A stretch of 64,000 nucleotides of DNA from Acanthochlamys bracteata (Eukaryota; Streptophyta; Magnoliopsida; Pandanales; Velloziaceae). Location of the stretch: the NCBI GenBank assembly GCA_019914995.1, contig CM034128.1, positions 808,501-872,500 of the forward strand. The letters run 5' to 3'. Below the pieces are notes generated by a model. The model saw nothing but the letters and a program-made list of their open reading frames with translations. It had not been told where the DNA came from and searched no databases. Position numbers and translations under genes: made by a program. This document shows positions 1 to 64,000 of the stretch, piece after piece; the first letter of the stretch is position 1; the number at the start of each line of letters is the position of its first letter.

Positions 1-3626
<3,626 letters not shown>

Positions 3627-5235
3627 AAACAACAACAAGAAGAAGCAAGAGAAGCTTTCAAGATTGGGTTCTTTTGAGAGATCTCGCAGAAGAAGAAGAT
3701 CAGAAGAAGAAAAAGTTGTCTTTTTTTGTTGGTAAGACAGGTGAGAACCCGTGAGAAATCTCAAAGATCTTTAATCTTTCCTTGTTGTTCTCATTGTTGC
3801 AATTAAAATCTATCAGTAGAAAGAAAATAAAAAGTAAAGAAATATCTTTTTCTTTTTACTTTTTCAGCTTCGGAAGAGAGAGAGTAATAAAGGGCGAAAA
3901 CGATTGAAACTGACTTGAATTTGAAATAAAATCAATCAAAGTTTTGAGTCTTTTTGACTGAAGATTTCGGGAGTAATTTGAGATTAGATCGACTTCGGAA
4001 TGAAGCGAGTTGGAACTGAATCGAGAGAACGACAAAAACAAAAAATTGTCTGCGTGAAAGAGAGAAGAGTCGCTTTTGGGTTTTTTGTCCAACAGTTACA
4101 AAACAACCAGCTAGAAGAATAAAAGTACCGCGTCGAAAAATCGAAGCACTCCTTAAAAAAACATTTGACCCAAGACGAAACAAAATCAACGATGTAGAAT
4201 AATTGATGTTAAAAACATATATAAAAAGTCCAAATTTGCTAAAGTTTTTATCTCGATACATGAAATTCTATATGGCCGGATAACCTCTTCTTATATACAC
4301 TTTTCACATTCTCCTAATTAACCATCAAATCAAGAGATAGATGGCCATAATTTACTCTATATTGAAAAAAAAAACATATTTATCTTTCATGATTATGGTT
4401 GTTTGATTAAATCATAACCGATCAATTGCTAAAATTGATGGTTTTAAGGGAGTACATAGAAGTATTTTAGATAGGATATGCATGACTCAAAAGGCACCCT
4501 TGGTCAGATGACAAAGGCACTACTTATCTCGAAGGAGACTCTTCTATGATTCGAGTCACGGCAAATCCAAAGTATAAAGTAAAAAGAGAGCAAGCAAGGC
4601 CCCAGCTGTTCTCTTTTACTTTGTTTCACATTTCTCTTATTAGAAGAAAATGACTTGTGACTCAAAACTGATAAGGACCCAACTACCTTCTTGTTTTCCG
4701 AATGAAATAAAACATTGCACGAGGTTTCACGCTTTGCAGTGAAAGAGAAAAGAAGACCTACCTGGAAAAAATACCTTCGTTTTCCCTTTTTCCTTTCGGT
4801 AGTTGGAAAAAAGGTGAGACTTTTACTTTGAACAACTGTTCATGAACTCCATTGAGTATTGAAATATGCTCATGGAATGGAAGACGGAATCAACTTTCAG
4901 TATCCGTTGACTCAACCGATAAAAAATCAAAGTCTCCTATAAAGAAAGAACAAACCAGCTGTGTACGTTAGCTAGGTAGACGGAAAGAAGCAGAACAAGA
5001 TAATACGCAGAAATTTTAAGAAGCCATAGCATTCCTAAGCCTGTCTGTTTCTAACTTCTATTTTTTGTACAGCTCTACCCAATAAATCTTTACTCTCACA
5101 AATGCATATAGCAGCTTGACTTTCGTGAGGGTCAATATGCATATGACAGGGTTTTGACCTCACCAAAAACAAGAGTACACTTTAAGCTTCTATGTACGTA
5201 TGCTAACAGAATTGACTATACAACAATGTTTACTC
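3627..5235. other. Intergenic: MPK4 upstream region and NOA1 3' flank
   Basis: About 1.6 kb between the MPK4 start and the NOA1 stop. The part next to MPK4 (3627-3800) is A/G-rich on the coding strand and is probably its 5' UTR; the rest should hold the MPK4 promoter. I see no convincing ORF, RNA gene or repeat apart from short A/T runs. Confidence 0.5.
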
Positions 5236-5297
5236 AACATAGAAACCTCAGTAATGCCACTTTGGTAACATAGAAACCTCAGTAATGCCACTTTGGT
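5236..5297. repeat. 31-bp direct tandem duplication over the NOA1 stop codon
   Basis: Two head-to-tail copies (5236-5266 and 5267-5297) carry AACATAGAAACCTCAGTAAT and then GCCACTTTGGT. The copy at higher coordinates includes the last NOA1 codons (PKWHY, stop). The other copy repeats them in the 3' UTR, so the protein is unaffected. Confidence 0.9.
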
Positions 5298-8200
5298 CTC
5301 AGCTCTTCTTCCATCTCAGTTAACTCTGCATACTCATACCACTCTTCACCTGCTTTACCTACAGGCATAGGAGGACGTATGAAAACCTCCACGGCTTTAG
5401 GTACATGCATGTCAAAGAGCAATTCCATATTTTTGCCATCTGCAGAATCAAGCGCGCCACTGGATCCCATATCCTGCCCGAATGGCTCCACCGCAATCCA
5501 CCCAAGGCCGGAAATAGCAATATCACATGCAGGTCTGTTTGACATTAAATTTTGTCAAAAACTCACTGCCAGAAAATTTATACAATACGATCTCAAAGAT
5601 GACCACAAATAGCAAATACAAGCAAAAAGTTCTTGCTTTGAATTACTTCATGTACGAGTGTATGCAAAACAAATACAGATTTCGAGTACTGGGTTTAGTT
5701 GCATGAAATACAACAGGGGAATTCCATCTTCATTTTTTAAATGACAAAGATAAAACAAGGTAATTATTTGCATAACTCACCTTCCGATACCATCCATAAG
5801 TCAACATTTGTTAATAAATGAAAAAAATAAGAAAATCCAAGTAACTGCACTACATCAGATGCCATGAGGAAGCTAAAGCATAATATCACCTTTGACGATG
5901 CTGAGGATTTATCTGCAAGTGGCGTACAGCCTCGAGCCCCTTCCATATTTCAGCTCTTTCCTTTCTGGTAGGTGGTGTCAATGATATCCCTACTTCTCTC
6001 TGAAACACGTGAAATACAACTACTGAATACATCAAAGAGGACTATGATCTCCTAGCTAATTGTTAATCTAGCCTCATGTCTAATAAACATTGTAAGTGGA
6101 AGTTCAAAAATCGAAAAGTATGTTGGTTACGTCAATTGACATACTTCAATTTCGCAATGTCGAAGCATTATACATGTCTATCACATGTTAAATACACCTA
6201 TATAAGATATCTGGGATAACTCATCATATCTGGGATATGTTTTATGCATTTGATGCAATGTGTGTACATTCGCAAGCAAGAAAGACGTAATTAGTGCAAG
6301 TCAACTTTCATTAATCAAATTGGTTTCCAACGTTAAACCAAAATGTCTACATGCATCCAGCAGTTACCTGCTCACTCTATTCACAGTTCACATACTAAAA
6401 ATTGTCACAAGGATGTTCCTTTATGTACTAGACAAACAAGTCAGTATCGAAAAAACTGCTAGTAACACTAAACAAACAGGCCATAACTTTTGGTTTTATC
6501 ATGACAGTTTTTTCTTTCAGTTTCTACAGCTAAGACTAGATAGATATACATCTTTAACTCTCACCTTGTTTATTCAGATAACTCTGTTTATATTCTAGTC
6601 CGAGTGGGTAACAAGGTCCAATGTACTTCATAAAATTCTTGGATAACTTTGTTTATTTTAAGATAATTCTTGGATCCATATTCATAAAATTCAGTATGCA
6701 ACCACCTCTTATTTTAGCAAACTACCTAAAACCTAAAAGCAAAGAGAATACCTTGTAAAACTCATCTGCCTCTGCAGTTAGAACCATACGAGTTGGTACT
6801 TTTCGTGGTCCATAGAATGTCAAACGTGTTTGTGGAAGAGCCTGGATATATGGATGACTATAATTATAAGTAGCTGAAGTAACTGAATGCAATAAAGAAC
6901 AGTAGATAATATGACGATTATGTGAAGACCTTTAGAATGTCAATCCGGACAAGCCCTCCCCAGAAGATTGAGAAGCCATCCAAAGATGTAGCTTTCTGGT
7001 CATTTACCAGTCTGTTCTCTACCTGTGCATTTCAAAATATTTTTTAAATTGCATATAGCACTCCATGCAGCTAAAAATTCTTGAAAGCATGAAAAGACGA
7101 TCAACATACAGGAAATGATCGCCCCCTCAGACGACTTTGAGGTGCAAGGGAAGGAAGATCTTCAGAATGAACAACAGCTGCCTGCCTGTGGTGAAGATGC
7201 ACTCCAGGTGTGTCAAATAACTTCTGTTGATGGCAAATGTCAAGATATTCATGGTTGGTCATATTACTTTAAATGAGCTAAGCAAAATTCTATTGAAGCA
7301 TGATTTCAATGGACTTTGTTGGTAATATTAGATACTCAGCAACACAGTTCTGAATAATCACTTAAATCAAGTGCATATTTTCTAAAGTTACTTATACTAA
7401 AGTTGCAAGCATTAGAATGATGACTATATACCAACTGAATAGCATCTTTACATACTAATATTTAGTCATGTACTTATCACCTGTTTTCTTTCCCACTAAT
7501 GCATAACTGGCTGCAGGTTAGCTAGATGCTCAAGAAAGGCAAAGTTGAAGAACTCTCCGTCACAACTCCAGCATTCGCATTGATCAAGTGAAACCTAACG
7601 TAATAACTAACAACGACTACTTCACAATTTTGATGGTAAAGGAACCTTAGGATACCGCACATATCTTTCAATATCACATTATCCATTCCAATAACATCAT
7701 ACCAGGAGGCATGGTAGTATCTGAGCAACGCTTCTATGCACACTCAATCACCTTTTTGTCAACATTCATATCCAACTATAAGAGTCCACCTGATGACACC
7801 TATGCATGCTAGAACTACAGACGTTTTTATGACTTCCAAGAACTATACGATAGAAGAGGGTAACATGAGCATCCAGAAGAAAACACAACGCCCATTATTG
7901 ACACCTACCTGTCGAACATTAAGGAAACATGGGAAAAATACTTCATAACTGATCACATTTTCTTAATGTAAGGAATGCCAATTTTGACCCTAAGCAGATG
8001 GAACAAACGAAAATGTTTATTAACATCACTCAACTGGTGCAGCAACAGCGTGAATCCTACTAAGGTTGCTATTTAGTTTTTCCTAAAAAAGGGAAGAGAT
8101 TGCATCGGTTAATAGACATACCCCTCCTCCTCGAAATGCTTCAATTTGTATGGGACCAAGAGTTGTTCCAGGAACAGCAGATTGCAACGGTTTGTATTTC

Positions 8201-11200
8201 TGAGCAGCTGCAGCAACTGGATCCTTTTCGGCCATCATCTCTATGTTTATCAAAATATTATTACCCCGAATGAATGACAGCACAAAAACTTCATGATTAA
8301 TACCATTGCTCAAATGTGTTCTCAAACACTGTATGTATAGCCTATGTATATCATAGATGTTTCTCATTCTTTTGCAAGTTTTGCTTCACCCAAATGAATT
8401 TTGTTCTATCTTCTAGTTCAATTATTAGAAAGCAAAAAAAAAAAATGTGATACTAATTTCTGAGTAAATATTGCTACCTCTTACATGCCCTCTCGTTAGG
8501 GTCAATACAGCTGGGCAGCTAACTGTTTGTTCTAAAACAAGATTGTGATGTACAAATATGGGCACAAACAGTGGATATGCCATAACAAAGTTGCCCACAG
8601 CAATGACGAAAATCCTATTTCAACTACAAGTTCCTCAGGCAGCAAAAATTGATGCAAAAACATTCTAACAACCAGGAACATTTTATTACCAATCTTTAAT
8701 AAAAAGGGTCGCAGAAAAGGATATAAACTTACTCAGCAATGAATTGATGAATGCAGATTTCCCAACATTAGCCGATCCCTTACCATAGTAGAATTTATAA
8801 AAAAAGAAGAAGAAAACTTCAGCGGTTCACATGATTATAAAGAGATATAAAGAACTAGAGAGAAACGATATCCAATAATGTCTGAATATGCAGCAAGAAG
8901 CAAAGGAGATTGTACAAAAAATTATACATCAGCAAACATGAAACTAGTATTAGCATATATAAGGATAATAAGCTCGCAATCTAAACAATCTAAAATAAGT
9001 TTATCAGTCTAATATGTGGCAGAATAATTAGCACTGACTCTACTCTTCCTGGAAAAGCATCAGAAAAGTAGAGAAAAAATTGTAGGAATCTACAAACAGC
9101 AATATGTAAGCTGCGCAAATGATTAAAAACACTCACCAGAATGTAAACATCTCTGCCCTGCACATGAACAAAAGAGAGTAAAGAGAAGTCAAATCTGATG
9201 GTCCATCCACTGCTTCGTATATCAAGCATCATGCTATAATAAGAAAACAATAATGTAAAAGAAGCAAACCTTTTTCTCCTTCTGGATTTCTGATATCACG
9301 CCAGCAATCCCAACCAGGGATTTTGAACTGGTTAGGTGGACACTGATAACACTACAGGAAATATATATCTTCAGCGAGATTTCCAGTTTTAAGGAACATA
9401 CAAAAGTTGACTGGAAGAATATACAGTATAGAACAAGCACATCAAATTCACTCTAATCTGTGCAGTGCTCCTCAATATGCCACATTGATTTCCCTTAGAA
9501 AATATGAGATAGACGAATATCATAGGCCAAAAGTGAGTGAAGAATGTTTAAAATAACTGAGGCTCCAATTCAGATAGTTTCCCAACCACCAGTTTAGGGA
9601 TGTGTTCTTAAAGCAGATTAGGAGAAGGAATTATCCATTTTCGAATGAGCTTTAATTCTTTTTCCCCTTTTGCCTGAGGAGTAACACCAAACTATAACTT
9701 CAGATACTTTATAAACGATATATATTGCTTAGGTACTTTGTTCCAAAACTAATAGGCCATGCCAACATTTAAAATTCAGTCCCAGACAAAGCCTTAGACT
9801 CCATGCCTCACACGGATGCCCTTGCTAAAAGCTAAATAGGACAGGATGCAAGAAAAAAGAATTGAAGTAGAAGTGATATCAAATAATATGGGCAGCAAGG
9901 ACATACTTAAGCTTCTTCTTGACAGTTGCTTCCACAACCCAGTCTCCAATACAGTTCAAGTCTGTATCTCTAGGGAGGAGATCAACCTTAAATAGGGAAA
10001 AGTAACATAAGCTGTCCAATCAATTTAGCTTACCCAAAAAACAAAAAGGTAATAGACTTATATATTTAGGAAAAGCTTACCTTAGTTGCAACCAATATGA
10101 TTGGATTAGCACCAGCAAGGTCACGTACTCGTGCCAGAAAGCTGCCATTGAAGTCAACAATATCAACCTATATAAATGGAAGCATGTATACACTCAGCAA
10201 AATACTCTCTAGAGCTAGAAATAAGTGTGAAGGAGTTATATTCAGAACTTCAGTTAAGTTTACATTGAAAAGATTGCATATGTTCAAGGAGAAAAAAAAA
10301 GGGAAAAGCTTTCTCATATCATATTTCAAGCTCCAATACCACTCAAAAATCTAATAAAACATAACAATGAATTTGCTAAATTCACCATTGTCTATTTAGA
10401 TTCTCAACTTTTTTATTTCCATTGTCAAATGAAAGAATTACAAAAACATTGATCTAGTAGCAATTAGAACAAATTCACTATTACAATAGTGGAGGAAAAG
10501 GCCAGGGACAGGATGCATCTTAGTCAAGAACATAAAAAAATCTGAAGATGCAGAACTAGTGACTATAAAACTCTTTCTTCTCGACTTACGAGTTTAACTA
10601 TGAGCACTTTCTCATGGCGAAGATGAGACAGCTTTTCACGCAGTTCTTCAGCTGAAATGAATTGTTTTCCACCTGGATAACCACCATGACCACCCACTGC
10701 AGTTATCATGTGCCCATGCGATAAGAGCCTACACCTTCCACAGAGCACTGTTCTAAGTTGACGGTGTCTTTTCTTCTGCAAGTGCAAGGACATAAAAAAC
10801 AAGACACTTTAATTTCGACAACACCTGTAACTTTGTCATCATACTCATTCAATAGTTGTTAAAATCTCGCGCTGTCAAAAATCGAATAAAAAACTAACAA
10901 AACCCTTCAAACATGTAAATTGAAATCTCACTAGCTCGTAAGTATCCGATTCGACAAACCCAGGGGCATCAACCTCAACAGTCTGCAACGGAGCTCCGCA
11001 GCCGTAACAAGAAACAACCCCCTTATTCTTCTTCTTGTTAATCTTCTTATTGTTCCTTGTTACATTGTCGTTGCTCTCGGTCTTTGTTTGCTTTAGAATT
11101 AAGGACGAAACGGAGCGAGCGTTGTGGCAATCTAGAAAGATCTCACCCCGCGTTGGCGCGGCGGCGCCGGCACCGTCGGGTTCCAAAGAAGTAGCAGACG

Positions 11201-11342
11201 TGCGGCAGAGGATTGGTTTGATTTGACGGGGGAGGAGAAGGGTGAAGGAGAAAGGGAAGCGAGAGAGGGAATGGGAAGAGGAGAGGAGAGGCTTGTGAAG
11301 AGGAGCCATGGAAGAAAGCAACGAAAAGAACGTCGAGCCCAT
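5279..11342 (-). CDS. NOA1: NOA1/RIF1, plastid circularly permuted GTPase (YqeH-like)
   Basis: GTPase needed for plastid ribosome function and chloroplast development; first described as nitric-oxide-associated. Thirteen in-phase exons: 10932-11342, 10590-10775, 10081-10167, 9907-9986, 9270-9351, 9137-9157, 8733-8778, 8122-8240, 7110-7223, 6930-7022, 6752-6841, 5890-5999, 5279-5534, giving 564 residues, close to the Arabidopsis length. The N-terminus resembles a plastid transit peptide. A zinc-finger pair follows (CYGCGAP, then CGRC before LLSHGHMITAVGG). GTPase motifs appear in permuted order: the G4-like ATKVDLL comes before the P-loop GSANVGKS and the DTPG motif. The C-terminus ends EELRPKWHY. 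Exon 6 is only 21 nt. The start at 11342 gives MGSTFF; an in-frame ATG at 11309 (MAPLHKP) is an alternative. Confidence 0.95.
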
Positions 11343-11386
11343 GACTGAAAATCGGCGATCGATACTGTTTTTGAGTGCTTATCTAC

Positions 11387-11610
11387 TAGAGGCTGTTTGG
11401 CAACACGCCGCAGAAAAACAGTTTTCAACTTTCAGTTAATATTTTTTAACAATTTTTTTTATAAAGTTTTATAATACTACTTTAAAATTTAAAAAATATA
11501 TAAATTTTAAATAGTAAATTTTAATTTTTATAAATTAAAAAATAAAACTCATTTTTTTAAAGTAAATAAATATATTTTTATTTTTAAAAAATACTTACAA
11601 ATGCCCTCTA
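11387..11610. mobile_element. AT-rich MITE upstream of NOA1
   Basis: A 224-bp element of very high A/T content. It begins TAGAGGCTGTTTGGCA and its reverse-complemented end reads TAGAGGGCATTTGTAA, forming imperfect terminal inverted repeats. It lies about 45 bp upstream of the NOA1 start, probably in its promoter or 5' UTR. It has no coding capacity. Confidence 0.55.
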
Positions 11611-12233
11611 ATCTAACACCTTAGAGACAGTTTTTAGAAAAATGAAAATATCGCAGTTATCTAAACTTTTGGAAAATATCATTAAGATCAAAAAAATTGA
11701 ACGGTTTTAAAACGCATTAACATTGCCGCTTTTATATCACATGTAGTGCCGATTATGTCCAAAAACTCACTTTTAATTTTCAGTTCACTAACAAACACAA
11801 ATAAACTAAATTTTTTCGTCAAAAAATCATTTTCAATTCAAATTTTAAAACAAACAACTTCACTTTCATACTCACTTAATACAAGATAAACAGAAAAATT
11901 CACTTTTATTAAAGTACTACTAATTTCAAGTTTATTTCTAGAAACTCACTTCTAAAAATGAATTTAATACCAAAGTAAAAACATCCTTAAGAAAGCCCAT
12001 GACTGAAATGTTGAACCGAAAAGAAGAACGAAACAGGAAACAGACGGGTAACAAATAATGAAGACAGCCAAACATTAGCCTCCCTACAAACAACTGCACA
12101 ATCACTTCCCAAATTAGCTTTATGTTGATATTGACACTGGCCAGGCAAAATTGTGAAATTCTGACGGAGATAGTTAAAAACAACAGGCATGAAATGAAAG
12201 TGTTGCCAACTTAGAATGAATATCTCAAGAGTA
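11611..12233. other. Intergenic: NOA1 promoter side and endosulfine 3' flank
   Basis: About 620 bp, AT-rich near the MITE and more mixed towards 12233. It probably contains distal NOA1 promoter sequence and the endosulfine 3' UTR and polyadenylation region. No supported gene. Confidence 0.45.
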
Positions 12234-13775
12234 CTAAAATGAATCTACCTGACTAATGCAAAAGAGAATTTCAGTATTTCCTGCGGCATGGGGAATTCAG
12301 TTAGGACAGAGCTCAAGTATGCAATATTGCCCTGATCGCAGTCTCACAGACCACTTTTTGGTTAACTTACTGCTTTGGATACGCAGATATCATAGTTCAG
12401 AAATATTCGAGTTTTTGTAAAGTTCAGTTTTCCTTTTGACAGCATGTTCATCTGGACTCGATAACACTACATTCAGAATTTTTGTAACAGTTGAGAAAAC
12501 TAAGAGTGTGGAGTACAAGTCAATCCCGCACTCTCAGCTATTCAGACTCATGGAAGTAGAAGTTGTAAAACTACAAGAGCAATCCAGCTCCTTACGACAA
12601 GGAACTAGAAATTACATAGCCATCTAGGGCAAGCAACCATCAGATCTTGAATAAGTGTAAAGATACTAAAGAATCATCCTTTAATATTAGCAAACTCAGA
12701 AGCATCGTTGCCTCCCTCTACAATAATGGGTCAAGGAAAAACGAAATAAGCATTCATCACGGAATACACTCTGGAAAATATACTAATAAAATGCTTGATG
12801 TAATTACCTTCATTATCTGCAGATACATAGGCTGACCTTCGAGAACGAACTTGCTGGTGTGGTGTTGGCTGATTGAGAAACAAAAGACAGAAGCATTGAG
12901 TACTTTCCAAGTCTAAATACATTTGAAAAAGGGTAACAAGATAGGCACAGCAGTTATAGCAGGAAAAAATAGCTTGGATGGCCTTTAGCTACCTGCAATT
13001 TTGGCCGAAGTGCCTCTAGAGGTCCCTTGGGTTTTCCTTGTCCTCCTTGCTGACAATATGGAAACAAAAGAGTCATACCCAAATCGCCAATAACACATAT
13101 AATAGAGATGCAATTTTTAAGAAATAAATTACAACAAAATAATCCACTAAAGATATTCATCCTTACGAAAACACACCTTTCCTAGAGCCCAATCAGCAGA
13201 GTCAAAGAACGCCCGCTCGTGGTCCTGGCAGTGTAAGAAACTTTAGGCTTCTAATTCTCCACATAAAATGTAGAAGAAACACCAGTATAAACCACTTGGT
13301 TGCAGTTATCAGTTACAAAGCAAAACATAAGCCACTTCTGGCATGAACAAGTTAAGTATACCTTAGATATAAGTGGTGGCTTTTTAGGTAGAATGCCTCC
13401 ATACTTCTTTCTAATGATTTCTTCCTGTGGATAAAGTGAAAACAGCAACAATCAGCCAATCCATCTTAACTAACTAAACAAATGGTGAACTTGGGCAATT
13501 GCATAATTGAAATGGAAATAACTCCCATTTCCAGACAAAGAAATACTGTTTCCATACTGTAAAATGATTAAAATAACAATGAGACAGTGCTGCATATACC
13601 ATCAAACTATCTAGTTAAACAAAATATTGACCTCTTCTATTAATGAAGGCATTGAATTCTCTTCCTTCTGGTCTACAGTTTCAATATCCTTGGAATCATT
13701 CTCATCAACCTGCATATCAACATTATCTTCTGCAGGTACTTGTTCTAAACTCTCATTGGATCTTGTATCAGACAT
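12234..13775 (-). CDS. ENSA: Endosulfine / ARPP-19 family protein
   Basis: Small, probably disordered phosphoprotein. In animals and yeast this family inhibits PP2A-B55 once phosphorylated by Greatwall/Rim15; the plant role is less clear. Coding exons in phase are 13632-13775, 13362-13424, 13177-13224, 12993-13049, 12808-12868 and 12234-12280, about 139 residues. The core is readable across exons: KKYGGILPKKPPLIS, then DHERAFFDSADWALGK, then KPKGPLEALRPKLQ. FDSADW corresponds to the conserved FDSGDY phospho-site of the animal proteins. The N-terminus is acidic. The last exon (ending QVDSF, stop) is inferred only from splice sites and frame. Two ATGs three codons apart (13784 and 13775) could start; MSDTRS at 13775 fits the family better. 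Confidence 0.87.
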
Positions 13776-15360
13776 GACAAGCATAAGCAAATCCTGTAGA
13801 AATATTGAAACACTTTTGTAGTTGCTTTTGATGTGGTGGACAAGTCTCGAAGCAAGAAAGTTAACAAACTTCAAAGAAGAAAAGCCAGCAAGTTGAAAGT
13901 TTATTAATTATGAAAAAAAAAACTACAATCCTTGTGCTAAAGAAAATAATTTGTGGCATTTTTAAAATTTTCACATAACAAAATCTTAGTTCCTAGGGAA
14001 AGACATACTTGAGCTCTACTTTTTTCTCAAATGATCATCATGATCGAATATGATAATCTCCACGATAATATATCTCCCCGATACAGCCAGTACACCTTTC
14101 AGCTTTCAGCTTCCACTAAAGAAGATACAATCACAAAAGTTACCCAATCTCATAACTTCGAAATACACACCAACTAAACATAATTAGAACCTAGATAATT
14201 TGCTAACGTCTTCCAATCATCTTTACTTAAGAAAAAAAAAAAATCAAAGAACTGGGTTACTGCAGCCATGCTACATAAATTACAGATATTCAAGTCGACA
14301 AGTCAATGTCTGCTTTTCATATAAACACATTTCTTTTGAGTTCTGTGAATATACACAACAATGCCTGCCACAACTAGCACCTAAATCTTCAAAAGTACCA
14401 CTGCATTGAAACAGTAAGAACCTATTCACATCTATGCTTAATGTAATGGGCATCACAAATCATGAAATTCTTGAGATAAGAAGCTGCTATGTTCATACCA
14501 GCAGGATCAGAGTCCAATGAATCACAAATTTGTCAATGAGGGGCATATGATCTAATCCGATGCAAAGTAACGTCCACAACACAGTTTCTCTTAACACATT
14601 TTCACTTAAGTTATTATACGAAAGTAAAACAGTATGCAAATGCACATGCTCTTGCAGGTGACATGCATAAAGATCCTAAACTACTCCACTTCATTGCTAT
14701 TGGAATAAACTCTGTTGTCATATGGGTTAGCTTAATAAATTGTGTAGGAGATAATTCTGTTGTAAACTCAAAGTGGAAGCGCTAAAAAATGGATCAATGG
14801 TCCTATATAGCCTGCCCAAACCAAATTTACTAATCTGCATAAATTATTTCCCTATTAAAGAAACTAGCCAAATTTGCTAGCCAATAATAAGTCATTACCA
14901 TTTCATACAAACAACTTCAAACTACATTTCCATCCTCCAACTATCTCAAACTTCAAATCTCAAAGAATAAAAAACTACAGTACTAACAAGTTACTACAGA
15001 AAAAGAAGACGATAGCAAGTAAACAAACAAACATTTCGCAGATTTAAAACTTTTCCCTAAAATTTCCAAACTTCTAAAGATCAAGGACTAATCCAATCGA
15101 ATCAAAGAAAATCCAAACAAGATCTATTATGTATGATTACTACACCCCACGAATGACAAGTATTGAAGCTAAACAACACAATGAAAGCTAAAGATCTAAA
15201 ATGAAAACCATCAACGGAACAGAGATCCAAGAACAGAAACATCTACGGACCTTCAACGGAAGAAACTCTCGGAGATTGATCCCCTGATGAATTCACAAAC
15301 AACGAGAGAGGGAGAGAGAGAGAGCTTGAAAATTAAGCGAAAACATTAACACAACTGGTA
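13776..15360 (-). other. Endosulfine 5' leader with a long intron
   Basis: Coding exon 1 has a good 3' splice site just upstream of the ATG (exon edge 13793), so the leader is split. A likely first non-coding exon is near 15251-15360, where a purine/pyrimidine tract with GA repeats precedes a possible donor. That gives a 5' UTR intron of about 1.45 kb. I see no other gene inside it. Confidence 0.5.
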
Positions 15361-16921
15361 GAAATATTCCGACATAAACGGTTACGAAATTTATTCGGAA
15401 GGACAAAAATTTCGGAAACAAAGAGAACTAGATTCAGAACATGAGATAGTTATTGATCGAAGGGACACGATACCGCGAACGTGCAAGTTTAAAAGTAAAA
15501 AAGATAAATTTTGACATATTACATTAATTAATTATTTTTGTGCTGGGCCTAACTGGGTTCCTTTAGCCCCCGAAATCTTTTTAAGTTCAGATCATACCTA
15601 GCTCCGGGGCGTTTAAAATTACAATTTCTAAATACTTTATTTTAATTTTTTATTTTATATTTTTTAATATATATTTTATAAAGTTTTAAAAAATTTATTT
15701 AAAAATTTAGTAAATATAAAAAAATTCTACATAGTAAAAAAAATTTTATTATATATTATTATTATTTTTAAAAATAAAAAATAGAATTTATTTTTCAAAA
15801 AAAATAAATATTTTTTTATTCTAAAGAAGCGCACTCTCATACGTCCTAAATATATAGGATAATTTTCGTTCTAATTTATATATTAAATTTTTAATAAAAT
15901 ATTTAAAATATCTATAAATTTTAAACATTTTTAAAAATAAAAAACTTATACCAAAATTTTATTTGTATTTTTATTACTTTTTAAATAAAAAATATTTTTA
16001 AAATTTCTTTTTTATTAATTTTAATAAGCACTTTTAAATAGCTCATAATTTATACATTTTAAAGTAAAGAAAAAAACTATCTACAGTTTTTAAAGTCTTT
16101 TGGACAAAACTTGCCTTTATTCATTTAAAATATTTCTTACGAATGTAGACCTTATTTTTAATAATATCATATTTTATTAATATTTAATACTAATATATTT
16201 AAGAAAATATGTTAAATAAGAAATTAGGTATACATAAAAAAAAAAGATTTATAAAGTTAATATATATATCACCTCTTATATTAAAAATAGTGTAGCTATT
16301 AATATTTTTATTCAAACATTATTTTTTATTTTTTAAGAATAAAATTTTCATACGACATAAGTTTAAAATATTTATTTTAAATTAATTATTAATCGGAATA
16401 AAATTTTAAGAGTGTATTATTCAAAATTACAAATCAATTTTTAATTCACTTTTGATTGTACAAAACAATTTTAAAAAGTTACTATTAACTTCTTTTTTCT
16501 TATAAAAATATATAATTAATTTATTCTCCCTACTATTATTTATAATAATTTATTTTTAATATTTTATTTATAACTCATTTTAGTTAAAAAATATACTTTT
16601 CTTTTCAGTTCACCCAAAAGTATTGAGCCGAACCGTGCTGGCCTAATAACTTGTTGGGCTAATAAATTAATAGCAAGCGACTGGAATGTGTTGAAAATTA
16701 AAAGATATAGTTGTATTGGGAAGTATGCAAATAAAAAAATTGGAACTAGAGTTTCGCATGTGGAAGTGGAGTTCTGAATTTCTTATGTAACTGAAACATA
16801 TGAACTGTTCGGAACTCTATATCTGTCGGAAGAAAGTGGAGTTACGGGCATTTGAAACACGCCCTCAGTTGTTTTTAGTAACAAGCTCCCATTTCTATGA
16901 TACCTACTATGACATCATCAA
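15361..16921. other. AT-rich intergenic region with MITE-like blocks
   Basis: About 1.5 kb of extremely AT-rich DNA and no credible ORF. A block at about 15606-15845 starts GGGGCGTTTAAAAT and resembles, in reverse orientation, the AT-rich element family seen at 34150-34390 and from 63800 to the window end. The endosulfine promoter is probably at its left edge. Confidence 0.45.
16740..16866. repeat. MITE-like fragment related to the one in MPK4
   Basis: A short block sharing GGAAGTGGAGTT, AACTGAAACATATGAA and a terminal TTTGAAACACGCCC with the element at 1954-2213. Its left end is not defined. Confidence 0.35.
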
Positions 16922-17433
16922 CCCTAAACTCTAGCTATTCTCTCAATCGAATTATTTTGATAAAATATTTTTATGCCTAGATAAAATATTTTTTATATAA
17001 GTTAAGTCTAAAAAATAGTAAAGTACTCTAAATAAAGGATAGTTGGCATAAATCTACAGTATGTTAGAAAATACTCTTAAAAGGTGGAGATTTTTGTAAA
17101 TGATATTATGTAAAAAATTTTCGGACCATATATTCTCCACCATCCGATCAAAATAATCTCCACCGTCCATTGAAGAGGTGGAGAAGCTATAAATGGGGAA
17201 TGCGAGCTCTCAATTGGGGCCATGAACGAATTCAATCAAGAGTTGTATCCAAGCCAAATAATATAAAGCTTTCTTTCTAAAAAGCTTTCTCTTCAAGTGT
17301 TCCTTATTTTCCCTCTAGTCAATTCAAATTTCTTAGCTATTTTTGATAACTCATTTGGGTGAAAGACTAACTAGCCACAAAGGAGCGTGACTAATTGCCG
17401 CACGAGCCAAGGTAAAACTCTAGATCCGTGACA
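16922..17433 (+). repeat. Left LTR of the gypsy-type element
   Basis: Shares a long collinear block with 19522-19980: CTATTCTCTCAATCGA near its start, GCCTAGATAAAATAT, a TATA-like CTATAAAT, GAGCTCTCA with GGGGCCATGAA, and the end before the primer-binding site. Its left edge is approximate. Confidence 0.75.
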
Positions 17434-19521
17434 AGTGGTATCAGAGTCAAGGTTCTGGCAATAAAAAATGGCAAACGGAAGCGATGTTACCATCTATGAG
17501 GGAAATGAGATTGAAAGGAGAACTTCTGAGAGCAGTCACCAACGGAAGGAGAAGTCTAGGAACGTAATGGCGGATGTGAACGCAAACTCGCTAAGGTAGA
17601 GCTTACTGTAGCCGATAAGGTGGACCAGTTCGAAAAGTTAGGCCAAAGCATCGAGAAGCTCAAGAAGAGACAAGAAGAGCTTCGAGGGGAGATGCAAGGT
17701 GCCTTGAACGTAGTGGTCGAATCATCATCTCGTCAAGGTAAGGCCATTAAAGACTCTCTCTTGGGTGATGTGAATGCTCTTAGGAGGAAAGTAGCGACTC
17801 TTAGGGAAGAGGTCGCAAGGTTAGCTACCGAATTGAGGAATGTTCGAGGGGACTGTGTACTTTGCAAGATGGCGGTTACGTAAGGGAGAGTTTTCGCCAT
17901 ACCCTCAACTTCAACTCCTTTGAAGATGGATGTTCCGAAACCCAAAGCGTATAAGGATGCGCAGAATGCGAAGGAGATTGACAACTTTTTTTGGAGCTTG
18001 GAGCAACTCTTTAAAAGTACCAGTATCACGGGAGATGCAGGTAAGATCGATCGTGCCACTTTTTATCTTGAAGATATCGCAATGATATGGTGAAGGAGGA
18101 GGCATGCCGAGATCGAGAAGGGGACCTGCACTATTGCCACTTGGGAAGAGTTCAAGAGAGAACTCTAACGGCAATTCTATCCGGTGAGTGCCGAGGATGA
18201 GGTAAGGGCAAAGTTTCGGCGCTTGACCCATCGAGATAGTATAAGAGACTGTCAAGGAATTTTCGGAGTTGATCTTAGAGATCCATAATTTTTCTGAAAA
18301 TGAGGCCCTTTTTGTTTTCATGGACAGATTGCAAACATGGGTAAGGCTGGAGATCTAACGGAGAGGACCTCAAGATCTCAACTCTACTATTGCCATAGCC
18401 GAGTCTCTCATAGAGTTCCAACAGTCTGAGAAATATAAGCCTCAAGCGGACTTCAAGAACAATGGCGGTGGACATAGCCATCAAATTAAAGAAGCAAAAC
18501 TTGACTCACCAAAGACCAAGAGAGGCTCCCATAGACGCCAGGAAAGCAATGGCAACAATCGAGAGAATAGTACAAAAATTTTAAAATGCTTTCTTTGTGT
18601 TGGACCTCATATGGCTATGGAATGGCCAAAACAGAACAAACTTTTCGCACTAATAGAAATAATGGACGAGCCACAACAGCAACCTAAAGAAGTAAAGATG
18701 GGCTCATTACAACTACTTAATGCCATCCAAGCCAAAGCCGAATTGCCAAAACGTGAGGTGAATGGTCGAATGTACGTGACAACCAAGGTTAGAGGACGAG
18801 ATGTCCGAGCTTTGGTAGACACATGGGCAATCCATAACTTCTTCGAGGAGAATGAAGTAACAAGGCTAGGCGTCAAGTACGAAAAAGGATAAGGATGGAT
18901 TAATGCAGTTAATTCCGAACCCAAATCTATTGTTGGTGTTGCCCGTTGGGTCAAAACTCGCATATGCGAGTGGTCTGGTCTTCTGGACTTTTCTGTTGTG
19001 CTCATGAATGATTTTCTATAGTTCTTGGAATGGAGTTTATCGATCGCGTAAAGGCCGTACCTATCGCTTTTGCCAATTCTATGTGGATCATGGATGAAGG
19101 GAAAACGTGCATGGTACATTTGTCGCGAGAAGTAAATTTCCAATCCAAAACTACTTTGGCCTTACAATCCTCAAGGGAGAAGGAGGAGGTACAACCAACA
19201 ATCCAGGCCATCCCAAAAGAACCAAATCATCTCAACATGGAGCGAAGGGATGATCAAAGTATCGCAGCGTCCTTAAGAGCTTCGGCATCTATTATAATGT
19301 CACCTGAACGGGACGTGGAAGAAATTCTGAGACATCGATTCATCCCAAGGCGTGGTAATCGTCTATATTATTCTTAATATTTGGTCAAGTGAAAGGGTCG
19401 GCCAGACGATGAGTCAAGTTGGGAGCATGGGCCATTCCACCATAAGATCCAAGAGTTTCGCTACAGCTCCACACAACCGCGATGAGAGCATCGCGAAATA
19501 GGTGGGAAAGAATATCACGGT

Positions 19522-19980
19522 ATGGCTATTTTGACTATTCTCTCAATCGAAATTACCTTGATAAAATATTTTATGCCTAGATAAAATATCTTATACATAA
19601 GCTAAGTCTAGAGAATGGCAAAGTACTTTAGATAAAAGATATTTGGTATAAATCTATAATAGATTAAGAAATACTCTAAAAATATGGAGATTTTTATAAA
19701 GAATATTATGTAAGAATTTTTCGGATTATATATTTTCCACCGACCGATCAAAATAATTTCCACCGTCCGTTGAGGAGATAGAGAAACTATAAATAAGAGA
19801 GGTGAGCTCTCATTTGGGGCCATGAAGCTCTCTCTTCAAGTGTTCTTTATTTTCCCTCTGATCCATTCAAATCTTTTAGCTATTTTTGATAGCTTATTTT
19901 GATGAAAGATTGACTTAGAAAAAAAAAAATTTGACTAAATACTGCACAAATCAAGATAAAACTCTAACTCTATGGAGTCA
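19522..19980 (+). repeat. Right LTR of the gypsy-type element
   Basis: Collinear with the left LTR with many differences and some length changes. It follows a purine-rich tract. No clean target-site duplication is visible, consistent with age. Confidence 0.75.
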
Positions 19981-20443
19981 AGTTAGCAGTACACGCTAAC
20001 ATAGGCGGATCTTGTAAAAAGAAGGAGACACTAGCTAACTAGTACTGAAGCAGCAGCAGTGTGCAGCGTCATGGATCAACTGCAGACGATCGTTATCTGC
20101 AGTGCATCGTTTAAATGCGCTGTCTGTACAACAACAGCAGCAACAACATCTCTGCATCTGTCTTGCATCACCGCACCCATTTTTAGATAATCAAGAAATT
20201 TTTTCTTTATTTTTTCATCGATTTCTTTCTTTCTGAATCCAAGAAACAATCCAAAGACAAAGAACTAAAGAAAAAGCGTTTGATCAGCTGTTTCAGGCAG
20301 GCTTCTGATTAACGTCTGCTTCTTCTGAAGAGTTTCAGAGATGTTTTCAGCGAAAATTTACTTTTCCTAATCTTTCTTACGTTAAAAAAAGAGTAAATTT
20401 TCACTTTTTTTCGTTACCCTGAACACGCCGAGCGAGAGAGAGC
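19981..20443 (+). other. Upstream region of the trihelix gene
   Basis: About 460 bp between the LTR element and the trihelix start codon. It has CAG/CAA-rich and pyrimidine-rich stretches expected of a plant 5' UTR or promoter. The LTR element ends close upstream, so some ancestral promoter sequence may have been displaced. No ORF. Confidence 0.4.
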
Positions 20444-22892
20444 ATGCAGAGTGGCTATGGAGGATGTGGAGGTGGGGGAGGAGGAGGCGGCGGTGTTTCA
20501 GAAATGCAGCAGTTCATGATCGACACAGGTGCAGCAGCAGCTTTGTTTCCAACAACCGCCGCCGCTGCCGTACCATTTCCCTTCCACCCTTCTTCTCACT
20601 CTCCTTCACATCACCCGCCGCCAGTACCGCAACAGTTCCATCAGTTCCATTCATTTCCTGTAACTCAACAACTTTTCCACCCAAATTTCCATTTTTTTCA
20701 AAACCAGCAGCAAAAACAGCAGCAGCAGCGAGAGCAACAACCGAGGTTGCAGCTTCACCAAGTCGGGTTAGAAGATTCTGGACCGGAGAGTTCGAGTCCT
20801 CCTACACTGCCTCAGCCTTTACCGTTAATTAACGGCGGTGGACCTGGGTTCTTGGCTTCCTCTATTAGCTTCAAGCTTTCTGTGAATGATAGCGGAAACG
20901 GTGAGGGCGGCGGCGGCGGTGTTGAAGACGGTGATGTGACGGAGACAAGCGGTATAACGACATGGCAAAGAGAAGAAGATTCTTCCATTAAAGAACCATT
21001 TTGGTGAGCAAGAAAATTTTTTCCTTCCCTGTTTTGAATGCCATGCATTGTTTTTTGTGATAATGCCCCTGAAAGGAAATGGGGAACTCTTTGGTCTCTC
21101 TGTTTCAGTCCTGCTTATTAGTGTTTTGGAACTAATTCTAGCTAGCATTTTGAAGAAATCGAAAAATAAAGTTCTTGATGATTCTTGAAGGATCATTTTT
21201 GAACCAATTAGCCAAAGAAGTTCCAAGAAAAGTTTCTATCAACGGTTTAACTCATTCCTAAAAAGGCAGCGTTGTAGAAGATAAAGATAGAAAGCCAGTT
21301 CATCTACTTCCCTGCTCGTGCTTTGCAAATTTTCAATTATGAAAGACTTTATCATCTTCACTTGTTGGCAAAATGTTAGCTTTTTTTTTTCCCTCCTATG
21401 ACTGCAAAGTTTTAAGTTTTAGTCTTCTCTGTTTTCATGAACTTGGACTTCATCAACAGAAACAACGACAACAACAAGAGAGGGAAGGAAAAACAACCAG
21501 CGAGTCCTCAAAACTACAGTACTAAGAGAATCAAAGAAACCGTTCACCTCGATAGCCAGCATGAACTCCGTAACATTAGTGGCAGCAATTACAAGCTCTT
21601 CAGTGAACTTGAAGCAATCTACAAGCTTGGAGGCGGTAGGGGTGGCGATGTTGGGAGTGGTGGGGGCGGAGGCGTTCCTAGTGCAAATAACCAGCAAACA
21701 GGCTCTGGTTCAGCCCTCACCGGAGATAACCCTGTAGGGAGTGAATGTATTCCCCATGCTGCAATTGATTCGCAAGGCTCAGATACCTCTACAGGGGAGG
21801 ATGCAGCGCAGCCTGTGAAGAACACGTTCAAGAAAGCAAGAAAGAAGCACCGATGGAGACGTTGGAAGCAGCAGTTGAGCTCGATTGCTTCCTTCTTTGA
21901 GAGCCTTGTGAAGCAACTGATGGAACACCAGGAGAGTCTTCATAGGAAATTCATTGAAGTTATTGAGCTGCGCGACCGTGACCATTCTGCCCGCAAAGAC
22001 ACGTGGCGGCAGCAGCAGGCTGCCAATGCCAGCAGAAGAGCTGCTGATCGTGCAAACGACCGCAGTCTTGCTGCGTCAAGAGAAGCGGTCATTATCTCAT
22101 TACTCGAGAAACTCACTGGAGAATCCATAGACTTTCCTCCACAAACCTCTGTAGAGACTGACGTTTGCAATCTTAACTCGGATGCTGCGACAATGAGTCC
22201 CTTAACGCCGATGAACTCCAGTAGACGGCCGAAGGTGGAAGTTCAGGCTTTGATCAGGGTTCGCAGTGGACTGGAAACCAGGTTTAAGGAGGCAGGATTG
22301 AAAGGGCCACTTTGGGAAGAAGTTAGTTCAGCAACGGCGGTGATTGGCTACCGCTGTAGTGCCAAACGGTGCAAGGAAAAATGGGAGAACATCAACAAAT
22401 AGGTCAGGAGGACGAAGGACAGCGGCAAGAGACGCCCGCAGCATTCCAAGATGTGCCCGTACTTCCACCAGCTTGACGAGCTCTACTCCAACTCACTCAA
22501 CAAGAGAACATCCACTTTCACAGAGCATTCGATTCGTTCAACAGTGGAAGGAAGGATAATTCAGAGCTGCTAGATGCCGTTGTAGTGTCCACCGTTCCAC
22601 CTAGCAACTTGAAGTCTTGAATAATAACAACAGCAATTTGTTGCCAGCAGAAATGGGATCACTGATGTTTGATTTCAATGACAAAGGCAACCGTGGTAAT
22701 GAGGAACAAGCCTGTCGCAATAATGTTCACGCCAATGATATGAGAACGTTAACAGAGATGGTGAAGCTAACAGAGTTCAGATGGAAGGAGAAGGAAAAAG
22801 CCGAGATGTTAACTGCAGTCAAGATCATGGAAGAACCCGAGGAAAGAAGCTTCAGATTAAGCACCAACGGCAAGCGAAAGAACAACCTATAG
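20444..22892 (+). pseudogene. Trihelix (GT-2/GTL2-like) transcription factor gene, disrupted
   Basis: Exon 1 (20444-21003) encodes a Gly-rich start, His/Gln-rich low-complexity sequence and REEDSSIKEPFW, ending at a good donor (GTGAGC). Exon 2 encodes NYKLFSELEAIYK, a basic stretch, a long central helix (SFFESLVKQLMEHQESLHRK onward) and a C-terminal trihelix, EVQALIRVRSGLETRF to KRCKEKWENINK. Three faults suggest decay. The expected 3' splice site before exon 2 (TTTTCAG) reads TTTTCATG, and no in-phase AG is found nearby. The Trp that usually starts the trihelix is Arg (RRPKVEV). A TAG replaces the Tyr of the expected NINKYF, although the same frame then continues with family-like residues ending FHQLDELY. 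Later sequence (22617-22892) sits in another frame. It could still make a truncated protein. Confidence 0.75.
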
Positions 22893-23366
22893 GCAATCCT
22901 ACTGATCGTTTCTTTCAAAGGTTAGAATCCTGAAAAACATTAGCTAACTAAAGATCCCCTGCAAAGTTGAACGAGTTGTATGTAAAACAACACGAGAGCT
23001 TTTTCTATGGGCTTGAACTTCTGTTTGGGCTTTCTCTATGGGCTGATCTTGGACTTTACCTATAAGACTTACGTAACGGCCCGTGCGAGTAATCTAAAAG
23101 AAAGAGACAGCCGGGCGGAGCTGAGAAGCGGACGAACTACTTCGTAAATCAGTTATTACAAAAACTAACAACAACTAAATTTAATCACTGGAACGAACTA
23201 AGTTCGGTTAAGAAATTTCAAAATAGAGGTAATATGAACGCCGTTGCATGGGTACCTTCAATTTATAACCAACTCCGGGCTAGTTATAAATACGGAACCT
23301 GTGAAAACATATTCCTGCACTGCACTGCATAGCTGAGAAGTATCTAAAACAAACAAACATTCAGCT
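22893..23366 (+). other. Promoter and 5' leader of PPO copy 1
   Basis: From 22977 on, this sequence is repeated at 30839-31228 upstream of PPO copy 2. It contains a TATA box and a short leader with A-rich AAACAAACAAAC close to the ATG. Nothing else is apparent. Confidence 0.6.
23285..23292 (+). promoter_or_regulatory. TATA box of PPO copy 1
   Basis: TATAAATA, 75 bp upstream of the ATG, a normal spacing for a plant RNA polymerase II promoter with a short leader. Confidence 0.7.
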
Positions 23367-24911
23367 ATGGCATTTCAACCTTCTTCAGGCATTCTCATTC
23401 TTATCGCCGTCTTGTTCTTGGCTTTCGACTCGCAGACATTTGCGAAACCGCTGCAAGGTCCTGACTTATCTCGGTGCTCTAACGTCAGCGAGTGCTGTAT
23501 TCCTCCGTCGGATGAAATTGTGGACTTCAAGCCTCCTCCGACTCAGAACCACGTATGCATGCGTCGCGCTGCCCATTTGGTCGACGAGGAATATAAGAGG
23601 AAGTTCGATAACGCTACGAAACTAATGAGGCAACTTCCTAAGGAACATCCCTGGAACTGGGAGCGACAGGCAGCCCTACATTGCGCCTATTGCGACTTCA
23701 AGCTTGACCAAGTAGGACATCCTGGAACAAAATTTGTCGTCCATGGGTCCTGGTTATTTTTCCCGTTCCATCGCGCGTATCTTTACTTCCACGAACGCAT
23801 CCTCGGCAAGCTTATCGGAGACGAAACGTTCAGGCTACCTTTTTGGAATTGGGACTCGCCCGACGGCATGGAACTGCCGTCTCTTTATATGGACCCGGAG
23901 TCTGCACTCTACGACAACACTCGCTGGCCTGAGCAGAAACCACTGAACCTCTTGAATTTCAAACCCAACGTAACATCCCCCCAGGAGCATATCAAGATGA
24001 ATCTTGGGTCTTTGTACCGAGTGATAGTTACCGGAGGTACCCCCGAGCAAATATTCATGGGAGGACCTTTTCGTGACGGAGACGACCTAGAACAATCTGT
24101 CGAAGGCACTCTGGAGAGGTACCAACACGCCACAGTGCATCGTACCGTCGGAGATAATATGGGAGATATACTTAAGGCCGGACTAGACCCCTTATTTTAT
24201 GCCCACCATGCCAATGTCGATCGTCTGTGGGAAATGTGGAGGCATCTCCCCGGACGACAAGACTTCTCCGACCCTGATTGGCTAGACTCTGCTTTCTTCT
24301 TCTGGGACGAGAACTTGCAACTCGTCCGAATCAAAGTGCGGGATGTTCTCGACACCAAGCAACTCGGCTACGTCTACGAAGACGTTCCGGCGCTTTGGCT
24401 TGATGCAAAAACCATTTTTCGTAGGATGACGACCCCCGCGTTTGAAGTACAGGCGTCTGTGTCCACGCCGGACATGTTTCCCCTTGTCCTAAGCAGCTCC
24501 CCTTTAAGAATTCCACTAAAGAGGAACGCCGATTTGTTCAACTTCTTTCTTCACGAACCGGCCGAAGATGAGGTGATCGTTATTAGAGGAATCAAATACG
24601 ATCCTACGCAACGGGTGGCGTTTGATGTTTATGTCTCCGTACCTTCGGCAACACCGACGAGAAACACCCTTGATTTATCCGACACGACAAGAACTCTTCC
24701 GATGGCATGGGCAGGAGGCTTCGCGAATTTCGCCAGCAGCGCAGCAAGTCACCAGCAAATCTCCCAGGAACTCATTATAGAGCTGCCCAATTTGCTAGCC
24801 AGCATCGGCGCCGAGAAGAAAAACTTGATCGTTATCACCATTGTTCCACAAATGATGACTACTAAAGTCGACATAGAGAGTATAGAGATCACCAATTTGT
24901 CTAAGCTCTGA
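23367..24911 (+). CDS. PPO: Polyphenol oxidase (catechol oxidase/tyrosinase), copy 1, secretory type
   Basis: Type-3 copper enzyme oxidising o-diphenols to quinones, linked to browning and defence. Intronless, 514 residues. CuA ligands are H105 (HCAYC, with the cysteine expected for the His-Cys thioether), H126 (VHGSW) and H135 (FPFHRAY). CuB ligands are H254 and H258 (HATVH) and H281 in DPLFYAHHANVD, which fits the tyrosinase signature. The DWL region (DPDWLDSAFFFWDE) and a C-terminal KFDV-type region (VAFDVYVS) follow. The N-terminus is a short hydrophobic signal peptide (ILILIAVLFLAF) with no plastid transit peptide or twin-arginine thylakoid signal, and N-glycosylation sequons occur (NVS, NAT, NVT). 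This suggests the secretory route and perhaps the vacuole, as reported for one poplar PPO. It is shorter than the usual precursor of about 590 residues because the bipartite plastid signal is missing. Confidence 0.96.
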   Translation: MAFQPSSGILILIAVLFLAFDSQTFAKPLQGPDLSRCSNVSECCIPPSDEIVDFKPPPTQNHVCMRRAAHLVDEEYKRKFDNATKLMRQLPKEHPWNWERQAALHCAYCDFKLDQVGHPGTKFVVHGSWLFFPFHRAYLYFHERILGKLIGDETFRLPFWNWDSPDGMELPSLYMDPESALYDNTRWPEQKPLNLLNFKPNVTSPQEHIKMNLGSLYRVIVTGGTPEQIFMGGPFRDGDDLEQSVEGTLERYQHATVHRTVGDNMGDILKAGLDPLFYAHHANVDRLWEMWRHLPGRQDFSDPDWLDSAFFFWDENLQLVRIKVRDVLDTKQLGYVYEDVPALWLDAKTIFRRMTTPAFEVQASVSTPDMFPLVLSSSPLRIPLKRNADLFNFFLHEPAEDEVIVIRGIKYDPTQRVAFDVYVSVPSATPTRNTLDLSDTTRTLPMAWAGGFANFASSAASHQQISQELIIELPNLLASIGAEKKNLIVITIVPQMMTTKVDIESIEITNLSKL

Positions 24912-25249
24912 TCGTACAAATGCATTATGTAACTAGCACTAACATAACAACAATTTTATCATCAGCCATCCAAAATGTAAATGACCACAATTTCATGTAT
25001 CAACACAAACAATGTTATACAAACGCCATGAACGCATGAAGTTTATCCAAAAAATGTTCCCGGTCTATAATTGATTACAAAAATTGCTTAGCCCTGGAAA
25101 AAATTCTAGGGCTCAAGTTCAGGTTACCCATTGAATCTCGTCTCTTGCAAGAAAAACATCCGTATTCCACCAATTTGAAAAGAGGTCCTCTCCTCTGAAT
25201 ACTTCAAAAAGCATGCGCAGAAGTACATCCCAGTGGAAATAAAAAACAG
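24912..25249. other. Convergent spacer between PPO copy 1 and PINX1
   Basis: 338 bp shared by the 3' UTRs of PPO (plus) and PINX1 (minus). The short distance makes overlapping transcript ends likely. No ORF or repeat apart from its copy at 32774-33111. Confidence 0.6.
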
Positions 25250-28200
25250 TTAGACTTTGATGAGCCTCACTTTCTTGCCTTCCACAATGAATCTTCTACT
25301 TCCCTCCAACTATAAGACAGAACCGCAGAGGTCATCAATTGCTTGGGGAAATAAATAAAAACAAGTACACCAATCAAGATTCTAGCCAACTTGAAGTGAG
25401 TAATACAAATATATTACGTCAAAAATAAGAACTTTCCGAACCGCCCACAAATGAAAAGAAAGGAAAATAAAAATTCTCAAACAGCTGTTTTTAGAAAACG
25501 AATGTAAAATGAGGATACCTTATTCTTTAAGAACGAAAGTCCCTCTTCCTTTGAAGAGAAGGTAGAAAATACAGAAGAGGAACTTGCTTCAACGAGTTCT
25601 TTAAGCTTCTTCAACCTCAATGATTGAGAAGGAGCCTTAAAAGAAAACACAAGACGTTATGAAATGCAATGAGTATTACCATACTAAGTCTAGTCTTTCA
25701 CTAACCTGGAGAAGAAGTTGCTTGCACAACTTTTTCAGTTTCGGTCTGGAATCAACATTATCAAAATCTTCTGCGCATTTTAGTCTTTTCAAATCAGTAG
25801 AATCTGAAGCATACTCCTTGTCACTGTCATCAAAACATTTCTTTTTTCCTTCCCAATAGCAACCTGCAACTTTCTTCGGTCGATCTTTAATTCCAAGACC
25901 CTGCTTCCCAGATGTTGCTTTATCCTATAAAGATTAGCATCACGTTATCGTTACAGATAAGGCACGATGAGGTGGAAAGCAATACAAAGATAGAGATATA
26001 GCAGCCAAAAAATGAAAAAGCTGAGAAAAGTTTAGCATATAGCAATCATCTTACTGATTTATTGACAGGGTACGAAACCTACCCACAGCATGTGCGATAC
26101 AATGTACTTGAGAGGCTAAACATTACCAGATATAAAGGCATTCATCAACCATTTCAGTGTTGCAAACTTATTAATGGCACAACTACAAAAGATGCAAAAC
26201 CTTTTGCTTTTTCCCAAGGGCGTCGAAGTGAAAACTTTGTGGCTCATCCAAGGGCTCCTATTTCAGTAACATATGGTAGAAAAAATCATGCATAACATAG
26301 GAGACATACAATACCATCCCTATAATACTCAGATGCATGGGAGCATCAGCCTAAGTAGTAGCATTTTTACTCATATCTAGAACCTTGGTTGTCCATTTCA
26401 GCATTTTGGTCATTACAAGTGGTTTCTCATCCAGCAATGAACGGTTCAGTGGCTCATGCATTATGAAAATATGTAAATAATCTTAGACAAGCTACTAAAG
26501 AATGATATACAGCATATTAAGTCTTCATCACACAATGTTGATACATATTCTGGTCGAAAATGTTGCTTCTCCTCTTCTAGGAACAAGCTATTCACTGAGT
26601 AAGACTGGGATAGATCAATATCGAGAAACTATTTGCATTCATAGCTTTAGCAATTAACTATGATAAAAGAGATACAAAGAAAGATCATTTTCAGAACTCA
26701 AAATTATCATGGGAATATTAACAAAAGAATATTAAAATTATAGTAACCATTTGAAGCGAATCATTACAATAGTTTAACCTTTGCAATTTATTAAGAAGAA
26801 ATGTATACAATACGCAAAATGGTCATTTACCTGGACAAGTTTGTAAAGATTTTCCTGATCTTCTTCATCAAATGCACTTCTCTCTTGCGAAACTGATTTA
26901 CAACCCTTTCTCTTGACGACAGACTTCGCTCCAAGAAACCCTCCCCAAACAAATCCATGCTTGTGACCCCACCAGTCAAGCTTTGCAGCATCACGAGCAT
27001 CTGAACCTGTGCTCATAACATATGCCATGTAAACTTTGCAAAAATCAAACTCAGCAAAAGGAAAAACTAGGTATAGGATATGGCTACAGAATTCAGAAGA
27101 AGTATACATAATGGTAACAATATAACTTTAAAAGTAAATGTCATGCTAAATGTACACCAGAAACTTATTACTAAGAAATGCCCTAGCACCACAAGATACA
27201 ATGATCACTTCACAAGAATGGTGCTATACCATCCCACACAGATATAAACATGGCAGTATGCACAATGACATCATTGCAGCGTCACAGTGATCAGTCACAA
27301 ATTTTTTGAAAATTATCCCCAATCACAAATAATTCTGATGCAAGAAAAGGTTTGCCAAGTTAAAAAGATTAACAAACAAAAGTATAGATGAATTGTGGTT
27401 GCTAGACTTACTGTACAACAATAGCTCCTCTCCTCCACAAGCACGATACTTTCAAAGTATTAATTGTAAACTAGAATTGCTGAAATAAAATGTCACTACA
27501 AAATTCATAGAGGAGGAACACAGGCCAAATGAAGGAGAGTCAACAGACCAAAAGAGAAAGTAAAACAGCAAAACCAAATGGCTAAAGGAAACTCCCAAGG
27601 GCATGCCAATATGCATACCTCCTTCTTGATAGACTTGAGGCTCTATTAATTCTGATGAAGGTTCACTATCTGAGTCAGGTATAGCCTCCTTTTTCTCTTC
27701 AACCTTATTGCACTGAAAAAGTACCATATGGCTATCAAAGCAACGAACCAAAACAAAAAGTATACTGCCAAAATCAAATCATCAATAGAAGCGATACTAT
27801 CTCAGCTAATGAGTATCTCAATCAACCTAGCTAGCGTCGTCCTTGATTAACTTAATCAACCTAGCAATACCATGCTTGAGCATTACTACACCACCTTCTT
27901 ACATCACCAACTAATAGAAAGTGATAATCAGCATATAACTGGTGAATAATAATGGTTGATTTGGCTGAGAAATTGGTAGAATTGCATTGTTGCATGCATA
28001 AAACGAATTATAGGAAAGCAGCGAGATTAGTAGATTCTCTAAGTATATGTTTGCACCAACAACCAAAAGATTAGATGGATTTAATCTTTGATTATATATT
28101 TTTACTATATTGATATTGGAGTTGATTTTGCACAAACCCAATCTTAATTACGAGAGGAAGGGAGAGAACATCCGAAATGTTAAATCCAAGTGCTTCAAAA

Positions 28201-29514
28201 CTTCACTAGGAGTTTGTTACTGAATAGTCATTTAGAAGGGTTGTGACAATGCCCCTCCAGCTCAAGTGGAATTAATCATCCAATGTATATATTCTCTGTG
28301 CTTACTTATGGGCGCATCAATACATGAAAAAAGACACTGGCGCGAACATCTGCGTGCATTTTCACAAGATACATAGCTACATATACATATGGACAAGCAT
28401 GCGTGACTTCCACTAGTAAGTACATGCTAAAACACCACAACATCTAATGTAATTTTCAACATCTAAACAAACAGTTCCATTAAGAAAATTATTCATTTAG
28501 TAATTGAGTTGAAGGAGAAGTAAGAAATTACAAGAATTCCTTGAAGATCAATTGTTGAGTATGTCTTGACAATCTTTCCGCGCTCCCTTTTCTTATACCT
28601 ATACAGAATTCATAAGAGAGGCAAAAGGAAGTGAATCAGTCAAACGGTTCTTACGGTGCCAACATACATTATAAGCAACTGACCTCCCTTGTGGACGAGT
28701 ACTTTTCTCGACTGCGCTACTTTGTAATTTGTTTTCTCCAGCTTGTTCTTTTTCATGACTCTCTGTGGATTCTGTAGATAACAATAACATTTTATATATG
28801 ACAAAACATGGTCACTCGCCACAAGCTTTAAAAGAGTCAAACTGTCAGTCTGGTACCTTTAGCAATAGGTTCAGCTATTTGCTGCAACAAAAACAAATGA
28901 TAATTTTATTTAAAGATATTTGTTACAAGTTCTAAATTTGAAGGAATGCTGGAAAGGCGTCGAGAACATACCACTTTTAACTTTTTAAGAATGTTATCAA
29001 ATTGACTGGTATCAAATACCCAATTGTTCACCTTATCCAAGCCCACACCTATACACATCCACACAAGTATGGCATTATTCCCTCACGCTTTCTATCGAAA
29101 CAAACTGTGCCATTAAATCTAGCATACAAATATAAATGCCAATTGAGGGAGAAAAACACCTGCTGTATCCTGTTTATTCTTCACTGTGATATGTCCCTTG
29201 ATTCCTTGCTTGTCTTTTCCAAGCCCTTCCCCCTCTTCCCATCCCTATGACAATTACAAGATAAAAATTCCAAGTAAGTGGATGCAGCGCAACTTGAGAA
29301 GCAACAAACGTCACGCACATGAATAAACTAAAAATTTGTCTGCGGATCAATATTTGTGTTACTCTCCTCAATGTTCCAACAACAAAGAACACAATTTAGA
29401 AGCAACAGAGAGAGAGAGAGAGAGAGAGTAGAATACCATTTGCTTCATGAGACGGAAGGCGGCAGACTCACGGGCAACGCCGGAGTAGCACGCCGGAGCC
29501 CCCGGCGAACCCAT
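25250..29514 (-). CDS. PINX1: PINX1-like G-patch protein
   Basis: Homologue of PIN2/TERF1-interacting telomerase inhibitor 1, a nucleolar G-patch protein that activates an RNA helicase in rRNA processing and, in animals, binds telomerase. Eleven in-phase exons: 29437-29514, 29160-29244, 28972-29048, 28857-28881, 28684-28771, 28532-28598, 27619-27712, 26831-27006, 25706-25924, 25519-25635, 25250-25309, giving 361 residues. The G-patch spans exons 1-3: [20 protein letters not shown], then [19 protein letters not shown] and DNWVF-like sequence (VNNWVF). The C-terminal half is Lys-rich and ends KKVRLIKV. Exon 4 is only 25 nt. The last three exons lie inside the duplicated core, so they are copied at 33112-33785. 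Confidence 0.9.
29407..29428. repeat. (AG)11 microsatellite in PINX1 intron 1
   Basis: Uninterrupted AG repeat of 22 bp a few bases from the exon 1 donor; likely to vary in length. Confidence 0.9.
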
Positions 29515-30838
29515 CTAGGGTTTGGAATCTAACTCTAAAAAATAAACCTCGCCGCCGACCGCCGTCGTGTCTTTGATAAACACAAGAAAGAGGTGGAGAG
29601 AAAGAAAGCAACTAATAAAAACCTGCGAGATGCAAATATGAACGCGCACGGAAGCAAAATAAAAAATAAAAAAGAAATTTCATTGATCAAATCATACGCC
29701 AGGCGTACGATGGGAACGTTTTAATCACCGTTGGATTGATTCTACTTCTAGCAGATCAGCTGAGTTCGGTCCGCTTGGGTTACACAGCGGCTGTGTGACT
29801 GCTTTTTATTATAATTATATTTCTAATAAGTTTTTATTGTATTTTAAAAATGTCTTTATTATTTAAAGTATTGATGAAATAAATATTATAAATTTTACAT
29901 ACATAAGTTTTTCAAATAGAAAAATAAATCTATTATTTGAAAGTTTTAAATAAATTTTTTAACATGTTTTATTTTAAGAAATTTTAAACGATACTCTATT
30001 TGGCTGAGCTATGAATCAAATTTAAGAGCTTGTTTAGTAGTGCTTTTTTTATTATAATTTTTATTTTATGTTTCTTGAAAATTTATAATATTTTATAAAA
30101 TTTTAAAAATTTTAAGATTATAGAAAAATTTGACTCATGAGATTATTATTTATTTTTTTAATAAAAAAGTGAAGTTTGTTTTCTAAAAATTTAAAAAATA
30201 TTTATCATTTTAGAAAAACTCTTTTTAAAAAATTATTAGCAAATATTTTTCTAAGTCTTGTACTCGGTGAAAAAATATTTTCAGATCAACTTATTTAATA
30301 ATCAAATTTTATTTATTTAATTTTAACCTAATTTATATATTTATATGAATTAAATGTTTCAATTTGAATTCTAATTAAATAGATTAATTTTAAATTAATT
30401 TTTCAGATCAGTTCATATATTATTACTCGTATAAAAAATAAGTACTCAATTAAATAGCAGTTGGTCGAGTGAATTGATAGAAAGGATTTATAGACTTCGA
30501 TACAGTTGACGATCTTTTACGTGAGACAGCCACACTTGTGCAGGGATCCCAGTTTTCATGAAATCCTTAACTTAAACTTGTCAAGCATTCTGGCAACCCA
30601 GATGAAACCCAGGAATTGCTCCAACTTCGAACAACGTTTAAGAGTTGAGACTTTGGCAAGGATACGTAACTGGAGACATCAACCTACTGATAACATGTAA
30701 GACAAGTAAAGGATCAATCAGGGAGTCCTAAAACTTTTGGTACTACATACAGAAATGCTTGCTTAAATACAATAACACTGGCACTCGCAGTAAAAAACTT
30801 TCATAAATAGAAATTGATTCTTATGTAGGTAGCTAAGC
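29515..30838. other. Intergenic: PINX1 promoter, AT-rich block, copied REVEILLE 3' flank
   Basis: The PINX1 promoter lies at the left, followed by about 650 bp of AT-rich DNA (29810-30470) with MITE-like composition. From about 29650 to the end the sequence is homologous, with clear divergence, to about 34000-35060. No gene is supported. Confidence 0.55.
30507..30838 (-). repeat. Orphan copy of the REVEILLE gene 3' flank
   Basis: Collinear with about 34690-35060, which lies just downstream of the REVEILLE 6-like gene. Shared words include GGCAACCCAGATGA, CATACGTAACTGGAGAC-like sequence and GGGAGTCCTAAAACTTTTGG. Substitutions and small indels separate the copies. It marks the end of the first duplication unit, directly next to copy B at 30839. 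Confidence 0.75.
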
Positions 30839-31146
30839 TGTATGTAAAACAACACGAGAGCTTTTTCTATGGGCTTGAACTTCTGTTTGGGCTTTCTCTA
30901 TGGGCTGATCTTGGACTTTACCTATAAGACTTACGTAACGGCCCGTGCGAGTAATCTAAAAGAAAGAGACAGCCGGGCGGAGCTGAGAAGCGGACGAACT
31001 ACTTCGTAAATCAGTTATTACAAAAACTAACAACAACTAAATTTAATCACTGGAACGAACTAAGTTCGGTTAAGAAATTTCAAAATAGAGGTAATATGAA
31101 CGCCGTTGCATGGGTACCTTCAATTTATAACCAACTCCGGGCTAGT

Positions 31147-31154
31147 TATAAATA
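31147..31154 (+). promoter_or_regulatory. TATA box of PPO copy 2
   Basis: TATAAATA, 75 bp upstream of the copy 2 ATG, in sequence identical to copy 1. Confidence 0.7.
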
Positions 31155-31228
31155 CGGAACCTGTGAAAACATATTCCTGCACTGCACTGCATAGCTGAGA
31201 AGTATCTAAAACAAACAAACATTCAGCT

Positions 31229-32773
31229 ATGGCATTTCAACCTTCTTCAGGCATTCTCATTCTTATCGCCGTCTTGTTCTTGGCTTTCGACTCGCAGACA
31301 TTTGCGAAACCGCTGCAAGGTCCTGACTTATCTCGGTGCTCTAACGTCAGCGAGTGCTGTATTCCTCCGTCGGATGAAATTGTGGACTTCAAGCCTCCTC
31401 CGACTCAGAACCACGTATGCATGCGTCGCGCTGCCCATTTGGTCGACGAGGAATATAAGAGGAAGTTCGATAACGCTACGAAACTAATGAGGCAACTTCC
31501 TAAGGAACATCCCTGGAACTGGGAGCGACAGGCAGCCCTACATTGCGCCTATTGCGACTTCAAGCTTGACCAAGTAGGACATCCTGGAACAAAATTTGTC
31601 GTCCATGGGTCCTGGTTATTTTTCCCGTTCCATCGCGCGTATCTTTACTTCCACGAACGCATCCTCGGCAAGCTTATCGGAGACGAAACGTTCAGGCTAC
31701 CTTTTTGGAATTGGGACTCGCCCGACGGCATGGAACTGCCGTCTCTTTATATGGACCCGGAGTCTGCACTCTACGACAACACTCGCTGGCCTGAGCAGAA
31801 ACCACTGAACCTCTTGAATTTCAAACCCAACGTAACATCCCCCCAGGAGCATATCAAGATGAATCTTGGGTCTTTGTACCGAGTGATAGTTACCGGAGGT
31901 ACCCCCGAGCAAATATTCATGGGAGGACCTTTTCGTGACGGAGACGACCTAGAACAATCTGTCGAAGGCACTCTGGAGAGGTACCAACACGCCACAGTGC
32001 ATCGTACCGTCGGAGATAATATGGGAGATATACTTAAGGCCGGACTAGACCCCTTATTTTATGCCCACCATGCCAATGTCGATCGTCTGTGGGAAATGTG
32101 GAGGCATCTCCCCGGACGACAAGACTTCTCCGACCCTGATTGGCTAGACTCTGCTTTCTTCTTCTGGGACGAGAACTTGCAACTCGTCCGAATCAAAGTG
32201 CGGGATGTTCTCGACACCAAGCAACTCGGCTACGTCTACGAAGACGTTCCGGCGCTTTGGCTTGATGCAAAAACCATTTTTCGTAGGATGACGACCCCCG
32301 CGTTTGAAGTACAGGCGTCTGTGTCCACGCCGGACATGTTTCCCCTTGTCCTAAGCAGCTCCCCTTTAAGAATTCCACTAAAGAGGAACGCCGATTTGTT
32401 CAACTTCTTTCTTCACGAACCGGCCGAAGATGAGGTGATCGTTATTAGAGGAATCAAATACGATCCTACGCAACGGGTGGCGTTTGATGTTTATGTCTCC
32501 GTACCTTCGGCAACACCGACGAGAAACACCCTTGATTTATCCGACACGACAAGAACTCTTCCGATGGCATGGGCAGGAGGCTTCGCGAATTTCGCCAGCA
32601 GCGCAGCAAGTCACCAGCAAATCTCCCAGGAACTCATTATAGAGCTGCCCAATTTGCTAGCCAGCATCGGCGCCGAGAAGAAAAACTTGATCGTTATCAC
32701 CATTGTTCCACAAATGATGACTACTAAAGTCGACATAGAGAGTATAGAGATCACCAATTTGTCTAAGCTCTGA
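31229..32773 (+). CDS. PPO: Polyphenol oxidase, copy 2, secretory type
   Basis: The translated protein is identical to PPO copy 1 over all 514 residues, with the same six copper-binding histidines, signal peptide and C-terminal region. The TATA box and leader are also the same, so both copies should be expressed alike unless more distant sequence differs. Upstream of copy 2 lies the copied REVEILLE 3' flank instead of the trihelix gene. Coding-sequence identity at this level implies a very recent event, recent gene conversion, or an assembly duplicate. Confidence 0.95.
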   Translation: MAFQPSSGILILIAVLFLAFDSQTFAKPLQGPDLSRCSNVSECCIPPSDEIVDFKPPPTQNHVCMRRAAHLVDEEYKRKFDNATKLMRQLPKEHPWNWERQAALHCAYCDFKLDQVGHPGTKFVVHGSWLFFPFHRAYLYFHERILGKLIGDETFRLPFWNWDSPDGMELPSLYMDPESALYDNTRWPEQKPLNLLNFKPNVTSPQEHIKMNLGSLYRVIVTGGTPEQIFMGGPFRDGDDLEQSVEGTLERYQHATVHRTVGDNMGDILKAGLDPLFYAHHANVDRLWEMWRHLPGRQDFSDPDWLDSAFFFWDENLQLVRIKVRDVLDTKQLGYVYEDVPALWLDAKTIFRRMTTPAFEVQASVSTPDMFPLVLSSSPLRIPLKRNADLFNFFLHEPAEDEVIVIRGIKYDPTQRVAFDVYVSVPSATPTRNTLDLSDTTRTLPMAWAGGFANFASSAASHQQISQELIIELPNLLASIGAEKKNLIVITIVPQMMTTKVDIESIEITNLSKL

Positions 32774-33111
32774 TCGTACAAATGCATTATGTAACTAGCA
32801 CTAACATAACAACAATTTTATCATCAGCCATCCAAAATGTAAATGACCACAATTTCATGTATCAACACAAACAATGTTATACAAACGCCATGAACGCATG
32901 AAGTTTATCCAAAAAATGTTCCCGGTCTATAATTGATTACAAAAATTGCTTAGCCCTGGAAAAAATTCTAGGGCTCAAGTTCAGGTTACCCATTGAATCT
33001 CGTCTCTTGCAAGAAAAACATCCGTATTCCACCAATTTGAAAAGAGGTCCTCTCCTCTGAATACTTCAAAAAGCATGCGCAGAAGTACATCCCAGTGGAA
33101 ATAAAAAACAG
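32774..33111. other. Spacer downstream of PPO copy 2
   Basis: Copy of 24912-25249. Here it leads into a PINX1 fragment that has lost its promoter. Confidence 0.6.
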
Positions 33112-33785
33112 TTAGACTTTGATGAGCCTCACTTTCTTGCCTTCCACAATGAATCTTCTACTTCCCTCCAACTATAAGACAGAACCGCAGAGGTCATCAA
33201 TTGCTTGGGGAAATAAATAAAAACAAGTACACCAATCAAGATTCTAGCCAACTTGAAGTGAGTAATACAAATATATTACGTCAAAAATAAGAACTTTCCG
33301 AACCGCCCACAAATGAAAAGAAAGGAAAATAACTTTCTCAAACAGCTGTTTTCGAGAAACGAATGTAAAATGAGGATACCTTATTCTTTAAGAACGAAAG
33401 TCCCTCTTCCTTTGAAGAGAAGGTAGAAAATACAGAAGAGGAACTTGCTTCAACGAGTTCTTTAAGCTTCTTCAACCTCAATGATTGAGAAGGAGCCTTA
33501 AAAGAAAACACAAGACGTTATGAAATGCAATGAGTATTACCATACTAAGTCTAGTCTTTCACTAACCTGGAGAAGAAGTTGCTTGCACAACTTTTTCAGT
33601 TTCGGTCTGGAATCAACATTATCAAAATCTTCTGCGCATTTTAGTCTTTTCAAATCAGTAGAATCTGAAGCATACTCCTTGTCACTGTCATCAAAACATT
33701 TCTTTTTTCCTTCCCAATAGCAACCTGCAACTTTCTTCGGTCGATCTTTAATTCCAAGACCCTGCTTCCCAGATGTTGCTTTATC
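33112..33785 (-). pseudogene. PINX1: PINX1 3' fragment (exons 9-11 only)
   Basis: Copies of the last three PINX1 exons at 33567-33785, 33380-33496 and 33112-33171, with splice sites and stop intact. Exons 1-8, including the whole G-patch, are absent. No promoter is evident, so it is a partial gene copy. The coding parts match the complete gene. Confidence 0.9.
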
Positions 33786-33993
33786 CTATAAAGATTAGCA
33801 TCACGTTATCGTTACAGATAAGGCACGATGAGGTGGAAAGCAATACAAAGATAGAGATATAGCAGCCAAAAAATGAAAAAGCTGAGAAAAGTTTAGCATA
33901 TAGCAATCATCTTACTGATTTATTGACAGGGTACGAAACCTACCCACAGCATGTGCGATACAATGTACTTGAGAGGCTAAACATTACCAGATA

Positions 33994-35382
33994 AAAAATT
34001 GTGACACGCATGCAACCAAAAGAACAAAGGAAGTCACTGATCAAGTCATACTCTAATCGTACTGTGCGAACGTTTTATTCACCGTTAGATTGATTCTTAC
34101 TTCTACAAGATCGGTGAGTTCGTTTCAGTACGAGTCCGCCTGGGTTACATACAGACATCTACATAGAAATTATTTATAAAATAAATTTTTTTTAAAATAA
34201 AATTTTTATTATTTTTTATTTTTTAAAAAATAATAAAAATATGTAACTAAAAAAATTTCATTATATAAAATTTTTTTACACTATCTAAATTTTTAAATAA
34301 ATTTATTAAATACTTATAAAATATGTATTGAAAAATATAAAATAAAAAAAAATTAAAAAACTAATTTTGGTATGCACTACCAAAAGCAAAAATCATTTGT
34401 AGTAGGTGAAAATCTCAACAGTTGTCGAATGAAATCTCTGCTTATGAAAACGTTTGACTAAACTTTTCAAAAAATTAATTTTTTAAAATTTAAAATTATA
34501 CTTTTTAAATATAGTTTTTAATAAACATTTAATAATTTTATTTAAAAATTAAAAAATTTTATGTAATGAAATATTATTTATTTCTATTACTTTTTAAATT
34601 AAAAACAATAAAACTTACTTTTTAAAATAAATAAAAATATTCTTTATTATAAAAAGATTCTATTTCAAAACACTCCCGCTCACGATCTTTTTACGTGACG
34701 GCTATGTAAAATGTGAAAACCACCTGCAGTTTACATAGCCAAACCTGTGCAGGCATCCCAGTTTCTTGTAAATCCAATCCCACAGTTTTCAAGAATTTGG
34801 CAACCCAGATGAGACCAACGAATTGCTCCGACTTCAGACAATGTTTAAGGCTTTACATGCTAAAGGTAAGCATACGTAACTGGAGACGTTATGCTGCGAT
34901 TACAATAGACATCATCCTACTGATAACATAGAAGACAACTAAAAGATCCATCAGGGAGTCCTAAAACTTTTGGTACTACATACAGAAATGCTTGCTTAAA
35001 TACAAGAACACTGGCACTCAAAAGAAATATACACTCGAAACTTTCATACATGAAAATGCGTAATTTGCAATATGTACAGACAATTTCCATGACCATACTA
35101 CATCAAACTAGACGGCTTAAATTACTTTGGTACCAATAGTTTGTGTTTCTGATAAAAAAACTGCTGCATCAACAATGTCAAATCTCCTCGTCAACAGCTA
35201 CCCAGCAAATTTATGATGCATCGGAAAGAGTTGCAAGGCCAAGGATTCATATTTGGGCATATTTATAGTACATATAGAAAATTAACATTTATTCACCTTT
35301 CACCCTGAGAAAAAATGAGGAGCTCGTAAGGTAAGACCAGAAGAAAATCATGTAGAATCAGCCAGGCTATGAAGTATGCAAC
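33994..35382. other. Diverged second copy of the PINX1-REVEILLE spacer
   Basis: Homologous to about 29650-30838 at both ends, with differing AT-rich filler (34160-34680). The filler resembles short AT-rich elements: 34150-34390 shares long AT words with 63800-64000. The part from about 34690 is the 3' flank of the REVEILLE gene. No ORF is supported. Confidence 0.6.
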
Positions 35383-38300
35383 TTACATGAAAGGAGAATT
35401 CAAAGCTTGGTTCACGTGGATCAAATTCGCTGCACCACCACACTTGACATCTTCAGCACCACCATCATATGATGACAGCAACCTCCGCTGCAAATAACAA
35501 ACGCAGTCGATATCCATGTGTCCACTTATAAAAAGACTTTTAACATCTAGCGCAGCATTGAAGAAAAAGAGCGAGCTACCAAAACACTAAACTAAGAGAA
35601 TGCACACCAAGTTGTTGGTTGAAAGTTATTGTTAATCAGGTTTGACTTTGTTTTTATTTTCATATTTTTGACAGCTAAAGGTAGGAAGATGAGTGAAGTG
35701 ATGCGGCTAAGAAGCCTGAAAGAAACCCTTTCAAAAGTAGGAGCAAATGTTGCAACCAACCAATACAATAGTCCACATTTCTCATTAGGAATTTGGTCAC
35801 AGATCATGCTACAATCAGCACCTGCTTAGCCGTCCAACCAAGAGATCTAACTTCAGATGCTGTTAACAAATGCTTAATTTACCATTTACAGTACTGGACT
35901 GTTATTTAGGTTCATCCTGCTGCATAAATTTCACTCTGCTAATTTTCCTATTCCACTGCACAAAAGTATAATTCGTAGTTAAACTACAAGATTCCCTGTT
36001 GGCTTGCAATCAACAGCAAAGTAAGACGTGTAATCAAACCCGCATGTTATGATAATCCCATTCACATATACATTAAAAAAATGAAGAAAGAGATGACAGG
36101 AATAACATAATAATACAAATTATTAAATAAAGTGTATGCACAACATATGTTCTTTGTCTCTAGAAAACATGCTGCTAGAAAAACAAAGAGCTCAGGGTAT
36201 GGGGAGAGACAGCACCAGGGGCTATAGAAGGAACAGGGCGGATACAAAGCTTGCTATCCTTACTTGAATTTGGAATGGGAGAAGTTGGAAAGGGGCCCGT
36301 GGGAGTATGAAAGGAACTTACTGCTGTAGTTGCCTGATAGACAACTTCACTCACCCAACCTTTTAAACAATAGGTTCCCTATGCTTTCCAGGAGGTGCAG
36401 AAGGCACTTGCCTCAAGGAACTACTACAAGATGCCTACAAGCATAGTTATTTCAACCAGAAGAAAAACTATATTCCGAAAACGGAGATAGCACAACAGAA
36501 CCAAGAGAGTAGAACATATTTAAGGATATGGAAGTATACGTGACTTGGATAAATATGTGGTTACCAGTTCAAAAAGCATCTAGAACAATGCAAGAGCTAA
36601 GTGAAGCAATCCGATTATACAAAGCAGAGATACACATCTACTAAAAAACAACTTATCAAGAACTTCATAGTCAGGCTGCATATGAAAGACATCTTATTAA
36701 TAACAGCACTGCCATAATTCCTAATATTAGGCGTCAAAATGAGTTGCCCATTGGCTTAAAAAACTGCCAAGAAAAGTTAAATCATCTATGAACAAAATTC
36801 TGAAATTTGTTAAATGCGACTTACATGGTCCTCGAAGTTTGGGCTGGTCAAATTTATGGAAAGGTTACGCATTAACAAAAGAGCCTGCAGGACAGTAAAG
36901 AAATTGGTCATGAAATGGAGGACTAAGTTTTCTGGACTGCAAAATTAGAGAAGAGCAATAAAAACATGCTGTAATAAGTCTATGAACTGGATGTTCTTGG
37001 GGATCCAGTACCTACTGTCCACTATAATAAAGAACAACATATTTGATACATGGCTATTACACAAATTAAGTTATGAACTGGCTGTTCTTGGGGATCCATC
37101 ACCCACAGTCCACTATAGACGAAACAGTCTATGAACCATAGAAAAAAAAAAAAAACCTTATAACAGCTGAATATTATATTCATGACGAGATGAAGTACCA
37201 GAGGTACTGATCCCATTATTTGCTCAGGCAATTATTATTATTTTTTTGCGATGACCAAAAAGAGGCACACACTAGAAGCACGCCATTGCCAACCCAAAAA
37301 CATAACAACATAAAAGACCTACCCACTAACTGAAGGAATACCAAGATTTTTGGCCCCATTGGCATGTCTTATGTTAGACACTAAAGAACCTATAGCAGAC
37401 TAACATAAAACAAGGTATTGAAAATGACTCACTGTTTCAACATCTATGGGATCCATCTCCTTCAACTTCTGCAAGTGCCCGGTCGTGCTAGGGTCAAAGA
37501 CGCTGCCTATAAAGCTGTACACTTGAGCAAAGTCTGGCATAACTGCAGGGAAACCGAACAATAGAGAGTGTTTTGCTTAACATTAGAGCAAGGAATATAA
37601 GAAGGTATAATTACCAAACAAACAACAAAATGAGATCTTTTAACATGAACTAGGAAAGTGCATAAAGCTATGCCGTATACGTAAATAATGAATTTCATGG
37701 ACACTTGCTAGCTGTAAGGCTCAACTAGGTGCAAATGAAGAATGCTCTTTGAAGCTTACAGAACATATATCAATACCTTGGAGGGATGGAACATGGCTGC
37801 CTTGATCAGCTGTTTCACATGTAGGCCACGTTCTAGGCGAACTTTCGCTGCTGCTTACACAATTATTAACAACTACACCTCCTGACTGCCCTGCCTCTTC
37901 TGTCAAGATATATTTCAAATGTCAGGCACTCAAGAAGAAAAAGAGCATTTAAAAAAACAATCAAAATCCTAAAAGTAATTTAAGATTCTCCAACCTTTTG
38001 TTACATGTGAACCAGCAACATGTGGCACAGAATTATGAGGACAGGAAGACATTGTCACGCTTGCATTTGAATTCCGAAGTATAGAAGATGAGTCTGCCCT
38101 CAATGTGCAGCCAGGTTCCAGTCGACAGGAAGAAGACTGAACTGGTGCAGTGGCTTGAGATAACAACGAGGCTGCCAGCTTTTAGCATTAGAGAATATTG
38201 ACGAGGGCAAAAAGTTCTATGAAAAGTATGATCCTCACCACTTTTTGAGGCCTTCTGGGGATATGGATGAGCAGCTTTTCGCTTAGGCCGGGGAGGCGGT

Positions 38301-40116
38301 ACATGTTCACTTGTACCATTTTTCTGGACCTTGAGAAAATACTTCTGTGCATGACTCCTTATCTGAAGAAAGATTACACTTTGAGATAATTAATAATTCA
38401 ATATCATAGCAATAACAAAAGTACACTAGGAATTGGCATGCAATAAGCTTAACCGCTTAGAAATCTACATATTCTGCTCTCAATCCAAATTTCAAGACAT
38501 TAAAAAAATGATCATTCAGTAAAGCAAAAAGTGAAGATCTAGCTCGGTGGGGACTAAGGTAAGTATAATGTTGACAAAACAATATGATTATGAGAATTAG
38601 AAGGCTCAAAGACTCCAACAATAGTCCCAAACGCAGAACTACTATCAAACATCTTGATCTTGCCAGGACTGCTTGTAGCAGCATTTGCATGCATATAGCA
38701 CATGTTACATCAGATGATACCATAAAAGCAGCCAGCAACATTAACCATGTCTTCCATCGCAAATCAGATACAATGAAACAAACTTGGGAAAAGAAAGACC
38801 AAATCCATAGTCTTAAAATTTTAAATTGCTTCATTTAGAAATTGTTCTATGTAAACAGAAGAACTCATTATTAGGAACTTACTATAAGATTGACTTCATA
38901 AGATGAAACCAATCTAGGTCGTATTTAACTTAAATTGCCATCGAAGACATAAAGCAGAGATAACTACCTGAATTACTGTTTTTGAACCAACAAATGCTTC
39001 AATCTTCTTCCAATCACGATCAAAGCTGCAATACATAAAAGAAAAAAACAACGAATTTAAGAATTCCTTCAATGCCAATGTGTTGTCAAGGTGAACACAA
39101 GCAATCAATTGGAAACACAGTTATCTGTGCCTAAGGGGAAATACTTTAAGGTTGCTTAACTAACACACATGAACCGCAATCTCAAGAATTCTACAATCCT
39201 ACAAGAATATAAATTTTGCTACTATCCCGAACAACTAAGCTTTCAAATTTCAGCGACATTCTCATTTGCTCCTCATCTTCTCATGAAAAGTAACAAAAAT
39301 TCCAACTTGTTTTAGTTTTTGATCGGGTTGTTATGCTCAAAATCAGATTACCAAAATGTCGCTTTTGGATGACAACAAAATAACAACAGCGAACACAACA
39401 CTTCTAACAAAAAAGAGAGCAGTAGGTCTTAAAAAATTTTAATTATATTTAGACACATACTAGCAGAGTATGAATGTAGGACGCATGGGTTTACCAACGG
39501 AAAGACGCAAAATTTAGTACACTCTGTTTCTCCATTTCGTTTGATCAGAAGATGAGCATAAACTGAACTGAGTAAAAAACTAAGGCAAAGGTAACAGAAT
39601 TCAAACAAATTAGGAAAACTCACAGCAGTACCAACTCATCAATAGACATAAAAGCAACGCAAATCAATCAAATATCCAAAAGATTCACTTTCCAAAACCT
39701 CCTAAGATTTCATCTTCTTCCCTAATTAGAAATCAAAGTCATCAAGAAGAGAAAAAAAAACGAACCAATTAAGAATAACCACAGAATAGAATTAACTAAA
39801 ACAACAAAAGAACTCACAGCTGCAGCGCCTCGAGGAACTTATCATGCTCTTGTTCGGTCCAGCTCTCTCTCGATTTCGTAATCGTGTAGGGCTTCCTGAT
39901 CTTCTTATTCGGGTCTTCCCCTACACCATCGACTCCCACTGCCGCTGCTCCCACCGTCGTCGCCACAGCTGTCGTTGCGGGCCCCGCTATCTGCTGCTGC
40001 TGTTGTCTTTGCTGCTCCGATACCGCAGATGAACTATAACAAGCAGCCGCCGGTGCTACTGTAGTCGTTCCTCCACCACCAGTACTCGCTTCCCCCGTTG
40101 AATTCAATGATACCAT
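35383..40116 (-). CDS. RVE6: REVEILLE 6-like single-MYB (SHAQKYF) transcription factor
   Basis: Clock-associated MYB-like activator of the RVE4/6/8 and RVE3/5 clade, which binds evening elements with LNK coactivators. Eight exons in phase: 39818-40116, 38968-39025, 38239-38362, 37995-38171, 37777-37899, 37433-37542, 36825-36884, 35383-35487, giving 351 residues. The MYB repeat starts [19 protein letters not shown] (about residues 82-100) and runs through [19 protein letters not shown] to [13 protein letters not shown]. The Pro-rich [14 protein letters not shown] and the C-terminal LCL region ([15 protein letters not shown] to [14 protein letters not shown]) identify the clade. The N-terminus has poly-Gly and poly-Gln runs. 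The exact paralogue (RVE6, RVE5 or RVE3) needs a tree; the neighbourhood matches Arabidopsis RVE5. Confidence 0.92.
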
Positions 40117-43093
40117 TAGAACTCAATCAAATCGATTAAAAGCAGAGAATCAACAACCTAACAGAACACGAAATTAGAAAACAACTGAAACAAATCATAT
40201 AAAGTGTGAGAGTTGTGAACGCGGTGGTGGTAAAATTTTGTAGAGAGATTGCCTGCGTGCGGTTTAGAGAAAGAAAGAAGTAAGAAAAAATGAAAAATGA
40301 AAACAGAGAGGGTGTGTTTTGTGTTGTGAACTTGTGATGCGGTAGTTGTGGGGTTTATTTTGTTAATGTCACTCCTTATTTCTTCTGGCTGGGAGAGCTT
40401 CGGAGACCAGAGCTTCAATGCTTCCCGGTTGTTCTAGTCCGTGGTTTTGATATTTAGAATAAACAAGACCTTCTCAATTTTAATTTAGCAATATATGGTC
40501 CTTAACATTTACGTTAATAGAAATTTTAGTCCTTTACATAATAATGTTTAGCAGTTACCTTGGTTCTTAATTTATTTCTTTAGGCCTGTTTTTTAATATT
40601 TGGTAGAACAGTTTCCTTGATGGTTTAGTTTTATTAGAATGTGGTCCTTTGTAGCTTACTAACTTCTGCGAAAAGTCCTCCTTCTAATCAGAATGGTTGG
40701 TGTTGCGTTTTCCTAATAAGGAAACGAAACATAAACTCTATGAAAATGAAAAAACTTTGAAAAGAAATATAAGGATAACGATATGTCTGCACTGAATGCT
40801 TCGATAAGAATGGATGGCTATATCATGATATAAAAAATTTCTTTCTTTTTTTCTTATAATAAATTACTTTTAATTTATTTTTATTATAAAAAATATTTTA
40901 ATTTTCTTTACTTAATTAACTCATATGTTATTTATTTTTACAAATTATGACTTTTCTAACAATCTTTTTGACCTATTTATACTGCGTGCGAATAACATAA
41001 CACGTACGCGCAGAGTTGTCAAGCATATTAGTGAAATTTTAGACGCAACGAGTACGTGGGCCTTCATCCTCTTGCCATATGGTAAAGCTAGTGTGCCAAA
41101 CGAATCGTGAACCAGTGAAACCGTTAAAGAAAGAACATAAATAAACAAAAAAATAGAGGGTTTTATAAAGGACGCCCCGGCGAAAGAATGCAACATGTAT
41201 CACTCTTTTATACATTATAGACTTATTTACCTTTTATATGAGTTTTTTTTAATTTATTTTAAAATTGATCTTTTACTATTCTTTTATAAAAAAAATTAAT
41301 TTCGGTTCAAAATAACAAGACTTTGAGAATAGTTTTTTGACATTTTGTGAAAGTACTTATATTTTTTAATAAATTTTTTATAATAGAATATATAATTTAT
41401 TAAAAATTTAAAAAAATAAATAATTTTCGTAATAAAATTTTTTATTATAGTTTTTTAAAATAAAATATTAAACTTATTTTTAAATAAAAATATTTTTAAT
41501 TTTAAAATAACTTTCAAACGCCTCATGTGTCCACCATTCCTGTTTGTGAGTCCGGCCAAGTGCAGAATCACAAACACAGCACAAGAATCCCTTCCATGAT
41601 TGAGGACGAAAGTACACTAATGATTGATGAAAAGCATGTGCATTCACTTACAAAGTATTTCTCTTTCCTGTTTTCTAGCATTTTATTTTTTTTTAAAAAA
41701 AATTTACAACTCACTTTAATTTAAGCTAAATATTAAAAACTAAATTTTTTATTTTTTGCAAAATATTCTATTTCTAATATACAAAATTTAAAACTAAAAA
41801 ATTTTACTTTAAACTCACTTTTAACATTAAATAAATATAAAAATTAACTCATTTTAAAATGTACTTTTTAAATAATTTATTTTTTAATTTAGTTTTGAAA
41901 ATTCAGTGAGAGCAAACAAAAAAAAAAAAAAAAAACCGACCTAAACTAGTTTCAGGAAAGACGTCACAAAAATGTTACATAAAAAACAATAAACTTTGAA
42001 AATCATCCCCACGCTAACAATTACTACTAGCTCTTTTTTAGCATGTTTCAAATATTTATAATACTATTTTTTTAATCAAATTTTAAATTTTAAATAATTT
42101 ATATATTTTAATTATATAAAAAATTTAAAACTATATTTTTACATATAAAACTTAATTTTAATTTTTTTAATTACACACTTTTTATATAATTATATTTATT
42201 AATTTCAAAATATTTAAAAAATTTTTTTAAATATAAATACTGAATTTTATTTTTACTTTATTTTTAAAAAAATTTTATTTTTACGAAATTTAATTACAAA
42301 TATTTAAACGTCAAAACAAGATCGGAAATCTTTCTCAGGTGGGAACCTTTTTCGGGTCGAGTTCAAAATAATCCCATAGACAAAGGTTCCACCGTTGCAT
42401 CCATCGTACTACTTCAACGGAATTAACTTGTAGGAAACAACGAGCAAAAGAAAAAATGATTCCTCATCGAAAAACTCAGATATAATTTGAAGCATCTATT
42501 TGAATCGTACTCCGATTATCATCTCACTGATATGATAGCAGAAACAACATTGAACCATTTCTCAAGGTCCGGAAACCTGTGCCTACTCACCAACCCAATT
42601 CGAAGCACCTCATTGACAATGCATTGAGAAATACTAGTTCTCAAGGTCCCGTAACCTGTGCCTACTCGGCCAACCAAATTCGAAGCACCTCTTCCCCATC
42701 CATTGAGAAATACTAGTTCTCATGGTCCGGTAACCTGTGCATACTCGTCAACCCCCAATTCGAAGCACCTCTTCCCCATCCATGATCCATTGAGAAAATA
42801 CTAGATTGCATTGTCAAAAGGTTACCTTTTCAGCAGGTTGTGCATCAAGTTTGGTAGGGTACAACTATATACAGAAGATACCTAACGTTGATTTTATACA
42901 AGACCAAACCCAATGATTTTCTATTTCCCATTTTCATCTGTTTATATTCCCTAGAACCAGATTGGATACAATTGCACACACCCCTTACTTGAGCTATATC
43001 AAACTACAAGCAAGAATGCACCAGCAGGAAGGATGAGAACCACCCATGCGACCACAGGGTGATCAACAGTATCCCATGTAAATTACACAAACA
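40117..43093. other. Long AT-rich intergenic region
   Basis: Nearly 3 kb. The left part (40117-40430) is the REVEILLE 5' UTR and promoter. The middle (40840-42310) is very AT-rich, with several blocks resembling short AT-rich elements and an A-run near 41920. The right part holds a 79-bp tandem repeat (42561-42804) and then CBE1 3' UTR sequence. No gene is supported. Confidence 0.5.
42561..42804. repeat. Minisatellite, about three copies of a 79-bp unit
   Basis: Units start at 42561, 42640 and 42719 with CTCAAGGTCC or CTCATGGTCC. Each contains AACCTGTGC, ACTCG or ACTCA, AATTCGAAGCACCTC and CATTGAGAAATACTAG. Copies 2 and 3 share CTTCCCCATCCA, which differs in copy 1. It lies about 0.3 kb beyond the CBE1 stop codon. 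Confidence 0.9.
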
Positions 43094-46000
43094 TCATCTG
43101 TACCTGAAACCCATGTCCAGCTCTGGACCATAGAAGCCAGGAATATTGCTGCTGGCAGTAGGGTGGACCTGCTTCTGATTAGCTCTCAGCTCCATTTCGA
43201 TCAACCTCTGGAGAACCTCTGGGTGACTATTCTCACCACTCCCAATAATAGGCCCTGACATAGTCATTTAAACCAAATTAATCACAGGCACGCATCTGGT
43301 TGAATTGAATCTGGAAATGCAGTCCAAAAATGTCGATAAAAGCAGAAGAAGAGTTGAAAGAACAAAACAATCAACACCCAATCTGATTTTTGAAATTTGA
43401 AGATACTGACCAGGAACTCCTATACCAAGGCTCCCATAGTTTTCCTGTGGATGATTAATGGGAAAGCCATGTAAATTGTTAGCGTTTGGTGCATACCCAG
43501 GTAAGTGACTAGCATGATGAGAAAGTGGAATATCTCTTGGCAAATTTTGGAGCGTTTGATGAGAAGGAAAATTTTCATGCATCATTTGAGGATGATGTGG
43601 AGAAGGACCATAAGGTGGCCCTCCAGCATTTGGAAAAGGAGGACGAGGAATGATATTGGGTGGTAAAGGGTGATGAGCCTCATGATGGATGATGCCTTCT
43701 GGACCCATAAATCCGACATGAGGGTTTCGATTAGTATGGTGATCCATCAGTGGAAGTGGAGGGTGTAGATGGTGGATCTGCTGAGGCAATTGGGGAGGTA
43801 TCCTAGCTTGCAGCTGGTGTAAGAGATCAGCAGACTGGCCATGATCATCAGGAGCACGTAAAGAAGCAGAGCCCGGCAGGCGATGTTTTCCCATATGCTG
43901 TCCCTCTATTGGCAGCACCACCTTCTCAGGCAAGAAGTCAACAAGATCCTGGTTCCCTTCCAAAGTAGGTGGGCCATGCAAGCCAGTTCTATTCACATGC
44001 TGTCCCTCCCTAATGCCAAATAATGGGATATCCATCTCATCAACTGTCTTATCAGACAAATTATTCTCAATCTGGTGGGCATTCCTGCGAGGTAAGTGAT
44101 CAGCAAATAGGGGATCCAAAGAACCACCCAGTGTAATCAAGCTCTCCTCTTCTGGTAGTTGAACTTCTAACTGACTCCCTTCATACCTCCTTTCCATAAG
44201 CTTTAAGCCATCAAACGATGATTGCTGATATCCTTGCCACAAACTTGATTTTGCTTTTGCTTTTGCATTTTCTTCTTCAGTCTGGCTAAAAATATCGCTG
44301 TTGTTGCCATCTAAACTAATATTTGATTGAGATGTAGAATGAACAAAATGACCATCTGAATGTAGAAGTGGAATTGCATGATATTGATGATTAAGTTGGT
44401 GAGTTCTGCTAGTGGGGCCCCTCTGAGCTGAAACCGGAGTATTTCCTGATTGCAGATCGTTCATAAATCCTGCCCCAAAAAGTGCGGCGAGAGTCGAGGT
44501 ATTGTCTGAATTTTGGGCTGTGTCTGAACTTTTAATAACGTCACAGATTGTATCAGGATAGTGGTTATTAGGATCAATGAACATTAATTTGTCAAAAGCA
44601 GCTGCATCTGCTTTGAGGGACAGCTGATCCTTTGAGTTTGTTCCCTTCAGTAGCAAAGCAAGCAGATGTTGTGACGCATTATTATCTACACCAACTTTCT
44701 GCTCTTCCAGTTTATTGCTATCACTTTCTGTTAAATGCTCTGAAATAGAATGAGAGCTCAAACAACCATCTTTAACCTCAGCCAAAATGAGCTGCTCAAG
44801 GTCCTCACAGGTAAGGACGCTTGAGCCTAAATCCTGCTTGGTGCTATGATTATATGTACCACCAGCGAGGCCTGCAGGGGATGATAGCAGCTTTTGTAAA
44901 CCTTCATCCTTCCCATACTGCAAAGTTGGAAGCTTCACCTCAACAGTTTTACCATCAGAGCTTAAAGTATTTTGCAGGCCAACTTCCTCATTGCATGCAA
45001 ATAAAGAGAGCAAGTTGCCAGATGACAAATCCTCTTGGGGCTTCTTGTCTACAATGGAACAGTAAACAAATGAGAATCATCACATAACTTAAACCAAAGA
45101 AACAACCTGAAATTAATAGGCCTACCATGTTCAAGAAACCAATGGGCAAATTTGGAAGAACTGGAGGCAGCAATGTTGAAAACATCCTCATCTTTAACAC
45201 TTGGATGCTGAAAAGCAGCATATCTCAAAAGGTCAGTGGTTTGCACCTCATACGCATCAAAATATCCTAAATCCCTCCCCACTCCCCAAAACTAGAGGAT
45301 TTAAATTTCATAAAAGAATGAAACAAAAGTTACTAATTAGACTTATACACATGTACCATACATTGCAAATATCTCTATGCATTCAAAACTCAAACAACAC
45401 TTCGTTTTACATGCATAAAGAATATAACCAAAAACAGCACCATTATGTAAAAAACCATATGAAAAATTAAAAATCATGAATTTTATATCAGGCAATATAT
45501 TCAATCAAAATGATAACATAAGACTGCAAACTGCACACCATGGATCCTATATCTATGACTTCAGATTGGTGCATCTGTATGTCATGAACAAAGAAGACTC
45601 TTAACTGCAACATTTACCAAGGCAAGAATTACACAGAGGAATTTTGGAGTGAAAAAAGGCAGCTTAAAAGAAGAAGTACTAAACAAACAAGTAAAAGAAC
45701 GGCTTCAAATTCGATATATACATAGGATCCAAATCAGGCTCCTTGAGTACCTACTCTTCAATAGAAGTGGAATGTTTAGACATTGCGCGTTAGTTGTTCT
45801 AAAGCAAGAAAGAAGTCTAGTATGTTGTAGCAATGAATCAGTCACTCCTGCATGGATCAGTTATAGCAAGATATTTGATTCTAACAATTAGTATAGATAC
45901 TTGCCAACTAGATCAGTAAAAGAGCAATGCTGTATCTTAGCAAAGTTAATCAGCATTTTGTCCAAACTAAAGCTACTTGCTAACATGTACGACATATAAG

Positions 46001-49000
46001 AGAGCATCCCAGTATCTCAACGAACCAGGGTATGATTATAAGGGCCTCGAATCCTTTGATGGCACCCATTGATCTACCTATGCAGTACACAAAGTAATTT
46101 GCTACAACAATGACTCCCTCGCCATTAAATCGACAGATTTCAACAATTATACTTCTAAACCTTGAGCAAGGTTCTTGCTTTTTCATTTCCATTATCAACC
46201 ACCGCCACCGCCACAGAACCAAACAAGCGCAAAGGGTGCTCTTAGGAGGTAATAGATGACCAAGTAGTCAAAAGAATTCATGGCTTCTACATCCAACTCT
46301 GTTTCTGGAAAGACCAAATGAACACAAAATAAAATCAGAGAAAATATGAGCTCGTTTTGAGCGTAGATACGAACACCAATCATGAGCATCCGTTGTGTCA
46401 AAAGAGGCCATGGAAGGTCCAACGTCTGAGTACATAGAGAGAAAAACGGTGATCCCCTATGGACCCAATTGACGCATGCTTTCAGTAGAAAATGTCCTAA
46501 CAGCCTCATTTAATAGGATTACGCTTTTTTTCATTAGTCAGTGAAGTGGGTGGTGGCCAAAACAGACGGATCGATTTCCTTGTCATATGTGCAAAAACTG
46601 CTTGTTAGTGCAACAATTACACTGCTAAGCAAGATATTCTTCAGAACGATTGGTCAACCACCAATAAACAACTGAACAAGTACACCCCCTGAATAAAAAG
46701 GAACAAAGTGAATCTCTAAGATCATGTAAAAATTATACTCACCAAACTAATTAAGGCAAAAGCAGGAAAATAACCAAGTTGGCAGAAAATTAACACAAAC
46801 TAAGCGATCCTGTGCCAAGATGAAACTCTGATACCTCAATACTTGAAATAGTGCTGCTGTTCTTCATCATAGCATTGCTAAACAACTCATCTAGAATTGA
46901 AGATGAATGGTTTGCATTCGCTGCATCTAGTGCTACTGCTGTGGGCTCCTTTTTACGAGGACTATGCGCTACAATATCTTCCCAGATCTTATTGCCTTCT
47001 GGAAGAGAAGGTGACTTGTAGGGCATGTTTCCAAGACCAACAGAACTTTGACAAGTCGAAAGACCTGATTATCAAAACAAGATAAAATTTGATGCAAATT
47101 TAATAAATAAATAAATAACTGAATATAATTATGGACAGAGCATACCTATAGTGGACTCAATGGTCTTGTCAACATCATTGCTTAAAGATACCTTATCCTC
47201 GATTGCTAGATGACCAGCCTAATCAGTACAAGAGAAGAAGGATTACTCATATAAAAGTAAAGAGAGAACAAAAAGCATCAAACTAATATAGTCCAACAAG
47301 GTGAGATAAGCTAGATGAATACACATGCCAACTTTTTCAGGTATCATATAGAGCAACTTAGATACACAAATTCGCATGAACTTCTTAGAACACTTTACAT
47401 GGACCAACATAAATAACTACACTCCAGAGCCCCTGGCATCACAGAAAGCTCCACACATGTAAATAAAAGCTTATACAGTTGAAAATGAATCTTTACAAAA
47501 CGTACATATCCCTCCCACTCCCAACAACTCCCAAACAACACTAACAAACAAACTAAGCCTTTATCCCATTTGATTGGGGTCGGCTACATGAATCTGTTTT
47601 TTTCTAATAATTCCGTTTGATTATATACCAAATTCAGCAAAAGGACTAATTTCTCTAAATCCTCGGCCGCCACCCTAGGCCAAATTAATTTTGGTCTATC
47701 CCTTCTTCTCCTAAAGGACTCTATTATAATCACATCACTGTTATACATTGCGGTATCTTTAGGTCAGCATAGGCATATCCGAACCACCCACAAACACTAC
47801 TTGTTGGCATATCATTTATTTTGTATTTTTGTTCTTTTCAGTATACCCAGCATTTATCTTAGCATCTTTATTTTGATAGCCCAGCACACAATACCACATA
47901 ATATTACATACCAAATGACTATTCTACAAATCTGACATTTTAGCCTTAAAAGAAATTTTCTTATCACACAAAATTTCGTTAACCTCATCATTTCATCCAT
48001 CATGTTTCAATCCTATGCATAACATCTTTTTCAATTTCATTCTTTATGAACAAGTGAACCTAAATATCTAAAGATATCATTTTGCTGTGCAGCACAATCA
48101 TTTATGGCAAAAACGGTATTATCCTCATTCCAATATTTACTAATAACCCCACCCAATCAAATTCCTTTTGTTTTAGTATTTCCTAGGCATCCAAAATTCA
48201 AAGTGTCCTGCATGAACAACCTCATAATGCTATAGACGACTACAAAAGTGTCCTATCCACCTAAAAGGGTTTTCAAAAGATGGAAGTCAATTTGACACAC
48301 ATTGTCCATATTGTAGTCATCTATCAAAATTTCTAAATCAATACACCAGCAAAGGCTCTTCTTAGATCATTTCCTGGTAAATGCAAACTATGCCCCCCAA
48401 AAGTTGCCAAAACCATCCATCATTTAGAGCTCTTTCCTATGATGTCCTTGTGCACCTATGCTGCGCAGACTGAAATGATTAGTCATTGTTTGACCCCATA
48501 AAATAGTGTTTACACTTTTATTCGCATTCTAGGCACTCCAACCAAAAGATTAATTTTTTTTATAAATAAAGCATTGTCAGTATTTGATGATGATGCATAA
48601 CTGATCACAATAGAGGAAAACACAGCTTTCTTTTTGCAAATCTAAGTGACAAACACAACATTATAATTTAAAATCTTTACTGTATCCAGTAAGAATGCAA
48701 GATTCATTATGAAACAGAAAAGGATTACCCCAACAGAATTGTTTGCAGTATGTAAAGAAGGGCTTTTCTCCAACACTGTGCTGGCAAATCCAGGAGGCAC
48801 AGCTGGCCTAGAGACAGAAGCATGCACGTTTGAAGGCAACCTACAAGAATCATTTTGGCCAAGAGATGGAGCAATCAAAGTGCCTGTCCGTTCATCATTT
48901 GTGCTTTTTCTCTCTCCCGACTTCTCTAGCAATGCAGCTATATCATCATCAGCATATTCTTTTTGCTTTTCAGTTTTTTGCTTTAGTTTATCTTGCAATG

Positions 49001-50427
49001 CTTTCTGCTGCTCTTTCCTCATCAACTCGAAGGATTCTGTATGAACAATTCTCTACGTATTTAGATTAACAAATAAATATGTGAAACAGAAGCACATACA
49101 GACATAGTAACAGAAGTACATACATAAAAAGTCTTGAGAGAGACTTACTACTGCACAAGTTACAAACTTACCTCTTCGTTTCCTTTCTTCTTCCACTTGG
49201 TCTTCACTTGTGCCTTCAGAAGACCCAAATGTTTCATCATTAACAGCATCCACAGCGTCTTTTCGAGCATAGGGCACAGCCTAATGGACAGAATGCAATG
49301 CGAGTTACAAATGCTATCATAACAATATGCCTTCAAAGCTCTAACTAACTATGCAGCTCAAGCATAGATACATGCACAATATGCATGCATCCCCAAATGC
49401 AATGTGCACAAAAGTACATACATTCACATAAATTTGAAGGAAGATGTATCATCCTTAGGAAGGAGTTCAAAAAATAACACAGAACTTAGGACGACGAAGG
49501 AAGATTTACAAAGCATGATAATAAATTTATGAACAAAAAGTAGGAAACCCTGAAGTTCTCATAAGAAGAAACCTTATAGGAGCGAGGGGGTTGATAAGAT
49601 TCGCTGCTCCTGTTAAGTTGATACTGTCCACTACCTCGGGGCCTTGGAGCTGATGCTCCAGTACAGCCTGAAGGTCTAGGGAATGCACCACTCCCAAGAA
49701 GCCCATCATGCTCTGTTTGTTGCCAGAAACGGCGAGGTTGATTTCCAAAACGTCTTCCAGGATCTACATGGATTTGGTATTATAAATGCTACAGCCAGAA
49801 AAACCAAATACTTGCAGAAGAACCACCAAAGAGCAAACAAATATTGGTCTGCTTAATCTCATAGCCAGCTTCTAAACTTGATATGCTACTAAAGAACAAA
49901 TCACTAGTAGATTACACTACCATAGAGTATAAGAAAAAAGGACAGAAAATCACCTGGTAGATCTTTCTCAGAATCTGCTTCTCTGTCACTGGAACCAGAA
50001 GAACGTGCATCCCACCTACTCAGATTTCCACGCAAGCAACTACCTGAGCCTAGGCTCCTCTGCCTCTCGAACACATTGTTAGACGTATCTTCCAATCCAC
50101 TGCTCCAAAGAACAGGCATCGCTTGAATTATATTATCCGAATACCAAGAGAAATTTCTAATAGAAAGACACTGTACCTCAGTAATGATTTGTCGAATCCA
50201 CTAGGTAATTTCTTGCAAACATCCAATTCCCCCAAGGACAACAGAAATTCTCTTGAGTAGATTGCCTTCAAATTTCTGATTAGATTCAAAATTTAGCAAA
50301 AACTTATATAGAAATAGTTTCTCGACAACGAAACCCGATATTTCAAAGCAATATAAACTTACTTCTGCTGAGTTTCTCCAGCAGTTGAAGATTCCAGCAA
50401 TGCTTGATCTCCATTCTCCGAACTCAT
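43094..50427 (-). CDS. CBE1: CBE1-like eIF4E-binding protein
   Basis: Matches the plant family of Arabidopsis At4g01290 (conserved binding of eIF4E 1), a cap-complex and P-body protein. Eleven in-phase exons: 50363-50427, 50177-50275, 49954-50099, 49573-49763, 49172-49280, 48729-49036, 47146-47218, 46835-47064, 45126-45207, 43411-45048, 43094-43254, giving 1033 residues. Near the N-terminus YSREFLL (Y28, L33, L34) fits the eIF4E-binding consensus YxxxxL plus hydrophobic, followed by LPSGFDKSLL. The middle has RERRR-like charged helices (RKEQQKALQDKLKQKTEKQ). The last third is His/Pro/Gln-rich and low in complexity, as expected of a granule protein. It ends GFYGPELDMGFRYR. Older databases wrongly label the family chorismate synthase. 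Confidence 0.88.
47545..48530 (-). mobile_element. RTE-type LINE 3' fragment in CBE1 intron 6
   Basis: On the minus strand the sequence decays from an RTE-clade LINE reverse transcriptase C-terminus. Successive patches resemble the family motifs YLGSI, VLCD-K, LYG-ECWA-K and RWFGHV. The usual ending IHVADPN is encoded by the ATTCATGTAGCCGACCCCAA type sequence near 47577-47600. A TTG-rich tail follows (AACAAC on plus, 47520-47545), as in RTE elements. It is 5'-truncated with many stops and frame changes, lies in the same orientation as CBE1, and is not known to affect splicing. Confidence 0.7.
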
Positions 50428-51377
50428 TCTGAAATCCAAACGTTTTACTCAGCAGGAGAAAACGAATCGTAATCCAATCCAATGTGTTCGACGAAAAACC
50501 AAACTTCTAAAAGCTAACTCATAATTGCAAACCTAACTAATTCGATTTTTTCGAGGAAAAAATAAAATAATAAACCGTGATCCCGAACCAAGAATGGTTC
50601 TCCGAGCAGTTAATCGATTGACCAACAAAACCCTAGAGATTCACAATTTTGGAACTAATCAATTGATAGATTTCTCCGTCGATCGAACGAGAGAGAGAGA
50701 GAGTTTGTGATTTCGAGAGAAAGAGAAGAACTACAAGAAGGTTGTGAGCTGAGGAATGTTGAAACACAAAAATTTGCTCCCCTATTGCCTTATGGGCGTG
50801 TTTACTTTTAGTGTAAACTCATTTTTAAAAAAAATGAATTTAAAAAATAAAAATAAAATTTAAAATATTTAATAAAAATTAAAATTTTATAATTATTTTA
50901 TAATATAAATAAGTTTTAAAATTAAATTTTAAAAAATAAATTTTTAATAAAAATAATTTATTTTAATTTTGTAATATAAGTGAGTTTAAAAAAAATAAGT
51001 TTAAAGGGGTACGTAAACACACCCTATGAGTGAGAGTAAAATGCATAGTATGAAAGTGCTCAAGCTCAACAGGAAACAAGTTAATGAAAGGTTAAAATTA
51101 AAAATTTTCACTAATTAATCAAAGTAAACCGAATTTGAGGCTAATGAGTTCTTACAAGGACAATCATTGGCTGTAACATTTCTCCATGGAATTAAAAATC
51201 ATTGATTAATAAAAATTAATGAAGAGAGTTAAAAGTAAAATATGCCCAATTGAACTTTATTTACCCGTTAAAAGAAGAAGGAGAAGAAGAAGCAGCCCAC
51301 GGTAACATAACTTTTGTTTGGCCTTTTATTACCCTAGCCTAGCCTAGCCCACCTGCAACACTTGTAAAATTCTAACG
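50428..51377. other. CBE1 promoter region with MITE
   Basis: CBE1 5' UTR and promoter (50428-50790, with a GA microsatellite near 50690), the MITE at 50794-51024, and about 350 bp of AT-rich spacer before the MinD pseudogene. No ORF. Confidence 0.5.
50794..51024. mobile_element. MITE with clear terminal inverted repeats
   Basis: 231 bp, AT-rich, non-coding. It starts GGGCGTGTTTAC and ends GTAAACACACCC, a 12-bp inverted repeat with one mismatch. It is flanked on both sides by TAT (50791-50793 and 51025-51027), a likely 3-bp target-site duplication as in PIF/Harbinger-type elements. It lies about 370 bp upstream of the CBE1 start. Confidence 0.8.
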
Positions 51378-52389
51378 TGATTTTACCATCAACGGGAAAG
51401 GTGGTGTTGGTAAAACAACGACGACGGCGAATGTTGGGTTGTCGCTCCCAAGGTTCGGGTGCTCTTGTGTTGCTATTGATGCTGATGCTGGGGTTGTTGC
51501 TTGGGTTAGAGAATCGGGTCAATTACACCGCTGCTAAAGCTCTTAATGGTGATTGCCGTCTCGATCAGGTAGATTTTGGTCTCTCTTTGGTTATTTTCTC
51601 CAGTTCTTGACAGAATTATGAGATCGTGCTGAATCTTTTTGATATTGCGTAGGAAAAAAAGCTCATTTTTGAGTGAAATTTCTCTTGAAAGCATGATTTG
51701 GTAGAAAAGGATTTGATATTCCTAATCTTTGCGTTGCATCAAGTAGAGAACTTTTTTGCTTTGCTATTCTGATATGTGATTGCTGCCATTAGTCAGGCCC
51801 ATGTTCGTGGCCGTGACCTGCCTGGCTTTGGGCCTTTTTGCTTATCACGCCCTCGCTCCGAAGTACCCCTTGCGTCCGGTGGACGTGCTCTGACTTGGTT
51901 GTTGATGCTCATCGCTCCAGGCAGGATGGTACCCTCCGGATTTTATCCTAATTGATTGTCCCGCTGGTGTCAATGCTGGTTTTGTCACTGCTATTGCACC
52001 TGCAAATGAGCTGTGCTTGTTACTACTCTAGACATAACAAGCCTTCATGGTGCTGACCGTGTGACTGGCTTGCTAGAATGTGATGGTATCAGGGACATCA
52101 AGATGGTCGATTAACCGGGTTTGCAGTGATTTGATTCATTGTGAGGACATGATGTCAGTGCTTGATGTTCAGATGCCCTCCATTGCTTGGTGCCATCCCT
52201 GAGGATGCAGAGGTCATAAGGAGCACTAATCGCGGCTGGGCTCTTGTGCTTAATAACCCACCATCCTTCCGGGGCTTGCATTTGAGCAGGCTGCGTGGTG
52301 GTTTGTGGAGCAAGATACAATGACTGTTGTCATGATTGGAGGAGGAGCAGCCAAAGAAGAAAGGCTGGTTTTCTTTCTTTGGAGGCTAG
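51378..52389 (+). pseudogene. MIND1: MinD (plastid division ATPase) pseudogene
   Basis: MinD positions the plastid division ring. The copy begins at the Walker A region (GKGGVGKTTTTANVGLSL) and lacks the transit peptide and start. It runs through family-like patches (VAIDADAG, GLENRVNYTA, LNGDCRLDQ, DRVTGLLECDGIRDIKMV, GAIPEDAEVIRSTNRG-like) to a C-terminal FFFFGG-like end and stop at 52387. Several frame changes, stops and small deletions split it. A 228-bp gap with good GT-AG borders (51569-51796) interrupts the homology after LDQ, so it looks like a genomic duplicate rather than a retrocopy. No uninterrupted frame covers more than a fraction of the protein. Confidence 0.88.
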
Positions 52390-54022
52390 TGGGGATCATC
52401 AGTAGATTTAGTTACAGAAGTTTCATCTCACAGTTCGAAATGTCTGAGCACAAGTTGGAGCGTAGAGGCAAAGAAGCCAAATGGGCAATGAGGCTGATTA
52501 CAGTGAGTGTAGGTATTCTTTTATGTTTTGCTTGGTTATGTTCTTGGATTCATTCTTTAGCTGCTCATGTGGAATTAGGAATGTGCTTGAGGGGTATATG
52601 CAATATTTTCTTTTGTTTTCTTGTTCAGATATTTTGGTGATGTTTGACCACTGTCATTGGAAACTCACGCATAATCAATTGTATCTTTTCTTTCAGTAGT
52701 TACTGTATTTATTTTCGTACTCAGCAGGGTTTGGAGAAATCTGATTCTCGTCAAGAGTCATTTATACTGACTAGCTAACAGCTTAGCATGTTTGTTCGAG
52801 TTAAGTGTCCAAATGTAGCTTATTTTCTGCCTATAGCTGCAAATTTGTTCATCTTCAGCTTTGTGTTTGTGCTCTTTTCTTTATGTAGCATTGTTAAGAG
52901 ATTGTAGATTGACTCTATCGTGATAATCTAATCCAAGCAAATCCTCATTTGAATTAGTTAGATGTCCCATTATCACGTAGATGGTACTTCCCCAGCCACT
53001 GATTCTCCTGAATGCTTTATTAGCTCTCAAATTTCAGATGGAAGTAGACCCTTTGACATGTTTTATATAACGGCTTCATGCTATATCGCTTGCTTGGTTC
53101 CGTTCGAGAGGCCTCCTGACTCTTTTCAGAAGAGTGCTAAAAGTTTTGACTGCCGTCCATTGCCCGTCATTTCTCCAGGATTCACTGTAAGCTCAATTCT
53201 TCTGTAATTGTTTTCTTCTTTTGCTATAGACTGCTCTTGCGTGAAAATTATCACCTTTGCCTTACTGGGGAAAGATGAGGAAGGATTCTGTACTACTATT
53301 ACACCACAATTTTCCTGCAGACACCGTATATTATCATGATTATTCACCATATATATGATGTGAAATTTGAAATGCGACTGCTAGGTTTCTTTCTGACCTA
53401 ATGAGAACTATGAATTAAGAAATGTTCTGGAAGTGCTTTTAAAAAAAAGTTTTTTTGAAACAAAAAATATTTTAAAAATTTTTTAAAAATAAGTTTAATT
53501 TTTTTATCTAATAAAATAAAAAAATAATTAATAATAAAATTTTAAAATATAGATTAATTATACATCATATAATCATTTTATATATATGTATTACTTTTTT
53601 TAAGATAAAAAATATATTCATTTAAAAAAAAATCTCATCAATTTTTTTTTTTTCGTTTACTTTAAGCAGAGTCTCAATCGACCCTTGGGCTCTGTTTTTG
53701 TGAAAGAGTTGGGAAGTACATTGTTCGTAGAATTTTTCTATTTGGAGAATTCCTTAATATTTCTAGTGCCCAATTATAGAAAAGAGGAACTTCTACAACC
53801 CAGCTTTTTTAGTGTTGGTTTTTTTCTGAAAGGCAGTCAAGGGTTTGAATTTTATAAATCTTCTACAAGCGCCTTTCCTGTAAATAACTTTCTCAAACTC
53901 TCTCCTAGATTCAATTGCAATTTCATCCCACTATAACAATTGTGAGACAACAACAGGTCCAACACCTTATCTCTAATATAACAACCAACCCAACACAGCT
54001 GTCATTTCCCTCTCAAACATTC
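52390..54022. other. Intergenic: MinD 3' remnant and uL5c promoter
   Basis: The first few hundred bases are probably decayed MinD 3' UTR. An 81-codon ORF at 52962-53207 (MSHYHVDG) has no family I recognise. 53430-53650 is an AT-rich block, and the uL5c promoter and leader follow. Confidence 0.4.
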
Positions 54023-55578
54023 ATGGCAACAACAGCTCTCTCCTTCTCTTCCACTCTCTCCCCTCTCCATCTCAGCTTTCTCTCCGCCCGCCGCCAGCAG
54101 GCGGCGCCGGTGGTGGGAGTGCGGGCTGAGTCCGTGACGGCAACGAAGGCGGCGCCGGCGACAACGACTTCGTCGACGGGAATCGTGTTAGTGGACAAGT
54201 CAGAATCAGAGCGCGTTCAACGGCTCAAAGCTGCTTACCTCGAACGAGTTGTTCCAAGGCTAAAAGAAGAGTTTGGGTACACTAATGTTCACGAGGTACT
54301 AAAGATTTTCAATGTTTTTGTACTCTTTGTTGTGAATTTTGGAGTAATTTTGCAAACTTTTTCTTGAAAATTTGAAGAAAACGGAAAATTCTTGGTATCG
54401 TTTTAAATGGTGAGATGTGTTGTTTCACTCAATGTTTGTGTGTGTGTGTGTTGTGTGGTATCGGAGTAATTGTACGGGTTCTCTTAATTGAGAGGAAGAA
54501 GTGGTCTTTGGAAAAATTTTGGTAACGTTTAAAATGATGAACTAACTGTTGTGTGGATATGGTTTATTTCTAGGTGCCAAAGATAGAGAAGATTGTGGTG
54601 AACTGTGGAATGGGGGATGCTGAGCAGAACTCCAAGGGGCTGGAGGCAGCTATGAAGGACCTGGCCTCAATTACAGGCCAGAGACCTATTAAGACAAAAG
54701 CCAAGAAGTCTATTGCATCATTTAAACTCAGGGAGGGCACAACTGTTGGGATTGCGGTCACACTTCGAGGTAAGGTGAGTGAAAACTTCATCTGATTGTG
54801 CTTGTAGTTCGGCACATCTCAGTGCCTAGTGAAGGCTTCCTTTGATGCTTGCACATCAATTTATTGAAAATATTGCATATTGGTCATTTTTGTGGGCAGT
54901 TCCGACCACACATTATACTTTTATAATTGACTGGGTTCTGTCAGTTCCTCTTCCTTTGCACCTACTACTGTCTTGAATTAGGATGACCTCAAAGTAGAAC
55001 CTCCCAGGTAAAGTCGGAGTTGGGTAAACTGAAACAGTCCCAAAAGTAAATAGCACCTCTGTACGACGGTTTCTTTCTTGTACCTATAGCTGCATGCTGT
55101 TAAACTCGTCTCTTTATAATTTTCCACTCTTTAACTGCTATATTTATATTTGCTTTCATTGATTGTTTTCAACTATGATAGCAAGACATTAAATTTTTCC
55201 GAGTCTAGTTTCTGAATTGCCCTTTTCCCTTTCTGAATTTAGATCATGTACTCTTTCCTCGATCGTCTCATAAATCTGGGACTTCCTAGGACAAGAGATT
55301 TTCAAGGAGTCAACCCTAACAGTTTTGATGGGCACGGGAACTACAGCATCGGAATGAGAGATCAAAGTGTTTTCCCTGAGATACGCTATGAAGCACTTGG
55401 TAAGCAAAAGGGAATGGATGTCTGTATAACCACCACAGCCAAAACTGATAATGAGGCCCAGAGGTTACTGGCTCTCATGGGCATGCCATTCAGAGAGGGT
55501 GGAGGCCCTACAGTTCTCATCCGCAAGAAGAAAAAAAAGGCTGTACACTTTGAATCGAAAGGCAAGGGCAGAAGATGA
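54023..55578 (+). CDS. RPL5: Plastid ribosomal protein uL5c (50S L5)
   Basis: Binds 5S rRNA in the central protuberance of the plastid 50S subunit. Three in-phase exons: 54023-54295, 54574-54774, 55243-55578, 269 residues. Residues 1 to about 40 ([18 protein letters not shown], Ala/Ser/Thr-rich) form a plastid transit peptide. The mature part follows the bacterial L5 pattern: [64 protein letters not shown], then DQSVFPEI and [20 protein letters not shown]. Bacterial L5 is about 180 residues; the extra length is the transit peptide and a Lys-rich tail ending GKGRR. The frame is open upstream to 53915, but MATTALSF at 54023 is the normal start. Confidence 0.96.
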
Positions 55579-56144
55579 ATGCTTGATTTCAAAGTTGGCA
55601 GAGGCAGAACCTGCTGGAAAACATACCTCAGTTGAAGCATTATGAGCTTCAAAAGTTGCAGTTGTAGCTTGTTTTTTGTCTTTTTATATTAGAGCGGAAT
55701 TCATTTATTCGTACTTGACTTAAGTAGCTCTATATTATTGAAAGAAAACTTGCATCTGTAATTTGATCAAAGCATCTGCCTGTTATCCCACCATGAGTGT
55801 CCATTCATTTGATCCACATAGCATCCTACTTGACTATGGAGCCAGCATTGTGTGAAATATATGAAAAACGTTATGCCATCACATATATGGTCTCCTCCAA
55901 ATTCAATGACTGAAAAACATTACATCCTCTAATCTGCAAGAACAATGCCTAACGTCCTTAAGCAACATCCTACAAAGATTGTTTTATGCATGGAAGTCAT
56001 GCTATAATGACGACAACGTAAAAATAGATATGCGGAGAACTTCATTGTTATCTATGAAGTTGCATCATCAGATATTCTACAATATCACGAGTATAAATAC
56101 AAACTCTGGCATATACCGTCACTATCTGCTCACAAGGGTGAGGA
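55579..56144. other. Spacer between uL5c and the CWC15 pseudogene
   Basis: About 560 bp between two converging genes; uL5c 3' UTR on the left. No repeat or ORF of note. Confidence 0.5.
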
Positions 56145-56773
56145 TCATTTCATATACGTCTGCAGGAATTTTCGATGAAGTCGTTTCTGATGGTATCATT
56201 GATGAATCGCTTTGGAGTCTTCGTTTCTCCACAAGTCTGGTTTTTGAAGACAACATCATCATCCCACCTGTGTAAATTGCAGCATAATTATAAAGCTCTT
56301 GTGTCGAATCATTTATATCAGTGCAAGGAATAAGTGAAAATATCCAACCAACCTTCTTTTGACATTAAACGAAGTTGAATCATTCACATCGATTAATGGA
56401 TTTCCTCGCATCATCTCTGCTTCTTTAGCTTTCAATTCTTCTTCCTGCTGCTGCCATTCCTGTTTCCAATAACATCTACTCCGAGTTTAGTAAACACACA
56501 AACTGAAAGACTAGCCAGCATTTAACCAAACAGAAAATACTAGCTAACTATAAACCGAACGTTGGTTGTACTGGTCAGAATTTATGGTGCTTAGGCTTGT
56601 GAACGAAAAACATCAATGACTATATTCAACCAAAAAGGACTTTAGGCGGAATATTTGCATAGGCATCCTTGCACAAAAGGAAGCGAGGAAATAAATAAGT
56701 TGTAGGTTAGTCATATCAGCAGTTCAACTACTACTTTTATCAGAAATAAATAAGTCATATTACAATGCCACAC

Positions 56774-56856
56774 AACACTAGATAAATGCAGTTATACTGA
56801 ACTGTTAAATGTTCTTGTGTGCAATAGCAACACTAGATAAATGCAGTTATACTAAT
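56774..56856. repeat. Short direct repeat in a CWC15 pseudogene intron
   Basis: AACACTAGATAAATGCAGTT plus ATACT occurs twice about 55 bp apart, with similar GAAC(C/T)GTTAAA sequence after each copy. Probably a local slippage duplication. Confidence 0.7.
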
Positions 56857-56949
56857 GAACCGTTAAAGAACCAAAATCAGCTATATGTCTGCTGACTATA
56901 TGCCCAAAACAGTGAGGATTTGAAGTGTGGTGCAGATAAAGTAAAAATC

Positions 56950-57290
56950 AACTTACATATGGCATAAACCCAACTCATGACAATATTTTGAAAACAAGTC
57001 AAATGCAAGTCGTTTATTTAAGATGTCAGCGAGTTGATGTTCAGAATCAACAAAACTTAAAACAACATCATTGCGTTCAACAAGCTCTCTAATGAAATGA
57101 TGTCGTAAATCAATATGCTTCATGCGAGAGTGTTGAATAGGATTTTTTGTTAACTTCATATCACTACTGTTATCACATAGTATGGGCACGTTTTTTAAAT
57201 CAAAGCCGTAATCTAAAAATTATTGTTTGATCCAGAGTACCTAGGCCCAGCAACTTCCTGCAGCTACGTACTCTGCTTCGTCAGTGGACA
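56950..57290 (-). mobile_element. Ty1/copia retrotransposon fragment (RNase H end)
   Basis: A minus-strand fossil fragment covering the RNase H-like C-terminal part of a copia polyprotein, recognisable by STDEAEYVAAGSC, NPIQHSRMKHIDLRHHFIRE and EHQLADILNK. No LTRs or other coding regions are seen. It is broken, with a few breaks, and sits in an intron of the CWC15 pseudogene. Confidence 0.8.
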
Positions 57291-59474
57291 TTGCTATGAT
57301 GATTGCTTTCATGAGAACCATGATATCAAGCAACCACCTAGAATTGACAGAATCCACTTGTGCTCTTTCATTCAAGCCCACATACAAAAGAAAGGAGGAA
57401 GAAAAAAACTATCAGCAAGCATGTTAACAAAGAAAAGTAAAACTATGAACCTATTTACAGAAACCAGACATATGCAAAACAACTAATCCGCCATCAAAGT
57501 ACTTGGAAAGATGAAAATAAGATGCAACAAGTGCGAAAGATCATGCAAATGCAACCACTAGCTAGCATTCTGCTAATTGGTATAGAAAGCATTGCAAAAA
57601 CTGAAAACATATGTTCTTTTGATCAAATTCCTGTATGAAAGCCAGATATGATCTAATACTATAAAAATGTTAATTAGGAGATAGGTTTGAGTTAATCAGG
57701 CATTACATACAGAGGATAAAGTGTAATTGAAATGTAAAAATAAGACTCCTAATTAAATTTAAGGAGCATTGGTTAGGATTGCACCCACCTTCAAATCTTA
57801 CAATATGGATTAGTTGATGAAGGACCCATTTACCAGCATACTTAGTGGATAAGCATTGATTAAAGAACAAAACCAAGTCGGTTAACATGCTTACTGGAAT
57901 ATTCATTTCTTTTACAATATGCCTGTTAAATGCACATTAACTGAGCAACACTTCCTAGATACAACGAAAAATTCATGCATGTATATTTCAATTCTATTAG
58001 CACATAATCATCTGACCAATAAAAGCATGTCCCAAACTCACTTGATTATCAAGAACCTCGTGTACTTGTGTGAAACGACAATACTTAACAAGTTCAATCG
58101 CAAAATCACTCCTCACTTTTTAATTATAACCTACTGTTATGGCATCAATACTTTTGGTAAAAAGCAGGGAAAAAATGACATAGCTAAACATACGGCATAA
58201 CCAACACATTACCTTTCCTCACTACTTTTGACCTCTATATCAGAATCATTAGCATCTATACTCCTTGGAACAATCCATTCATCTACTTCTCTCTTTGACT
58301 CTGCTCAAGAGAAAATTATGAAAATTAGATCTAATAACTACCGTAAAAAGTATAATACTAATTCTAACCTTCTAAGAGAAGGTGGCCTCCTCCTGACCCC
58401 TTTCTTTTGTCTATCCTCTGCATGTGGAAAAAAAAGAGACAATGATTATATATTGGAATCAGGCAAAATAGCAAGACTAAAGAAATCATGAAAAAACACA
58501 TGTAAAACTAAGGAGCCTCTCATTATCATCATGTAATACTGTCAAGAGAGGAATGAATATATGTTTTATGCAAGAGCAAGATCATTGCTTACAAAATAGA
58601 AAACAAAAGTAAGTAGAAAACTGCATGCACCAATGTCAATGTGGTAGATCTCAACAACAATGACCAACCAACCAACATGCCAAGAACCAAAACTAGAGCA
58701 TGAAAATATTAACACAAGGAGAAAATACAATAGCCATGCTCACCAAGGTAAGTTGTCCTTGGATGCAAAATGTCTGATCACGCTCCTCCAAATCCTCACA
58801 CAGATTTTTCTTCTGCAGCTCCTCCTGCGTGCCTTGCCCTTCCTTCCTAAACAGCATAAGAAAAGTTCTACATAGCCAACCCAAAAGAGAATCTACCAGA
58901 AATACAAAACCTTCAATATCCATCTAAACTATATAAACAATATATCCAATTTTATACTTTAAGCCAATGGCGTATATCCTCAAACCCAGCACATCCCAAT
59001 TTCTAATGAGCAAGTGATAGGTTCAATATTACAAACGATAGGTTCAAACAGCATCAGAGTATCATATGCATTACATTAGAAGATAGTATATCATCAAAAA
59101 CAAGAACGAAACGAATAACTTCTACAATTGACAGCTAGGTTGAGAACTGTTTGGGTTAAAATTATGAAGTTTTGAGAATCAACAAGTAATGTCTCTCGCA
59201 GATTATACTTAAATCAATTAACCAGTAAGAATCGACAACTAGGTCGAGGGATTGTTACAATTAGGGTAAAACTAATCAAAATCAATAGTAATCTCTCTCA
59301 AAAGGATAACAACGTTAGGTTATTCGATAAATGAAACTTGAAGAACTAGGGTGTTGAGTATTCGAGCTAAACCTGGGTTTGAGAGTGGTGTGAGCGGCGA
59401 AATGCGGGATGAGTACTTCTGAGAAGGGCCGAAGATTCTGGTACCTCCCTGCTCGTTTCCGCCTTTCGCTGGAG

Positions 59475-60067
59475 CCCATCTTCTCCGCCGCCGCCGCCGC
59501 CGCCGCTTACTCTGCTTCTTCTTTCTTACTCTCCTATCAAAAGCTTCAGAAGATCAGGGCCGTAAGAGTTGGTAACAATAGCGGGCTACTAAATTTACGT
59601 TTCGCAATTATTAGTCATTTAGAATCAGTTTTTGGTAGAGGTTTGTTTTTTATTTTTTTTTAATTTCTTCTTTTTCGCTTTGTAATTGCATTTTAATTCG
59701 CATCTTTTAAATCCTACGTAAAAAGAAAGTTCGATAGTGTTTTTATTTGTAAACTCGATCTATATTAAATCGGGCTAGATTTGCATCTTAAGGCCTGTGA
59801 ATTTTGTTTCTCAAAAGCTAGCACATACTGAGAACTAATTAAAGAAGCAAACTGAATAGAAATTCTTAAACCAACATTCAACTCCATATAATGTTCAAGG
59901 TATTACAGACACACCCATGTCTGAGAAATTTTGTATTATTCATTACGATAACTGATTTTGCGAATTTTTGCAAGTATGGAAACTGCACACTACCATAAAA
60001 ACGTGAAGAAAACATAAGATTGTAAGTTGGGAGTGAGAACTACTCATCGACTACAACTATTGTCATA
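59475..60067. other. Spacer between the CWC15 pseudogene and YIF1
   Basis: Begins with a (CCG)n run near 59486-59507 that would be the CWC15 5' UTR, then AT-rich sequence and the YIF1 3' UTR. No gene seen. Confidence 0.5.
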
Positions 60068-61142
60068 TCAAAAGTTGCCCAGCAAGAAGAAGAGAGGGAA
60101 TTGGACAATGGCCATTATAAGCAAGAAATAGTGATGTCTACTAGTATGCTTCTCGTAGCTCCTCATCTCTGTAAACATCACCCGTTTCATTGTCTTCACC
60201 AAAAACACTGCCATGCAGAGTGACATCCACGGCATAACAAAATAGTATGAATAACTCCAGAAGATCTTTGCCAGTATTGCAACAGACAAGCCTGTGAACG
60301 CATAACCCCCATAAGCAACCATGTCTAGCAAAGGTGCCTCGCCGCCACCTAATAAGTACAGCATTCCTTTGAGCAGTAAAACCTGGAACAACCAGCCAAA
60401 CAAACCCCTTGTGACTTGCAGGCTCAACATTTCTGGACTAAATCTGCAAGTGAGAACAGAAAATTTAGACCATCGCTTAAAGATCATGTGAACACGAGTA
60501 TAAAAAAGCTGTTTTGAACTCTTACTTTCCATGGAGACCAAAGGAGACACCTGCTAGAATCACGTAAGTACCAAATGCCATCAATGGAATGTAAAGATCT
60601 GGGGCATTTATGTCATAGATTGGAGGTTTGTATGATAATCTACCCCCAACTGGTTCAGTAATCCTTGTCCAGTGCCCCTAGTTGTTTGATGAATTATATA
60701 ATAGTTTAAGCAAAACGGGAAAAAAAGATACATACTCGTGAAAAAAAGAATGATACAATCCAATATAGCTGTTAGTTACCCTGTGGAGGAATGGAAACAA
60801 GACCACCTTCAATTTGTTTCTCACATACTGATCATTCACTTGAAAATAGTACTGTGGATTGGAGAACCACCTGCTAATCTGTTGGACAGAATATATAGGT
60901 AAAGCTTGATCATGACACACAACTCTGACAAATATAAACCTTTAACACTGGATGCTACAGTTTGAAGCACTTACATTACTTTGCATGAACTCAGAACTCG
61001 ACCCAAGAAATTTCTCACCGTATGCACCCAAGCCGCCTCGAATGAATCCAGAACTAGCTCCATAAAATGCATTTCCAAAAGGAATTGGCTGTGGATTTAA
61101 AGGCGATCTCACCCCTGGCTGCCCAGTTGGATTGTCATACAT
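60068..61142 (-). CDS. YIF1: YIF1 family Golgi membrane protein
   Basis: Homologue of Yip1-interacting factor 1, a five-span membrane protein of ER-to-Golgi COPII vesicles that works with YIP1 and Rab GTPases. Coding exons 60975-61142, 60780-60878, 60526-60677 and 60068-60443 join in phase to 264 residues. The N-terminal cytosolic part is Pro/Gly-rich ([15 protein letters not shown], then [20 protein letters not shown]). The central block [18 protein letters not shown] and then [15 protein letters not shown] is the most family-typical. Five hydrophobic segments follow, beginning [19 protein letters not shown] and ending [13 protein letters not shown]. The start [10 protein letters not shown] lies 1 nt after a 3' splice site, so the 5' UTR is split. 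Confidence 0.92.
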
Positions 61143-62599
61143 ACTGTTTGGTGGCAGATAAAACTGTTAGTCAAAGAGAAAAACATCTAACCAAAATGAG
61201 ATCTGAAAGTGATATGTAAAATAAGAGAAGGAACTAAATGCTCATATGCAAACCAGAAAAAGGTTATATCTACTCCAATTCTTCATACACCTACATACGA
61301 ATGTTTAGAATTTGATTTCGAACTCCATAAATAGAGTAAGACCGTGATCTACTCACAGAAAGACTTGCGCCTCATGATAATCCTTTATTCTTTACTTATG
61401 CACTTAACTAGATAGTAAATCTAACAAGAAACCCAGTTCAAAAGGTGACAATGTTGAGCCTACAAACACCTAACTACAAACTTTTTAATAAAATATATTT
61501 TTTCCGCTTTATCTAAAGAAACCGCAAACAGTAAAAATAGAGAGACACGTTAGCTCGAGATGGGATTGACAAGGGGCTGTCACGAGGCGTCGACGGCCTA
61601 TCCCAACAATCAGGATCCTTCTAAGTCCAGATTATCCACAGTGCAAGCTATCAATACCTTCATATCAGCTTTACTAGTTCAAAATTCCTGTTCTTCTCCC
61701 TTTCAGATCACTAAAAGAACCTAATACCTTAATCTGATTCAACCAGTCTCTAACTTATCTAATCCATCTAACATATCCAACTTCCTTGAAATCAATATTT
61801 ACTCACTCGATACACATTCCATGAAACAAAAATCCACTTGCATAATCGGAAAAGACATGTCCAATTCCAACTTGCCTAAAAACGGACTACTGACAATGTT
61901 TGTACTTGTTTGTCCACTGTAAGCCTTTTTTCTACTAGACAACAATTCTAACTCAAGCGAACCTAACAAATAAAGCACAAAAAAATTCCATAAAACCAAA
62001 TCTTGAAAGAAAAACTCTCAACTAAATCTAATCTAACAAAAAAAAGTATCCCAAGCGTGCTCACAGACACGTCCAATCTAAACCAATACATAATGAAAAT
62101 TTGTTGTAAAACCACGTCTATTTCTTACTATTCCCCTATACATCGCGCAATTCATTACAACTAACTACTAAACAAAAAACAGAATCATAGTAGAAACGTA
62201 AACAATGAATTGTAGTTGGAGCAAATTCACACCTTCAGATAATTGAAGAATGAAACCTAAGAACTAGGGTTTTGCTAATTAGGTTCCGAAGTTTCAAGCA
62301 CCTGTGCTTCGGGTATCTGAGCGGTGAGATCTTGCTTCTTCAATCTTCTTCTTTCTTCGATTCGAAGATCGGGGTCGTATTGGTAAATATTCTCAAAGTC
62401 AAGCCGTTTATTCTTTTAATATTCTTATAAATAAACAAATCTTTGATAACTGGTGGGCCCTTAGTTTACTTTTTTTAGGTCTTTTAAAGATAAACACAAA
62501 ATATAATATTATTAAAATTTTATGCATTACGCAAATTTGAATATACAAAATTCAAGAAATCCAAAAGAGAAACTTCACTGAGTTCACAGCAGAATTGAA
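61143..62599 (-). other. YIF1 leader intron, first exon and promoter
   Basis: A 3' splice site at 61143/61144 implies an intron of about 1.15 kb. A likely first non-coding exon ends near 62302 with CACAG|GTGCTT. The interior has no supported gene. 62400-62599 is the CDK-like gene 3' flank. Confidence 0.5.
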
Positions 62600-63667
62600 T
62601 CAATCTTCCATCGTTAGTGTTTCTGTGCTTGTTCTGAACCACTCATGTTCCAATGCTTCAGAAGCAGTGATCCTTTCAGAAGGGTTATACGCCAAAAGCT
62701 TGCTCAACAAATCAAACCCTTCACCGGACAACGGCGTATCTCCGGTGAACAACTCGCGTAATCGGCCGTCCACAGGAAGAACTTCCGGAGCAATTCCCTG
62801 TTCAATCTCTCTAACATGAATAGTACTAAGTTTCTCGAATTCAGGCCAGCTCTCTTTCGATGGTAATCCGAGAACGTCAATGATGTTGTAAATCTGATTC
62901 AAGTCGACTTCGCCGTGAAACAACGGGCGTAAGAGCACAAGCTCTGCCATTATACATCCAACAGACCACATGTCCACTGAAGTTGAATAATTTTCTGCTC
63001 CTAACAAGATTTCGGGTGCAAGATACCTAACGGTTCCGACACCCGTTGCGTTCTTTTGATCTTTCGATTTCAGCCGCTTGCAATTCCCAAAATCTGCAAT
63101 CTTCAGACGGTACCCGTCGCCACTGCCAGTAATGAGGAGGTTCTGCGTCTTGAGATCACGATGGACGAGAGACTTCGAGTGCAAGAAAGCTACACCTTGT
63201 AGTAACTGTTCAACGATCAGCTTTAGTTCGTGTTCCGTGAACAGTTGGTCCTTACGGTGTTTGATGCACTTGTGAAGATCCGTTCCTGCAGGTTCGAAAA
63301 CTAGATAGATAAAATACTTCTCGTAGACTACTGACTTTAGCTGGACAACAAAAGGATTGCCGGTGCACTCGCGAAGATGCCGTATCTCACGTTGACAGGG
63401 TTTCGGAATCTTGCCGTTTTCTTTCTTCGTTATTTGTTTCAGAATAACCAGTTTGCCTCCGGCAAGATTGTCGGAAGCGTAGAAGACGGCGCCGTATGAA
63501 CCTTTGCCGATCTTACTGATCAGTTTAAACTCGCGTAACCGGCGCCTGGGTTTGTCGAAACGGTCGGTAAAGGATTGCGGTGGAAGAACCGGAGCTATCC
63601 GTTTGGATTTGGTGCCACTGATGTCGATAGGGCACAAAAAACAGCTGGTTATAATTTTTGGCGCCAT
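62600..63667 (-). CDS. Intronless CDK-like (CMGC) protein kinase, non-PSTAIRE
   Basis: Single-exon kinase of 355 residues. It has the glycine loop GKGSYGAV (54-61), VILK lysine K77, HRDLKTQN (169-176), DFG (192-194), GTVRYLAPE (211-219) and DMWSVGCI (232-239), so all core catalytic residues are present. The region matching the cyclin-binding PSTAIRE helix reads IPKPCQREIRHL, unlike the main CDK classes. The DFG is followed by NCKRL. The C-terminal lobe (LLSKLLAYNPSERITASEAL) is CDK-like. It may belong to the plant CDKF-2-like or CDKG-like divergent kinases; I cannot place it further. The start MAPKII at 63667 is favoured because a TATA box at 63732-63739 sits where a longer reading frame would begin. 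Confidence 0.85.
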   Translation of the reverse strand: MAPKIITSCFLCPIDISGTKSKRIAPVLPPQSFTDRFDKPRRRLREFKLISKIGKGSYGAVFYASDNLAGGKLVILKQITKKENGKIPKPCQREIRHLRECTGNPFVVQLKSVVYEKYFIYLVFEPAGTDLHKCIKHRKDQLFTEHELKLIVEQLLQGVAFLHSKSLVHRDLKTQNLLITGSGDGYRLKIADFGNCKRLKSKDQKNATGVGTVRYLAPEILLGAENYSTSVDMWSVGCIMAELVLLRPLFHGEVDLNQIYNIIDVLGLPSKESWPEFEKLSTIHVREIEQGIAPEVLPVDGRLRELFTGDTPLSGEGFDLLSKLLAYNPSERITASEALEHEWFRTSTETLTMED

Positions 63668-64000
63668 GGATATATGGAGCTGAATAGAAACGAAACTACG
63701 AACTCTGAGAACGAAAGTAGGCGTGAGCACATATTTATAAGCCGACTTAAACAGAGTCCGAATAGAGAAAGGAGTTTGGTTTCGTAAAGAACACTTGAAG
63801 GTGGCGTTCGGTAAGGTGCTTACAAACTTTTTAAAATAAAATATATCTTTATTTTTTTAAAAACAATTTTATTTTTTTAATTTTAAAAAATAATAAAAAT
63901 ATGAAATAAAAAAATTTATTACGTAAAATTTTTTTATATTTTAAATTTTTTAAATATTTATAAAATATATATTAACAAATATAAAATTAAAAATAAATTT
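63668..64000. other. Promoter of the CDK-like kinase and an AT-rich element
   Basis: The kinase promoter occupies 63668-63790. From about 63797 (GGCGTTCGGTAAGGTGC) to the window end runs an AT-rich element related to 34150-34390, cut by the edge. Confidence 0.5.
63732..63739 (-). promoter_or_regulatory. TATA box of the CDK-like kinase
   Basis: TATAAATA on the minus strand, 65 bp upstream of the chosen ATG. It lies directly against the frame's furthest upstream possible start (a GTG at 63730), ruling that start out. Confidence 0.65.

Follow-up and report, generated by a model that had tools for sequence, protein, structure and literature searches.

A nearly identical polyphenol oxidase block inside an older, diverged duplication in Acanthochlamys bracteata

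Genes and repeats of the locus

The window, that is, the whole stretch of 64,000 nucleotides analyzed here (G+C 37%), contains two polyphenol oxidase (PPO) genes, each lying in one copy of a core repeat of about 3.16 kb. A G-patch gene is located between the PPO genes, and an older, diverged duplicated sequence (R) is found on both sides of core 2. The features are as follows, with the basis of each in parentheses.

22977..26132, plus strand: core copy 1, comprising the sequence upstream of PPO, the PPO gene, and the 3' end of the G-patch gene (BLAST, alignment)
23367..24911, plus strand: PPO gene 1, one open frame without intron, 514 aa, with Pfam domains Tyrosinase, PPO1_DWL, and PPO1_KFDV (ORF, Pfam)
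25250..29514, minus strand: an 11-exon G-patch gene, giving one open frame on splicing (exon limits placed by eye)
25469..25495, counterpart 33330-33356: the only differences between the cores (seven columns), within the final G-patch intron (core alignment)
29663..30816: R1, an old duplicated sequence on the 5' side of the G-patch gene, with a copy of the presumed 3' tip of the next gene at its end (BLAST, shuffle tests)
30817..30838: junction at the left of core 2, with about 20 bases assigned to neither parent, at the old duplication junction (shuffle tests, junction scan)
30839..33993, plus strand: core copy 2, the same as core copy 1 except for one 27-bp stretch (BLAST, alignment)
31229..32773, plus strand: PPO gene 2, one open frame without intron, identical 514-aa protein (ORF, tblastn)
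33112..33785, minus strand: truncated second G-patch copy, exons 9-11 only (coordinates derived manually from the alignment of the cores)
33994..34017: junction at the right of core 2, where 20-24 bases show no significant similarity to the homologous position (84 of 300 shuffles score equally)
34018..35058: R2, the homologue of R1, right of core 2 (BLAST, shuffle tests)

The predicted protein is assigned to the plant PPOs by its domains, the tyrosinase copper domain together with PPO1_DWL and PPO1_KFDV (Pfam E-values 6.7e-32, 3e-23, and 5.2e-14, respectively), and 6els, a plant PPO, is its best relative of solved structure (E 1.1e-109). All five copper-site motifs that were searched for (histidine motifs and HCAYC), namely HCAYC at residue 105, HGSW at 126, FPFHR at 132, HATVH at 254, and HHANVDR at 280, are present and aligned with 6els. 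Both proteins look complete, and their N-terminus, judged by eye, is hydrophobic and resembles a signal peptide, with no twin arginine (RR) in the first 60 residues. A tblastn search of the window for further PPO copies returned the two PPO genes and three matches with E-values of 2.6 to 9.7.

The exons of the G-patch gene join at GT/AG borders, and a G-patch domain match occupies the first 88 residues of the product (Pfam, E 9.1e-17), which presumably resembles the PINX1-type proteins. Exons 9-11 (25924-25250) lie inside core 1, and exons 1-8 (29514-26831) lie outside it. The right end of R1 (30528-30816, matching 34737-35058) we read as a copy of the terminal 3' part of the following gene on the minus strand, whose exons are found near 38-40 kb. 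The naming of that gene as Myb-like is weak, with a Pfam match in one of the three pieces scanned (E 0.011, below the curated cut-off) and none in the other two; it contains a SHAQKYF motif, which is typical of REVEILLE-type proteins. On the other side of the locus, about 95 bp left of core 1, is a gene at 20444-22880 (plus strand) with a partial Myb/SANT-like domain (PF13837), a putative trihelix-like transcription factor gene. It reads as broken, with an in-frame stop and two frameshifts (the latter seen by eye), and could be a pseudogene in real decay or reflect a local sequence error.

Identity step between cores and flanks

BLAST within the window aligns 22974-26136 with 30836-33997 at 99.7% identity; no other repeat pair of more than 100 bp with E < 1e-10 exceeds 95% in the window. 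In a global alignment of the cores (3156 versus 3155 bases), seven columns differ, six by substitution and one by an indel, and all of them are confined to the 27-bp stretch, the rest of the core being without any difference. A reading made earlier from the letters of the sequence (the sequence-only reading) had reported that the cores differ at a handful of bases and that the two PPO proteins are the same, and both statements hold. Outside the 27 bp, the identity extends over the coding and non-coding parts of PPO, its upstream region, third codon positions, and the exons and introns of the G-patch fragment. Since non-coding DNA and the G-patch fragment are identical too, constraint on the PPO enzyme cannot explain the identity of the core.

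The flanks are older. In 300 dinucleotide shuffles, the scores of three segment pairs were never reached, 29663-29784 versus 34018-34149, 30528-30786 versus 34737-35019, and the 22-bp 30795-30816 versus 35038-35058. Between them, the AT-rich middle (29791-30500 versus 34151-34700) barely aligns, its score being reached by three of 300 shuffles; thus the earlier description of the flanks as plainly homologous with many differences applies to the two ends and hardly to the middle. In three solid flank blocks, 18 of 104, 25 of 142, and 7 of 113 ungapped columns differ (Jukes-Cantor 0.20, 0.20, and 0.065), so that the flanks appear uneven, with about 17% divergence in two blocks and 6% in the third. 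The sequence-only reading had let its mosaic depend on the flanks being less similar than the core, and at these divergences they are. The 6% block is the last 113 bp of the old flank (30674-30786 versus 34907-35019); its low divergence may reflect 3' UTR constraint or a second, older conversion.

At 17.5% divergence about 550 differences would be expected in the core by simple arithmetic, against the seven observed. At an assumed rate of 6.5e-9, the Jukes-Cantor distance of 0.20 in two flank blocks gives a duplication age of roughly 15 million years. For the core, assumed rates of 4e-9 to 1.5e-8 substitutions per site and year give a 95% upper bound of about 0.12 to 0.03 million years, a soft bound, as polishing could have erased a few true differences. 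A single even-aged duplication, in which selection or a low mutation rate would have preserved the likeness of the cores, is rejected and we consider it extremely improbable: selection might act on the PPO genes, whose open frames are intact, but third positions, upstream region, introns, and a G-patch fragment lacking exons 1-8 are all identical outside the 27 bp, against diverged flanks.

The chance that seven independent differences fall in one 27-bp stretch is about 3e-12 (about 3e-8 for five), and because independent clustering is so improbable, one event or one remnant is more likely. A remnant of older sequence fits better than scattered new mutations; alternatively, the cluster can be a local multi-base mutation. 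Its left half corresponds to a 6-base inverted copy of nearby sequence, as expected of a template switch in the direction from copy 1 to copy 2, and in the control for this assignment two of the 16 possible dinucleotides pass, the observed one included. A single template switch making the whole cluster has no solution in either direction, and the right half is left without such an explanation as well. No clear stable single-strand hairpin was found in the cluster, with 60 of 200 shuffles folding equally for copy 1 and 14 of 200 for copy 2 (z -0.48 and -1.62). By eye, both copies contain the short palindrome AAACAGCTGTTT, flanked on both sides by the only differences between the cores.

An artefact of assembly or polishing, in which two haplotypes or copies were joined or similar cores were falsely equalised by the consensus, seems unlikely to us, although polishing can remove divergence of around one percent, a dense difference cluster could survive it, and the broken trihelix-like gene beside core 1 may be a local error. 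Between alleles, a drop from about 100% identity in the core to 83% immediately next to it would hardly be expected. Further, the sequences that adjoin near 30817-30838 do not overlap (an equal match is obtained with 53 of 300 shuffles), the window has no second repeat pair over 100 bp and above 95% identity, and poor sequence quality is countered by the 11 exons of the G-patch gene, which give one open frame when spliced.

Edges of the identical block and origin of the second copy

The interval from 26137 to about 29662 in unit 1, some 3.5 kb that include G-patch exons 1-8, has no counterpart in unit 2, a point on which the earlier reading was silent; the right edge of the core is consequently a deletion junction in unit 2. 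To the left of core 2 lies the copied 3' tip, where the 22-bp match to R2 is retained up to the junction. The left flanks of the two cores show no excess match to each other (53 of 300 shuffles reach the score), and their immediate right flanks are unrelated (246 of 300). To the right of core 2, homology with R1 resumes after 20-24 bp (34018 versus 29663), at a point that adjoins the start of the G-patch gene in unit 1, as predicted by one tandem unit with a deletion. A four-base AGAT is common to the right junction and the 5' side of the G-patch gene (by eye), which is within chance. Thus the edges of the identical block are the edges of homology, the old duplication junction on the left and the deletion of about 3.5 kb on the right.

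A transposon carrying PPO was considered and rejected. With 60 bases compared at each end and 25-base windows at the junctions, there is no terminal inverted repeat (402 of 500 shuffles score equally) and no convincing target-site duplication, the longest shared word being four bases at copy 1 and three at copy 2.

The locus has one feature looked for as a mark of gene conversion, a sharp identity block within an older duplication, non-coding sequence included. Another, diverged homologous sequence abutting the tract in both copies, was looked for at both edges and not found, and at the core edges there is no switch between converted and unconverted sequence inside continuous homology, as classical conversion shows. 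The mosaic had been attributed to conversion, nested duplication, or artefact; the sharp step and the rejection of an even-aged duplication bear this out in part, and the evidence favours recent overwriting, that is, conversion in the wide sense, with the reservation that the switch inside homology is missing.

An old tandem duplication followed by recent non-reciprocal overwriting of the PPO part of unit 2 from unit 1 has, in our estimate, an even chance of being the correct account. The ancestral tandem unit would have comprised PPO, the G-patch gene, R, and the 3' tip of the Myb-like gene, a block presumably duplicated long ago, after which the two units would have drifted to the observed divergence of about 17%. 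Unit 1 would have kept the whole block, and unit 2 PPO, G-patch exons 9-11, and R. The identity step suggests that a copy of the corresponding 3.16 kb from unit 1 took the place of unit 2's PPO part at a much later time. The seven differing columns in 3156, all within 27 bp, set against about 17% in two of the three flank blocks, speak for overwriting, and the left core edge is explained by the old duplication junction. On the other side, just a few bases separate each end of the identical block from the end of homology; a typical conversion tract terminates inside homology, with diverged margins left beside it. There is also no direct sign of an older, diverged PPO in unit 2, the right edge has its 20-24 bp without significant homology, the 27-bp cluster is possibly a local mutation, and the flanks appear uneven.

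Because both edges of the block coincide with edges of homology, we propose, tentatively and with less confidence than overwriting as such, that the core was copied and the G-patch exons were lost together in one repair event. In the simplest form, a break in unit 2 would have been repaired through strand invasion with unit 1 as the template, and joining of the newly made strand to the 5' flank of the G-patch gene would then have removed exons 1-8 of the second G-patch gene. Such an edge-to-edge replacement in a decayed tandem array may at once have regenerated a complete second PPO, copied from the neighbouring gene, and cut short the G-patch copy beside it.

The same map is obtained by insertion of the core between R1 and R2. 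Here only the flank R would have been duplicated long ago, side by side, with no older second PPO, and a 3.16-kb copy of the PPO core would have been inserted recently as filler DNA at the R1/R2 junction. R1 and R2 are indeed nearly adjacent once core 2 is removed, both core edges are sharp, and each junction has about 20 unassigned bases. We nevertheless regard this insertional duplication as rather improbable, as it would have to land by chance no more than about 20 bp from the old junction, and insertion by a transposon is opposed by the missing terminal inverted repeat and target-site duplication.

Comparison with known systems

The proposed recent overwriting of the PPO part of unit 2 resembles gene conversion between plant tandem paralogues, for instance in resistance-gene clusters, in that a block of recent identity lies inside older paralogous sequence. 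It differs in that the PPO block stops at the end of homology and is joined to a deletion, instead of switching within homology. It also resembles filler-DNA or synthesis-dependent repair in plants, where a nearby template is copied into a break and the end is joined with little homology; 3.16 kb would be long for filler DNA. Two identical PPO genes within such an old, diverged duplication suggest that one was recently overwritten with its neighbour's sequence; this kind of process is known, but the block has unusually sharp boundaries.

If confirmed, the locus would be a clean natural example of two identical plant enzyme genes despite an old duplication, and would caution that dating tandem genes by their coding divergence alone can greatly underestimate their age, the contrast here, at assumed rates, being roughly 15 million years for two flank blocks versus less than about 0.03 to 0.12 million for the core.

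Tandem PPO clusters are familiar in plants. According to a land-plant survey (PMC3472199) and studies of Oryza (PMC12876524) and faba bean (PMC10033403), PPO genes multiply by tandem duplication, as here; truncated copies are described as common in Oryza (PMC12876524), and PPO copy number as differing between faba bean lines (PMC10033403). The term "gene conversion" does not occur in the main text of PMC3472199 or PMC12876524 and occurs once in PMC10033403, in the reference list; among the papers listed from an open-access collection, none concerned PPO gene conversion as judged by title and opening of the abstract. The survey describes a clade of signal-peptide PPOs that includes poplar PtrPPO13 (PMC3472199), and the N-terminus of the PPO of this study looks, by eye, like such a signal peptide.

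Further observations in the window concern other repeats. A second pair of direct repeats, 16935-17422 and 19535-19966, with 80-83% identity, lies left of the trihelix-like gene. Finally, a minus-strand open frame of 586 codons (43268-45028), without Pfam match at E 0.001, is located about 0.5 kb from a tandem array at 42559-42783, which consists of 2.8 copies of a 79-bp unit.
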